Assembly (NCBI GenBank): GCA_020850355.1
Contig: JADZEX010000075.1
Location: forward strand, 1 to 64,000
Length of the DNA: 64,000 bases
Direction of reading: 5' to 3'
Source: Fimbriimonadaceae bacterium
GTDB taxonomy: Bacteria > Armatimonadota > UBA10988
Shown: positions 1 through 64,000 of the stretch, piece after piece
Layout: each line of letters opens with the position of its first letter
Numbering within the stretch: position 1 is the first letter of the stretch
Translations under genes and position numbers: made by a program
Notes under the pieces: generated by a model
Seen by the model: the letters and a program-made list of their open reading frames with translations, nothing else
Told to the model about the DNA's origin: nothing
Databases searched by the model: none

Positions 1-315
1 CTATTGGTACTCCAATGGGCCTGGCCCATTTTCGTTGCCCCCACCTCGCGCCAGGACCTCTGCCGCGGTGATCGGGGGCGACGGCCCCCCCTGTGGTCCC
101 CCCGAAATCGGGGGGCCGACACGGGTACCGACCCACAAGCGGCGCGGCGCCCCCCCGTGCGGTTGCCGACGCGGGCGACCACGCCGGGCAGACCATCGCG
201 AGACGGTCTGTGTAGGACCATCGGCGCCGGTGGAGGGCGGACCTTTGCTCCGGGCGGGGCCTTGCGCGGGCGGTCTGGGCGGGGCATCCTGCGGGGGAGG
301 GGCAGGAGGCGCGTG
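1..315. other. Leading non-coding stretch with hairpins
   Basis: I see no convincing gene in these 315 bases. Reading frames run through it on both strands, but they are Pro/Arg/Gly-rich translations of GC-rich DNA with no recognisable domain. There is a short inverted repeat ATTGG-TACT-CCAAT at 3-16 and a strong hairpin at 98-115 (CCCCCCG, loop AAAT, CGGGGGG). The hairpin could terminate a transcript entering from the left or sit in the leader of the first gene. Confidence 0.5.
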
Positions 316-765
316 GTGTCCGACCAGCCGAATGTGCAGCAGGCCGTGCCGTTCTTCGGGGTCACGGCGATGCCGGAGTCGTTGGCGTTCTATGTCGATG
401 GGCTGGGGTTCACGTTGACCCAACACTGGTCGCCCGAGGGCAGCATCCGGTGGTGTTGGCTGCAGCTCGAGGGCGCGGCGGTGATGCTGCAGGAGTATGT
501 CGCCAACCAGCACGGCCCCGGGCGGCCGGCCGGGACGTTGGGGCTGGGGGTCAGCATCTGCTTCATCTGCCGCGACGCGCTGGCGCTCTACCATGCCTTC
601 CGCGAGCGGGGCGTGGCGGCCAGCCGGCCGTTTGTCGGCAACGCGATGTGGGTCACCAACGTGACCGATCCCGACGGCTACCAGCTCTGCTTCGAGAGCC
701 CGACCGACAGCCCGGAGGAGACGGTCTACCAGGAGTGCAGCCCAGCGGAACGGAGCACGCCATGA
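316..765 (+). CDS. VOC (glyoxalase/bleomycin-resistance-like) family protein
   Basis: A 149-aa protein with the layout of a single vicinal-oxygen-chelate module: an N-terminal strand ending in FFGV, then FYVDGLGF, and near the C-terminus VTDPDGYQLCFE, the classic metal-site/dimer strand of this superfamily. VOC proteins include glyoxalases, dioxygenases and antibiotic-binding proteins; the substrate cannot be told here. The frame is open far upstream, but that part is arginine/proline-rich and unlike any domain. I place the start at GTG 316, six bases after AGGAGG (304-309); GTG 313 is the alternative. The stop overlaps the next ATG (ATGA), so the two genes are probably translationally coupled. 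Confidence 0.8.
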   Translation: MSDQPNVQQAVPFFGVTAMPESLAFYVDGLGFTLTQHWSPEGSIRWCWLQLEGAAVMLQEYVANQHGPGRPAGTLGLGVSICFICRDALALYHAFRERGVAASRPFVGNAMWVTNVTDPDGYQLCFESPTDSPEETVYQECSPAERSTP

Positions 766-1808
766 ATCCCCTGTGGCCGACGGTGGTCGCCTTGCTGTTG
801 GCCCCGGCGCCGACTGCTTGGACCGTGGTGACGCTGGCCGGGACGGGCCAGGCCGGCACCAGTGGCGACGGCGGGCCGGCGCTGGCGGCGCTGTTGGACC
901 AGCCCTTCGGCCTGCTGCGCGGTCCGGACGGCGCGGTCTGGGTCTGCGAGTACCACAGCGGCGCGGTCCGCCGGATCACCGCCGAAGGTCGGGTGGAGAG
1001 CGTCGTCCCGGCCGACGGCACCTTCCGGGAGCCGCACGAGATTCGCTTCGACGCGGCCGGCGATCTGTGGGTGGCCGACACGGGGCATCACCGCGTGGCG
1101 AAGGTGGATCTCCCAGCGGCGACGATCAGCACGGTCGCAGGGAGCGGCGTGGCGGGCTTTGCGGGCGATGGCGGTGCGGCCACGGCGGCGCAGTTGCGGT
1201 TGCCGATCAGCATTCAGTTCAACGCCGCGGGCGACCTCTTCATCTGCGACATCGGCAACCACCGCGTGCGGCGGGTGGACCACGCCAGCGGGGTGATCAG
1301 CACCTACGCCGGGACCGGCCAGCGCGGCCCGACGCCTGACGGCGCGCGCTACGCCGAGGCGCCGCTGAACGGGCCGCGGTCGCTGGACATCGACGCGGCG
1401 GGCAACCTCTGGCTGGCGCTTCGGGAGGGCAATCAGGTGTGGCGGCTCGACGCCGCCAGCGGCACCGCGACGCGGGTCGCCGGGAGCGGCAAGCCTGGCT
1501 ACAGCGGCGACGGCGGGCCGGCGCTGGCGGCGACGCTGAGCGGCCCAAAGGGGCTGGCGCTGAATGCGGCCGGGACGCGGCTCTATCTGGCCGACACCGA
1601 GAGCAGCACGATTCGGGTGATCGACGTGGCCACCGGGCGGATCGACCTGGTCGCCGGGACCGGGCGTGCCGGGCGCGGGGCTGATGGTCCGGCGGCGGCC
1701 TGTGCCCTGGCGCGGCCGCACGGCATCGCCGTCGATCTCGATGGCAGCCTGCTGGTGGGTGATAGCTACAATCACCTGGTGCGGCAGATCCGACCGGCGC
1801 AGGACTAA
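762..1808 (+). CDS. Secreted NHL-repeat beta-propeller protein
   Basis: A 348-aa protein beginning with a hydrophobic signal-like segment (about residues 1-20) followed by tandem NHL repeats. The repeat signature AGTG..G..GDGG.A..A.L..P recurs about every 55-60 residues, alternating with strands such as LWVADTGHHRV and LFICDIGNHRVRR. This predicts a six-bladed propeller, probably periplasmic or extracellular and used for ligand or protein binding; some relatives are lyases or lactonases. No catalytic residues can be assigned. The start ATG overlaps the stop of the VOC gene by four bases, so expression is likely coupled. Confidence 0.85.
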   Translation: MNPLWPTVVALLLAPAPTAWTVVTLAGTGQAGTSGDGGPALAALLDQPFGLLRGPDGAVWVCEYHSGAVRRITAEGRVESVVPADGTFREPHEIRFDAAGDLWVADTGHHRVAKVDLPAATISTVAGSGVAGFAGDGGAATAAQLRLPISIQFNAAGDLFICDIGNHRVRRVDHASGVISTYAGTGQRGPTPDGARYAEAPLNGPRSLDIDAAGNLWLALREGNQVWRLDAASGTATRVAGSGKPGYSGDGGPALAATLSGPKGLALNAAGTRLYLADTESSTIRVIDVATGRIDLVAGTGRAGRGADGPAAACALARPHGIAVDLDGSLLVGDSYNHLVRQIRPAQD

Positions 1809-1848
1809 CCGCCCGCGGCCCGAACCCGCCGCGGGGAGACCACTGGTG

Positions 1849-3057
1849 GTGCGACGACCGTGGCTGCTGCTGCTGCTGCTGGAGGCGGTCGCGATGGGTC
1901 AGACGACCCCGGCGCGCTTTGTGCAGGATCGCTTCGCCATCGGCCTGTGGGTCGATCCACCGGTCGACGACCGGGCCGCCGAGCGCTACGCCGAGCTGGC
2001 GGCAGCCAACTTCACGGTCGTCCTGGGCGGCTTCGGGGCCCGCACGGCCGAACAGGTGAAGCGGCAGTTGGAGCTGTGTGAGCAGCACGACCTGCGGGCG
2101 ATCGTCGCCCGGGCCGGCCTGCCGCCGGAGCAGTTGCCGACCGGGCCGGCGCTGTGGGGGTACATGGTCCGCGACGAGCCGAACTGCGCGGCGTTTGCGG
2201 GACTGCGCGCCGAGGTCGACGCGCTGCGGGCGGCGCGGCCGGGGAAGCTGGCTTACATCAACCTCTTCCCGAACTACGCCAGCCCGGCCCAGCTTGGCGC
2301 GGCGACCTACGAGGAGCATATCGCGCGGTTCCAGCGCGAGGTGGTTCCCGATGTCTTGTCGATGGACCACTACCCACCGCTGCAGCCGCAGGCCGACGGC
2401 CGCGACGGCTACTGCGCCAACCTGGCGGTGCTGCGAGAGCAGAGCCTGGCCGCGGGTGTGCCGTTCTGGAACTTCTTCAACACGATGCCCTTCGGGCCGC
2501 ACTGGGACCCGACCGAAGCCGACCTGCGCTGGCAGGTCCACGCCTCGTTGGCCTACGGCGCCAAGGGGGTGCTCTACTTCTGCTACTGGACGCCCCGCGG
2601 GGACGAGTTCCCGAAGGGCGGCGCGATCCTAACCGCCGAGGGTCGCCGGACGCGCCACTACGGGCAGGCGCAACGGATCAACGGCGGCTTGAAGCAGTGG
2701 GGCCCGACGCTGCTGCAGCTCACCAGCCGCGCGGTCTACCGCCTGCGGCCGGGCGCTGATCCGGCAGAGGCCCTGGCCGGCTGCCCGCTGACCGCCGCCG
2801 TGGCGCCGCACGGTGACTACCTGATCGGCAGCTTCACCCATGCCGACGGCCGGCGGGCGGTGCTGCTGGTGAACTACGACCGCGCCTTCACGAGCTGGCC
2901 GACGGTGAGCTTCGACGTGCCACCGGCGGCCGTGCTGGAGGTCAGCACCGAGACGGGCGCGGCGGCGCCGGTGGTGGACGACTCCCCGGACCTCCCCGGT
3001 CTGCAGCTCTCGCTGGACAGCGGCGGCGCGCGGCTGTTCCTGCTGCCGCCGGCCTAG
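1849..3057 (+). CDS. Secreted TIM-barrel glycoside-hydrolase-like protein
   Basis: About 402 aa. The N-terminus is a leucine-run signal peptide (RRPWLLLLLLEAVAMGQ), so the start is taken at GTG 1849 (GTG 1846 is equivalent), behind GGGGAG at about 1833-1838. The mature part looks like a GH42/GH5-type TIM barrel: GLWVDPP near the start, GYMVRDEPN (candidate acid/base Glu in DEPN), YINLFPNYA, LSMDHYP, and a late barrel strand GVLYFCYW. A C-terminal beta domain follows. Such proteins usually act on glycans, but family and substrate are not identifiable by eye. It follows the NHL gene by 40 bases and converges on the next gene with three bases between stops. Confidence 0.7.
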   Translation: MRRPWLLLLLLEAVAMGQTTPARFVQDRFAIGLWVDPPVDDRAAERYAELAAANFTVVLGGFGARTAEQVKRQLELCEQHDLRAIVARAGLPPEQLPTGPALWGYMVRDEPNCAAFAGLRAEVDALRAARPGKLAYINLFPNYASPAQLGAATYEEHIARFQREVVPDVLSMDHYPPLQPQADGRDGYCANLAVLREQSLAAGVPFWNFFNTMPFGPHWDPTEADLRWQVHASLAYGAKGVLYFCYWTPRGDEFPKGGAILTAEGRRTRHYGQAQRINGGLKQWGPTLLQLTSRAVYRLRPGADPAEALAGCPLTAAVAPHGDYLIGSFTHADGRRAVLLVNYDRAFTSWPTVSFDVPPAAVLEVSTETGAAAPVVDDSPDLPGLQLSLDSGGARLFLLPPA

Positions 3058-3060
3058 GCG

Positions 3061-4014
3061 CTACCCCAGCACCTCGGCCAGGCCGATCCCAGACTCGCCG
3101 GCCACCGAGTAGAGCAGATAGACCCGCTGGTCGACGTCGACGAAGATCGCCGGGTCGCGCAGCGCGTGCTCGCGGCCGGTCGCCGCTCCGGCGATCGACG
3201 GTGTCACCGGCAGGTCGACGCCTTCGGCGACGGTCTCCGGGCGGAGCACCTCGACCAGCGGTCCAGCCTGCCAGGTCTGCCAGTCGTCGGTCAGGGGCAC
3301 GGTCCGCCGGAGAATCCGCTCTGGCGCGTCGCCGATGTTGCTGTAGTAGACGTCCAGTAGCTCATTGCGACGGTGCACGGCGACATGGCGCGGGCCGGGG
3401 GTGTTGCCGCTGGGGCTGGGTTGGGTGCGGTCCGGCAGCACGGCGTGGCTCTCTTCGAAAGGCTGCAGACCGTCGGGTGAGCGGTACAGCAGGCCGCCTT
3501 TGGCGAGGGCGAACCACTGCTCCTGGTATGGGAAGGCCCGGAAGTAGAAGGTGCCGAGGGCGGCCGGCAGCGCGGCCCAGTGCAGCCCATCGACTGACCG
3601 CGCGACGTAGCTGAGCTGTCCGCCGCCGGCCTTGGCCGGGCCATGGAAGTACATCCGCAGCTCCCGCCGGGCGTGGTCGATGTGGACGTCGGGCGAGGCC
3701 AGGTGGCCCTGGCAACTGGGCACCTGGTCCAGCCGCAAGGTGCCGGGCTGGTAGATCGTCCAGGGTCCGCTGAGCTGGTCGGCGGTCGCCAGGCGGATGT
3801 AGCGTCCGCTATGGTGCGCGAAGTAGAGGTAGTACCGCCCGAGGCGCTGCGGCAGCCAGTCGGGTGCGCGGATCAGCGACGGCCCGTTGAGGTTGTGGCC
3901 ATCCCGGCCCGGCAGCATCGCCGGTGAGATGATGGGCGCGGGCGTGACCCGCCGGACCACCGCGGGGGGCGGATCGGCAGCGGTCAGGGCGGTCAGCAGG
4001 AGCAGCGCTGGCAT
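3061..4014 (-). CDS. Secreted GH43/GH32-like five-bladed propeller protein
   Basis: A 317-aa protein starting at ATG 4014 with a short signal peptide (MPALLLLTALTAADPPP). The body resembles the arabinanase/fructosidase-type five-bladed propeller: NLNGPSLIRAPDW near the N-terminus, YYLYFAHHSGRYIRLATAD, SPDVHIDHARRELRMYFHG, and LRDPAIFVDVDQRVYLLYS near the C-terminus. Relatives hydrolyse plant or host polysaccharides. The acidic catalytic residues cannot be assigned with certainty. It fits the carbohydrate-degrading theme of the window. Confidence 0.75.
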   Translation of the reverse strand: MPALLLLTALTAADPPPAVVRRVTPAPIISPAMLPGRDGHNLNGPSLIRAPDWLPQRLGRYYLYFAHHSGRYIRLATADQLSGPWTIYQPGTLRLDQVPSCQGHLASPDVHIDHARRELRMYFHGPAKAGGGQLSYVARSVDGLHWAALPAALGTFYFRAFPYQEQWFALAKGGLLYRSPDGLQPFEESHAVLPDRTQPSPSGNTPGPRHVAVHRRNELLDVYYSNIGDAPERILRRTVPLTDDWQTWQAGPLVEVLRPETVAEGVDLPVTPSIAGAATGREHALRDPAIFVDVDQRVYLLYSVAGESGIGLAEVLG

Positions 4015-4060
4015 GGCGTGCGGTATACCACCGGCGCCCCACCAACGCAAGCCGGCTCGC

Positions 4061-5152
4061 TCAGTGTCCGCCGTGCTCCGCGGCCGCCCCTGGCGCGGCG
4101 GCTGGTGCGCCGTGTTCGTCGCCACCCCAGTTGCCGGCGGGCTCCGGCCGTGGCGGGGGCTCGGAGTGCTGGTCGGCCTGGCCGTGCCCGCCGCTGGCGG
4201 CGGGCTCCTTGGCCGGTGCCGGACGCGGCTTGCCGTCGGCTGGCGGATGGTCCTTCTGGTGCGGCAGCCCGGTCGGCACCAGGGCGTTGCCGATGGGACT
4301 GGTGATGTCCTTCGGCTGGCTGACCGCGTCGGCGCGGCTGAGCCGGTCGTAAGCATCGATCGGCTGGCGGGTGATCACGATCTCGATCCGCCGGTTGCGG
4401 GCCAGTTCGGCGGCATTGCGGCCCTGGGTCAGCGGCAGCGAGTCGGCGAAACCGCTGCAGACGAGCTGGCGGCGGCTGAAACCGTGCCGCTCCTCCAAGT
4501 AGCGCGCCACGCTGCCGGCGCGGGCGCAGCTCAGCTCCCAGTTGCTGGGGTAGGCGGCGGAGCGGATCGGGCGACTGTCGGTATGGCCCTGAACCTCGAT
4601 CTTGTTGCCGGTCAGGCGCAGCTTCGGGGCCAGCGAATCGAGCAGCCGGCGAAACCAGCCACTGAGTCCGGCCGAACCACTCTCGAACGGCACCAGCCCG
4701 CCCGACGAGCTGACGGTCTCGTCGAGGGTGATCACCGCGCCGCGGCCGGTCAGCTTGGTCTTGAGCTGCTTCTCGACATGCAGCTTCTTGGCCAGCTTGG
4801 CGACGTCGTCGACCACCGCCGTGAGTTCGCGGTCGGCGCGGGATTCGCCCTTCTTGTTGCCGGGGGTGCCGCCGGCGTGGATCAGCATCGCCGGATTCTG
4901 CCCCGGCCCGCCATCGGGCATCAGGCCGGCGGTCGGGGTCTTGACCTTCCGACCAACGACGCCCTCGGCGCCGCCCGCGATGGGGGCAAAGGCCTGGTGC
5001 ATCGACTCGACCAGCTTCTTCATCTTGGCCGCATCGACCTGCGACATCGTGTAGAGCACGATGAAGAGGGCCATGATCAGCGTCACCATGTCGGCGTAGC
5101 TGACCAGCCAGACCGCGCCGTGTCCGCCGCCTCCGCCTTCCTCGTCGCTCAT
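4061..5152 (-). CDS. motB: Flagellar motor stator protein MotB
   Basis: A 363-aa MotB. The single transmembrane helix has the family signature WLVSYADMVTLIMALF, with the proton-binding aspartate at D21, followed by a plug-like helix. A C-terminal OmpA/MotB peptidoglycan-binding domain lies at about residues 165-265 (VQGHTDSRP, then AELARNRRIEIVI). The last roughly 90 residues are a Pro/Ala/His/Gly-rich tail beyond the usual family length of about 260-300. The start directly abuts the motA stop, so the pair is one transcription unit. No other flagellar genes lie in this window. Confidence 0.95.
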   Translation of the reverse strand: MSDEEGGGGGHGAVWLVSYADMVTLIMALFIVLYTMSQVDAAKMKKLVESMHQAFAPIAGGAEGVVGRKVKTPTAGLMPDGGPGQNPAMLIHAGGTPGNKKGESRADRELTAVVDDVAKLAKKLHVEKQLKTKLTGRGAVITLDETVSSSGGLVPFESGSAGLSGWFRRLLDSLAPKLRLTGNKIEVQGHTDSRPIRSAAYPSNWELSCARAGSVARYLEERHGFSRRQLVCSGFADSLPLTQGRNAAELARNRRIEIVITRQPIDAYDRLSRADAVSQPKDITSPIGNALVPTGLPHQKDHPPADGKPRPAPAKEPAASGGHGQADQHSEPPPRPEPAGNWGGDEHGAPAAAPGAAAEHGGH

Positions 5153-5950
5153 TTATGCGGCCTCCTTGGCGGCGCCGCCCGAAGCGTCGGTGATCTGCTG
5201 CCGAATCGCGGCCGGCAGGTAGGCCTTCAGGCGGTCTTCCAGGTTGCGCGGGTTCTCGCCGGCCTGGATCCCCAGCAGGCCTTCCAGAATCAGCTTGTAG
5301 CGGAAGATCTCCTCGTCGCTCTTGATCGCCAGCTTCTTGCCGACCGGCATGAAGAAGGCGTTGGCGAGGCCACAGCCGTAGAAGGTGCACAGCAGGGCCA
5401 GGGCCATCTTGTGGCCGACGGTGCTGGGGTCGAGGTCGGAGAGCATCGCCACCAGGCCGAGCAGGGTACCCACCAGCGCGTAGCCCGGCGCCACCGAGCC
5501 GAGGAAGTCGTAGATCCCCCGCACCTCGGCGTGGCGGTGCTTCTTGGCCGCCAGGTCGGCCTCCAGGATCAGGCGGGTCGACTCGGGGTCGAGGCCGTCC
5601 ACGACGAACTGCGTGCCGCGGGCCAGGAACGGGTCGTCGAAGTTCTTGACCATCGAGTCCAGCGCCAGCAGACCCTCGCGGCGGACCATCGAGCACATCT
5701 CGACAAGCTGCGAGACGGTCTCGACGAGGTTGTGATGCTCGCTCTTGATGACCTTCATCAGCCCGGCCGGGGCCTTCTTGACGAGGTCCATCGGGTACGC
5801 CAGGCAGCACGCCATCAGCGTGCCGCCGATGGCCGTCAAGGCCGCTGCGACGTTGATGTAGCTAAGCGGATTGCCGCCTTCGATGATGATCGTCACGAAG
5901 ATGATCACCGCGGTGCCGACCAGGCCGATCAGTGAAGTGATGTCCATCAT
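5153..5950 (-). CDS. motA: Flagellar motor stator protein MotA
   Basis: A 265-aa MotA/TolQ/ExbB-family membrane protein. Four hydrophobic segments are visible: residues about 5-25 (ITSLIGLVGTAVIIFV), 32-50, and the pair around 150-170 (GYALVGTLLGLVAML) and 180-200 (MALALLCTFYGCGLANAFF). The long cytoplasmic loop carries the charged stretch that contacts FliG. It forms the proton channel with the adjacent MotB. The start is ATG 5950 (a second ATG follows at 5947). A sigma-28-like promoter lies just upstream. Confidence 0.95.
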   Translation of the reverse strand: MMDITSLIGLVGTAVIIFVTIIIEGGNPLSYINVAAALTAIGGTLMACCLAYPMDLVKKAPAGLMKVIKSEHHNLVETVSQLVEMCSMVRREGLLALDSMVKNFDDPFLARGTQFVVDGLDPESTRLILEADLAAKKHRHAEVRGIYDFLGSVAPGYALVGTLLGLVAMLSDLDPSTVGHKMALALLCTFYGCGLANAFFMPVGKKLAIKSDEEIFRYKLILEGLLGIQAGENPRNLEDRLKAYLPAAIRQQITDASGGAAKEAA

Positions 5951-5982
5951 GCCTACCCGTCGTCTAGGATGGTCCTGACTCC

Positions 5983-6009
5983 CCATCGGCCAGCGGCTGG
6001 AGCGCTTAA
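5983..6009 (-). promoter_or_regulatory. Sigma-28 (FliA/SigD)-type promoter for motAB
   Basis: On the minus strand TTAA (6009-6006) is followed by exactly 15 bases and then GCCGATGG (5990-5983). The flagellar sigma consensus is TAAA-N15-GCCGATAA. The predicted transcription start is near 5976, about 26 bases before the motA ATG. Confidence 0.7.
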
Positions 6010-6092
6010 GGCCGTCCGATGACCTGACGGTGTCGGGCGAGGCCTCTTGCGGGCGGTCGGGGTTGCTGGCAGACTGCGGGTCGGAGAGCAGC

Positions 6093-7238
6093 GTGCGGAT
6101 CCTGGTCGCCCCGGATTCCTTCAAAGACTGCCTGCCGGCGGCGGCGGTGGCGGCGGCGCTGGCGGCCGGTTGTCGCCGCGTGGTGCCGGACGCGACGGTC
6201 GTCGAGCTGCCGCTGGCCGACGGCGGGCAGGGGACCACCGCGGCGCTGGTCGCCGCGCTCGGCGGCGAGTGGCGGACGGCCACCGTCAGCGACCCGTTAG
6301 GCCGGCCGATCAGCGCCCGCTTCGGCTGGCTCCCCGCCGAGCGCCTGGCGATCCTCGAGATGGCGTCCGCCTCGGGCTTGGAGCGGCTGGCCGCGACCGA
6401 GCGCGACGCGCGGGTGACCAGCACCGCCGGCACCGGCGAGCTGCTGCGGGCCGCGCTCGAGCTGGGCGCGCGGCAGATTCTGCTGGGCATCGGCGGCAGC
6501 GCCACCAACGATGGCGGCGCCGGATTCGCCACAGCCCTCGGCGCGCGGCTGCTGGACGGCCGTGGCGCTGAGCTGCCGCCCGGCGGCGCGGCGCTGGCGG
6601 GGCTGGCCCAGATCGACACCCGGGGGCTCGATCCACGGCTGACGCAGGTCGCGCTGCAGGTCGCCTGCGACGTCGACAACCCGCTCTGCGGGCCGCGCGG
6701 CGCGAGTGCGGTGTACGGTCCGCAGAAGGGCGCCGACAGCGCGGCGGTGGCTGTGCTGGATGCCGCCCTGGCGCACTACGGCTGCCTCTTGGCCCGCGAC
6801 CTCGGCCGGGCGGTGGCCGAGCAGCCTGGCGCCGGCGCGGCGGGCGGGCTGGGGGCGGGGCTGCTGGCCTTCACCTCGGCGCGGCTCTCGCCGGGGATCG
6901 AACTGGTCCTGCAGGCCGTGCGGTTCGACCAGCAGCTCGCCGACGCCGACTTGGTGATCAGCGGCGAGGGTCGCCTCGATGCGCAGACGCTGCACGGCAA
7001 GACGCTGGCCGGCGTGCTGCGGCACGCGCAACCGGCGGGCGTGCCGGTGGTGGCGGTGGCGGGCGCGGTCAGCGGGGACCTGGCGGCGCTGCGGGCCGCC
7101 GGCCTGGCGGGCGCGGTGGCCCTGCCGCGCGGGCCGTTGGATCTGGCGACGGCGCTGGCGCAGGCGCCCGAGCTGCTGGCGGTTGCCGCCGAGACGGTGC
7201 TCGGGATCTTCCTGGCGGGCCGTCAGCGCAGCTCGTAG
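6093..7238 (+). CDS. Glycerate kinase (type I, GlxK/GarK family)
   Basis: A 381-aa protein, the usual length of the family, which phosphorylates D-glycerate to 2- or 3-phosphoglycerate. Family landmarks are in order: VAPDSFKDCLPA at the N-terminus, GIGGSATNDGGAG in the middle and GEGRLDAQTLHGK toward the C-terminus. GTG 6093 is chosen because it places the V-R-I-L-V-A-P-D strand at the very start and follows GGAGAG (6083-6088). Its 3' end overlaps that of the convergent glycosyltransferase gene by 16 bases. Confidence 0.9.
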   Translation: MRILVAPDSFKDCLPAAAVAAALAAGCRRVVPDATVVELPLADGGQGTTAALVAALGGEWRTATVSDPLGRPISARFGWLPAERLAILEMASASGLERLAATERDARVTSTAGTGELLRAALELGARQILLGIGGSATNDGGAGFATALGARLLDGRGAELPPGGAALAGLAQIDTRGLDPRLTQVALQVACDVDNPLCGPRGASAVYGPQKGADSAAVAVLDAALAHYGCLLARDLGRAVAEQPGAGAAGGLGAGLLAFTSARLSPGIELVLQAVRFDQQLADADLVISGEGRLDAQTLHGKTLAGVLRHAQPAGVPVVAVAGAVSGDLAALRAAGLAGAVALPRGPLDLATALAQAPELLAVAAETVLGIFLAGRQRSS

Positions 7239-9394
7239 ACCGTCGTCAGGCGGGACTCGTCGGGAAACACCGGCACCAGGCGGCCAGCCGCAAGGGCCTG
7301 GGCCACCAACGCTGCGTCGTCGGTGCCGCTGGTGCGGTTGGTCGGAAAGGCCGGCTCGAAGACCAGCGCATGGGTCACGCCGAGCGCCCGCCAGGCCGCC
7401 AGGTAGGCGTCGACCGACCGCCGGGCGTGGTCGGCGATCAGCGTGTTGTGGCCGCGCTCGCCCCACAGGTAGTCGCGGTCCAGAGCGTAGCCGCGCGGCT
7501 CGCCGAGCAGGATCACCTTGGCGGTCGGGGCGGTGTGGGCGTTGATCCACTGCATCGCCCGCGTGCCCGGGGCGCCGCGTTGGAAGTACTCCTCGACGCT
7601 CCGCCCGCCCAGAGCCACCTGCAGCGCCGGGAACGTCGCGCGTTGGGTGTAGCCCAGCCCGCCGGCCACCTGCAGCGCCAGCGCCAGGGCCATGACGCTG
7701 CCGGCCAGTGGCAGCCGCAGCAGGGCGTCGGCACCCCAGGCCACCAGCAGCGCCCAGAGCGCGAGGTGCGGCACCAGGTAGCGGGTGTACTGCATCGAGA
7801 CGAACCAGAGCAGCCCCATCACCAGCAGATGCGCCACCAGCAGCGAGGCCACGCGGGCGGTGTCGATGGTGGTGGTCTCACGAATCGCTCGCGCCGTTGG
7901 GACCTCCACGGCGCGACCGAACTCGGGCCGGTAGACCTGCCGCACGGTCTCGTCCCGCGTCTCGGTGTAGGGCACCCAGGGCTCGCGCCGCCGGCGGCGG
8001 CGCAACCCGCCCAGCACCAGCAGGGCCGGCAGGCCGGCGGCCAGCCAGAGCGGGCCGAGGCGGCTCTGACCGTCGAAGGTGAGCCCCTTGTCGTAGAACC
8101 AGTCCGGGTCGAAGGTCACGTGCCAGGCCGCGGTCAGCAGGCGTGTCAAGCTGTGGTGGCTCCGCTCGGTGGGCTCCAGGACCTCCACGCTGCCATCCTC
8201 GCGGCGCCTGAAGGCGCGGCCGAAGTCGTGGTGCGCGGCCTGGTACTGCGCGGCGCGGTCGGCGCTCCAGTGTGGACTGGCGAAGACGCCGTGGGCGAAT
8301 GGGAAGACCGGGTTGCCCGTCGCCAGCCAGGTCCGCGCGATCCACGGCCCGGCGACCAGCGCCGCCAGCAGGGCCACCCGCAGGGCGTCGGCCCGGATCG
8401 CGCGCTGCGGCAGGCCGTCGCGCCAGCCGAGGCCGACGATCAGCGCCAGCAGGACCGCCACCACCAGCACCCCGGTGTACTTGGTGCCGTAACACAAGCC
8501 GCCAGCGAGGCCGATCAGCGGCAGCCACTGCGGCAGCCGGTCGCGCGGCTGGAAGCTGCCGTCGGGCCGTGCCCGCACGGCCTCGCTGCGCAGGTTGAGG
8601 TAGCGCAGCAGGCCCCACCAGGCCAGCAACTGGTAGACCGCGAACCCCGCCTCGGTGTAGGCGCTGCCCGCCTGGAACAGCACCAGCGGGGTGGTGGCAC
8701 ACAGCAGCACGGCCAGCCAGCCGCACCGGGGACCCAGGAAATCGCGGCCCAGGAGGCCGACCAGCAGCAGCGCCAGCAGGCCGTAAACGGTCTGCACCCC
8801 CTGCGCCAGCGAGGCGTCGCCGACCAGCAGGGCCAGCGTGTAGAGCATCTCCAGGGTCAGCGGGAAGGCCGTGTGGTGGTCGTAGGGCAGCACCGTCACC
8901 CAGCCGGTGCGGGCGTAGACCTTCGGGGCGGCGAGGTGGTAAGTCAGGTCGTCCCAGGCCACCGGAGGCAGCCAGGCCACCAGCAGCGCGGCCGCGGTCA
9001 GCAGCAGCAGCAGCAGCCCGACGGCCAGACTGGCCCAGCGCGGCCAGGCCCCACCGGGCCAGAGCTGCGGCCAGACCTCGACGGCTTCGAAGGCGACGGT
9101 CGTCTCCGCGGTGCGTCGCCGCAGTGCCGCGGCCGCCGCCCGCTCGCGCCGCAGCGGTGCCACGCCCAGCGCCAGCGCGCCGAGCAGCAGCAGCCAGGCG
9201 ACCGGGGTGGACAACCCGCCGAACAGGCCGACGGCCAGGGTGAGGTAGGCCAGCGCGGCGAGACCCAGCGGCAGCCGCACCGCCAGCTTGCGCAGCGGGC
9301 CGTCCAGCAGCAGCCGTTCGCAGCGCGCCAGCAGCGCGGTGCCGAGGGCGTAGCCCGCGGCGACGAACAGTGCCAGCAGCAGGGCCCGCGTCAC
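7223..9394 (-). CDS. Polytopic membrane glycosyltransferase (GT39/ArnT-like)
   Basis: About 723 aa with a dozen or so hydrophobic helices, for example near the start (ALLLALFVAAGYALGTALL) and through the middle. The first periplasmic loop has WDDLTYHLAAPK, matching the acidic D-(D/E)-x-x-Y-H motif of PMT/ArnT-type lipid-phosphosugar transferases. The C-terminal part is a soluble domain. The start is GTG 9394, which overlaps the stop of the small upstream ORF as GTGA. It probably adds sugars to a cell-envelope component; donor and acceptor are unknown. Confidence 0.75.
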   Translation of the reverse strand: MTRALLLALFVAAGYALGTALLARCERLLLDGPLRKLAVRLPLGLAALAYLTLAVGLFGGLSTPVAWLLLLGALALGVAPLRRERAAAAALRRRTAETTVAFEAVEVWPQLWPGGAWPRWASLAVGLLLLLLTAAALLVAWLPPVAWDDLTYHLAAPKVYARTGWVTVLPYDHHTAFPLTLEMLYTLALLVGDASLAQGVQTVYGLLALLLVGLLGRDFLGPRCGWLAVLLCATTPLVLFQAGSAYTEAGFAVYQLLAWWGLLRYLNLRSEAVRARPDGSFQPRDRLPQWLPLIGLAGGLCYGTKYTGVLVVAVLLALIVGLGWRDGLPQRAIRADALRVALLAALVAGPWIARTWLATGNPVFPFAHGVFASPHWSADRAAQYQAAHHDFGRAFRRREDGSVEVLEPTERSHHSLTRLLTAAWHVTFDPDWFYDKGLTFDGQSRLGPLWLAAGLPALLVLGGLRRRRRREPWVPYTETRDETVRQVYRPEFGRAVEVPTARAIRETTTIDTARVASLLVAHLLVMGLLWFVSMQYTRYLVPHLALWALLVAWGADALLRLPLAGSVMALALALQVAGGLGYTQRATFPALQVALGGRSVEEYFQRGAPGTRAMQWINAHTAPTAKVILLGEPRGYALDRDYLWGERGHNTLIADHARRSVDAYLAAWRALGVTHALVFEPAFPTNRTSGTDDAALVAQALAAGRLVPVFPDESRLTTVYELR

Positions 9395-9513
9395 GGCGCC
9401 AGGCCCCGCGCCAGATAGAGCCCGGCGACCAGCAGCACCCACAGCGTCAGCAGCAGGTCAGGCAGCAGGCGCGCCGGGTCCAGCAACCGCGGACCGGCCG
9501 GGGGCTGACTCAA
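9391..9513 (-). CDS. Small membrane protein (40 aa)
   Basis: A short reading frame between the UroD-family gene and the membrane glycosyltransferase. It starts at TTG 9513, which overlaps the upstream TGA stop as TTGA, and sits seven bases after a perfect AGGAGG. It ends at a TGA overlapping the next GTG start as GTGA. The product has a short polar N-terminus and one clear hydrophobic helix (LLLTLWVLLVAGLYLA). The three tightly coupled starts and the good ribosome binding site support real translation. Function is unknown; a helper subunit of the adjacent membrane enzyme is an inference. Confidence 0.6.
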   Translation of the reverse strand: MSQPPAGPRLLDPARLLPDLLLTLWVLLVAGLYLARGLAP

Positions 9514-10505
9514 TAGACCGCCTCCTGCCGAGCCACCTCGTAGGCCAGCAGCACCTCGTCGAGCGGTGTTCCTGGCTGCACCATGTGGCTCGTGCAGAAG
9601 ATGTACCCGCCGCCGGGCTTGAGGTTACGCATCACCCGACGCACTTCGCTGACCACCCGGTCACGGTCGCCGCGGCCGAGCACGCTCTGCACATCCAGCC
9701 CACCGTAGAGCGCCAGGCGGCCGGCGTACTGCCGTTTGATCGCCAGCGCGTCCATCCCGGCGCTCTCCTGCACGGGGTGGCAGATGTTGAAGCCGAGGTC
9801 CACCACGCCGTCAAGCACGCTGGTGATATCGCCATCGCTGTGCAGGCTGCACCACAGGCCGCAGGCCTTGGCCTGGGCGGTGATCCGCGCGGTGGCGGGG
9901 CGGATCACCTCCTGCCAGAAGTCGGGTGGGAAGAGCAGCCGGTCCTGCATCCCCCAATCGTCGCTGACATGGATCACGTCCACACCGATCGCGGCGCAGT
10001 GCTCGATGTAGCGGCACGACCAGGCGGCGATCTTGTCGTACAGCCGGCGGCACAGCTCCGGCTCCAGCAGCGCCGCAATCAACTGGTTCTGCAGGCCGAC
10101 GAAGCCGTTGGCGCACTCGAAGACGCCGGGCGTCTGCACAAACACTGCCCGCCCGCGGCGGCCCTGATCGTGTTCGACGGCGCGCTGCAGCGGCGCGTAG
10201 ATCGCTTCGTCGTCGGCGCTGGCCAGGGTCAACTCGGCCGCGTCGGCCATCGACCAGACCGTGCCGAAGGTCGGGTCATGGTCGACCCCGGGCGAGCCCG
10301 TCCGCGGGACCCCACTGAGCGGGCCGCCGGCCGGGAAAGCCTGGATCATGTCCAGTTCGAGGTGGTCGGCGAAGGTCTCCCAATCGCCGAACCGCGCATT
10401 GATGTCCTCGGTCACGCCGGGCTGGCCGAAGACCCACAGGTAGATCGGGCAGCGGTCGCCCTCCCGATGCTCCAAAGCGGCGATCACACGTTCGCGACCT
10501 GTCAT
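9510..10505 (-). CDS. Uroporphyrinogen-decarboxylase-family protein
   Basis: A 331-aa protein starting at ATG 10505 (MTGRERVIAALEH). It shows the barrel layout of the UroD/MtaA superfamily: RVIAALEHREGDRCP at the N-terminus, HVSDDWGMQDRLLFPPDFW, the metal/corrinoid-type HSDGDI, and GGLDVQSVLGRGDRD. The RxxRQAGRY signature of true heme-pathway HemE is absent. A cobalamin-dependent methyltransferase or another member of the expanded family common in Armatimonadota, Planctomycetota and Firmicutes is more likely. Its stop is coupled to the small membrane ORF downstream. Confidence 0.8.
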   Translation of the reverse strand: MTGRERVIAALEHREGDRCPIYLWVFGQPGVTEDINARFGDWETFADHLELDMIQAFPAGGPLSGVPRTGSPGVDHDPTFGTVWSMADAAELTLASADDEAIYAPLQRAVEHDQGRRGRAVFVQTPGVFECANGFVGLQNQLIAALLEPELCRRLYDKIAAWSCRYIEHCAAIGVDVIHVSDDWGMQDRLLFPPDFWQEVIRPATARITAQAKACGLWCSLHSDGDITSVLDGVVDLGFNICHPVQESAGMDALAIKRQYAGRLALYGGLDVQSVLGRGDRDRVVSEVRRVMRNLKPGGGYIFCTSHMVQPGTPLDEVLLAYEVARQEAVY

Positions 10506-10628
10506 GCGGCACCTCGCGGCAGCGCGGTTCGCGGGCCGCGCGGGGTCTCCTGCCGACCGGAACCGGCGTCGCGCGGCGAGTGTCGAAGCCAGCAGCCCGG
10601 CTGCGGGCCCGGCGGGGAGCGTGCTGCG

Positions 10629-11735
10629 ATGGGTCGTCTTAGCCTGGCCGTCTGTCTGGTGGCACCGCTCGGCGTGGCCGCCGCCGAGGTTGCTCCGCCG
10701 GCGCGGATCCTCGTCGTCGGCACCAACACCCCAGCCGACGCCGCGACCATCAACGCCGCCATCGCCGCCAGCCCTGAGGGCTCCGAGGTGGTCTTCCGCG
10801 GCCGCTTTCTGATCAACCAGACCATCCGCCTGCGCTCCGGCCGCTCCTACGCGGGTGAGAGCCGCGCCGGCACGGTCTTGCGGCAGGCCGACGGCGCCAA
10901 CCTGCCGGCGCTGCTCGCGTCGGAGGTCTGGCTCGACAACACCACCTGGACCGGCACGCCGATGGCCATCCGCCGGCTGACCTTGGACGGCAACCGGGCC
11001 GCCAACCAGCAGACCGCCGGCCTGGTGCTGCGGTCCTGGCTGAGCGTCGCCGAAGACCTCCACATCACCAACATGCCCAGCGACGGCCTGCGCCTGACCA
11101 GCCTCAGCGCGGACGGCACCGGCCTCAAGACGACCCAGGTCAACGGCCGCCTCGCCGACTGCTTCATCGAGCGGTCGGGCCGGCACGGGATCTTCGTCGA
11201 GGATCCGGGCAATGCCGTCACCGACTGGATCCTGCGCGACAACTGGATCGCCTCGTCCGGCGCCGACGGGATCCACCTCGACAACGCCGCCGGCTGGATC
11301 ATCGAGCGCAACCACATCTACGGCGTGCCGCAGCACGGCATCTATGCGCACCGGCTGTTCGCCACCAGCCTCAGCGACAACTACATCGAGGGCTTTGGCG
11401 AGACCGCGCAGCCCGGCACCTGGTGCGGCATCCTGGCCATCGTCCAGGGGGACGCTGCCTCGACCATCACCGGCAACCGGATCTTCGGCTTTGGTGGCGA
11501 GCAGCACGAGGGCTCAACCTATCGCTATCTGGCGGTCACCCCGAAGTACGGCGCGGCGTTGGTGACGGTCAGCGGCAACGCCATCCGCGGCGCCGGCACG
11601 GCGCGCTCCACCGGCCTGCACTACGAAGCCGCCGCCGGCCGCACGCTGACGGTGGTCTCGACCGGTAACGCGGTCGACCGCGTCGGCACGCCCCGCCTGG
11701 TCGGCGAGCGGGTGACCCTGGCGCCTGGTCTGTAG
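10629..11735 (+). CDS. Secreted right-handed parallel beta-helix protein
   Basis: A 368-aa protein with a signal peptide (MGRLSLAVCLVAPLGVAAA) and a chain of short repeats typical of pectate-lyase-like beta-helices: GIFVEDPGN, WILRDNWIASSGADGIHLDN, WIIERNHIYGVPQHGIYAH, SLSDNYIEGFG, TITGNRIFGFG. Such folds usually bind or cleave polysaccharides. The catalytic site is not identifiable. The start at ATG 10629 follows GGGGAG by about nine bases. The gene diverges from the UroD-family gene. Confidence 0.8.
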   Translation: MGRLSLAVCLVAPLGVAAAEVAPPARILVVGTNTPADAATINAAIAASPEGSEVVFRGRFLINQTIRLRSGRSYAGESRAGTVLRQADGANLPALLASEVWLDNTTWTGTPMAIRRLTLDGNRAANQQTAGLVLRSWLSVAEDLHITNMPSDGLRLTSLSADGTGLKTTQVNGRLADCFIERSGRHGIFVEDPGNAVTDWILRDNWIASSGADGIHLDNAAGWIIERNHIYGVPQHGIYAHRLFATSLSDNYIEGFGETAQPGTWCGILAIVQGDAASTITGNRIFGFGGEQHEGSTYRYLAVTPKYGAALVTVSGNAIRGAGTARSTGLHYEAAAGRTLTVVSTGNAVDRVGTPRLVGERVTLAPGL

Positions 11736-11754
11736 CCGCCCGGATCCGTGCCGG

Positions 11755-11769
11755 GTTCGGGTCCCGAAC
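11755..11769. repeat. Palindrome between beta-helix gene and exbB
   Basis: GTTCGGGTCCCGAAC is a perfect 15-base palindrome around a central T. It could be the stem of a weak terminator after the beta-helix gene or a dimeric-repressor operator in front of exbB. Nothing else nearby distinguishes these options. Confidence 0.35.
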
Positions 11770-11852
11770 GCCGTTTGGCGACCGCTGCAACCTGGCGACT
11801 CGCCGGGTGTCAGACCAAGCAGCCAGGGCTCGCGGAGCCTGGGGAGGCGTGC

Positions 11853-12467
11853 ATGTTCGCTCTGTTTCGCGAGGGCGGCGCGGCGATGTGGCCGCTGTTG
11901 GCGTGTTCGGTGGTGGCGGTCGCCGTGATCCTCGACCGCGCGCTGTACGTGCTCCACGGCCGTTGCGACCGCGGGCAGTTGCTCGACGAGGTGACCCGCG
12001 GCTACCGCGCCGGCGGCACCGACGAAGCGCTGGCCGCCGCCCACACCTTCCGCGGGCCGGTCGCGCGGGTCGTCCGGCACACCCTGATGTCGGTTGCCAG
12101 CAGCACCCCCAAAGAGCTGCACGCCACCGTCGAGCGGATGAAGATGTTGCAGCAGTCGCTGCTCGAGCGGCGCCTCTACCTGCTCGGCACCTGCGGCGCG
12201 GTGGCCCCGTTCATCGGTCTGTTCGGCACCGTCGTCGGCATCCAGAAGGCCTTCGCCGACATCGCCGCGACCAAGCAAGCCGGCATCGATGTGGTCGGCG
12301 CCGGCATCTCCGAGGCGCTGGTGGCGACCGCCGTCGGCCTCGGCATCGGGATCGTCTCGGTCGTCGCCTACAACCTGCTGAACAACGTGATCGACAAGCT
12401 CAGCCTCGACATGGACCTCGCCGGCGACGAGGTGCTGTCGCTGCTGGAGGCCCCGCGGGAGGTTTGA
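11853..12467 (+). CDS. exbB: ExbB/TolQ-type proton channel protein
   Basis: A 204-aa MotA/TolQ/ExbB-family protein with three hydrophobic helices: about residues 10-28 (MWPLLACSVVAVAVIL), 108-130 (LYLLGTCGAVAPFIGLFGTVVGI) and 150-175 (ALVATAVGLGIGIVSVVAYNLL). The GLFGTVVGI and ATAVGLGIGI segments are the family hallmarks. It forms a proton-driven complex with the ExbD encoded one base downstream, energising outer-membrane import or envelope processes through a TonB/TolA-like partner not present here. The start at ATG 11853 follows GGGGAGG by five bases. Confidence 0.9.
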   Translation: MFALFREGGAAMWPLLACSVVAVAVILDRALYVLHGRCDRGQLLDEVTRGYRAGGTDEALAAAHTFRGPVARVVRHTLMSVASSTPKELHATVERMKMLQQSLLERRLYLLGTCGAVAPFIGLFGTVVGIQKAFADIAATKQAGIDVVGAGISEALVATAVGLGIGIVSVVAYNLLNNVIDKLSLDMDLAGDEVLSLLEAPREV

Positions 12468-12468
12468 G

Positions 12469-13065
12469 ATGGCCTTTGGCAGTCCCGACCGCCGCGGCCG
12501 CGGCGGCCGCCGCAACCGGCGCAAGCCCTTCACCGAGATCAACATCGTCCCGCTGACCGACGTGATCCTGGTGCTGCTGATGATCTTCATGGTCACCGCG
12601 CAGTTCATCACGGCGCAGTCCAACGGAATGCGGCTGAACCTCCCCACCGCCGCCCATGTCGACAACCTCGACGACCTGGGTGGCCTGCGGGTGACCGTCG
12701 ACCCGGCTGGCAGCCTGACCATCAACGGCACGCCGGTGGTCGCCGATCAACTGGCCGCCGAGCTGCGCCGGTTGCAGCAGAGCCCGCAGCAACTGGTGAT
12801 CGTCGAGGGCGACCGCCAGACGGTGCTGCAGCACGTCGTGAACATCATGGACGCGGCGCAGGACGCCGGGCTGGCGAATGTCGTCCTGGCGACCGGCGCC
12901 GACGGTCCCGCGCCGCCGCCCGCCGACCCCGCGGCGGGCCCGCTGCCGGCCCAATCGCCTGCGCCGCCCGCCGGCCCAGCCGCCGCCGCGCCCAGCCCGG
13001 CCGCGCCACCGCTGGCCGAGGAAGCCGCCGCGCCGTCGCCCTTCGTGACCCCGCCGACGCCCTGA
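12469..13065 (+). CDS. exbD: ExbD/TolR family biopolymer transport protein
   Basis: A 198-aa protein with a basic N-terminus, one transmembrane helix (INIVPLTDVILVLLMIFMVT) containing the family's essential aspartate in PLTDV, and a periplasmic domain ending near residue 145. The last 50 or so residues are an unusual Pro/Ala-rich tail (PAPPAGPAAAAPSPAAPP), longer than ordinary ExbD, perhaps a spanning linker. It is co-transcribed with exbB. Whether the pair serves TonB, Tol-Pal or another machine cannot be told. Confidence 0.9.
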   Translation: MAFGSPDRRGRGGRRNRRKPFTEINIVPLTDVILVLLMIFMVTAQFITAQSNGMRLNLPTAAHVDNLDDLGGLRVTVDPAGSLTINGTPVVADQLAAELRRLQQSPQQLVIVEGDRQTVLQHVVNIMDAAQDAGLANVVLATGADGPAPPPADPAAGPLPAQSPAPPAGPAAAAPSPAAPPLAEEAAAPSPFVTPPTP

Positions 13066-13089
13066 TTGCCTGGAGAGATGCACGAACCA

Positions 13090-13119
13090 CCTCGACCCAC
13101 CGCGTGCGGTGGGTCGAGG
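13090..13119 (+). terminator. Hairpin after exbBD
   Basis: A perfect 13-bp stem (13090-13102 with 13107-13119, loop CGTG) followed by CTTT. It sits between the convergent exbD and ankyrin genes and may terminate in both directions. There is no long U-tract. Confidence 0.65.
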
Positions 13120-13135
13120 CTTTGGGGCCGGCGCT

Positions 13136-13534
13136 TCAGACTGCCCCCTGCTCCCGCAACACGCGTGCCGCGGCCGTGGCGCGGTGGAAGGTGGTGTGGT
13201 GCAGCGGCGTCTGACCGGCCGCGTCGCGAGCGTTGACGTCGGCGCCGGCCGCGATCAGGCAGCTGGCGATGGCGGCCTGGTTGGCGTGCGCCGCGGCGTG
13301 CAACGGCGTGCTGCCCCAATGCTCGTTCTGGTTGACCGCGGCGACCTCGGCCCCGGCCGCCAGGAGCACTTCGACAACCGCCAGGTGGCCTTTCCAGGCC
13401 GCGCAGTGCAACGGTGTCGAACCGTCCTTGTCGCGAGCCTCCAGCAGCGCCGGGTCGGCGGCCAGCAGCTCCTGCACGCGGCCGGCGTCGCCCGACTTGG
13501 CGGCCTTCAGCATGTCACGGGCGGTGGGATCCAT
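13136..13534 (-). CDS. Small ankyrin-repeat protein
   Basis: A 132-aa protein made almost entirely of about four ankyrin repeats, with the consensus DGSTPLHCAAWKGHLAVVEVLLAAGAEV and GQTPLHHTT. There is no signal peptide or catalytic domain, so a cytoplasmic protein-binding role is likely. The partner is unknown. It lies downstream of clpC on the same strand, but a strong hairpin separates the two. Confidence 0.85.
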   Translation of the reverse strand: MDPTARDMLKAAKSGDAGRVQELLAADPALLEARDKDGSTPLHCAAWKGHLAVVEVLLAAGAEVAAVNQNEHWGSTPLHAAAHANQAAIASCLIAAGADVNARDAAGQTPLHHTTFHRATAAARVLREQGAV

Positions 13535-13578
13535 GCCGACACTGTGCGGCGGCTGGGGACCGACGTCAGGGGAGGGTT

Positions 13579-13607
13579 GCCGCCCGCCCTCGTGGGGGGC
13601 GGGCGGC
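13579..13607 (-). terminator. Hairpin after clpC
   Basis: A perfect 11-bp GC stem (13579-13589 with 13597-13607, seven-base loop) begins nine bases past the clpC stop codon on the minus strand. No U-tract follows. Confidence 0.6.
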
Positions 13608-13615
13608 CCGTGGTG

Positions 13616-16183
<2,568 letters not shown>

Positions 16184-16257
16184 AGTCCACAGCCCTCACG
16201 CCGCGACCGTCGCGGCCCGGAAACACCCTGTCCAACATCGGCTCGCGCCTGCAGATC

Positions 16258-16285
16258 GTTATGGCCCTTGCGACCGCGTTGTCAA
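16258..16285 (-). promoter_or_regulatory. Sigma-70-type promoter for clpC
   Basis: On the minus strand a consensus -35 TTGACA (16285-16280) and CATAAC (16263-16258) are separated by 16 bases. The predicted start near 16251 gives a leader of about 68 bases before the clpC ATG. Confidence 0.55.
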
Positions 16286-16339
16286 CGACCCTGCGTAACG
16301 GGCAGGTCAGCGCCCGCGCCGTCGCCTGCCGCCGCGGTG

Positions 16340-17212
16340 CTACCCGTGGATCGGCGTGCCGTCGTGCTTCACCAGCTCGCGGAAGGCGGCGATCAGTTGG
16401 CGGGTGACGGCACCGGGCTGCCCGTCGCCGATTTCGCGGCCGTCGAGTTCGCGGACCGGGATCACCTCGGCGGCGGTGCCGGTCAGGAAGCACTCGTCGG
16501 CGTTGTAGACCACCTGGACGTTGAAGAACTCTTCCTTGACGGTGAACCCGGCCGCGCGGGCCAGCTCGATCACCGCGTCGCGGGTGATGCCCTGCAAAAT
16601 CCCGGCGGCGATCGGCGGGGTCAGGATCACGCCGTCCCGGACCACGAAGATGTTATCGCCGGTCGCCTCGGAGACGTTGCCGAGGCTGTTCAGCATCAGC
16701 CCCTCGTCGGCGTTGGCGCGGTTGACCTCAATCCGGCCCAGGATGTTGTTGAGGTAGTTGAGCGACTTCACCGCCGGGTCGAGAGCCGTCGGGTCGTTGC
16801 GGCGGGTGGCGCAGGTGACCACCTTGAGGCCCTGCTCGTAGCAGCTCTCGGGGTAGAGCTGAATGCCTGCGGCGATGATGAAGTAGGAGGCCAGCGGGCA
16901 CTTCCGAGGGTCCAGCCCGAGGTCGCCGACGCCGCGGGTGACCACCGCCCGGATGTAGCCGTCGTGGATCTGGTTGCGCCGGCAGGTCTCCAGGATGACC
17001 TCCCCATACTGGGCCGGGGTCAGCGGGATCTGGAGCTGGATGGTGCGCGCCGAGTCGTACAGCCGGCGGACGTGCTGCGCCAGCCGGAAGACCCGCCCGT
17101 GGTAGGCGCGAATGCCCTCAAAGACGCCGTCGCCGTAGAGCAGGCCATGGTCAAAGACCGACACCTTGGCTTGGTCGCGCGGCACGAACTCCCCATCCAG
17201 GCAGATCCACAT
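16340..17212 (-). CDS. ilvE: Class IV aminotransferase (branched-chain type, IlvE)
   Basis: A 290-aa fold-type-IV PLP enzyme, the normal length for IlvE. Visible landmarks are VFDHGLLYGDGVFEGIR near residue 20, the PLP-lysine segment AVKSLNYLNN near residue 168, GNVSEATGDNIFVV and GILQGITRDAVIEL. These fit branched-chain-amino-acid aminotransferase better than D-amino-acid transaminase or aminodeoxychorismate lyase, but relatives overlap. It interconverts Leu/Ile/Val and their 2-oxoacids. It has its own good promoter overlapping the heparinase stop codon. Confidence 0.88.
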   Translation of the reverse strand: MWICLDGEFVPRDQAKVSVFDHGLLYGDGVFEGIRAYHGRVFRLAQHVRRLYDSARTIQLQIPLTPAQYGEVILETCRRNQIHDGYIRAVVTRGVGDLGLDPRKCPLASYFIIAAGIQLYPESCYEQGLKVVTCATRRNDPTALDPAVKSLNYLNNILGRIEVNRANADEGLMLNSLGNVSEATGDNIFVVRDGVILTPPIAAGILQGITRDAVIELARAAGFTVKEEFFNVQVVYNADECFLTGTAAEVIPVRELDGREIGDGQPGAVTRQLIAAFRELVKHDGTPIHG

Positions 17213-17254
17213 CGAAGCGCTCCTGACGGTCGGAAGGCGGCGACCGTGGGAGGC

Positions 17255-17283
17255 ATTGTAACGACCTGCCGCACGAGGGTCAA
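17255..17283 (-). promoter_or_regulatory. Sigma-70-type promoter for ilvE
   Basis: TTGACC (17283-17278), a 17-base spacer, then TACAAT (17260-17255) on the minus strand. The -35 element overlaps the heparinase stop codon, so ilvE can be transcribed separately from the glycan genes. Confidence 0.75.
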
Positions 17284-19859
17284 CGCGGCGGCGGCGCGCC
17301 GACGAGGGCCTCGGCGAGCAGCTTGCCGCTGGGATCGACGCGCCGCAGGGCGGCCCGCGCCGGCGCCGCGCCGAGCGGCTGTGGCCCGACCGTCAACCCG
17401 GCGTAGAGCTGGTCCCGGAAGCCGGGCCCGGTCACTTCCAGCAGCACCGCGTCCGGCTGTGGTGTGGGCAGCAGCCGGGCGACCAGCGGCGGCGGGGTGG
17501 CCCCGGGGTAGGGCAGCAGCAGCGTCACGAAGCGTTGCGGCAAGGCCCCGCGGCGGCGGAAGCGGACCGCCGGGCGCGGTTCCTGGACGGTGTAGCTGAA
17601 CGACACGAAGGAGTCGACCGCCTCCACCGTGACCCCGGCCGGGTCGAGCGTCTGCAGCAGCAGGTTGGCGCCGGTGGCGTTGGTGGTGCGGGCCGTCCGC
17701 GTCGCGGGGTCGAGCGCGATGGTGCCGGGGCGGCAGTGCCAAGACTGGTCAACGGTGTGCTCGCCGCTGCCCGTCAGGCGGTCGATCACCACGAAGTAGG
17801 GCGGCGCGCCGTGGTCGGGCCGGGCGAAGAGCACCTGCCGGCGGGTCGTCACGCCGGGGTAGCCGGTCTGCTCGCCATCGCTGAAGCTGAGCGCCGGCAG
17901 GCTGGCGAAGGCGTGCAACCGGGCGGCGCTGGTGTTCTGGTTGGCCTCGTCGAGGCAGACCGTGTTGTGCGCCGCGGTCCGGCTGGCGGCGGCGCGGCCG
18001 GGGCCGTAGTAGAGGTAGCTCCCGGTGTCGGGCAGCAGGGTTGTGCCGTAGGCGTAGAGGTCGATCTGCAGCGCGTCAGGGTGCTGATGCCCGCCGCCCC
18101 AGCGGTGGGCGATGTCGTGCAGCAGGTAGATCCCCTGCGGGTCGGTCCAACTGGTCCGCATTACATAGTAGCCGGCGTCGGGGAGGTGCGTGTCGAGGTA
18201 GCTCGGGGCGGTCCCCTCGCGGCCGGCGGTGCCGATGTAGAGCAAGTCGGGCCGGTTGAACCGCCGGCCGCCCGCGACCAGCGCGCTGCGCACGCTGCCC
18301 GGCCAACTGTCGCCGGGCATCGGCTGGCTGCCGTCGGGTTTGCTGAGGCAGGCGCTGTAATCGTACATCCGCTCCAGGCGCTGGAAGAATGCCGGCTGCG
18401 GCTCGACGCCGCCGAGCTTGGCCAGATCCGCGGCTTTCAGGAAGAGGTCCAGCACGCCGAGGTGGTAGCCCGTGGTCAGCTCGACCTGCGCGCCGTCGGG
18501 CAGCACCTGACGGTCCAGCTCGCCCTCGATGCGCTGCCAGGCGGTGGTCCGCCAGGTCGCCGCGTCGCGGAACTCGGGGAACCAGGTGCCCAGGCTGAAG
18601 AGGCCCTGGCTTTCGATCATTCCCCAGTTGCTGCCGCTGCTGAAGCGTCCGGCCGGCAACAGGTAGGCCGCATGATCGGCCAGCGCACCGAGCAGCAGGG
18701 CGTGGTCGTGCGGGGTCAGGCTGGGCGACTGCAGAAACGCGCCGTAGACCGGCGGCCAGCCCTGCCCGCGGATGCCGGCCTCGATGGTCCGCCAGGACCA
18801 GGGCGTGCCGGGCGGGTTCTGCTCGACCCAGCTCCGCAGCAGTTCCAGCCAGCGCCGGGCGTACTTCTCGTCGCCGGTCGCCCGGTAGGCCGTGGCCAAC
18901 GCCTGCCAGGCGCTGTGCCGGTTGAACTGCCAGGTCCACTCGGGGTCTTGCCCCGGGTTGAACGACCAGTCGAGCGGCAGCGGCACTTCTTGCAGGCCGT
19001 AGCTGCCCTGCCCGATGAGGCGGCTCTGGAAGGTCGCGTCGGCCTCTTCGATGGTTCGTGCGCTGGCCGTCGCGCGGCCGCCGCTGCCGGGCAGGACCGG
19101 CTCTCGGCGCGCCCGATAGGCGGCCAGCAGCGCGGCCCAGGCAGCGGGCTGGTCGTTCGCGGTGACGGCCTGCTGCACCGCGGCCAGCTCCGGCCGTGCC
19201 AGGTCCAGTTGCCGCAGCACCTCGACGGCCGGGTCGCGCGGCGCCAGGGCGCCGAGCTGCAGGTCCCGCAGCGTGACGGTCTCAACCGCCCCGTGGAGCC
19301 CGGTGATCGCCACCGCCACGACCACTTCGCGGCCAGCTTGACGACGCAGCAGGTGGGCCAGCGCCTGCTGCATGCTGTCAGCCAGCGGCGTCAACTCGGC
19401 GAGGTCGTCGCCGATGTGGCCCAGCACGCTGATGCTGCCCAGACAGGCGGCCCGGTCGCCGTTGTTGAAGATGCTTGGCGTGCGGGGCTCCTGGCCCAAG
19501 GCGTCCCAGGCGGCCGGGGTCAAGACCACCAGCTCCAGCCGCGGCCGGCGGTCGGCCTGGGTGCTGACCGCGGTGTAGGCGCCGCTGATGGTCAGCAGCC
19601 GGTCGGTCGGCACGGTCAGCCGCTGGCCCAGCAGCACGCTGCCCCGCGCCGCGCCGTTGGCTTCGTCGGTGAGGTCGACCTGCAGCCGCTCCGGCGGGCC
19701 CTGACAGGTCACCGTGTAGGTGGGCCAGCCGCCGCTGCTGGCGGCGTCGACGGTCCGGCCGTAACGCAGCTCCCACGGCGCCGGTGGCGCGGGGGCCGCC
19801 GCGGCGCAGGCACTGACGGTCAGCGCCGCCCAACTCGTGCAGGTTGCCCAGCGGGCCAT
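17280..19859 (-). CDS. Secreted heparinase II/III family polysaccharide lyase
   Basis: An 859-aa protein starting at ATG 19859, six bases after AAGGAG, with a hydrophobic signal segment. The central third is an alpha/alpha-toroid (for example YDYSACLSKPDGSQPMPGD). The C-terminal third has the heparinase II/III beta-sheet signature HQHPDALQIDLYAYG followed by LLPDTGSYLYYGP and HNTVCLDE. The family cleaves acidic polysaccharides by beta-elimination; heparin, alginate and other uronate polymers are all possible. The N-terminal 200 or so residues are a separate domain of unclear type. It lies 11 bases downstream of the fucosidase gene and is almost certainly co-transcribed. Confidence 0.87.
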   Translation of the reverse strand: MARWATCTSWAALTVSACAAAAPAPPAPWELRYGRTVDAASSGGWPTYTVTCQGPPERLQVDLTDEANGAARGSVLLGQRLTVPTDRLLTISGAYTAVSTQADRRPRLELVVLTPAAWDALGQEPRTPSIFNNGDRAACLGSISVLGHIGDDLAELTPLADSMQQALAHLLRRQAGREVVVAVAITGLHGAVETVTLRDLQLGALAPRDPAVEVLRQLDLARPELAAVQQAVTANDQPAAWAALLAAYRARREPVLPGSGGRATASARTIEEADATFQSRLIGQGSYGLQEVPLPLDWSFNPGQDPEWTWQFNRHSAWQALATAYRATGDEKYARRWLELLRSWVEQNPPGTPWSWRTIEAGIRGQGWPPVYGAFLQSPSLTPHDHALLLGALADHAAYLLPAGRFSSGSNWGMIESQGLFSLGTWFPEFRDAATWRTTAWQRIEGELDRQVLPDGAQVELTTGYHLGVLDLFLKAADLAKLGGVEPQPAFFQRLERMYDYSACLSKPDGSQPMPGDSWPGSVRSALVAGGRRFNRPDLLYIGTAGREGTAPSYLDTHLPDAGYYVMRTSWTDPQGIYLLHDIAHRWGGGHQHPDALQIDLYAYGTTLLPDTGSYLYYGPGRAAASRTAAHNTVCLDEANQNTSAARLHAFASLPALSFSDGEQTGYPGVTTRRQVLFARPDHGAPPYFVVIDRLTGSGEHTVDQSWHCRPGTIALDPATRTARTTNATGANLLLQTLDPAGVTVEAVDSFVSFSYTVQEPRPAVRFRRRGALPQRFVTLLLPYPGATPPPLVARLLPTPQPDAVLLEVTGPGFRDQLYAGLTVGPQPLGAAPARAALRRVDPSGKLLAEALVGAPPPR

Positions 19860-19870
19860 CGCAGGCTCCT

Positions 19871-21229
19871 TCAGTCGGCCGCGCGGTAACACAGCACCGT
19901 CGCCGCGGTCGGTGCGGCCGGGGGCAGATCGACCAGCGCGCGCTGGCCGTCCCAGCGCCAGCTCAGCGGCGTCGGGCCAGCGAGGCGGCGCACCGGGCTG
20001 CCGGCGGCCGGCGGCAGGGCCAGCGCCACCGTGGACGGGGCGACCTCGTCGTGCAGCACGGTCGCATAGACCAGGCCACCGCCGCCGGTATAACAGACGT
20101 CGCCGTCGCGGAACGGGGCCACTGGTCGCGTGCCATAGATCGCCGCGCCGTTGACCCGCAGCCAGGCGCCGATCTCCCGCAGCCGCGCCAGGGCGTCGGA
20201 GTCAAAGGTGCCTTGCGGCGTCGGGCCGATGCCCAACAGCAGGTTGCCACCTTTGCAGACGATGTCGCAGAGCTGGTGGATCACCGCGCGGGCTGGGCGA
20301 TAGTCCATCTTGCCCGGCATGTACTTCCAGGATCCCCCGAGGGTGATGCAGCTCTCCCAGGGGTAGTCGAGCGCGCGGTCGAGCACTTCCTGCTCCGGGG
20401 TGATGAAGTTCTCGAACTCCCCACCGACGGTGCGGTCGGCGATCAACAGGCCCGGCTGCAACGACCGGGCCAGCGCTGCGAGGGCTGGCATCTGAATGTC
20501 CTGGTGCGGCGGCCGGACCTGCCCGCCATCCAGCCAGAGCGCATCGATGGGGCCGTAGTCCGTCAGCAGTTCGCGGATCTGCTCCCGCACGAAAGCCTGG
20601 AACTGCGCCCAGAGGGCGGGGTGCGCCGCGGTGTCGTAGTTCGGGTGGCGGTCGCGCAGCGGGAAGTCGGGAGACCAGTACCAGGGGCAGTGCCAGTCGG
20701 ACTTGCTGAAGTAAGCGCTGATCCCCAGGCCGCGCTGCCGCAAGGCGTCGAAGACCGCCCGCACCAGGTCGGCCTGCGGGTGCGTGTGATGCGGGCAATC
20801 GGGCGCGGTGACCTTGTACGCGGTGGTCGCCGTGTCCCACAGGCAGAACCCGTCGTGGTGCTTGGTCGTGAAGCAGACGTAGCGCATCCCGGCGTCGACC
20901 GCGGCGGCGGCCCACACGGCGGGGTCGAACTCGCGCGGGTCGAAGGTGCGGTTGAGCGCGCGGTAATCGCGGCTGAAGCGCTCGAAATCACGGTCCCGCT
21001 CGACCCAGCAGCGCATCGTCTCCAGGCGCGCCCAGGAGTCGGCTTTCACGAGGCCCCAGGACTCGTAGCAGTCCCACTGGCAGTACGGCCCCCAATGCAG
21101 GATCAGCCCCAGCTTCTGGTCGCGGAACCACTCCAGGCGCTGCTGCAGCCAGGGCGGATGCTGCGCCACCGGGAAGGCGCCGGGGAGGGTGCGGGCGATG
21201 ATGTCCCCACGCGGCGAGTCGCTGGCCAT
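19871..21229 (-). CDS. Alpha-L-fucosidase, GH29 family
   Basis: A 452-aa protein starting at ATG 21229 behind CGGAG. GH29 landmarks are clear: LGLILHWGPYCQW near the N-terminus, CFTTKHHDGFCLWD, and DALWLDGG with the predicted nucleophile aspartate, then LLLGIGPTPQGTFD. It should release fucose from glycans. No signal peptide is evident at the chosen start (MASDSPRGDI), so it may be cytoplasmic or the true start may lie elsewhere. It forms an operon with the heparinase-family gene. Confidence 0.9.
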   Translation of the reverse strand: MASDSPRGDIIARTLPGAFPVAQHPPWLQQRLEWFRDQKLGLILHWGPYCQWDCYESWGLVKADSWARLETMRCWVERDRDFERFSRDYRALNRTFDPREFDPAVWAAAAVDAGMRYVCFTTKHHDGFCLWDTATTAYKVTAPDCPHHTHPQADLVRAVFDALRQRGLGISAYFSKSDWHCPWYWSPDFPLRDRHPNYDTAAHPALWAQFQAFVREQIRELLTDYGPIDALWLDGGQVRPPHQDIQMPALAALARSLQPGLLIADRTVGGEFENFITPEQEVLDRALDYPWESCITLGGSWKYMPGKMDYRPARAVIHQLCDIVCKGGNLLLGIGPTPQGTFDSDALARLREIGAWLRVNGAAIYGTRPVAPFRDGDVCYTGGGGLVYATVLHDEVAPSTVALALPPAAGSPVRRLAGPTPLSWRWDGQRALVDLPPAAPTAATVLCYRAAD

Positions 21230-21398
21230 GGGCGGGCTCCGTGCAGCCCGTTTCGCCCGTCCGGCGGCCGGGACCTCCCCGACGGCAGGATCCGGGCCGG
21301 GCGCTGCGAAGCCGGCAGCGTTCGGGGGAACACCGCATCGCAGGTCCAGCGGTCGCGTCGCCCGGCGGGCGCCGCGCCGGCCTCGAAAGGGGGCCCAC

Positions 21399-21923
21399 AT
21401 GAAACGTACCTGGTGTCGCGTCGCTCTCTCGTTGATCGCCCTGACGCTGTTGCTGCCCGGCTGCGGCTCGTCGGGCGACGGCCTCGCCCAGGTCGGCACC
21501 GCCGCCGATCGGGAGCTGCTGCAGGCCACCGTCCACAGCGCGGCGCTCGGCCTGGCGGCGCTGGCCGTGACGCCCGACAGCCGGGCGGTCGACCAGCACG
21601 TGATCCGCAACTTCGTCCACGGGGTCACCTTCCTGGACGACCGCTCGGGCTACTTCTACGTCTATGACCGCACCAGCGACGTCTGCATCGCGCACTGGAA
21701 GAACCGTGACTGGGAGGGCACCGACAAGTCCGACTACCAGGACTCCCGCGGGACCTTCGTGATCCAGGAACTCTCGGCCATCGCCAACAGCCCGGCCGCC
21801 GCCGGCTATCTGGTCTTCTACTGGCTCAACCCGACCACCAACCGCGAGGAGCGCAAGCTCGGCTACGTCGAGCTGATCCCCGGCACCGACCTCTACCTCG
21901 GGTCGGGGATCTACGTGCCGTAA
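21399..21923 (+). CDS. Cache-domain lipoprotein
   Basis: A 174-aa protein with a lipoprotein signal peptide (lipobox LLPGC at about residue 22). Most of the mature part resembles a single Cache sensor domain: VTFLDDRSGYFYVYD, then WEGTDKSDYQDSRG and YVELIPGTDLYLGSGIY. Cache domains bind small ligands such as organic acids or sugars outside the cell, but this one has no attached signalling domain. It may be a ligand-binding accessory protein for the neighbouring glycan-degradation genes. Confidence 0.8.
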   Translation: MKRTWCRVALSLIALTLLLPGCGSSGDGLAQVGTAADRELLQATVHSAALGLAALAVTPDSRAVDQHVIRNFVHGVTFLDDRSGYFYVYDRTSDVCIAHWKNRDWEGTDKSDYQDSRGTFVIQELSAIANSPAAAGYLVFYWLNPTTNREERKLGYVELIPGTDLYLGSGIYVP

Positions 21924-21964
21924 GGCCGGGCGGCCAAGGAAACCGCCGCCCCCGCGCGAAGCCG

Positions 21965-21989
21965 CTCCCGGCGGCCTGGCCGCCGGGAG
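21965..21989 (+). promoter_or_regulatory. Hairpin covering the ribosome binding site of the next gene
   Basis: A perfect 10-bp stem (21965-21974 with 21980-21989, loop CCTGG). The right arm contains GGGAG, the only good Shine-Dalgarno for ATG 21999. It could be an intercistronic terminator or a translation-blocking structure. Confidence 0.5.
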
Positions 21990-21998
21990 AGCCGGCGC

Positions 21999-23270
21999 AT
22001 GTGGGCGCCCTGGCTGTTGCTGACCCTGACCGCGGCGGACCCGCCCGCGAACTTGACCATGGAGCAGGTCGTCGCCGAGACGATGCGGCCGTACGCCGGG
22101 CCGAGCGTCGCCGGGGTCGACCGCACGACCCTGCGCGGCAAGGTGCTCTGCGGCTACCAGGGCTGGTTCACCGCGCCGGGCGACGGGGCTGGCCGGGGCT
22201 GGTTCCACTGGGGCCGCGGCAGCGTGGAGGCCGGGCGGGCGACCTTCGACCTGTGGCCCGACGTCAGCGAACTGGCCGCCGACGAGCGCTTCGCGACGCC
22301 GCACCGGCACCCCGACGGGCGGCCCGCCGAGCTGTTCAGCTCGGTCCACCCGCAGACCGTCGCGCGCCACTTCCAGTGGATGCAGCAGTACGGCCTCGAC
22401 GGCGTCTTCGTGCAGCGCTTCGCCAGCCAGGTGCGCAGCCCGGTGGGGCGCCGGCACTGCAACCTGGCGCTGGCCAACTGCCGCCGCGGGGCCAACCTGC
22501 ACGGTCGGACCTACGCCGTGATGTACGACATGAACTGGGGCGCCGAGGACATCGAGGGCGTCAAGCAGGACTGGCGCGAGCTGGTCGACCGGATGCAGAT
22601 CACCCGCGACCCGGCCTACCTGCACGAGGGCGGCCAACCGGTCCTGGCGCTCTGGGGCTGTGCCTTCACGCACTACCGCTGGGACGCCGCGGCGGCCGCG
22701 GCGCTGCTCGACTGGCTGCAGCACGACCCGACGTACGGCGGCCTGACGGTGATGCTCGGCGTGCCGACCGACTGGCGCACGTTGAACGGCGACTGCCGCC
22801 CCGAGCCGGCGGTCCACGAGGTCTACGCGAAGGCCGACATCCTGAGCCCCTGGATGGTCGGCCGCTTCGGCACCCCGGCAGCCCGCGACCAACGGCTGGC
22901 CGCCCTCTGGCCGGCCGACCGGGCGTGGTGCGCCGAGCGCGGCAAGACCTTCCTGCCGGTGGTCTGGCCCGGCTTCAGTTGGCACAACCTGAAGCCCGAG
23001 AGCAAGCTGAACGCCATCCCGCGGCTGGGCGGTGAGTTCCTCTGGGGCCAGGTCCTCGCCGCCAAGACGGTCGGCTGCGACTCGCTCTACGTGGCGATGT
23101 TCGACGAGGTCGACGAGGGCACCGCGATCTTCAAGTGTGTCAGCGACCCGCCGGAGGGCTTCCTGGGCTACGAGGGCCTGCCGAGCGACCACTACCTCTG
23201 GCTGACCGGCCAGGCCGGCCGTCTGCTGCGGGGCGAACTGCCGCTCTCGCGAGCGCTCCCGACCCGCTGA
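21999..23270 (+). CDS. Secreted GH71/GH99-like glycoside hydrolase
   Basis: A 423-aa protein with a short signal peptide (MWAPWLLLTLTAADPP). It carries the signature of the bacterial GH71/99-like group: KVLCGYQGWFTAPGDG followed by GWFHWGRG, DGVFVQRFAS, YAVMYDMNW and VWPGFSWHN, ending in a barrel strand with MFDEVDEGTAIFK. These proteins are probable endo-acting alpha-mannanase or glucanase relatives. The substrate is not proven. It sits between the Cache lipoprotein and a Tat-exported oxidoreductase on the same strand. Confidence 0.82.
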   Translation: MWAPWLLLTLTAADPPANLTMEQVVAETMRPYAGPSVAGVDRTTLRGKVLCGYQGWFTAPGDGAGRGWFHWGRGSVEAGRATFDLWPDVSELAADERFATPHRHPDGRPAELFSSVHPQTVARHFQWMQQYGLDGVFVQRFASQVRSPVGRRHCNLALANCRRGANLHGRTYAVMYDMNWGAEDIEGVKQDWRELVDRMQITRDPAYLHEGGQPVLALWGCAFTHYRWDAAAAAALLDWLQHDPTYGGLTVMLGVPTDWRTLNGDCRPEPAVHEVYAKADILSPWMVGRFGTPAARDQRLAALWPADRAWCAERGKTFLPVVWPGFSWHNLKPESKLNAIPRLGGEFLWGQVLAAKTVGCDSLYVAMFDEVDEGTAIFKCVSDPPEGFLGYEGLPSDHYLWLTGQAGRLLRGELPLSRALPTR

Positions 23271-23346
23271 AGGAGTCTGCACCGCGCTGCCGAATCCGAG
23301 CGGTTCCGCGGCGGCCCGGACCGGCTGCTGGCCGGTGGAGAGCATC

Positions 23347-24693
23347 ATGAGTGAGGTCACGAGGCGTCGTTTCCTGCAGACCGGAGCGGTCGTCGCGGCC
23401 GGGTCGTCGCTGGCCGGCCGCAAGCTCTGGGCCGCCCCGGGCGACAAGCTGCGAGTCGGCCTCATCGCCGTCGGTGGGATGGGTGGCTACGCCGTCGACA
23501 AGGGCTGCGACGAGCGGGTGGTGGCGATCTGCGACATCGATGAGGGCAACCTCGGGCGGGCCATGAAGGACAAGATCCAACCCCGCCTGGGCGGTCTGCC
23601 AGCGCCGCAGGTCTACCACGATTACCGCAAGATGATCGAAGAGCAGGCCAAAGAGCTGGACGTGGTGCTGATCTCGACGCCTGACCACGATCACGCCCCG
23701 GCGGCGATCCGGGCGATCCACGCCGGGCTGCACGTGTTCTGTCAGAAGCCGCTGGCGCACAACATTCGGGAGTGCTACGAGCTGGCCAAGGCCGCCCAGG
23801 CGAAGGGCGTGCTGACCCAAATGGGCAACCAGGGCCACACCGGCGAGAGTCTGCGGCGGGCCTGCGAGTACCTGCAGGCCGGGGCGGTCGGGGCGGTCAC
23901 CGCGACGCACACCCTGCTCGGCCGCAACTTCGGCGGCACCGGCGGGCGCCCGGCCAGCAAGCCGGTGCCGGCCGGCGTGCATTGGCAAGAATGGCTCGGA
24001 CCGGCCCCCTTCCGCGACTACCACGACGGCCTGCACGCCTTCAGTTGGCGCAGTTGGCGCGACTTCGGGACCGGCACCATCGGCGACATGGCGACCCACA
24101 ACCTGGACTGCCTGTTCTTCGCCCTGAAGGTCTACGAGGCCAAGTCCTTCTCGTGTACCTGCCTGGCAACCAACGGCGGCAGCGCCGAGATGTGGGCCCA
24201 GAACAACGTCGTGCGTTACGACATTCCCGCCCGCGGCGCCCTGCCGGCGTTTCAGGCCTTCGTCTACGACCACGGCGACCTCAAGCCGGAGGTCATGAAG
24301 GAGGCCGAGAAGGAATACGAGATCAAGTTCGGCGAGGACACCCTGTACCTCGGCGAGCAGGGCAAGTTCTGGACCAAGGGCACCGCCAGCGGCGCGATGA
24401 TGCTGCCGCTGGACAAGCACGCCGAGTACCCGCAGCCCGCGAAGACTCTGCCGCGGGCGCACGGCGGGCCGATCGAGGACCTCTACTGGGCCATCAAGAA
24501 CGGCGGCACGCCGGTCAGCAACTTCCCCGACGCCGGTACCCCGCTAACCGCCTTTGCGCTGGTCGGCCACCTCGCGCAGCGCGCGGGGATCGGGCAGACC
24601 GTCGAGTGGGACGTCACCGGGATGCGCTGCACCAACCGCTCGGAGCTGAACGAGTTCGTCAAGCGCACCTACCGGCCGGGCTGGGAAGTCTGA
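23347..24693 (+). CDS. Tat-exported Gfo/Idh/MocA family oxidoreductase
   Basis: A 448-aa protein. The N-terminus has a twin-arginine signal (TRRRFLQTGAVVAAGSSLAG), then a Rossmann NAD(P) motif LIAVGGMGGYAV and the family motif FCQKPLAHN (EKP-like, here QKP), with a C-terminal alpha/beta substrate domain (IGDMATHNLD). Such proteins oxidise or reduce sugars or inositols. The Tat signal implies export after cofactor loading. The start ATG 23347 follows GGTGGAG by seven bases; an in-frame GTG lies at 23335. Confidence 0.9.
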   Translation: MSEVTRRRFLQTGAVVAAGSSLAGRKLWAAPGDKLRVGLIAVGGMGGYAVDKGCDERVVAICDIDEGNLGRAMKDKIQPRLGGLPAPQVYHDYRKMIEEQAKELDVVLISTPDHDHAPAAIRAIHAGLHVFCQKPLAHNIRECYELAKAAQAKGVLTQMGNQGHTGESLRRACEYLQAGAVGAVTATHTLLGRNFGGTGGRPASKPVPAGVHWQEWLGPAPFRDYHDGLHAFSWRSWRDFGTGTIGDMATHNLDCLFFALKVYEAKSFSCTCLATNGGSAEMWAQNNVVRYDIPARGALPAFQAFVYDHGDLKPEVMKEAEKEYEIKFGEDTLYLGEQGKFWTKGTASGAMMLPLDKHAEYPQPAKTLPRAHGGPIEDLYWAIKNGGTPVSNFPDAGTPLTAFALVGHLAQRAGIGQTVEWDVTGMRCTNRSELNEFVKRTYRPGWEV

Positions 24694-24752
24694 TGAGTCC
24701 GCCCGCCCGGCCGAGCGGGCCGCCGGCAGGCGCCCGCCTGGTCACCGCCCGA

Positions 24753-24790
24753 CCCCGCCGCACCGCGCCAGCCGGCCCGGTGCGGCGGGG
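24753..24790 (+). terminator. Hairpin between oxidoreductase gene and rpoB promoter
   Basis: A perfect 13-bp stem (24753-24765 with 24778-24790, 12-base loop) followed by CTTC. It sits immediately upstream of the rpoB promoter and should insulate it from upstream transcription. Confidence 0.65.
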
Positions 24791-24802
24791 CTTCACCGGC
24801 CC

Positions 24803-24831
24803 TTGACAGTTGGGGCCGCGGTTCCTATACT
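24803..24831 (+). promoter_or_regulatory. Near-consensus sigma-70 promoter for rpoBC
   Basis: TTGACA (24803-24808), a 17-base spacer and TATACT (24826-24831). This is the best housekeeping promoter in the window. The predicted start is near 24838. Confidence 0.85.
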
Positions 24832-24837
24832 GTCTGC

Positions 24838-25134
24838 TTGCGACCACGATCGCGATGCTGCCGCATTTGGGCGCACGTCGTGTACTGCCGGGGCGAAGCG
24901 AAGAGTCATGACCACACCATGCACCTCGACTCCCTATTACCCATCTTCGACACCCACGGTCAGACACCAGCAGTTGCGGGGGGAAGCCGCCAGCCGCCGG
25001 GGGCGCGCCGGGCTCTGACCGGCGGTCCGTCCTGGTCCCCTGGCGGTCGTTAGCGACGCCTCTCCGGCGCTCCGTTTGTCGCGGCCGAGAACGGCCGTAG
25101 TCCGTGTCCCGTGAGAACCGAGGAACCCAACTCG
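24838..25134 (+). other. Long rpoB leader (about 297 bases)
   Basis: Non-coding sequence between the predicted transcription start and the rpoB ATG. It contains a small hairpin CGGCCG-AGAA-CGGCCG at 25082-25097. I recognise no known riboswitch or leader motif and no convincing leader peptide with a ribosome binding site. Autoregulatory leaders are common for rpoB, but nothing here proves one. Confidence 0.5.
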
Positions 25135-29835
<4,701 letters not shown>

Positions 29836-29866
29836 GAGCCGCCCGGCGGCGCTGCGGGAGAGAGCA

Positions 29867-35902
<6,036 letters not shown>

Positions 35903-35910
35903 GCAATGCG

Positions 35911-35950
35911 GGCTGACCGGTGGCGCCCTGGGTCGGGCCGCCGGTCAGCC
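35911..35950 (+). terminator. Hairpin after rpoC
   Basis: A perfect 10-bp inverted repeat (35911-35920 with 35941-35950) around a 20-base loop, starting nine bases after the rpoC stop. It is a terminator or attenuator before the glycosyltransferase gene; there is no U-tract. Confidence 0.5.
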
Positions 35951-35979
35951 AGCGACCGCGCTGCGAGAGGCCTGGGCTG

Positions 35980-37134
35980 GTGACCGAGCCGCTGCGGGTG
36001 TTGAATCTGATCACCGCCCTCACCACGGGCGGCGCCGAGATGATGCTGCTGCGGCTGCTGCAGGTCGTCGACCGTGCCCGGTTCGAGCCGCTAGTGGTCG
36101 CCTTGTCTCCTGGCGGGGCGATGGTGCCGCGGCTGCAGGCCGCCGGTCTCCGGCTCGCTGATCTCGGTCTGCCCCGCAGCCTGCCCGACCCGCGCGGTGC
36201 GCTGCGGCTGGCGCGGCTGCTGCGGCGCGAGCGGATCGACGTGGTGCAGAGTTGGATGTACCACGCTGACTTGCTGGGCAGCCTGGTCGCCGGACGCCAC
36301 GGCGTGCCGGTCGCCTGGGGCATCCACAACTCCGCTCTCGATCCGCGTCGCGCCAAACGGCTGACGCGCCTCGTTCGCGCTGCCTGCGCGCGGCTCTCCT
36401 GGCGCTGGCCGCGGGCCGTGGTCTGTTGCAGCCAGGCCGCCCGGCGAGTGCATTGCGAGGTCGGCTACAACCCGGCCGTGATGCGGGTGATCCCCAACGG
36501 CTTCGACGTCCAGACCTGGCGGCCGCAACCCGCGCTGCGCCCGGTACAGCGCGCGCAACTGGGGGTGCCCGCGGAGGTGCCGCTGGTCAGCCTGGTGGCC
36601 CGGTTCGATGCCGACAAAGACCAGGCCACCTTCCTGGCCGCCGCGGCGCGGGTCGCGGCGGCGCTGCCGGCGGTGCGCTTCGTGATGTGCGGGCGCGACA
36701 TCCTGGCGACCAACCCGGTGCTCGGGAGCTGGCTGCAGCAGCACCAGTTGACCGACCGGGTGCTGCTGCTGGGCGAGCGCGACGATCTGCCGGAGTTGCT
36801 GCAGGCGGTCGATCTGGCCTGTTCGTCATCCGCCAGCGAGGCGATGCCCTTGGCCGTCGGCGAGGCGATGGCTTGTGGGCTGCCCTGCGTGGTGACCGAT
36901 GTCGGCGACTCCGCTCCGATGGTTGGCGACACCGGGCTGGTGGCACCACCGCAGGACCCCGCCGCGCTGGCCGCGGCGATGCTGCAACTGCTGCGCGAGC
37001 CCGCCGCGGCGCGACAGGCGCGCGGTGCTGCGGCCCGGCAGCGGATTGCGACGCAGTACAGCCTGGACGCCATCGCCACGCAGTACCAGCAGCTTTGGGC
37101 GCAGCTCCACGCCGAGCGGGCCGTGGCAAGCTGA
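35980..37134 (+). CDS. Family 4 glycosyltransferase
   Basis: A 384-aa GT-B enzyme. The N-terminal donor-independent half begins VLNLITALTTGGAEMMLLRLL. The C-terminal nucleotide-sugar half has VIPNGFD, LVSLVARFDADKDQ and the EX7E-type motif SASEAMPLAVGEAMACGLP. It probably builds a surface polysaccharide or glycolipid; the sugar is unknown. GTG 35980 is used as start, placing LRVLNLI at residue 5. It lies 77 bases after rpoC and has no obvious functional link to it. Confidence 0.87.
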   Translation: MTEPLRVLNLITALTTGGAEMMLLRLLQVVDRARFEPLVVALSPGGAMVPRLQAAGLRLADLGLPRSLPDPRGALRLARLLRRERIDVVQSWMYHADLLGSLVAGRHGVPVAWGIHNSALDPRRAKRLTRLVRAACARLSWRWPRAVVCCSQAARRVHCEVGYNPAVMRVIPNGFDVQTWRPQPALRPVQRAQLGVPAEVPLVSLVARFDADKDQATFLAAAARVAAALPAVRFVMCGRDILATNPVLGSWLQQHQLTDRVLLLGERDDLPELLQAVDLACSSSASEAMPLAVGEAMACGLPCVVTDVGDSAPMVGDTGLVAPPQDPAALAAAMLQLLREPAAARQARGAAARQRIATQYSLDAIATQYQQLWAQLHAERAVAS

Positions 37135-37144
37135 GGTTGGCGCC

Positions 37145-38215
37145 TCAGACCGGGTCGCGGCGCGTCGTCTCGTTGTCGATCCCCGCCGCCCGGAAAGCTC
37201 GCTCGTAGACCCGTAGCACGTCGCGGCACTGCTGCGGCGTCACCGCCAGCGCGGCGCGGCCCAGCAGCGCGTCGCGCACGTTGGCGTAGTAGGCCCGCCA
37301 GTCGCCCGGCACCGGCGCAAAGCCGTCGGTCGGGTGGACCGACTTCACGGTCAAGTTCTCGGCCGGCAGCGCCGCTGCGGGTTGGCCGCCGATCACCGCG
37401 CTGTTGGCCCGCATCAGCGCTTCCTGGGGGTCGATGCCGTAGAGCCGCAGCCCGCCCTGGCTGCCGTTGATCTGCCAGTGCGGCTGGTCGGTCCAGCTCT
37501 GCAGGCTGACCGTCACCGTGATCCGCAGCCCGCGGCGGTAGTGCAGCGCGACGAACGCCTCGGTGTCGGTCTCGTTGCCCTCCTGGCGGAACTGCAGGTC
37601 GGCGAAGACGCGGTCCGGGTCGGATCCGCCGAGCAGCACCGCCTGGTCCATCAGGTGGGCTCCCCAATCGACCAGTTGCCCGCCAAAGGCGCTCGCCAGC
37701 GACCGCCAGCGGCGTTCGCCGGTCAACGGCTGGAGCGGCATCCGCGTCATCGTCAGCGCGATGTTGATGCTCCAGGGCTCGCCCAGCAGGCCGTCGTCGA
37801 GGGCCTTGCGGACGGTCAGAAAGTCGCTGTCCCAGCGCCGGTTGTGGAACACCGAGAGCAACTGCCCGGCGCGGTCGGCCGCCGCGATCATCGCGTCGGC
37901 CTCGGCCACCGAGCGGGCCATGATCTTGTCGACCACCACCGGCTTGCCCATCCCGAGCGCGGCGACGGTCTGCTCACAGTGCAAGTGATGCGGCGTCGCC
38001 AGGACCACCAGGTCGACCGCCGGGTGCTGCACCAAGGCCTCGAAGGAATCGACCACGGCCGCCTGCGGGTTGTCCTGGCGCGCCTGCTCCAGCTTCTCGG
38101 CCGCCCGCGACATCACCGCCGCGACCCGCAGCCCGGGGGTGGCGTCCACCAACATGCGGTGGAACAGCCGTCCGGCCAGACCATACCCAACAATGCCGAC
38201 ACCCAGGTCACTCAT
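37145..38215 (-). CDS. Gfo/Idh/MocA family oxidoreductase (cytoplasmic)
   Basis: A 356-aa protein without a signal peptide. The Rossmann motif GIVGYGLAGRLFH is at the N-terminus, VVVDKIMARS stands where the EKP motif of the family is (DKI here), and the substrate domain contains WGAHLMDQAVLLGG. The relaxed EKP motif resembles the YdgJ/IolX-like subgroup. It should be an NAD(P)-dependent sugar or inositol dehydrogenase. It lies downstream of the NagB-like gene on the same strand, which would fit amino-sugar or related metabolism. Confidence 0.87.
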   Translation of the reverse strand: MSDLGVGIVGYGLAGRLFHRMLVDATPGLRVAAVMSRAAEKLEQARQDNPQAAVVDSFEALVQHPAVDLVVLATPHHLHCEQTVAALGMGKPVVVDKIMARSVAEADAMIAAADRAGQLLSVFHNRRWDSDFLTVRKALDDGLLGEPWSINIALTMTRMPLQPLTGERRWRSLASAFGGQLVDWGAHLMDQAVLLGGSDPDRVFADLQFRQEGNETDTEAFVALHYRRGLRITVTVSLQSWTDQPHWQINGSQGGLRLYGIDPQEALMRANSAVIGGQPAAALPAENLTVKSVHPTDGFAPVPGDWRAYYANVRDALLGRAALAVTPQQCRDVLRVYERAFRAAGIDNETTRRDPV

Positions 38216-38267
38216 CAGTGCGCTCCGCCGCAGACGATAGCGGAAACCGCCGGTCGCGGCAAGCCGC

Positions 38268-38984
38268 TCACTGGCCGGCGGCGGCGTGGTCGGCGAGCAC
38301 CCGGCAGCCGCGGTGGCCTTGCAGCAGGGACGCCGGGAAAGCGGTGCTGAGCGGCCCTTGCAGCAGCCGCTGCAACGCGGCGCGCTTGCTGCGGCCGGTC
38401 ACCGGAAGCAGCAGCAGCTCCGCCTCCAGCAGATCGGCCAGTCCCAGCGTGAGACCGTGCGTCGGCGGCGCCGGCAGGTCGAGCAGCATGCTATGTGTGC
38501 GCGACTCCGCGGCCAGCTCGGCGACGTGGAACCGCGGCGTCAGCTCCGGCGCCGGGTCGTTCATGCCGAGGTGGCCGTTCAGCCCCAGGCCCAGCACCGC
38601 CGCATCCAACGGCCCCGCCGCGTCCAGCGCGCGGCGCACGCGGGCGACCTCGGCGGCCGGGTCGGGCGCCATGCTGTCGAAGGTCAGCCAGCGCGTGGCC
38701 GGGACCTGGAGGGGCGTCAGCAGGTGCCGCCGCAGGTCGTCCTCGCAGCTCGCCGGGTCGCTGGCCGGGACGCCGAGCCACTCGTCGAGCTTGATCCAGC
38801 GAACCTCCGCCCAGTCACCCGGCACGGCGGCGGCGGTCCCGGCCAGGGTGGCATAGAGCGGGCGCGGCGAGCTGCCGGCGGCCACCGCCACCCGGGCCGC
38901 TGGCCGCCGGGCCACGAACTGCTGCAACAACTGGGCGGCGCGGCGTCCGACCGCGGTGGGGTCCGGCAGCACTTCCAACGTCAT
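38268..38984 (-). CDS. Glucosamine-6-phosphate isomerase/6-phosphogluconolactonase family protein
   Basis: A 238-aa NagB/RpiA-fold protein. It shows VAVAAGSSPRPLYATL (phosphate-binding loop), WIKLDEWLG (catalytic-type Asp) and VLGLGLNGHLGMNDPA, which matches NagB-type GLGxxGHxxFNEP better than phosphogluconolactonase. It probably converts glucosamine-6-phosphate to fructose-6-phosphate or acts on a related sugar phosphate. ATG 38984 is six bases after a GGAG. It is the first gene of a minus-strand pair with the oxidoreductase at 37145. Confidence 0.8.
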   Translation of the reverse strand: MTLEVLPDPTAVGRRAAQLLQQFVARRPAARVAVAAGSSPRPLYATLAGTAAAVPGDWAEVRWIKLDEWLGVPASDPASCEDDLRRHLLTPLQVPATRWLTFDSMAPDPAAEVARVRRALDAAGPLDAAVLGLGLNGHLGMNDPAPELTPRFHVAELAAESRTHSMLLDLPAPPTHGLTLGLADLLEAELLLLPVTGRSKRAALQRLLQGPLSTAFPASLLQGHRGCRVLADHAAAGQ

Positions 38985-39053
38985 CAGGCACTCCAAGCGC
39001 CGTTTCGGCAGCGCCGCCGGCACCCCTGCCGGGCCACCGGCCCTTGCCACGAT

Positions 39054-39083
39054 TTGACGGTCATCCAACGAACATGTTACAAT
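39054..39083 (+). promoter_or_regulatory. Sigma-70-type promoter
   Basis: TTGACG (39054-39059), an 18-base spacer and TACAAT (39078-39083). It is followed at once by GGAGG and GTG 39104, supporting that start and giving a very short leader for the oxidoreductase-response-regulator operon. Confidence 0.75.
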
Positions 39084-39103
39084 CCGGCCGGCCGGAGGCG
39101 GGC

Positions 39104-40048
39104 GTGGCAGAAGCGTTGCGTGCCGCGGTGATTGGGGCAGGCCGAATCGGCCGACATCACGCCAAATGGTACCAGCGGGCAGGCTGTCGGCTGGTGGGTT
39201 ACGCTGTCTCCCAGCCGGCGAGCATCGCCCCGCGTGGGGCGGAGTTGGCCGCCGAGGGGTGTGACCCGGGCCCGGGCTTTGCCTCTTACGAAGAGCTGTT
39301 GGAGGCCACGGCGCCGGACCTGGTGAGCGTCTGCACCCCGGCTGAGGCGCATGCGGCGCCGGTTCGGGCGGCCTTGGAGCGGGGTCTCGCGGTGCTTTGC
39401 GAGAAGCCGCTGACCTGGTCGGCCGACCCGGCCGCGGCGCAGGCGACCGCGGCGGAGCTGGTGGCGCTGGCCGCCCGGCAGGGGGCCCTGTTGGCGGTCA
39501 ACCTGCAGTACAGTTACGTCGCGCCGGCCTACCGGGCGCTGGTCGGTGAGGTTGGCGAGCCGCAGACCTGTGAGGTCCGGCTGGCCAGCCGCGGCAAGGG
39601 CGCTGAGCGCAGTCCCAGCGAAGTCTGGATGGAACTCGGCCCGCACGCGCTGAGCCTGGCCAGCGGCCTGCTGCCCGGCGCCACGCTGGACCTGGCGAGC
39701 CTGCAGGTCAGCGCGGCGCCGCGCACGGTGACGGTCCGCGCGGACTGGTGCCGCGGCCCGCAGCGCGTCGCGACGAGTCTCGAGGTGGCGCAGGTGCTGG
39801 ACGGTCCGCTGGTGCGCCAGTGCGGCGTCAACGGGCGGCTGGTCACCTTGGGCGGGCGGAACAACGCGGCGGGCGAGTTCGCCGCCTTCCTCACCGCGGG
39901 GGCCGTCGAGCGGGAGTTCCCGGACTGGATGCGGCAGTCGATCGAAGGGTTCGTCAACGGGGTGGCAGGGGGGCAGTTCGGTGGTGTAACCGGGGAGGCG
40001 GCCCAGGACAACCTGGCGGCCCAACTGGCAGTGGCGGCGGCTCTCTGA
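39104..40048 (+). CDS. Gfo/Idh/MocA family oxidoreductase
   Basis: A 314-aa protein with the Rossmann start AAVIGAGRIGRHHAKWY and the canonical VLCEKPLTW motif. The C-terminal half is shorter than usual for the family (about 340-360 aa) and has HALSLASGLL in place of the GxHxxD helix. Substrate is unknown. GTG 39104 is favoured because GGAGG lies five bases upstream and a promoter ends just before it. It is followed after 16 bases by a response-regulator gene, an unusual partnership. Confidence 0.82.
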   Translation: MAEALRAAVIGAGRIGRHHAKWYQRAGCRLVGYAVSQPASIAPRGAELAAEGCDPGPGFASYEELLEATAPDLVSVCTPAEAHAAPVRAALERGLAVLCEKPLTWSADPAAAQATAAELVALAARQGALLAVNLQYSYVAPAYRALVGEVGEPQTCEVRLASRGKGAERSPSEVWMELGPHALSLASGLLPGATLDLASLQVSAAPRTVTVRADWCRGPQRVATSLEVAQVLDGPLVRQCGVNGRLVTLGGRNNAAGEFAAFLTAGAVEREFPDWMRQSIEGFVNGVAGGQFGGVTGEAAQDNLAAQLAVAAAL

Positions 40049-40064
40049 AGAAACGAGATAGGCG

Positions 40065-40778
40065 ATGGCCGACAAGATCATGGTAGTGGAGGACGATCCG
40101 GCGATCCAGCGCAGCCTGGCGGCCCTGCTGGGCGCCGAGGGCTACGAGGTCGTGGTCACCGCCGACGGGGCCGAGGCCGTGCAGTTGGCCACGGCGGCGG
40201 CGCCGCAACTGATTCTGCTGGACGTGGTGCTGCCCGGCCTGAACGGCCTGCAGGTGTGTCAGCAGCTCCGGGCGCGGATCTACACGCCGATCATCATGCT
40301 GACCGCCAAGAGCGACGAACTCGACAAAGTGCTCGGCCTCGAGATGGGCGCCGACGACTACGTCACCAAGCCCTTCAGCCCGCGCGAGTTGCTGGCCCGG
40401 GTGCGGGCGCACCTGCGGCGGAGCACCCTCTACGAAGGCAAGTCGGCCGAGGACGGGCCGCTGACCGTCGGCGCCATCACCATCGACGAGGCCGCCCGGG
40501 AGGTCACGGTAGCCGGCAAGGTGGTGCAGCTCACGCCGAAGGAGTTCGACCTGCTGCTGGTCCTGGCCGCCAGCGCCGGCCGCGTCTTGGCGCGGGACGA
40601 CCTGCTCGAGCGCGTCTGGGGCGAGAGCCTTTACCTCGACAGCCGCACCCTCGATGTCCACATCCGCCGGCTGCGGCTGAAGATTGAGCCCGAGCCGAGT
40701 GCCCCGCAGTTCATCGTGACCGTGCCCGGGGTCGGCTACAAGATGACCGCCGCGGACCGCCAGCCCGGCCGCGGCTGA
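40065..40778 (+). CDS. OmpR/PhoB-family response regulator
   Basis: A 237-aa two-domain regulator. The receiver domain has the acidic pair in VVEDD, the phospho-acceptor aspartate in LILLDVVLPG (about residue 53) and the conserved lysine in VTKPF. The winged-helix DNA-binding domain spans about 130-230 (LTPKEFDLLLVLAASAG, TLDVHIRRLRLKI, VPGVGYKM). No histidine kinase gene adjoins it, so its partner is encoded elsewhere. A strong hairpin follows the stop. Confidence 0.95.
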   Translation: MADKIMVVEDDPAIQRSLAALLGAEGYEVVVTADGAEAVQLATAAAPQLILLDVVLPGLNGLQVCQQLRARIYTPIIMLTAKSDELDKVLGLEMGADDYVTKPFSPRELLARVRAHLRRSTLYEGKSAEDGPLTVGAITIDEAAREVTVAGKVVQLTPKEFDLLLVLAASAGRVLARDDLLERVWGESLYLDSRTLDVHIRRLRLKIEPEPSAPQFIVTVPGVGYKMTAADRQPGRG

Positions 40779-40802
40779 CCGAGCCGGCGGCGCACCCAAA
40801 CG

Positions 40803-40832
40803 GACGGCCGGCCCCGCGGGGGGCCGGCCGTC
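40803..40832. terminator. Bidirectional terminator hairpin
   Basis: A perfect 13-bp stem (40803-40815 with 40820-40832, loop GCGG) between the convergent response-regulator and cold-shock genes. No U-tract on either side. Confidence 0.7.
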
Positions 40833-40858
40833 GCAAGCTTGGTGAGCAGCAGGTCGGC

Positions 40859-41140
40859 CTACTCCTCGTCGTCGTCGTCCACCGTGGCGAAGAGCGCTTC
40901 GCTCGGCACGTCGTCCTCGTCGGGGCGCTCGGTGCCGGTGATCACGGTGACGGTCACCGCCCGCGGCCCGCGGTCGCTCTCTTCGACCTCAAAACGGACG
41001 CGATGACCCTCGTAGAGGGCCTTCGGCTCGGGCTCCTGGATGTCGGCCGAGTGCAGGAAGACGTCGCGGTTGGCGTTGTCCTCGTAAACGAAGCCGTACC
41101 CCTTGTCGAGGTCGTACCATTTGACGGTTCCGGTAGCGAT
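40859..41140 (-). CDS. Cold-shock-domain protein with apparent ATC start
   Basis: A 93-aa protein easily missed because no ATG, GTG or TTG opens the frame. Reading from ATC 41140 gives the exact family beginning (x)ATGTVKWYD, then RNP1 KGYGFV and RNP2 DVFLH, followed by an acidic tail (VDDDDEE). The in-frame upstream region has a stop (TAG) and no standard start before it. GGAGG lies eight bases upstream of the ATC. It should be a cytoplasmic single-strand nucleic-acid chaperone. Either it truly initiates at ATC or there is a base error at the start codon. Confidence 0.85.
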   Translation of the reverse strand: MATGTVKWYDLDKGYGFVYEDNANRDVFLHSADIQEPEPKALYEGHRVRFEVEESDRGPRAVTVTVITGTERPDEDDVPSEALFATVDDDDEE

Positions 41141-41495
41141 GGCCGTGTCCTCCGTGCCCGGCCCGGCGCCGCCACGGCGGCTGGGGGCAACCCCCTTAGG
41201 CTATCATGGCCGGCCGCTTCGGTCAACCGCCCGACCGCCCCGAATCGGCGTCGCAGGCGGCCGGCGTCGCGCCGTGGTGAGCGTCTCACCGGGCCGCGAT
41301 AACGCCCGGTCGTTGGTCGACGACTGGGTTCAGCACCGGCCACCAGCAGCGACAATCTGGCGAGGAACGGCTGCCGCAGTGCTGCGAGCCGGAGGACCAG
41401 GCAGCGCCTGACCGCCATCGCGAGCTGCCCGTCGGCTAGGCCGGAAGCGCCTCCTGCGGTATCCTGAGCAGCAGGTCCGAGCCGAGTCCGCGACG
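41141..41495. other. Divergent intergenic region
   Basis: Carries the leader and promoter of the cold-shock gene on the minus strand and the upstream region of RNase Z on the plus strand. I see no gene, no tRNA and no clear promoter for RNase Z in it. Confidence 0.5.
41198..41226 (-). promoter_or_regulatory. Probable promoter of the cold-shock gene
   Basis: TTGACC (41226-41221), a 17-base spacer and TAGCCT (41203-41198) on the minus strand. The predicted start near 41191 would give a leader of about 50 bases. Confidence 0.45.
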
Positions 41496-42401
41496 ATGCA
41501 GGTTGTCTTTCTGGGTACCAGCTCCGCCACGCCAACGCCCCGCCGCTTCTTGCCGGCGGCGGTGCTGGCGCGGCAGGGCGAGTTGTTCCTGTTCGACTGC
41601 GGCGAGGGCACCCAGATCCGCTTCCGCAAGTCGCGGCTGAAGTTCACCCGCCTGACCTGGATCCTGATCAGCCACATGCACGGCGACCACGTCACCGGCC
41701 TGCTCGGCCTGCTGATGTCCCTGCAGATGGCCGAGCGCCAGGAACCGCTCCGGATCGTCGGCCCGGCTGGCCTGCAAGATTACGTGTTGATGAACAAGCG
41801 CCTGCTGCGCACCGATTTCACATTTCCGCTTGAGTTCACCGAGGTCGCTGGCGAGGGCGCGCTGGTGTACGACGGGCCGGAGTATGTGATTGAGGCCGGG
41901 CTGTTGCAGCACCGCGTGCCGTGCTATGGGTATGCGGTCGCCGAGAAGGACCGGCCGGGGGTCTTCGACCTCGCGGCGGCGGCGGCCTTGGGCGTGCCGG
42001 TGGGGCCGTTGTTCGGCCAGTTGCAGCAGGGGCGCAGCGTCACGCTGGACGACGGGCAGGTCGTGCGGCCGGAGCAGGTGCTCGGTCCGCCGCGGCCTGG
42101 GATGCGGGTCGCTTACGTCTCAGACACCCGGCCCTGCCGCAACGCGCTGGTGCTGGCGCGGGGCGCCGACCTGCTGATCCACGAAGCCACGTTCGCTGGC
42201 GAGCTGGCCGACGAGGCCCGCGCGAAGCGCCACTGCACTGCCACCGAGGCGGCCGAAATCGCCCGGCAGGCCGGCGCGAAGCGGCTGGTGCTGACCCACT
42301 TCTCGCCGCGCTACCTCGACCTGGAACCCCTGCGGGCCGAGGCCGCGACCACCTTCGAGCCCGTCGAATGCGCCCACGACCTGTTCGAGGTCGAGTTGTA
42401 G
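41496..42401 (+). CDS. rnz: Ribonuclease Z (tRNA 3'-processing endonuclease)
   Basis: A 301-aa metallo-beta-lactamase-fold nuclease of the normal RNase Z size. It has the zinc motif ISHMHGDHVTGLLGLL, the upstream GTSSATPTP strand, a substrate-arm region near residues 150-170, VSDTRPC, LLIHEATF and the late histidine in LVLTHFSPRY. It removes 3' trailers from tRNA precursors. The start is ATG 41496. A structured non-coding stretch follows before the next gene. Confidence 0.92.
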   Translation: MQVVFLGTSSATPTPRRFLPAAVLARQGELFLFDCGEGTQIRFRKSRLKFTRLTWILISHMHGDHVTGLLGLLMSLQMAERQEPLRIVGPAGLQDYVLMNKRLLRTDFTFPLEFTEVAGEGALVYDGPEYVIEAGLLQHRVPCYGYAVAEKDRPGVFDLAAAAALGVPVGPLFGQLQQGRSVTLDDGQVVRPEQVLGPPRPGMRVAYVSDTRPCRNALVLARGADLLIHEATFAGELADEARAKRHCTATEAAEIARQAGAKRLVLTHFSPRYLDLEPLRAEAATTFEPVECAHDLFEVEL

Positions 42402-42513
42402 GAGCGCGTCGGAGCGGGTCGGATTTCACGCGACCTCTGCGGGTCGGAAACCTGCCTTAAACAGTGCGGTAGCAGCCTGAGCCTTGAAGCCGACGGCCGA
42501 AAGGAGCAAGCCG
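42402..42513 (+). promoter_or_regulatory. Structured leader upstream of the FG-GAP-like gene
   Basis: About 110 bases with several potential helices: CGACC/GGTCG at 42431-42446, CTGC/GCAG pairing around 42452-42475, and a GCCGACGGC element ending in GAAAGGAGCAAG, which includes the ribosome binding site. Lower GC and the A-rich loops look like folded RNA. I could not match it to a known riboswitch class. Confidence 0.35.
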
Positions 42514-43458
42514 ATGTCGTACTCAAGGCGGCGGGAGACCGGGCGGCGATCGCAGCGGGTGGCGCGACGGTTGGGGATCGGGGTCTTGCTGCACGTGCTG
42601 CCGTTCGTGGCGGCGACAGCCCTGGTGACGCGGCGGCAGCCGGCGCCCCGGCGCCTGGAGACCCGCCTGCTGGGGCGCTGCGCGGCGCCGCTGGTGGCGC
42701 TCAGGGGGGCGGCCGACCGGCGTGGCGGGCACCTTGCGGCCCTCGGCGCCGACGCCGTGGTGCAGGTCTGGCACGGCCAGCCCGGCCAGCCGGCGCGACA
42801 AACGCTGCGCCTGCCTGACGCGCGGTGCAGCAGCCTCGGACTCTGGTTCGGCGACGTAGACCTGGACGGTGCCGCCGACCTGCAGGCGACGGTCACCGTG
42901 GCGCGGCGGCTGGACCTGCGGGAGACCCGCCATCTGGTGGCGCTCCAGGCAGCCGGGCGCTTCGCGGGCTGGGAATCCCTGATGCTGCCGGAGCCCTGGT
43001 TGCAGCAGCAGATTCTGACGGTTGCCGTGCCGACCGGCGGCGAGCGGACGCTGTTGCCGACCGACCAGGGCCCGTGCCGCACCGCGGTCTACGAGTCGCG
43101 GCAGCGGCGGCTGGTGCAGTTGCTGCCGGGAACCTTGGAGCTGGCGGCCGACCTGCAGCGCGGCGGCGGCCAGGAGGTCGTCACGACGGCGCTGGAGCAC
43201 GGCAGCGGGGCCACTTTGGTGCGGATCTACGGGTGGCAGGGCGACCGGCTGGTGGTCTGCTGGGAGCACCTGGTACCGGGCCCGGCTGGCGGCCAGGTGG
43301 CCCAGGCCGGCCAGCCCGGCGTGCAGTTGGCGGTCGCCGACCTCGATGGCGACGACCAGCCCGAGTTGCTGATCGGCGCGGTGGCAAGCGGGGAGATCCG
43401 CAGTTGGAGCTGGCCGCGGGCAGGCGGCGGCGGGACCTCGGAGCGTGACACCGCCTGA
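42514..43458 (+). CDS. Membrane-anchored FG-GAP/VCBS-like protein
   Basis: A 314-aa protein of unrecognised function. A basic N-terminus is followed by one hydrophobic helix (IGVLLHVLPFVAATALV), then an extracytoplasmic part with two calcium-loop-like repeats, FGDVDLDGAADLQ and VADLDGDDQPELLIG, as in integrin-type propellers. The start at ATG 42514 follows AAGGAG by seven bases. It may bind glycans or proteins at the cell surface. It precedes the phosphotransferase gene by 41 bases. Confidence 0.65.
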   Translation: MSYSRRRETGRRSQRVARRLGIGVLLHVLPFVAATALVTRRQPAPRRLETRLLGRCAAPLVALRGAADRRGGHLAALGADAVVQVWHGQPGQPARQTLRLPDARCSSLGLWFGDVDLDGAADLQATVTVARRLDLRETRHLVALQAAGRFAGWESLMLPEPWLQQQILTVAVPTGGERTLLPTDQGPCRTAVYESRQRRLVQLLPGTLELAADLQRGGGQEVVTTALEHGSGATLVRIYGWQGDRLVVCWEHLVPGPAGGQVAQAGQPGVQLAVADLDGDDQPELLIGAVASGEIRSWSWPRAGGGGTSERDTA

Positions 43459-43499
43459 GGGAGGGGCCCGCCGCGGCGCGGCGAAACCGGCGGCTACCG

Positions 43500-44480
43500 A
43501 TGGATGCCGCTGAGTTCAGGGCCTTTCGCTTGCCCGCCGAGACGGTCGCGCGCTGCTGCGCCCGGCACGGTCTGGCGCCGCCGCGTCAGGTGGAGCGGAT
43601 TCGCAAGGGCGAGGTCAGCGCCAGTTTCAGCCTGGACCTGGCCGACGGCAGCAGCGCGGTGCTGAAGGTCTACTGCCGCAGCCAGGACCCTTCCTGGTTG
43701 CAGCGCGAGGCGGCCAGCCAGCAGTACCTCCGCCGCTACAGCGAGGTGCCCGGCCCGAGTTGGTCGATCCTCGACATCAGCGGCCGCGACGTGCCCTTTC
43801 CGTGCTACCTGATGCAACGCCTCGACGGCACCGACGGCGACGAGGTGGCGGCGACCGCCGACCGGACCAACCTGTTGCTGCTGCTGCGCCGCTGTGGCGA
43901 GACCCTGTCGCGGTTGCACCACACGCCGCTCAGTGACATCGGCGAGGCCGTGGCGCAGGGGCTCTACCCGGCGGAGCTGTGGGCCGAGCGCACCGCGGCG
44001 CAGTTCGAGACCGCGATCGACAGCCTGCGCGCCCAGGGCTGGTGCGACCCGGCGCTGCTGGACTCCAGCCTGGCCTCGTTCGAGGCTGGGCGGGCCGCCC
44101 TGACGGCGCCGTACGAGCCGGTCTTCTGCCACCGCGACTACCAGCTTTGGAACCTCCGCGTGGACCCCGCGACGCTGGCCATCCGGGGCGTCCTGGACTT
44201 CGATGCCGCGGGGCTGGGGCCGGCCGAGAGCGACGTGCGCGACTTGGAGCTGAACCTGTTTCTGGAGCAGCCCCGGCTGCGGCAGGAGTTCTGGCGCGGT
44301 TACGGTCGCCCGCGGCCCGACGGGGTGGCGGCCGAACGGCTCCGGCTGAGCTGCCTGGTGCGCGCCCTGTCGCTGCTGGCGGCTTACTGGGGCCCGACGG
44401 CGCGGGTCACGCCGGCGTCCGTCTGGCTGCTGTTGTCGCCCTGGATCTCCGACGCCGACGAGCTGCTCGGCGAGGGTTGA
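43500..44480 (+). CDS. Aminoglycoside-phosphotransferase-family kinase
   Basis: A 326-aa protein-kinase-like small-molecule kinase of the APH/choline kinase group. It has a nucleotide-binding N-lobe (SASFSLDLADGSSAVLKVY), the catalytic loop HRDYQLWNLRV and the metal-binding VLDFDAAG. Relatives phosphorylate aminoglycosides, choline, homoserine or sugars, so resistance should not be assumed. Its last 97 bases overlap the end of the convergent MATE gene. Confidence 0.8.
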   Translation: MDAAEFRAFRLPAETVARCCARHGLAPPRQVERIRKGEVSASFSLDLADGSSAVLKVYCRSQDPSWLQREAASQQYLRRYSEVPGPSWSILDISGRDVPFPCYLMQRLDGTDGDEVAATADRTNLLLLLRRCGETLSRLHHTPLSDIGEAVAQGLYPAELWAERTAAQFETAIDSLRAQGWCDPALLDSSLASFEAGRAALTAPYEPVFCHRDYQLWNLRVDPATLAIRGVLDFDAAGLGPAESDVRDLELNLFLEQPRLRQEFWRGYGRPRPDGVAAERLRLSCLVRALSLLAAYWGPTARVTPASVWLLLSPWISDADELLGEG

Positions 44481-45928
44481 GCGGGCGGCGCGGCGGCCTG
44501 CTCGATCACCTGCAGGTGCCGCCAGCCGCCCTGCTGAAAGCGCGCCAGCCAGAGCAGTGCCAGGGCCATCACGAAGATCGTGCAGGCCGTCCACATCGCG
44601 TAGAGCCCCAGCCGCAGGCGGTCGATCAGCAGCAGCACGCCGATGAACAGACCGTAGCCCGCCAGCGAGAGCAGCATCGTGGCGCGGGTGTCGCCGGCGC
44701 CCTGCAGCGCCGCCAGCAGGATCAGGTTGCAGGAGTCGAGCAGGCAGTAGAGCGCCACGTAGCGCAGTACCACCACGCCGATGCTCTGAATCTGGGCGAG
44801 GTGCGCGGCGCTGGTCGTGGCGGGGTCCAGGAAGTAGCCCAGCAGCGGCCGCGGGGCCAGCACGAAGAGCGCGCTGCAGGCGAGCATCCAGACTTGCGCC
44901 ACGGCCAGCCCGCGCCAGGCGACGCGGCGGCTGAGGTCGGGCCGGCGCCGGCCCTGGCACTGCCCGACCAGCGTCGCCACCGCGGCCGACAGGCCAAACA
45001 GCGGGAAGAAGGCCATCGAGTTGATCCGCCAGACGATGTTGGTGGCGGCCAGCTCGGTCTGGCCGATCCGGCCGATCAGCGCCACGAAGCAGGTCCAGCC
45101 GAGCAGCTCGACGGTGAAGCGCGCGCCGCTGGGGAAGCCGAAGCGCAGCAGGCGGCCGAACATCTCTGGTTGCAGCCGCCGCTGTTGCCAGGTGCCGAAC
45201 TCGCGGCGGTGGCGGCGGCGCAGGAACAGGGCCAGCCCGGCGAGGCCGTTCCAGAGGCTGCCGGCGACAGTCGCCCAGGCCGCCCCGGCGATGCCGAGCG
45301 CCGGGAACCCGGCCACGCCGAAGATCAGCAGGTAGGCCAGGATCAAGTTGATGGTCTGGCCGCAGAGCTGGATCCACATCACCGGCCGGGTGTCGGCGCG
45401 GCCTGAGAAGAAGCCACTGACGGCGCTGCCGACCAGGCCGGGAATCGCGCCGAGGCAGGCGATCCGCAGAAACAGCGCCTCCTGCCGCGCCAGCTCCGGC
45501 GCGTGCCCGATGGCCGCAAACAGCCCGCCGCCCCACCAGCCGAACAGCGTCACCAGCCCGCCGCCCAGCAGACCCAGCCAGATGCCCTGCCAGACGGCCG
45601 CCCCCAACCGCTCGCGTCGCCCGGCGCCGACGTACTGCGCCACCAGCGTGGCGGTGAAGCTGACGGCGCCCTGCAACGGGCTGAGCAGCAACCACTGCAG
45701 CAGCGAAGCGGCCCCATGGGCGGCGATGGCGGTCTCGCCGGAGCGAGCCAGGAACAGCCCATCGCAGAAGTGCATGATGGTCTGCGCACAAGTCGCCAAG
45801 GTCAGCGGCAGCGCCACCTGCAACAAGCTGCGCAAGCTGCTGGGATCGTCGCCGACCGGGGCAGCCAGCGGCGGCGGCAGGTGCTGCGCCGCCTCGGCGG
45901 CAGTCTGCTCCAGCAACGGCTCGTCCAT
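44384..45928 (-). CDS. MATE-family multidrug/metabolite exporter
   Basis: A 514-aa membrane protein with about 12 hydrophobic helices in two similar halves, starting at ATG 45928. Typical segments are LPLTLATCAQTIMHFCDGLFLA near the N-terminus, QYVGAGRRERLGAAVW in half one and VGQCQGRRRPDLSRRVAW in half two, the paired VGQxxGA-like motifs of MATE transporters. It should exchange cations for drugs or metabolites. The C-terminal tail of about 40 residues is polar and lies in the overlap with the kinase gene. Confidence 0.9.
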   Translation of the reverse strand: MDEPLLEQTAAEAAQHLPPPLAAPVGDDPSSLRSLLQVALPLTLATCAQTIMHFCDGLFLARSGETAIAAHGAASLLQWLLLSPLQGAVSFTATLVAQYVGAGRRERLGAAVWQGIWLGLLGGGLVTLFGWWGGGLFAAIGHAPELARQEALFLRIACLGAIPGLVGSAVSGFFSGRADTRPVMWIQLCGQTINLILAYLLIFGVAGFPALGIAGAAWATVAGSLWNGLAGLALFLRRRHRREFGTWQQRRLQPEMFGRLLRFGFPSGARFTVELLGWTCFVALIGRIGQTELAATNIVWRINSMAFFPLFGLSAAVATLVGQCQGRRRPDLSRRVAWRGLAVAQVWMLACSALFVLAPRPLLGYFLDPATTSAAHLAQIQSIGVVVLRYVALYCLLDSCNLILLAALQGAGDTRATMLLSLAGYGLFIGVLLLIDRLRLGLYAMWTACTIFVMALALLWLARFQQGGWRHLQVIEQAAAPPAQPSPSSSSASEIQGDNSSQTDAGVTRAVGPQ

Positions 45929-45955
45929 CAGCCCAACCTCTCCGCCCCGCCACCC

Positions 45956-45983
45956 ATCATACACCGCCGCCCGATTCGACCAA
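45956..45983 (-). promoter_or_regulatory. Promoter of the MATE gene
   Basis: TTGGTC (45983-45978), a 16-base spacer and TATGAT (45961-45956) on the minus strand, placing the start about 20-30 bases before the coding region. Confidence 0.55.
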
Positions 45984-46039
45984 GGCAAACACATGTTCGA
46001 TTTCAGCGGGATGGCCTGGCAAGCGGCGTGGCCGGGTTG

Positions 46040-46060
46040 GATCTTGCGGAGATCTTGCGG
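46040..46060 (+). repeat. Tandem direct repeat upstream of the head module
   Basis: GATCTTGCGG occurs at 46040-46049 and again at 46051-46060, an 11-base period (one helical turn), about 50 bases before the first head-module gene. It is a candidate regulator binding site. Confidence 0.4.
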
Positions 46061-46112
46061 CCGGCTGGTGTTTGGGGGGTGGGGGCGGTCCGGATGGGGT
46101 GGAGGTGGGCCG

Positions 46113-46556
46113 ATGGCGGGAGCGAGCGCGGGTCGGCTGACGGCGGAGCAAGCGCGGTTCTACCTGGCGCTGGGGGCGGTTGGCTATGTGCAGCCGGCGG
46201 CTGAGCTGGCGGAGGTGACGTTGAGTGAGGCGTGGGCCTGGGCGCTGGCGGTCGAGCGGCCGAGCTGGGCGAATCGCCGGGGCGAGGCGGCGATGCGGTT
46301 GTTCGGTCTGGCGACCAGCGCGGCGGAGCTGGTGCGGGTGCTGCTGCACAGTCCGGAGGCGGTCCCGGGGCCGCGGTTGCGGGAGCTGGTGCATGTGGCC
46401 GAGCGTTTCTACGCGGCGGCTCTGCGGTTGGACAAGGATGTGGCCAGCGATGGGCAAGCGGCGTGGCAGCTCGACCTGGACGGCTGGGCCGCCGGCGCGG
46501 ACGTGGCGAGTGGAGCTGCCGCCACCGCATCCGGGGCAGGTGACCGTGATGCGTGA
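46113..46556 (+). CDS. Probable small terminase subunit / HTH protein
   Basis: A 147-aa, mostly helical protein whose N-terminal half reads like a DNA-binding helix-turn-helix (LTAEQARFYLALGAVGYVQPAAELAEVTLSEAWAWAL split over two helices). It sits directly before a large terminase, the normal place for TerS. ATG 46113 is chosen because GGAGG lies seven bases upstream; an earlier in-frame ATG at 45993 has no such signal. The annotation rests mainly on position and helical character. The C-terminus overlaps the terL start. Confidence 0.55.
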   Translation: MAGASAGRLTAEQARFYLALGAVGYVQPAAELAEVTLSEAWAWALAVERPSWANRRGEAAMRLFGLATSAAELVRVLLHSPEAVPGPRLRELVHVAERFYAAALRLDKDVASDGQAAWQLDLDGWAAGADVASGAAATASGAGDRDA

Positions 46557-47706
46557 CCCGGCGCGCTTCAAGGTGCTCTGCTGCGGTCGCCGCTGGGGCA
46601 AATCGACCCTCGCGCTGAATGCCTGCCTCGAGGCGATTGGCCAGGGCGCGCAGGTGGTCTGGTACGTCGCCCCGACCTTCCGGATGGTCGACCTGCACTG
46701 GCGGACGCTGCGGCGCCACCTGCGGGGGCGCTTTCCGGGCACGCTGCACCAGGCCCAGCGCCGTGCGGTCTTCGCGACCGGGGCCGAGATCGCGTTCCGC
46801 AGTGCCGACAACCCGGATCACCTCCGCGGGGTGGGGTTGGACTACCTGGTGGTTGACGAGGCGGCCTTCCTGCCCGACGGCGCGGCGGTCTGGGGCGAGG
46901 CCTTGCGGCCGGCGCTGGCGGACCGCCGGGGCCGGGCGCTGATCATCAGCACGCCGAAAGGGCGCAACTTCTTCCACCAGCTCTGGCTCCGCGGCCGCGA
47001 TCCGCAGCAGGGCGAGTGGGCGGCGTTCCGTTATCCGACTGCCAGCAACCCGTACATCGCCGCCGGCGAGGTGGCCGCGGCCCGGGCCGAGCTGCCGCAG
47101 CGGATCTTCGAGCAGGAGTTCGAGGCGGCCTTCCTGGACGACGGCGGCGCGGTCTTCCGCGGGGTCCGCCAGGCCGCCGTGGCGACGCCGACGGCGCCCT
47201 ATCCCGGACGCTTCGTGATCGGCGTCGACTGGGCCAAGCGCGAGGACTACACGGTCTTCGTGGTGCTCGACACGCTGGCCCAGACCGTTGTGGCGGTCGA
47301 GCGCTTCAACCAGATCGACTACACGCTGCAGACCCAGCGGCTGCAGGCGCTCTGTGCGGCCTGGGCGCCGGTGGCGGTGCAGGCCGAGCAGAACAGCATC
47401 GGCGAGCCGCTGCTGGAGCAGTTGCAGCGCGATGGCCTGCCGGTGCGCGGCTTCAAGACCACCGCCGGGAGCAAGGCCAAGGTGATTGAGCAGTTGGCCC
47501 TGGCGCTGGAGCAGGGCGCGCTGCGGCTGCCGCCCAACGAGGTGCTGCTGGCCGAACTGGAGGCCTACACCCTGGAGCCGACCCGCGGCGGGTCGTTTCG
47601 CTACAGCGCCCCGCCGGGTCTGCACGACGACACGGTGATGGCCCTGGCACTGGCCTGGGACGCCCGCGACGCGGTGATCGCCGGGTCGTTGGCGGAGTGG
47701 TTCTGA
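46510..47706 (+). CDS. Phage-type large terminase subunit (TerL)
   Basis: About 398 aa with both terminase halves. The ATPase has an adenine-loop region PHPGQ, Walker A CGRRWGKST (residues about 25-33) and Walker B YLVVDEAAF (about 113-120). The RNase H-like nuclease has VIGVDWAK (about 237), the middle acidic AEQN and HDDT near 371. It pumps and cuts DNA during head filling. GTG 46510 keeps the PHPGQ segment; ATG 46549 is the alternative. All catalytic motifs appear intact. Confidence 0.9.
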   Translation: MELPPPHPGQVTVMRDPARFKVLCCGRRWGKSTLALNACLEAIGQGAQVVWYVAPTFRMVDLHWRTLRRHLRGRFPGTLHQAQRRAVFATGAEIAFRSADNPDHLRGVGLDYLVVDEAAFLPDGAAVWGEALRPALADRRGRALIISTPKGRNFFHQLWLRGRDPQQGEWAAFRYPTASNPYIAAGEVAAARAELPQRIFEQEFEAAFLDDGGAVFRGVRQAAVATPTAPYPGRFVIGVDWAKREDYTVFVVLDTLAQTVVAVERFNQIDYTLQTQRLQALCAAWAPVAVQAEQNSIGEPLLEQLQRDGLPVRGFKTTAGSKAKVIEQLALALEQGALRLPPNEVLLAELEAYTLEPTRGGSFRYSAPPGLHDDTVMALALAWDARDAVIAGSLAEWF

Positions 47707-47722
47707 GGTCGAGGAGGACCCG

Positions 47723-48928
47723 ATGGCAAGTTCGTTGACGCGTTGGTGGCAGCGTCGTCGCACGGCGCGCGAGACCGCCCCGCCGGCTGGCCGGCTGGCC
47801 GGCGAGCAGTTGGCCTACGCCGCCAGCGACCGCCGGCAGGGCGCCGAGCCGGCGTTGCTGGAGTACGAAGCAGCCTACGCCAGTTGCGACGACGTCTACG
47901 CGGCGGTCTCGCTGCTGGCCGACAACGCCGCGATGGTGCCGCTGCGGGTGCTGGTGGCGGGGCAGGCGGCGCCGGAGCATCCGTTGCAGCGGCTGCTGGA
48001 CCGCGCGAATCCCCAGCAGGGCGCCAAGCAGTTCTGGATCCGGGCCTATGCGCAGCTCTGGCTGACCGGGGAGACCTACCTCGTGGTCGAGCGTCAGCAC
48101 CCGCTGGACGCTGACCGCCCGAGCGAGCTGTGGGCCTTCAGCGGTCGCGTGATGGAGCCGCTGCCCGACCCGCAGCAGTACCTCCGCGGCTACCGCTTCC
48201 GGCCGCCGGGGACCGCTGGCGACGGGGTCGAGCTGGCGCCGCGCGATGTCGTGCCGGTGCTGCTGTTCCACCCGACGCGCCCCCTGCGCGGCCTCTCACC
48301 GCTGACGGCCCTGCGGCTGGGCCTGGCCACCGAACTGCACGCCAAGCGGGCCAACCATGACCTGTTCCGCAACGGCCTGCTGACCGACGTCGCGATCAGC
48401 TTCGACTTCGCCAGCGACGAACAGCGTCAACGCACCCGCGAGGCGCTGCGCCAGGCCCACGCGGCCGACGGTCGGCGGCACGGCATTCTGGTGCTGGAGA
48501 ACAGCACCCGCGTCGAGAAGCTGTCGCTGAGCCCGCGCGATGCCGAGTTCCTGGAGCTCGACAAGCTGACCACCCGCGACGTCGCGAAGGCCTACCGCAT
48601 CCCGCCGATGTTCCTGGCGCAGCTCGACCACGCCACGCTGCGCAACTACGAGACGGCCTACCGGGCGCTCTGGGAGCTGGCGATTCTGCCGCGGGTGGGG
48701 CAAATGGCGACCGCCCTGACCGAGCATCTGGCGGCGCAGTACGGGCCGACCGTGACCGTCGAGCCGGACCTCAGCGGAATCGAGGTGCTGCGGGCTGCCG
48801 ACCGCGAGCGGGCCGCGACCTACGGGGCGCTGGTCGCGGCGGGACTGGCCCCGCAGTGGGCGGGGCAGCGGGTCTTCGGCAGTGGCTGGAGCGCCGCGGC
48901 GCTGGCCGCGGGGGAGGTGGGACGATGA
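47723..48928 (+). CDS. HK97-family portal protein
   Basis: A 401-aa protein with the HK97 portal layout: YASCDDVYAAVSLLADNAAMVPLRV near residues 50-75, WLTGETYLVV, a central RGLSPLTALRLGL, LRQAHAADGRRHGILVLE, and the late KAYRIPPMFLAQLDHATLRNYE region that contacts the clip. It forms the 12-subunit DNA gate of the capsid. It follows terL by 16 bases and its stop overlaps the protease start (ATGA). Confidence 0.92.
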   Translation: MASSLTRWWQRRRTARETAPPAGRLAGEQLAYAASDRRQGAEPALLEYEAAYASCDDVYAAVSLLADNAAMVPLRVLVAGQAAPEHPLQRLLDRANPQQGAKQFWIRAYAQLWLTGETYLVVERQHPLDADRPSELWAFSGRVMEPLPDPQQYLRGYRFRPPGTAGDGVELAPRDVVPVLLFHPTRPLRGLSPLTALRLGLATELHAKRANHDLFRNGLLTDVAISFDFASDEQRQRTREALRQAHAADGRRHGILVLENSTRVEKLSLSPRDAEFLELDKLTTRDVAKAYRIPPMFLAQLDHATLRNYETAYRALWELAILPRVGQMATALTEHLAAQYGPTVTVEPDLSGIEVLRAADRERAATYGALVAAGLAPQWAGQRVFGSGWSAAALAAGEVGR

Positions 48929-49983
48929 GCCAGCAGCGCGGCGGCCGGCCGGTGCAGCCGGCCGACCTGGACGGCAATCGGTTGCGGGCGCTGATTTCGG
49001 CGGAATCCTGCGACCGCGACGGCGAACTGCTGCTGGCGGCCGGCTGCGACCTGGCGGCGTACCGCGCCAACCCGGTGGTGCTCTGGTCGCACGACCCGAG
49101 CATCCCGCCGATCGGCCGGGCCGTCGAGGTCTGGGCCGAGCCGGGGGTCGGCGTGTGGGCCATCAACGAGTTCGCCGCGACGCCCTTCGCCCAGGAGATT
49201 GCGCAGCTCTACCGCGAGGGCTTCCTGCACGCCTTCAGCGTCGGCTTCCGCGTCTTGGAGGCGGGCCGGGGCACCGCCCAGGGCCAGGCGGTGGTCCGGC
49301 GCTGGGAGCTGTTGGAGCAGAGTGCGGTGGCGGTGCCGGCCAATCCGGCCGCTCTGACGGTGGCGGCCGAGGCTGGCAACAAGGCCGCCGACTGGCTGCT
49401 GCGGACCTATTACCCGGCGGCCGCGACAAGCGACCTGGCGCGGCGGCTGGGCCTGCGGGCGGACCTGCCGTGGCCGGCGCTGGCGTCGCTCTGCTGCCGC
49501 TTCTATGGCTTCCGCGGCGGGTTGGAGCTGGACCCGGCGGAGCGCCCCGCCGCCGAAGCGCTGCTGCGGACGGCCTACGACCAGGCGGGCCGGCGCTTCC
49601 CGCAGCCGCGGCCGGGGCGCCGGCGGCCGGAGTTTCTGGAAGATGAACCAGTCCATTTCGAGGAGGGCTGCTGGACCGAACTGACGCAGCGCTTGCGCGG
49701 TACGGCCGAAGCCCTTCGCAACCTCGCCCGTCGGCGTCGCCGCCGCGGACTGCCGTTGCCGGAGCTCGATCCGGCGCGCGCCGCGGCGGCCGCCCTGCAC
49801 GAACTGCTGGACCCGCCCGGAGCTCCATCCGGTGCGGCCGCGGGCGATCTGGAACGCGCCCTGGCCGAGCTGCGCCGTGACCTGACGGCGTGGCAGGCCG
49901 CTCGTGCCGCGACCGTGGGGGCGGCGGTGGAAGCCCTCCGCCGCCCCGGCGGCCGGCGTCAGCCGCACTGCGGGTTGCTGTGA
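48925..49983 (+). CDS. HK97-type prohead protease with long C-terminal extension
   Basis: A 352-aa protein. The first 170 residues are the herpesvirus-assemblin/HK97 protease: ISAESCDRDGE, LWSHDP with the catalytic histidine (about 55) and HAFSVGF with the nucleophile serine (about 104). Ordinary HK97 proteases stop near 200 aa. The remaining 180 residues are Arg/Ala-rich and helical, with a charged C-terminal stretch, which may be a fused scaffold (delta-like) domain. The start overlaps the portal stop. Confidence 0.87.
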   Translation: MSQQRGGRPVQPADLDGNRLRALISAESCDRDGELLLAAGCDLAAYRANPVVLWSHDPSIPPIGRAVEVWAEPGVGVWAINEFAATPFAQEIAQLYREGFLHAFSVGFRVLEAGRGTAQGQAVVRRWELLEQSAVAVPANPAALTVAAEAGNKAADWLLRTYYPAAATSDLARRLGLRADLPWPALASLCCRFYGFRGGLELDPAERPAAEALLRTAYDQAGRRFPQPRPGRRRPEFLEDEPVHFEEGCWTELTQRLRGTAEALRNLARRRRRRGLPLPELDPARAAAAALHELLDPPGAPSGAAAGDLERALAELRRDLTAWQAARAATVGAAVEALRRPGGRRQPHCGLL

Positions 49984-49999
49984 CCTCAAGGAGATCCCG

Positions 50000-51307
50000 T
50001 TGAACGACCTGTTGCGTGAACTGCGTGAGCTGAAGGAGCAGATCCGCCGGGAGCATGACCCGGCGCGGCTGCAGGAGGCCATCCGCCAGGCGGTCGAGAC
50101 CGTCCCGAGCGGCCCCAGCCGACTCGGCGCGTTGGAGGTGAGTGGCGCCGAGGGCGGCGCGCCGAGTCTCAAGGGCCTGCTGCAGCGGCCCGCCGGCAAC
50201 GACCGCGAGCGCGAGCTGCAGCGGCTCAACGACCGGCTGCACCTCTGTGGGACGTTGCTCCGCCGCGACCCCCGCCGGCTGAAGGGCTGGGCCGACTTCC
50301 AGCGCCTCGGCGGCGAGCTGCGCAAGGCGCTCAACACCGCCGACCACGAGGAGTTTGTGCCCGACGGCTTCAGCGTTTCGCTGATCGAAGAGGTCCGCCT
50401 GCAGCGCCGGCTGCCGGTGCTCTTCGAGCAGGTGCTGCTGCCGCGTTCGCCGCTCAAGTGGCCGGTCGAGGGGGGCATCGGGCTGCCCTTCCTGGTGGCC
50501 GAGAACAGCGGCGACACCGCCGCCAAGGTGCCCACCCGCAACCCGGCGACCTGCGATGTGACCTTCCAGGCGCGCACCCTCGGCGTGCGGGTGCCGTTCA
50601 GCCACGAGTTTGACGAGGACAGCATCGTGGCGGCCGAGGACTACGTCCGGCGGCAGATCGCCAAGGCGCTGACCGACGGGCTCGAGACCGCGATCCTGAA
50701 CGGCGACACCAGCGCGACGCATCTCGACGGCACTGTGACGGCGGCCAACGACGCGCGGCGCGTCTTCCGCGGGCTGCGCAAGCTGGCGACGCTGCCGACG
50801 CCGGCCAGCCAGTACGACGTGACCACCGGCGGCAACGGCTTCAGCCAGAGCGACCTGGTCACGGTGCGCCGCCAGATGGGTGTCTACGGCGTTGATCCGC
50901 GGGACCTGGTGCTGATCGTCTCGGTCAAGACCTACTACAAGATCATCGGCGACAGCACCAACTTCGGGGACTTCCAGACCCTCGACAAAGTCGGCCCGCA
51001 GGCCATCAACGTCACCGGCGAGGTCGGCGCCCTGTACGGCGTGCCCGTGGTGGTCAGCGCGGCGATGCCGGAGACCTGCGCCAACGCCGCGACCGACAGC
51101 GGCAGTGGCAGCGACGCCGTGCTGGTGCTGGCCAACCGCCGCGCCTACGCCCTGGCGACGCAGGTCAGCCCGACCATCGAGACCGTCTGGGACCCCGAGG
51201 CGCTGCAGTTCAAGGTAGTCGGCTTCTGCCGCGTCGACTTCCAGCCCTGGTTCGACCCGACCAGCGAGCGCGCTGTCAGCGTCGGCTACAACATCGACGT
51301 CGCCTAG
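50000..51307 (+). CDS. HK97-fold major capsid protein
   Basis: A 435-aa protein starting at TTG 50000, six bases after AAGGAG. The first 50 or so residues form a charged helix (LLRELRELKEQIRREH), the delta/scaffold type. The rest matches HK97 major capsid: PFLVAENSGDTAAKVPT, VPFSHEFDEDS, the A-domain VLANRRAYAL and the C-terminal strand VGFCRVDFQPWF. The upstream protease would remove the N-terminal helix in maturation. No disruption is visible. Confidence 0.92.
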   Translation: MNDLLRELRELKEQIRREHDPARLQEAIRQAVETVPSGPSRLGALEVSGAEGGAPSLKGLLQRPAGNDRERELQRLNDRLHLCGTLLRRDPRRLKGWADFQRLGGELRKALNTADHEEFVPDGFSVSLIEEVRLQRRLPVLFEQVLLPRSPLKWPVEGGIGLPFLVAENSGDTAAKVPTRNPATCDVTFQARTLGVRVPFSHEFDEDSIVAAEDYVRRQIAKALTDGLETAILNGDTSATHLDGTVTAANDARRVFRGLRKLATLPTPASQYDVTTGGNGFSQSDLVTVRRQMGVYGVDPRDLVLIVSVKTYYKIIGDSTNFGDFQTLDKVGPQAINVTGEVGALYGVPVVVSAAMPETCANAATDSGSGSDAVLVLANRRAYALATQVSPTIETVWDPEALQFKVVGFCRVDFQPWFDPTSERAVSVGYNIDVA

Positions 51308-51328
51308 CCAGCGCCTTAGGAGAACCCC

Positions 51329-51598
51329 ATGCCGACCTTCAATGGCCTCAATACGGCGATGTTCCAGGTCACCGTGATCGACGGCGCCGCCGCGGCGACC
51401 GCGCTGACGGTCAGCGGCATCGCCCCCGCCGACGTGCTGCTGATGGTGTTGCACCAGGACTCGACGGGCCTGCTGCTGGCCGACCTCACCAACGAGGCCA
51501 GCATTACCGCCGTCGACACGGTGCAGTTGAGCAGCACCGCCACCACCGGTGACAAGCTGGTCGTGGCCTGGCTCGATCTGAGCCAGCCCGAACGCTAG
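51329..51598 (+). CDS. Small beta-rich protein next to capsid gene
   Basis: An 89-aa, beta-strand-rich protein with AGGAG shortly before its ATG. I do not recognise a family. It lies between the capsid gene and a hairpin that may limit downstream transcription, so it is probably made in amounts like the capsid protein, which suggests a decoration or cement protein by analogy. That is inference. Confidence 0.55.
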   Translation: MPTFNGLNTAMFQVTVIDGAAAATALTVSGIAPADVLLMVLHQDSTGLLLADLTNEASITAVDTVQLSSTATTGDKLVVAWLDLSQPER

Positions 51599-51609
51599 CC
51601 ACCACCCCC

Positions 51610-51636
51610 GCCCGGGGCCGGCCGCCGGCCCCGGGC
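51610..51636 (+). terminator. Intra-operon attenuator hairpin
   Basis: A perfect 12-bp GC stem with a three-base loop (51610-51621 with 51625-51636) between the small capsid-adjacent gene and the connector gene. No U-tract follows, so it may only reduce read-through. Confidence 0.5.
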
Positions 51637-51652
51637 CTGCCGGGAGCTGTCG

Positions 51653-52255
51653 ATGTCGCTGACCCCCGAGGCGCTCACGACCGTCGCCACGTTGCGCCAG
51701 TGGCTGACCCAGGACACCGTCGCCGACACCGGCGGGCGCTTCGCCGAGGCGCCGCTGGAGGGCCTGATCAACCGCGCCAGCAGCGCCATCGCGACGTGGT
51801 GCGACCGCCGGCTGGTGGCGCCCGCCGAGCTGACCAGCTACCGGCTGGATGGCTCCGGAGGCAACCTCCTGGTGCTGCCGCAGTGGCCAGTGGCCGAGCT
51901 GACGACCGTCCGCGTCGACGCCCAGGAGGTGCCGCCCCGCGACGTCGGCGGCGGCGCCGGCTGGGTCTGCGACTCCTTCGTCGGTCGTCTGACCCTCTAC
52001 GGCGCGACCTTCGCGCGGGGCGCGCAGAACGTCGAGGTGCTCGCCCGGCTGGGCTACTGCCCGAGCTGTGCCGCGACGCAGTTGCACCACTCCGCGGCGC
52101 TGGCCGATCTGGAGCAGGCCTGCCTGCTGCTGGCCGCCTGCTGGTTCCGCCGACCGGTCGCCGAGCTGGTCGGCGCCGAGCGGGCCGCGCCGCCCGAGCC
52201 GCTGCCGGCCGAGGTGCGCAGCCTGCTGCTGCCGTTCCGCCGGCTGGGAGGCTGA
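51653..52255 (+). CDS. Head-tail connector/adaptor protein
   Basis: A 200-aa protein with the mostly helical pattern of gp6-like connectors: a N-terminal helix (LTTVATLRQWLTQDT), LINRASSAIATWCDRRL, a short beta insert with WPVAELTTVRVDA and a C-terminal helical segment with LEQACLLLAACWF. It would dock below the portal. The position directly after the capsid genes is the normal one. Confidence 0.7.
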   Translation: MSLTPEALTTVATLRQWLTQDTVADTGGRFAEAPLEGLINRASSAIATWCDRRLVAPAELTSYRLDGSGGNLLVLPQWPVAELTTVRVDAQEVPPRDVGGGAGWVCDSFVGRLTLYGATFARGAQNVEVLARLGYCPSCAATQLHHSAALADLEQACLLLAACWFRRPVAELVGAERAAPPEPLPAEVRSLLLPFRRLGG

Positions 52256-52256
52256 C

Positions 52257-52724
52257 ATGCCCGACCACCTCAGCGCGCTGCGTGAGCTGTTCGCCGGGAC
52301 CGCGCTGCGCGAGGCCTACAACGCAGTGCTGGCGGCGCGCGGGCTGGCCGGACTGAGCGCCACGCCCATCTTGAGCAGCCGGCGCGAGCTGCGCGGCGCC
52401 GGCCGCTGGCCGGCCCTGGCCTGCGAGCTGGGCAGCGTGGCCAGCCAGCGGGAGGGGGCCGGCGGGCTGCGCAGTCTGCGGGGCGAGGCGACCTGGTGGC
52501 TGGCGCTGGCGGCGCCGGCCGACGAGACCCTGGCGGCCCGCGCCGCGGCCTACCTCGACAGCCTCCGCGAAGCGCTCGAAGCCACGCTCCCCGCCGCCCT
52601 GCAACGCTTCGAGTGCAGCGCGTTGGAGCTGGGCGGGGAGCCGCTCCGGGAGGTCGGCCTGGCCGCCCACCTGTACAGCCTCCGCGGGCGCTACTGCTGG
52701 CTCTATCAGGCGGCTGGCGCCTGA
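52257..52724 (+). CDS. Head-completion/tail-terminator candidate
   Basis: A 155-aa protein of unrecognised family, one base after the connector stop. It starts with a helix (LSALRELFAGTALREAYNAVL) and later has alternating strands (ATWWLALAAP, ALELGGEPLREVGLAAHLYSL). In tailed phages and gene transfer agents this position encodes the head-closure or tail-terminator protein. Function is by position only. Confidence 0.5.
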   Translation: MPDHLSALRELFAGTALREAYNAVLAARGLAGLSATPILSSRRELRGAGRWPALACELGSVASQREGAGGLRSLRGEATWWLALAAPADETLAARAAAYLDSLREALEATLPAALQRFECSALELGGEPLREVGLAAHLYSLRGRYCWLYQAAGA

Positions 52725-52747
52725 CCTGTGACCGACAAGGAGACCGC

Positions 52748-53146
52748 ATGGCCACCAAGACCACCCGCAAGTCGGGCGAGAATCACCTCGTCAAGTTCGG
52801 GACCACCACGCTGGGCACGGCGCGCTTCACGCGACTGCGGCTGACGATTCGGAGCGTCGACGCCCGTGGCAGCGGCGATGGGGGGCCAGTTGACAAGGAG
52901 CTGGGCCTCGACAGCGGCGAGCTGCAGGCGACCTACCTGATCACCGACGAGGCCACCCTGGCGCTGCTCGGAACCTACAACACGGTGCTGCTGCAGGATT
53001 CCGCTGGGGACACCGTCTTCAGCGGCGGCGCGCTGCTGCGCGAGGTGCAGCGCCGCGAGTCGCACGAGGACATGACCATCGTCGACGCGCTGTTCCAGCT
53101 CCAGGGCCTGCCGACCGTGCCGGACCTGAGCGGTCTGGGCGCCTGA
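52748..53146 (+). CDS. Tail-tube-like protein candidate (last gene of module)
   Basis: A 132-aa protein with a perfect AAGGAG five bases before ATG. It is beta-rich with a basic N-terminus (KTTRKSGENHLVKFG) and resembles small tail-tube or baseplate-hub beta barrels. It lacks the size of a typical tail-tube protein of about 140-200 aa. It is the last gene before a hairpin; no tape measure or tail tip genes follow. Confidence 0.45.
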   Translation: MATKTTRKSGENHLVKFGTTTLGTARFTRLRLTIRSVDARGSGDGGPVDKELGLDSGELQATYLITDEATLALLGTYNTVLLQDSAGDTVFSGGALLREVQRRESHEDMTIVDALFQLQGLPTVPDLSGLGA

Positions 53147-53151
53147 GATCC

Positions 53152-53185
53152 GAGTCGGGGGTCGGCTGTGGTCGGCCCCCGACTC
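53152..53185 (+). terminator. Terminator at the end of the head module
   Basis: A perfect 10-bp stem (53152-53161 with 53176-53185) just after the last module gene; its right arm overlaps the stop codon of the convergent lipoprotein gene. Confidence 0.65.
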
Positions 53186-53954
53186 AGGGCACCGTGACGT
53201 TGACCTGCACGCTCAGCGTGCCGCCGTTGGAGGTGACGGTCACCGTGGCGGTGTGGACCCCCGGCTCCAACCCCGTGCGGTCGACGGTCAGCGTCAGGTC
53301 CTGCGGGGCGTTGCCGCTGGCCGGGGTGACCGCCAGGAAGGTCGCGTCGTCGCTGACACTGAAGGTCAGCGTCCCGGCGCCCGCGTTGCTGACGGCCACA
53401 GGGTGCGTCGTTTCGGCCGCGGCGAAGTTGACCGTGGTGGCGCCGAGCGCCAGCCGCGGGTCGCCCGCGACGCCGCCGCCACCACCGCCGCCACCGGTCC
53501 CAGCGTCGGGGTCGTCGGGCACCGCGTCGCCAAGCACGGCCACCGTGCCGACCGAGTTGGTGACGGTCAAGCGACAGCGGGTGCTGTTGTTGAAGAGCTG
53601 GATGGTGAAGTTGCTGGCCAGCCCGGTGCTGCTGCTGCCGCGGGCCAGGATCTGGTTCAGCCGCAGGCTGATCACCTCCAGCACCGCGTTGGCGTACTGG
53701 TTGTCGGTCGAGGTCAGCCGGGCGGCGACCTCGTTGGCGCCAACCGCGCGGCCGGCCGCGGCGAGGTCTTGCAGCGTCAGGGTGAGCTGCGCGTCGCTGA
53801 AGCCGGCGCCGTCGACGTGGTTGAACGTGAAGGCGCGGGTGCCGTCAAAGCCGAGCTTGTCGCCGTCGGTGCCGAGCCCGCCGGAGCCGCCGCAGGCAGC
53901 CGCCAGCGCGACCAGGGCGAGAGCTGTCAGGAACTGGGTGAGTCGTCGTGCCAT
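53184..53954 (-). CDS. Lipoprotein with BACON/immunoglobulin-like domain
   Basis: A 256-aa protein with a lipoprotein signal (lipobox LALAAAC, cysteine near 21). Residues about 25-150 form an unrecognised domain, followed by a glycine-rich linker (run of eight Gly) and a C-terminal beta-sandwich with the BACON-like pattern (VTPASGNAPQDLTLTVDR, GVHTATVTVTSNGG). BACON domains bind glycans or mucin in gut bacteria and occur in phages; here the role is unknown. It may be a host surface protein or a module-associated one. Confidence 0.7.
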   Translation of the reverse strand: MARRLTQFLTALALVALAAACGGSGGLGTDGDKLGFDGTRAFTFNHVDGAGFSDAQLTLTLQDLAAAGRAVGANEVAARLTSTDNQYANAVLEVISLRLNQILARGSSSTGLASNFTIQLFNNSTRCRLTVTNSVGTVAVLGDAVPDDPDAGTGGGGGGGGVAGDPRLALGATTVNFAAAETTHPVAVSNAGAGTLTFSVSDDATFLAVTPASGNAPQDLTLTVDRTGLEPGVHTATVTVTSNGGTLSVQVNVTVP

Positions 53955-54006
53955 CGCGCGCGGCCGTCCTTGCCGAGGCCCATTCTAGCACAGCGCCGCC
54001 GTGGGT

Positions 54007-54012
54007 TAGAAT
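54007..54012 (+). promoter_or_regulatory. -10 element of leaderless rlmN
   Basis: TAGAAT at 54007-54012, six bases before the GTG start at 54019. The predicted first transcribed base coincides with the start codon, and no Shine-Dalgarno precedes it. No good -35 is seen at the right distance. Confidence 0.55.
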
Positions 54013-54018
54013 GGGATC

Positions 54019-55044
54019 GTGAACATCGACCCGACCGCACCCCTGCTCGGTCGCAGCACCGCCGAGTTGAGCGAGTTGCTGGCCAGCCTGGACGAGCCGA
54101 GCTACCGTGGCCGACAGCTCGCCGCCTGGCTGTACCGCCACGGCGCCCGCAGCTTCGCCGAGATGACCAACCTGTCGGCCGGACTCCGCGCCCGGCTGGC
54201 CGACCGGCCCACCGGCTGGGCCACCGTGGCGGCCCAACAGGTCAGCGTCGACGGCACCGCCAAGCTGCTCCTGGAGCTGGCCGACGGGGCGCGCGTCGAA
54301 ACGGTCGGCCTGCCCTATCCCGACCGCTGCAGCGTCTGTGTCTCGTCGCAGACCGGGTGCGCCGTCGGCTGCACCTTCTGCGCCACCGGCTACCTCGGCG
54401 CCGGCCGAAACCTCACCGCCGGGGAAATCGTCGAGCAGGTCCTGGCCGCCCAACACGCCGTCGGGCGGCGCGTCTCGCATGTCGTCTTCATGGGCATGGG
54501 CGAACCGCTGCTGAACCTGGCGCAGGTCCTGGTGGCGGTGCGGCTGCTGCATGAGGAGGTCGGCCTGGCGCAACGGCACCTCACCATCTCCACGGTCGGC
54601 CTGCCGCCGCAACTGCAGGAGCTGGCCGCGGCCGACCTGCAGGTCACCCTGGCGGTCTCGCTGCACGCCGCCGACGACGCGCTGCGGCAGCAACTGATTC
54701 CGACCACTGCCCGCCGCTGGAGTGTCGCCGAGGTGCTGGCGGCGGCGCGGCTCTACCGCCGGCAGAGCGGCCGGCGACTGACCTGGGAGGTCGTCCTGCT
54801 GCGTGACGTCAACGACGGGCCATCGCAGGCCGCCGCGCTGGTGGCGCGGCTGCAGCCGGGCGAGCATGTCAACCTGATCCCGTTCAACCCAGTCGGCGAG
54901 GCGGGCTTCGGGCGGCCGACGGCCGACCGCGTGCGGGCCTTCCGGGCCGTCCTGGAGCGGGCCGGACTGCAGGTCACGCAACGCCAGGCGCGCGGCCGCG
55001 ACATCGACGGCGCCTGCGGCCAGCTCCGCGCCCGGGCGGGCTGA
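54019..55044 (+). CDS. rlmN: Dual-specificity RNA methyltransferase RlmN
   Basis: A 341-aa radical-SAM enzyme that methylates A2503 of 23S rRNA and A37 of some tRNAs. It has the N-terminal helical accessory domain (YRGRQLAAWLYRHGARSF), the radical-SAM cysteines in CAVGCTFC, GMGEPLLNL, and the resolving-cysteine region RDIDGACGQL at the C-terminus. The absence of Cfr-specific changes favours RlmN. It appears to be translated from a leaderless mRNA starting at GTG 54019. Confidence 0.95.
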   Translation: MNIDPTAPLLGRSTAELSELLASLDEPSYRGRQLAAWLYRHGARSFAEMTNLSAGLRARLADRPTGWATVAAQQVSVDGTAKLLLELADGARVETVGLPYPDRCSVCVSSQTGCAVGCTFCATGYLGAGRNLTAGEIVEQVLAAQHAVGRRVSHVVFMGMGEPLLNLAQVLVAVRLLHEEVGLAQRHLTISTVGLPPQLQELAAADLQVTLAVSLHAADDALRQQLIPTTARRWSVAEVLAAARLYRRQSGRRLTWEVVLLRDVNDGPSQAAALVARLQPGEHVNLIPFNPVGEAGFGRPTADRVRAFRAVLERAGLQVTQRQARGRDIDGACGQLRARAG

Positions 55045-55088
55045 AGGACTCGCCGCCGGGCGGCGAACAGCGGCGCAGGAGCAGGACG

Positions 55089-56411
55089 ATGCGGCAGCTC
55101 GGGCGGCGGGACTTCCTACGGCGCGGCGCCAGCGCGGTCGGGGCGCTGGCCTTACCGACCATCGTGCCGTCCGCCGTGCGCGGGCAGGAGGCGCCCTCCA
55201 ACCGCCTGGCGCTGGGCCTGATCGGTTGCGGCGGCCGCGGGCAGTGGCTCGCCGACGCCTTCCTGCGGTTGCCCGGTACCGAAATCGTGGCCGTCTGCGA
55301 TGTCGAGTCGGCGGCGCCGAATGTCGGCCGCACCGTGGCTCGCAACAAGCTGCTCGGGGCCTATCAGAAGGCCGGTCGCCAGGTCGAGGTGAAGGCCTTC
55401 GGCGACTACCGCGAGATGCTCCGCGAGGTGCCCCTGGATGCGGTGATCGTCGCCACGCCCGACCACTGGCACGCCCTCCCGACGGTCGCCGCGCTGCGCG
55501 CCGGGATGCATGTCTACTGCGAGAAGCCGCTGGCCAACAGCATCCCCGAGGGCCGTGCCATCTGTCGCGCGGCGCAGGACAGCGGCAAGGTGGTGCAGGT
55601 CGGCAGCCACGAGCGTTCCACCGCCTCTTGCCGGTACGCCGCCGAGCTGGTCCGCAGCGGCAAAATCGGCCAGCTCCGCCGGCTGGTGGTGCAGTTGCCG
55701 TGCAGCGATGGCCACCATCGCGACGCGCGCAGCTTCCGGCGGCCGACGCCCGAAGCGGTCCCGGACGGCCTCGACTGGGACGCCTGGCTGGGACACACAC
55801 CGCTGGTGCCCTATCATCCGCGCCGTTGCCACTTCTGGTGGCGCTTCATTCTGAGCTACGGCGGTGGCGAGATGACCGACCGCGGGGCGCATGTGATCGA
55901 CATCGGCCAGCTCGGCGCCGACAAGGATGCCTCCGGCCCGGTGAGCATCGAGGCGCAAGGTGTGCAGGAGCCCGGCAGCCTCTACAACGCCTTCTGGGAC
56001 TACCGCTTCACCGCCCGCTACGCCGACGGGCTGGAAGTGATCGGCACTAGCGAGGGCCCCCGCGGGATCCGCTTCGAGGGCTCCGAGGGCTGGATCTTCG
56101 TGAACATCCACGGCGGCAAGCTGGAGGCCAGCCGGCCGGAGCTGCTGCAGCTTCAGCTCGGCGCCACCGACCGCAGCCTCGGCCGCAGTCCGGGGCACCA
56201 GCTCGATTTCTTGCAGGCAGTGCGGCAGAACCGGCCGGCCATCGCCCCGGCCGAGGCGGGCCACCGCACCGCCTCGTTCTGTCACCTGGTGAACGCCGCG
56301 ATGCGACTGCAGCGACCGTTGCGCTGGGATCCGCGGACCGAGAAGGCCGTCGACGACCCCGCCGCCGATGCGCTGCTGACGCCGCTGATGCGGGCGCCCT
56401 ACCAGCTCTGA
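55089..56411 (+). CDS. Tat-exported Gfo/Idh/MocA family oxidoreductase
   Basis: A 440-aa protein with a twin-arginine signal (GRRDFLRRGASAVGALALP), the Rossmann motif LGLIGCGGRGQW, the motif YCEKPLANS and substrate-domain MTDRGAHVIDIGQLG. It parallels the oxidoreductase at 23347 but is a distinct subfamily member. The substrate is probably a sugar or related polyol. AGGAG precedes the ATG. It lies 44 bases downstream of rlmN. Confidence 0.9.
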   Translation: MRQLGRRDFLRRGASAVGALALPTIVPSAVRGQEAPSNRLALGLIGCGGRGQWLADAFLRLPGTEIVAVCDVESAAPNVGRTVARNKLLGAYQKAGRQVEVKAFGDYREMLREVPLDAVIVATPDHWHALPTVAALRAGMHVYCEKPLANSIPEGRAICRAAQDSGKVVQVGSHERSTASCRYAAELVRSGKIGQLRRLVVQLPCSDGHHRDARSFRRPTPEAVPDGLDWDAWLGHTPLVPYHPRRCHFWWRFILSYGGGEMTDRGAHVIDIGQLGADKDASGPVSIEAQGVQEPGSLYNAFWDYRFTARYADGLEVIGTSEGPRGIRFEGSEGWIFVNIHGGKLEASRPELLQLQLGATDRSLGRSPGHQLDFLQAVRQNRPAIAPAEAGHRTASFCHLVNAAMRLQRPLRWDPRTEKAVDDPAADALLTPLMRAPYQL

Positions 56412-56426
56412 GGCGGCGCCGCAGGA

Positions 56427-56455
56427 TTGGCTGACGGGCTGGGCCGTGGTATCCT
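56427..56455 (+). promoter_or_regulatory. Promoter of the M20 peptidase gene
   Basis: TTGGCT (56427-56432), 17 bases, TATCCT (56450-56455). The predicted start near 56462 leaves a leader of about 16 bases before the ATGs at 56478/56481. Confidence 0.55.
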
Positions 56456-56477
56456 CGCCGCTCGTGAGACCCGCCCG

Positions 56478-57827
56478 ATGATGCTGTCCGACCTGCTGCG
56501 AGCCGCCGACGAGAGCGTCGGTGAGCTGACTCAACTCCACCAGGACCTGGTGCGCTTTCCGACGGTCAACACCGGCGTGATGCCGACCGGGCACGAGACG
56601 CCCTGCGCGCGGTGGCTGGCCGACCTGCTGGACTACGACGGCGTGCGGGCCGAGGTCTGGGAGGCCGCGCCGCACCGCGGCAACCTGCTGGCTCGCCTGC
56701 CCGGCCGTGGCGAGGGGCGCAGCCTGCTCTGGATGTCGCACCTCGATGTGGTGCCCGAGGGCGACGCCAGCCGCTGGAGCCGGGCGCCGTTTGGCGGTGA
56801 ACTGGTCGACGGCTGGGTCTACGGCCGCGGCAGCAACGACTGCAAGGGGCTGGTTTCGCCGCAGGTCCACGCGCTACGGTTGCTGGCGCGCCACCGCGTG
56901 CCACTGCGCGGCGATCTGCGGCTGGCGGCCTGTGCCGACGAGGAGGCCGGCGGAACCTACGGCTTCGCGGCCGTCGCGGCGCAGCGGCCGGAAGCGCTGC
57001 AGGCCGACCTGGCCATCAACGAGGGCGGTGGCGCCAGTGTGCGACTGCGCGACGGCCGGCCGGCGGTGCTGGTGGCGGTGGGCGAGAAGGGGCGGCTGGA
57101 AGCGCAGTTCACGCTGCGCGGTCACAGCGAACACGCCTCGATGCCGTGGCTGGCCGACAACCCGCTGGACACTCTGGCCAACTTGCTGCGCCGGCTGCGG
57201 CAACACCGCGCGCAGGTCGTGCTGACCCCGCCGGCCGAGGAGCTGTTGCGCTCTTGCCTCGGCAGCTTGCCGCCCCACGGCACCGACCTGGACGAGTGGC
57301 TGAAGCAGCACGCCGCCGACCTGGCCGGTGACCTGCCGCGGCTGCTGGCGCTGACGCGCATGACCATCGAGCCGACGGTGGTCAACGCCGGGCAGAAATC
57401 GAACGCCGTTCCGGACCAGGCGACGCTGACCGTCGACATCCGCACCTTGCCGCAGCAGACCCGCGCCGACGTCGAGCGCGAGTTGCGGCGGATCACGCGG
57501 GGATTGAAGGGCGTTGGGTTCCGGCTGACCGAGACCGCGGTCGCCAACGACACCGCCTGGACCGCCGCCTGGGCTGAACTCTGTAGCGAGGTGCTGGCCG
57601 CCGCCGGGACCCCCGACTGCCCGGCGTTGCCAACCTGGTGCACCGGCTTCACCGACAGCCGCCTCGTGCGCCCGCTGGGTGTGCCGGTGCTCGGCTTCGC
57701 GCCGGTCCCGCCGGACACCGACGGCAGCCGCTGTGGTTGCCACAACATCGACGAGCAGTTCCCGGTGGCGGCGCTGTTGTACCGCACCAAGGTGCTGCTG
57801 GCCCTGGCCTGGCGCTGGTGCGGCTGA
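56478..57827 (+). CDS. M20-family metallopeptidase (ArgE/DapE/CPG2-like)
   Basis: About 449 aa (ATG 56478; 56481 is equivalent). It has the metal-binding pattern of the M20 family: MSHLDVVPEG (first His/Asp), GRGSNDCKG (bridging Asp), ADEEAGG (catalytic and metal Glu), a dimerisation domain at about 190-340 with RGHSEHASMP and the final His in CHNIDE. It should hydrolyse an N-acyl amino acid or small peptide; acetylornithine or succinyl-diaminopimelate deacylase cannot be decided from the sequence. It is free-standing with its own promoter. Confidence 0.87.
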   Translation: MMLSDLLRAADESVGELTQLHQDLVRFPTVNTGVMPTGHETPCARWLADLLDYDGVRAEVWEAAPHRGNLLARLPGRGEGRSLLWMSHLDVVPEGDASRWSRAPFGGELVDGWVYGRGSNDCKGLVSPQVHALRLLARHRVPLRGDLRLAACADEEAGGTYGFAAVAAQRPEALQADLAINEGGGASVRLRDGRPAVLVAVGEKGRLEAQFTLRGHSEHASMPWLADNPLDTLANLLRRLRQHRAQVVLTPPAEELLRSCLGSLPPHGTDLDEWLKQHAADLAGDLPRLLALTRMTIEPTVVNAGQKSNAVPDQATLTVDIRTLPQQTRADVERELRRITRGLKGVGFRLTETAVANDTAWTAAWAELCSEVLAAAGTPDCPALPTWCTGFTDSRLVRPLGVPVLGFAPVPPDTDGSRCGCHNIDEQFPVAALLYRTKVLLALAWRWCG

Positions 57828-57985
57828 GGGGCGGGCACAAGGACAACCCGGCGGGCTGGCCAATGGCGGGCGCCGGGAGTAGCGCGCGCCATGGAACGCC
57901 GCGAGTTCGGCCCATCCCACAAGCGTCGCAGGCTGCCGTGAATCGAGTGCCGGCTGCCATCGGTGGTGCGAGAAAGGTGTAGCGC

Positions 57986-59908
57986 ATGAGGCTCATCGAA
58001 CCGCCACGAGATCAACTCGACCGACTCCGTACCCCACTGACGGCAGGAGAGCGGCGCGTCCTCGACTTCTTCGACGAGACCCTGGATCAGGCGTGGGAGA
58101 TCTACATCCAGCCTCACCTCAACGGCCTGCGCCCCGACTTCGTGCTGCTCAATCCGCACGCGGGCATCGCCGTGTTCGAAGTCAAGGACTGGAACCTGGC
58201 TGCGCTCGGCTACCACTGGAGGGACGGTGCTGTTGGCAAGCCGGCTCTGTGGGCCACCGACCGACACGGTCAGGGCTTCCGGGTGGCTGACGACCCAATT
58301 ACCAAAGTCGACGAGTACCGCGACGCTCTCGCCGAACTGCACTGCCCGGCGATCGGATACCAGGCCTTGCGAGACCACCGCATTCGCTCGCTCATCACGG
58401 CTGGCGTGATCATGACTGAGTGTTCCACCGAGACGGCGAGAGAGTTCTTTGACCCAGCGCGGGAAGCACGAGGAATGCTCTTCGACCGGGTCGCGCGTTA
58501 CTACCCTCTGGCCGGCGGCGAGGCGCTGGTTGGGCGGCGGTTGACGACGGTCTTTCCGGAGGCCTTGCGCTGCCAATCGGCATATATGACACCGCAACTG
58601 GCCGACGACCTGCGAGCCTGGCTGATCGAGCCCACCGCGGCAGCGGAACAGCGCAGGCCTCTGAAGCTTGACAAACGACAGAAGGACCTCGCCACCAGCC
58701 GCACATCAACCGGCTACCGGCGCATCCGTGGCCCAGCAGGATCGGGCAAGTCGCTGATCCTGGCGGCTCGCGCCGGGGACCTGACTGCCGACCACCAAGA
58801 CGTCTTGGTTGTCTCTTTCAACCTGACGCTGTGGCACTGGTTGCACGACCTGGCGGTGCGCTACCCCGTGCCTGATCGCAGGTTGGCGCAGCGATCCACT
58901 TGGACTCACTTCCATGAGTGGTGTCGACGTCTCTGCTACCTAGCCGGCTGGGAAGATCAGTACAAGGGCCTGTTTGAGGAGTTCAGCCTGAGCGACGTGC
59001 TCGACCTGGAGATGCCGAACCTGGCCAGGCGCGCGGTGGCCCACCTTCGTGGCGCCGGCTCCGCGGCTCCATGGAGCTTCGACGCGATTCTGGTCGACGA
59101 AGGGCAGGACTTCCGGCTCGAATGGTGGAGCCTGCTGCGCCAATGCCTCCGAGACGGCGGGGAGATGGTGTTGGTTGCGGACCGCGCACAGGACGTCTAC
59201 GAGCGTGCGGATGCCTGGACCGAGGAGGCCATGTCAGGCGCTGGCTTCAGCGGCGCCTGGAATGATCTGACCGACAGCTACCGTCTACCGGACAAGATCA
59301 TCCGGTACGCGCGCAGCTTCCTGGAGCAGTTCGCGCCCGACGAACTGAAGAGCGCCCCCGCTGCGGTCCAGGAGCCCCTGCCAGGCTTCTGCAACTTGCG
59401 ATGGGTCCAGGTCGACGATCCAGCCGACGTCTGCGCGCGGTGCGTGGACGAGCTGACCCGCATTCCCCAGTCCGCCGAGCTCGGCCGGATGGCCATCGCC
59501 GATCTGCATCTATTGGTGCCCAACCACCAATTGCGCCTCCAATGCGTCGACCTGCTCGAACGCCGCGGGATTCACTGCTGCCACACGTTTGGACGAGACC
59601 ACGCGGAGCAGAAGCCACGCAAGCTGGCATTCTGGGCCGGTGACGCAGCGCTCAAGGCCTGCACGATCCACAGCTTCAAGGGCTGGGAGGCTCGCGCGAT
59701 CGTGGTCTGCATCGCCGCAGAGGATGTCCAGAGCCGGGCGCTCTACTACGTCGCCCTGACGCGCCTGAAGCAGCACGATCTCGGATGCTACCTGACCGTA
59801 GTCTGCGCCGATCCCACCATGGCCGAGTTTGGCGCGGCCTGGCCAGAGTTCGAGCGAGCGGAGGCTGGATCGTGGCCCTGGGGGAGCGCGGACCAGTCGC
59901 TGCGCTAG
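57986..59908 (+). CDS. NERD nuclease-related domain fused to UvrD/PcrA-like SF1 helicase
   Basis: A 640-aa fusion. Residues about 20-150 are a NERD domain with the restriction-endonuclease-like core PDFVLLNPHAG...FEVKDW (the D and E-x-K of the active site). Residues about 245-630 are an SF1 helicase: GPAGSGKS (Walker A), VVSFNLTLWHWL (motif Ia), FDAILVDEGQDF (motif II), DSYRLP, SFKGWEARAIVV and YVALTRL (motif VI). It should bind and process DNA ends or foreign DNA. The coding sequence is noticeably less GC-rich than its neighbours, with rare codons, pointing to recent transfer. AAAGG precedes the start. Confidence 0.9.
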   Translation: MRLIEPPRDQLDRLRTPLTAGERRVLDFFDETLDQAWEIYIQPHLNGLRPDFVLLNPHAGIAVFEVKDWNLAALGYHWRDGAVGKPALWATDRHGQGFRVADDPITKVDEYRDALAELHCPAIGYQALRDHRIRSLITAGVIMTECSTETAREFFDPAREARGMLFDRVARYYPLAGGEALVGRRLTTVFPEALRCQSAYMTPQLADDLRAWLIEPTAAAEQRRPLKLDKRQKDLATSRTSTGYRRIRGPAGSGKSLILAARAGDLTADHQDVLVVSFNLTLWHWLHDLAVRYPVPDRRLAQRSTWTHFHEWCRRLCYLAGWEDQYKGLFEEFSLSDVLDLEMPNLARRAVAHLRGAGSAAPWSFDAILVDEGQDFRLEWWSLLRQCLRDGGEMVLVADRAQDVYERADAWTEEAMSGAGFSGAWNDLTDSYRLPDKIIRYARSFLEQFAPDELKSAPAAVQEPLPGFCNLRWVQVDDPADVCARCVDELTRIPQSAELGRMAIADLHLLVPNHQLRLQCVDLLERRGIHCCHTFGRDHAEQKPRKLAFWAGDAALKACTIHSFKGWEARAIVVCIAAEDVQSRALYYVALTRLKQHDLGCYLTVVCADPTMAEFGAAWPEFERAEAGSWPWGSADQSLR

Positions 59909-60018
59909 CGCAGCGGCGGCGGTTGAGGCTGCCCCAGCGTACCTGGCCATACGGACACGAGCGTTCTGGAAGGCGGGTCCAGCACGGCTTCGCGCATGGC
60001 GTAGCTTGACCTGGCAGG

Positions 60019-60276
60019 TTGGAGAAGGCCTGGCGCGACGACTCCTGGCAGCCCGTCGCCCAGCTCACCAGCAACCGCCTCCGCCGGCTGGTGCTGCCGT
60101 TCGACCGCCTCACCACCACCGGCCTGCGCTGCCGCTGCGGCACCGCGCCAGCGGTCAGCGAGGTCCGGGTCTACGACGAGCCGCCCCAGGTCCAGGCCGC
60201 CGCCCGCCGCGCCCTGTCCGTGGCGGCGGCACCGGATGACCCCGCGCCGTGGCCCTGGGAGAGCGTCGCAGAGTAG
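60019..60276 (+). CDS. Short unrecognised ORF, possibly a remnant
   Basis: An 85-aa reading frame (TTG 60019) with a two-cysteine motif RCRCGT and an Ala/Pro-rich C-terminus. I recognise no family and see no clear ribosome binding site. Position between two accessory genes suggests the surviving 3' end of a larger gene or a small unknown protein. Confidence 0.3.
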   Translation: MEKAWRDDSWQPVAQLTSNRLRRLVLPFDRLTTTGLRCRCGTAPAVSEVRVYDEPPQVQAAARRALSVAAAPDDPAPWPWESVAE

Positions 60277-60420
60277 CCCCCGCGGGGTGGCAGCAGCGTT
60301 GGATGCGGCCCGCAGAGACCCCGGAAAATGGACAGTGGCTGTTCGTATTTCGGACAGTAGCTGTTCTGATTATGGCCAGGTGCTGTTGACATGCCGGGGC
60401 CGATATGGCACGCTGGAGGC
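60277..60420. other. AT-richer intergenic region with three repeats
   Basis: Noticeably less GC than the surroundings. It contains the three tandem 22-base units described separately; I see no gene in it. Confidence 0.5.
60330..60395 (+). repeat. Three tandem 22-bp repeats with ACAG-N3-CTGT core
   Basis: Units at 60330-60351, 60352-60373 and 60374-60395, period exactly 22 bases. The first two begin GGACAGTGGCTGTTC and GGACAGTAGCTGTTC; the third is degenerate (GGCCAGGTGCTGTTG). Each contains a near-palindrome ACAG-N3-CTGT (two perfect, one CCAG-N3-CTGT). They lie just before the DUF4143 ATPase start and could be operators, iterons or the multi-repeat end of an IS21-type element. Confidence 0.75.
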
Positions 60421-61656
60421 ATGGTCCCACGTCTTCTGGCGGCGCGGTTGGCGGAAGCCCTGGCGGACACGCCAGTGGTCCTGCTGCACGGGCCACGGCA
60501 GTCCGGCAAGAGCACGTTGGCGCAGCAACTGGTGGCTGAGGGCCGCCTGCAGCGGTACGTCACGCTGGATGACCTGGCGCCGCGGCGCGCCGCGCTGTCG
60601 GATCCCGAAGCCTTCGTCGCGGGGCTGGGCGGGGCCGTGGCGGTCGATGAGGCGCAGTTGGCCCCCGAGCTGTTTCGGGCCATCAAGGCCAGCGTGGACC
60701 GTGACCGGCGGCCTGGCCGCTTCCTGCTGACGGGCTCCGCCGACCTGCCACTGCTGCCGACGATTGCGGAATCGTTGGCGGGGCGGGTCGAGCGATTCAC
60801 GCTGTGGCCGCTGGCCGAGGCGGAGCTGCGCCAGAGTGAAGGAGTGCTGCTCGATGGCCTGTTCGATGGTCAGCCACCGTTGGTCGAGAGCGAGTTCCAG
60901 CGGGCTGACTACCTGGAGTTCGCGATACGCGGGGGCTTCCCGGAGCCGCTGCAGCGGGCCCCGGCGCGCCGGGCACGGTGGTATGGCGCGTACCTGGAGA
61001 CCCTGATCGAACGCGATGTGCGCCAACTGGCGAATCTGCAGGGCCGCCTCGAACTGCCCCGCCTGTTGGCTGCCTACGCCGACCGCGTCGGCGGGCTGCT
61101 CAACTACGCCGACCTCGGACGAGACCTGGAGATGGAGCGGGTCACGGTCAAACGCTACCTGGACGTCCTGGAGCTGGCGTTCCTCGTGCTGCGGTTGCCG
61201 CCCTGGCACCGCAACGTCAGCAAGCAGTTGCGCAAGGCCAGCAAAGCCCTGCTCGTCGACACTGGCCTGCTGGCCAATCTGCTCGGCGTCGGCCAACCGG
61301 CCAGCAGCGCCGCCGAGCGGCGCGCCGGGGCACTGCTGGAGAACTACGCGATTCTGGAAGTGCTGAAGCTCTTGGCGGCCTCGCCGATGGCCGCCCGGCC
61401 GTACCACTTTCGGACCGCCGACGGGGCTGAGGTGGATCTGGTCCTGGAACGCCCGGGCGGCACGCTGATCGGCCTCGAGGTGAAGGCCGCCGGCGCCGTG
61501 CAGGCCCGTGACTTCCGCGGCTTGCGGTCGTTGCAGGACGCCGCCGGGGAGAGCTTCCGGGCCGGCTACCTGCTGCACACCGGCCGCCACAGCGTGGCGT
61601 TCGGCCCCGGCCTGTGGGCGTTGCCGTTGAGTGCCGTGTGGGCCGGCGCACAGTGA
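60421..61656 (+). CDS. AAA-family ATPase with DUF4143 domain
   Basis: A 411-aa protein of the AAA_14/DUF4143 type: N-terminal P-loop HGPRQSGKSTLAQQL, Walker B-like VAVDEAQLAPEL, sensor TGSADLPLLP, then a winged-helix/DUF4143 half ending LVLERPGGTLIGLEVKAAG, a nuclease-like E-V-K strand. Such proteins are common mobile, probably toxin-antitoxin- or defence-related ATPases of unknown function. ATG 60421 fits the family N-terminus but GGAGG is only one base upstream, so ATG 60391 is also possible. Confidence 0.82.
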   Translation: MVPRLLAARLAEALADTPVVLLHGPRQSGKSTLAQQLVAEGRLQRYVTLDDLAPRRAALSDPEAFVAGLGGAVAVDEAQLAPELFRAIKASVDRDRRPGRFLLTGSADLPLLPTIAESLAGRVERFTLWPLAEAELRQSEGVLLDGLFDGQPPLVESEFQRADYLEFAIRGGFPEPLQRAPARRARWYGAYLETLIERDVRQLANLQGRLELPRLLAAYADRVGGLLNYADLGRDLEMERVTVKRYLDVLELAFLVLRLPPWHRNVSKQLRKASKALLVDTGLLANLLGVGQPASSAAERRAGALLENYAILEVLKLLAASPMAARPYHFRTADGAEVDLVLERPGGTLIGLEVKAAGAVQARDFRGLRSLQDAAGESFRAGYLLHTGRHSVAFGPGLWALPLSAVWAGAQ

Positions 61657-61665
61657 GTCCGGCGG

Positions 61666-61703
61666 CGGGCGTCGAAGGCCAGCTCGCGGCCCCAGCTCGC
61701 CCG
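61666..61703. repeat. Left copy of 38-bp imperfect direct repeat
   Basis: Matches 63853-63890 at 34 of 38 positions, with an identical 21-base core (61676-61696). The two copies lie 2187 bases apart and bracket the AlbA_2 gene. Confidence 0.6.
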
Positions 61704-61790
61704 GAGCCTCCATCCGCAGATGGATCTGGGCGATCTGCACATGGCGGCACGGTCCGCTGCTCGGAGGCGCGCAGCGCCGGCGGCGGCCGC

Positions 61791-63746
61791 TCAACGGAGC
61801 CGCGCGAGCCGCTCCCTGAAGCGTGGCTCACTGGGGAGCAAGCGGACCGCCTCGTCCAGGGCCGCTCGCACTTCCGACTGCGGGCGCCGCAGATACTCCC
61901 GCGCCCGCGACAGCTCATACAGCGCCCAAGCCCGCCGCGTGGCCCCTTGCTCCAACTGCAGCGTGCCCTCCAGCAACGCCGCTGCTTCGCGCAGTAGCTT
62001 CTCGCGGGCCTGCTCCTCCGTCTGGCGACGCGGCTGCCGCCGCATCGCGCCAGCCAGTTTGAGCTTGGTCTGGGCAAACTCCAGCATGTACCGCGGCTGC
62101 TGCTCTGCGACCAGTCCCGCTCGTAGGAACAGCCGGTGTGCCTCTTTGTGTCGCCCTGCGCGCTTCTCGAGAATCGCTGCCGAGGCGGCGGCCTGGTCGG
62201 CCAGATCCAACGGCAATCGACTGAGGACCTGCTGGGCTTCTGCCAACCGTCCCGCGCCGAGGTAGGCGTCAGCCATCGCCAGCACCACCGGCGCGGCTGT
62301 GGCGGCGCCCAGATCGGCCTGCCGATAGACCTGGGCCGCGGCATCCAGGTTGCCTTGTTGGCCCTCGATGCGAATCAACTCGGCCGCCAAAGCAGCCGAG
62401 TGCGGCGTCGCGGCGAGGGCAGCCTGCAGGCGACGCACGGCGGACTGGTGGTCACCGGTGCCGCGGAGGTAGGCGGCGTCGCGGATCGCCTCGCGCGCCA
62501 GGTACTCGGGATGGGCCGGCAAGACCGCCCGGAAGTAGCTGCGGGACTCGTCGAAGTCGAAGCGTGGCGCCGGCGAGCCGTTCTCTCGCAGGCTGCGGTG
62601 GATGCGCGGCAGGCCCGTCAACCGCCCTTCAGCGAGTCGCAGCTCTTTCAGGAACTCACCGACGCGCCGGTTCCGCGCGGGCACCGGTGGCACACTCGCG
62701 CCGCTGGCGAGGTGCGCCAGGTCAATCCCATCGACCGGCCCCGGGTAGCTGATCACCTCGATCCGGTCCGGGTACAAGTAGACTTTGGTCGGCTCGGAGC
62801 TCTCGTAGCTGCGGTGGTAAACGGCGTTCACGACCGCCTCCCGGAGCGCTGCGGTCGGGTAGGTGACGTGGTCGAGACGACCCGGCGCGTCGTCCTGCAT
62901 CTGGCTGTGACGCACCAATAAGGAATCGAGTCGAGTCAAGCAGCTCCGGACCTGTTCGTGCAACGGGCCTCGGACGACCTGTTCGCCGACAGCGTCGCCG
63001 TGGCCGTTGAACTCGACGATCTCGACCCGAGCGCCAGGAAACCACTGCTCCGGATCGTCCGCAAAGAACAACGGCGCGACGTTGCGCAGCAGTCGGTCGC
63101 CGTTGCTGCGGATCGTCAGGCGCAGCGCGTCGACGACCGCTGCCAGTTGCGCCGTCTCGGGGAGGTCGCTGCGAACGTCGCGCAGGAACTCCCGGATCTT
63201 GCTCTCGCGGAGGTCCGCGATGGTTGCTCCCAAGCACCGGCGATCGTCGAACGGCACCCGGGCAGTCTGGTCGATCAGCCGTTGCAGGATGGCGCCATCG
63301 GCTTTGGCGGTATCGCTGCCAAGCCGCACCCAGGATGCCCGCACCTGGCCCTTCGGACCGCCCACCAGATGCGGCCGCTGGTCCGAAGCAGGCGCCCAGA
63401 CCACCAAGACGACCCGCCCATCGACCTGGGCAGGGACGAGCAGCGGCTGGTACTCCGGGCTGATCAGGTGCTTGCACTGGCCCCGGATCCACTGCTGCGC
63501 GGCATCCAGATCCGACTGCGGCAGGCCCTTGACCGGCCGCTGCGCTACGCCATCCGCCTCCTCCACACCTAGCAAGAGGTAGCCACCGTTGAGGTTCTGC
63601 AAGTCGTTCGCGAAGGCGCCAATGGTCCGGATGACTTGGTAGCCCATCACGTCCGGTTCCCAAGTCGCCTTGAGTTCCAGTCGCGCCCACTCCACGGCGA
63701 CGCCGCCGAGCAACTCCTCCACGCCGATTGGCAGCGCCGCCGTCAC
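61791..63746 (-). CDS. AlbA_2 (Schlafen-like)/HATPase/TPR protein
   Basis: A 651-aa protein starting at GTG 63746, five bases after AAGGAGG. Residues about 20-140 form an AlbA_2 (SLFN-like) domain (ELKATWEPD, GGYLLLGVEEADG). Residues about 280-400 are the HATPase_c_4-type region usually following it (ALREAVVNAVYHRSY, EVISYPG). The C-terminal 220 residues are alpha-helical repeats resembling TPRs. Such proteins are treated as transcription or RNA-binding regulators and recur in defence islands. A -10-like TATGAT lies upstream. Confidence 0.85.
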   Translation of the reverse strand: MTAALPIGVEELLGGVAVEWARLELKATWEPDVMGYQVIRTIGAFANDLQNLNGGYLLLGVEEADGVAQRPVKGLPQSDLDAAQQWIRGQCKHLISPEYQPLLVPAQVDGRVVLVVWAPASDQRPHLVGGPKGQVRASWVRLGSDTAKADGAILQRLIDQTARVPFDDRRCLGATIADLRESKIREFLRDVRSDLPETAQLAAVVDALRLTIRSNGDRLLRNVAPLFFADDPEQWFPGARVEIVEFNGHGDAVGEQVVRGPLHEQVRSCLTRLDSLLVRHSQMQDDAPGRLDHVTYPTAALREAVVNAVYHRSYESSEPTKVYLYPDRIEVISYPGPVDGIDLAHLASGASVPPVPARNRRVGEFLKELRLAEGRLTGLPRIHRSLRENGSPAPRFDFDESRSYFRAVLPAHPEYLAREAIRDAAYLRGTGDHQSAVRRLQAALAATPHSAALAAELIRIEGQQGNLDAAAQVYRQADLGAATAAPVVLAMADAYLGAGRLAEAQQVLSRLPLDLADQAAASAAILEKRAGRHKEAHRLFLRAGLVAEQQPRYMLEFAQTKLKLAGAMRRQPRRQTEEQAREKLLREAAALLEGTLQLEQGATRRAWALYELSRAREYLRRPQSEVRAALDEAVRLLPSEPRFRERLARLR

Positions 63747-63770
63747 TGCAGCCTCCTTGCCTTCGCCACC

Positions 63771-63776
63771 ATCATA
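63771..63776 (-). promoter_or_regulatory. -10-like element before the AlbA_2 gene
   Basis: TATGAT (63776-63771 on the minus strand), 24 bases before the GTG start. No convincing -35 is seen at the usual spacing. Confidence 0.4.
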
Positions 63777-63852
63777 CCCCCTGCTGCGCATCGGCCGCCA
63801 CTGTGTGGCGTCCGGCCCCGGCCGATGGGCTGGCGCACGATAATCTCGGCGA

Positions 63853-63890
63853 CGGGCGCCGCAGGCCAGCTCGCGGCCCCAGCCGGCCCG
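63853..63890. repeat. Right copy of 38-bp imperfect direct repeat
   Basis: Second copy of the repeat at 61666-61703; identical core at 63863-63883. On the minus strand it follows directly after the stop codon of the partial gene at the window end. Confidence 0.6.
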
Positions 63891-63895
63891 CGCAG

Positions 63896-64000
63896 CTACG
63901 CCTGCACCGGCTCGCAGAGCTCGCCGAGTCGGCTTTGGACGGTCGGGTCGACGCCCTGGCGCAGCAGAATGCCGAGGCGCTCCTGGGCTCGCGAGGCGCC
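63896..64000 (-). CDS. Partial gene at the window edge (C-terminal end)
   Basis: Reading in from the right edge on the minus strand gives 34 residues (ERLGILLRQGVDPTVQSRLG and more) ending at TAG 63898-63896. The codon pattern looks coding. The rest lies outside the window, so no function can be given. Confidence 0.5.
   Translation of the reverse strand, partial: GASRAQERLGILLRQGVDPTVQSRLGELCEPVQA

Follow-up and report, generated by a model that had tools for sequence, protein, structure and literature searches.

What does an intact set of phage head genes do in a bacterial chromosome when the rest of a phage does not lie beside it? The question is raised by the window analysed here, a 64,000-nucleotide stretch of contig JADZEX010000075.1 from a metagenome-assembled genome (MAG) of the family Fimbriimonadaceae (Armatimonadota). 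An earlier note, made from the sequence alone, had described a complete HK97 head-packaging module at positions 46113-53146, without integrase, lysis or tail genes, and had read it as a GTA-like (gene transfer agent) or domesticated capsid locus rather than an active prophage. Nine intact, co-oriented and closely packed open reading frames occupy this interval, as described; they are listed here with their flanking features.

44384..45928, minus strand: MatE-type transporter, divergent, outside the module (named from its ORF sequence; homologues elsewhere in G001 and G003)
46113..46556, plus strand: TerS candidate, 147 aa, helix-turn-helix-like N-terminus (50% identical to a G001 homologue directly 5' of TerL)
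46549..47706, plus strand: terminase large subunit TerL, 385 aa (Pfam Terminase_6N/6C and phrog_2)
47723..48928, plus strand: portal protein (PF04860, 3.7e-59)
48925..49983, plus strand: prohead maturation protease, S78 (PF04586, Peptidase_S78, 1.8e-7; phrog_80)
50000..51307, plus strand: HK97-fold major capsid protein, TTG start at 50000 (PF05065, 2.2e-11)
51329..51598, plus strand: small protein, 89 aa (50% identical to a G002 homologue in the same position)
51653..52255, plus strand: head-tail adaptor, Ad1 (phrog_442, 6.3e-19; homologues in G002 and G003)
52257..52724, plus strand: g8, probable tail terminator (from position only)
52748..53146, plus strand: g9, modelled as a tail tube protein (AF2 model and Foldseek)
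53149..53190, no strand: hairpin between convergent genes at the module end (MFE -34.1 kcal/mol, z -5.1)
53184..53954, minus strand: host lipoprotein with a BACON domain, outside the module (PF19190, 3.5e-6)

The genes expected of an HK97-type head-packaging module, encoding TerL, portal, S78 protease and HK97-fold capsid, are present in that order. TerL matched Terminase_6C (3.9e-11), phrog_2 (3.2e-39) and Terminase_6N, and is intact as had been claimed, with Walker A (CGRRWGKS), Walker B (VVDEAAF) and the nuclease acidic motifs (GVDWAK, AEQN and HDD) all there; these catalytic motifs are kept across the family, except at the G002 N-terminus, which is lost at a contig end. Protease residues H56 and S105 are kept in G002 and G001, and the capsid family profile matches solved HK97-type capsids (for example, 5tjt at 8e-19). 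The helix-turn-helix region of the TerS candidate matched viral TerS weakly (hhalign E 0.002, probability only 13%), while the small protein is probably a head decoration protein, judging by gene position. Pfam and PHROGs returned no significant family for the TerS candidate, the small protein, g8 or g9. The TerS and TerL genes overlap by 8 bp and the portal/protease junction is an ATGA overlap. The closing hairpin (53153) is strong (-34 kcal/mol) but lacks the T-run of a terminator, and an Rfam search returned nothing.

The assertion that tail genes are lacking held only in part. By sequence, g9 found no meaningful match in the PDB, and profile patterns for g9 and capsid yielded 0 confirmed homologues among viral contigs, where the capsid by itself matched a single contig (30%). 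The AF2 model of g9 (pLDDT 61), however, was matched by Foldseek to PDB structures of the phage 812 neck/tail tube, RcGTA (6toa/6tba), lambda gpV and Hcp1 (probability ~1.0, best E 1.2e-4), and in a viral library to tail tube/TP901-1 major tail proteins. Because g9 models as a tail tube protein, the module is read as running from head through neck to tail tube and ending before the tape measure. The position of g8 between adaptor and tail tube, the same order as in Tunturi_4 and other siphophages, makes it a probable tail terminator; structural and profile arguments for this assignment were dropped, as its AF2 model is poor (pLDDT 44) and comparison with other terminator-like proteins was negative.

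Family-by-family searches, which are insensitive, found neither tape measure (PF10145, PF09718) nor conserved tail tip (PF13550) in the genomes of this bacterial family, and no lysis gene belonging to the module was found there. Contig C61 of G000 carries phage tail genes, which we rejected as the module's missing part: they are likely foreign, with deviating codon usage, and are absent from relatives. The best phage matches of C61 are Rhizobium and Bradyrhizobium phages (32-33%), and the contig resembles an unrelated phage of alphaproteobacterial type.

Cellular genes flank the module on either side within its 125.7-kb contig, where rpoBC is about 10 kb away, and the G002 module is likewise followed by cellular genes. 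Its composition is host-like, in agreement with the earlier note: codon usage and GC3 agree (pooled GC3 of 0.918, compared with 0.914 for the host). Among the families listed for the 125.7-kb contig (the best 25 of 45 and the best 25 of 113), there was no integrase, again as the note had stated, and no further phage structural gene elsewhere. No tRNA was found, and searching for att-like repeats returned just imperfect GC-rich matches, so that the combination of nearby integrase and att repeats, named beforehand as the mark of a normal prophage, is not seen on the contig. None of the features of an active temperate prophage (integrase, att site, replication and lysis genes, a contiguous genome) was found there, as far as the listed families show, and the genes are split in the sister genus.

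Four genomes of the family (G000-G003), all MAGs of 72-95% completeness, were compared. Capsid and TerL are present in all four and portal in three, as single copies. Across the phylum, 9 of 291 genomes had capsid matches at E ≤ 1e-10; the five outside the family are all distant, and no capsid of comparable closeness was found among the 287 other genomes. Module proteins diverge at about the RpoB rate, with identities of 62-73% (TerL), 68-71% (portal), 67-74% (capsid) and 60-73% (g9), compared with 75% for RpoB, and dN of 0.24 for TerL and 0.21 for RpoB; dS is near saturation, which makes dN/dS qualitative only. Path lengths in the TerL tree resemble those of RpoB (0.55 versus 0.56; 0.85 versus 0.72), and G001 and G003 are joined in both trees, a congruence test that is weak with n = 4 taxa. 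Both g8 (38-41% identity) and the adaptor (52%) are fast-evolving. Ordinary flanking genes are less conserved (RlmN 62-64%, MatE 43-52%) and scattered among relatives; gene order is therefore not kept in this family. The same head-to-tube span persists in G000 and G002, the G002 contig starting within TerL.

In the sister genus, the module genes are spread over two or three loci, an arrangement that a functional prophage could not have. TerS-TerL and portal-capsid-g9 of G001 lie on separate contigs among non-phage neighbours. Searches of this genome found no adaptor, g8 (terminator) or small gene; it has a truncated protease fused to the capsid, and its TerL is followed by a DDE transposase. 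In G003, TerL, capsid-g9-adaptor and g8 are carried by three contigs. After the G001 portal-capsid-g9 block come proteins that, judged by eye, resemble a toxin/immunity pair, with no Pfam match. The earlier note had regarded inactivating changes in relatives as evidence against its reading; the sister genus bears this out in part, through the G001 losses, fusion and transposase.

Occurrence in 4/4 genomes of the family, divergence like that of RpoB, codon usage matching the host and the multi-locus split therefore favour domestication, and this part of the original proposal, domestication over an active prophage, is well supported, whereas its GTA part is not established: GTA-like function is the likeliest reading of the sequences and stays an unproven candidate. 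The locus looks like a tamed virus that has come to serve its host, with movement of cellular DNA as a possible role. We would give about even chances to an ancient, vertically inherited HK97-type head-neck-tail-tube cluster that is selected as a host trait (a viriform) and has packaging-competent products. A siphophage cluster would have been captured before the family diversified and inherited vertically thereafter, selection keeping it as such a trait. Its products may still assemble a procapsid, which the S78 protease would mature; TerS, TerL and portal would then fill the head headful-wise with whatever DNA TerS admits, presumably mostly host DNA because no phage genome is left to package, and adaptor, g8 and g9 would build neck and tube. 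For delivery in GTA fashion, genes that are dispersed or have escaped recognition would have to supply the tail tip, the tape measure and lysis.

We compared the locus with the six features of GTAs in PMC9662315. It is fully endogenised and, as often in GTAs, multi-locus (chromosomal contigs, with two loci in G001 and three contigs in G003), and its presence in 4/4 members with RpoB-like divergence points to vertical inheritance and host co-diversification, weakly so with four taxa. As for tailed-virion-like particles built from caudoviricete proteins, homology extends over head, neck and tube, and the tail is incomplete. The features also include encapsidation of mostly random host DNA, a genome too large for its own particle and delivery to other cells (PMC9662315).

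Could the head genes instead be left over from a decaying ancestral prophage, without present function? The missing tail, lysis and integration genes, the sister-genus losses, fusion and transposase, and a g8 nearly free of constraint would all fit. We nevertheless think it unlikely, given that TerL, portal, capsid and g9 are intact at RpoB-like divergence in three to four genomes, where a neutral copy should have gained stops or frameshifts well before 30% protein divergence, and that G000 and G002 retain the same span. Quite unlikely, too, is a domesticated capsid with a non-transfer role, such as interfering with superinfection, forming tailless particles that contain DNA or acting together with toxin-like cassettes. 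The lack of a detected tape measure or tip and the toxin-like neighbours in G001 would suit such a role, but the full packaging set (intact TerL nuclease, TerS and portal) points to DNA filling, and those neighbours are limited to G001.

Capsid-encoding satellites (cf-PICIs) bring genes of their own for head and packaging, though none for a tail; they are mobile, with integrase, regulators and att sites. Head and neck genes without tails are typical satellite cargo, and a satellite in G000 might have borrowed helper-phage tails of the C61 kind. This is very improbable here, as no integrase, regulator or replication gene was seen with the capsid genes among the families listed for the contig, nor was an att site, divergence is of the vertical type with dispersal over several loci, and the C61 tail genes are alphaproteobacterial-phage-like, deviate in codon usage and are absent from relatives. 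An ordinary inducible prophage whose remainder fell into assembly gaps is hardly credible, even for a MAG and with related head genes inside ordinary prophages of other Armatimonadota, as contig continuity in two genomes, with cellular flanks, already contradicts it.

Domestication of the packaging module remains our preferred reading. Most other Armatimonadota TerLs form their own clade apart from the window family's, and a separate TerL lineage in 14 other Armatimonadota genomes follows the host RpoB phylogeny (9/11 splits shared). A single phylum-wide origin that includes the window's TerL was rejected, as the tree places the window family among viral contigs (89-91 SH-aLRT). Tentatively, Armatimonadota may have seen at least two domestications, one of an HK97-type head and tube and an older one of a TerL lineage with Mu-type head genes, co-diversified over seven families, both without recognisable tape measures and possibly a new short-tailed or tailless kind of GTA. 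In the literature searched, no GTA was described for Armatimonadota. Known GTAs come from few lineages, each recognised through its head-tail cluster; if our reading is correct, a head-to-tube cluster would add a new phylum and an intermediate anatomy. Comparing module and RpoB divergence offers a practical test to tell domesticated loci from phage turnover, and the host-tracking TerL lineage suggests very long retention of packaging genes, which bears on why bacteria keep GTAs.

Among known systems, the terminases of Thermus phages P23-45/P74-26 and of Tunturi_4 are homologous to the module's TerL (31-32% identity over ~95% of its length), but come from phages that are lytic or free and possess tails and complete genomes. 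HK97-type prophages of Armatimonadota (G251, G254 and G012) encode distantly related capsid, portal, protease and adaptor proteins, arranged as in siphophages; they differ in having tail genes or a recombinase, a patchy distribution and up to two capsids per genome. BaGTA (Bartogtaviriformidae) resembles the module in its phage-derived packaging genes kept vertically, whereas no tail, lysis or replication-origin module was found with the Armatimonadota genes. RcGTA has a complete tail in its main cluster, while the Armatimonadota cluster, in a different phylum, ends after the tube. RcGTA and RcGTA-like elements (Rhodogtaviriformidae) nonetheless likewise combine TerL, portal, protease, capsid, connectors and tail tube in an HK97-type head cluster, and the g9 model matches the tail tube of RcGTA; they share vertical inheritance with the module, and RcGTA-like genes can also occupy several loci (PMC9662315).

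The module lies on a 125.7-kb contig of a 6.67-Mb MAG (G000), in a window of about 71% GC. The closest relatives are Armatimonadota, among them G001, G002 and G003 of the same family, of which G001 and G003 form a sister genus. The genes rpoB and rpoC are located ~10 kb upstream, placing the module in housekeeping territory. Its gene list and coordinates, first read from sequence in an earlier note, hold:

46113-53146, nine intact genes in one orientation: terminase small subunit (TerS) candidate, terminase large subunit (TerL), portal, S78 protease, HK97 capsid, 89-aa protein, adaptor, g8, g9

The module is unlikely to be an active prophage. We found no tRNA, and neither the nearby integrase nor the att-like repeats by which the earlier note would have recognized one (for the integrase, among the best 25 families listed per family table, outside which a weak additional match might lie). 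The note's further claim of host-like codon use is borne out: pooled GC3 is 0.918 against 0.914 in the host, and synonymous-usage divergence does not exceed that of single large host genes.

No sequence family could be assigned to g9. Its AlphaFold model, generated from the four family sequences, has tube topology (pLDDT 61). Using Foldseek, we found that PDB matches were mostly tail tubes and their relatives, including those of the phage 812 neck and tail tube (E = 1.2e-4), of the gene transfer agent RcGTA (tube; 6toa, 6tba), lambda gpV, a monocin tube and Hcp1, while a viral library returned tail-tube and TP901-1 major tail proteins. Although model confidence is middling, these hits agree strongly, and g9 is predicted to be a tail tube protein, not a head gene. 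The supposed lack of tail genes thus applies only beyond the tube, where the module stops, immediately before the chaperone and tape-measure positions. g8 occupies the tail terminator's place in siphophages, between adaptor and tube, as in phage Tunturi_4; neither its predicted model nor profile comparison supported that function. With g9 as the tube, the cluster would follow canonical siphophage order; the module contains no stopper-like gene.

TerL and capsid are single-copy in all four family genomes examined; three of them also yielded a portal, the exception being G003, whose assembly is 80% complete. Searching 291 phylum genomes for the capsid gave only five matches outside the family, all distant (G251, G254, G258, G222 and G012); where the context suffices, these loci resemble ordinary prophages, having tail genes or a recombinase. 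In G012, four sugar-transferase or methyltransferase genes are inserted between connector and tail-terminator-like genes (L078:4670-8533), and the tape-measure-like protein is short (292 aa). In G251, the capsid gene lies immediately upstream of a MerR-like gene and a large serine recombinase gene, with no tail genes between (L242:11263-15049), possibly representing a capsid-carrying satellite.

Within the family, protein identity is 62–73% for TerL, 68–71% for portal, 67–74% for capsid and 60–73% for g9. For RpoB, which evolves slowly and serves as the yardstick, G000 and G001 share 75% identity (dN 0.21, versus 0.24 for TerL). Paths through the TerL and RpoB trees are of much the same length: 0.55 and 0.56 between G000 and G001, and 0.85 and 0.72 between G000 and G003; G001 groups with G003 in both trees. 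As dS is near saturation in these GC-rich genomes, the case does not rest on dN/dS. Ordinary flanking genes are less conserved (RlmN 62–64%, MatE 43–52%) and are scattered over unrelated contigs. The family thus does not conserve gene order, and unlike flanks around the module in G000 and G002 are no argument for independent insertion. What has been retained as a core, namely TerL, portal, capsid and tube, is exactly the slow-evolving part.

In the sister genus the genes are split. In G001, TerS-TerL sits in the middle of contig C27, upstream of a DDE transposase and other genes not of phage type, while portal, protease-capsid and g9 are on C70:

L076:3079-4971 (G001): shortened protease N-terminal domain fused in frame to the major capsid protein, then g9 and a partial second g9

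Large proteins resembling polymorphic toxin/immunity genes, without Pfam hits, border these genes (L076:73-2284, 6300-7688). No copy of the adaptor, g8 or small gene turned up in any part of the G001 genome, suggesting that the sister genus may be able to do without neck functions, or may be losing them to decay. In G003, TerL, capsid-g9-adaptor and g8 occupy three separate contigs, and the gene following TerL is glycosyl-hydrolase-like and oppositely oriented. Such dispersal is impossible for a functional prophage and frequent among gene transfer agent (GTA) genomes (PMC9662315, PMC11841831).

Searches for tape-measure genes elsewhere (PF10145, PF09718) gave no significant match in family genomes, while the tail-tip family PF13550 gave one in G000:

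C61 (L228; 5529 bp): tail genes resembling those of alphaproteobacterial phages (tape-measure-like end, NlpC-like gene, J-type tip)

These searches are insensitive, PF09718 having given no match on C61 either. We rejected C61 as the module's missing part: among phages it matches those of Rhizobium and Bradyrhizobium best (32–33%), its codon usage deviates from the host and it has no counterpart in any relative. It most likely represents an unrelated phage or contaminant.

TerLs of most other Armatimonadota form a separate clade (SH-aLRT 94).

L044-L045, L047-L056, L058-L059: TerL sequences compared with RpoB

Among these 14 genomes from seven families, picked for having this TerL and with losses uncounted, 9 of 11 splits are common to both trees, versus at most four in 10,000 label shuffles. 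This TerL, evolving ~2-fold faster than RpoB (median ratio 1.9), has therefore co-diversified with its hosts: a phage terminase under ancient vertical inheritance. Two species of genus g22 carry it at the front of a conserved cluster of Mu-type head genes (PF06074 portal, gpT capsid) in which no tail genes were seen:

L045:4651-15049 (G036) and
L047:4422-15533 (G023): TerS-like, TerL, aquaporin (MIP; separating TerL from portal at both loci), Mu portal, cement, gpT capsid, adaptor-like, stopper-like, and terminal holin-like and amidase genes

In genus g7, TerL stands alone, intact at ~440 aa (L049, L050, L051 and L052), and in three of the four species its neighbour is NFACT; HK97 portal and capsid families are absent from these genomes. 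In three genomes of family f14 (L053, G016; L054, G052; L056, G042), TerL has a Mu-type portal gene directly after it as sole partner, without capsid. The G016 pair adjoins accD/accA, which also flank the G036 cluster.

Our preferred reading is a packaging module that has been domesticated and still produces DNA-filled heads. Of the earlier proposal of a GTA-like or domesticated locus, domestication is upheld by vertical inheritance, dispersal and host codons, with GTA status a candidate only. Judged from sequence, the module likely works like a GTA. Its head, neck and tube proteins are related to those of tailed phages, with an incomplete tail. Of the six published features defining GTAs (PMC9662315), it displays two, endogenization over multiple loci and vertical inheritance, being present in all four family genomes with RpoB-like divergence.
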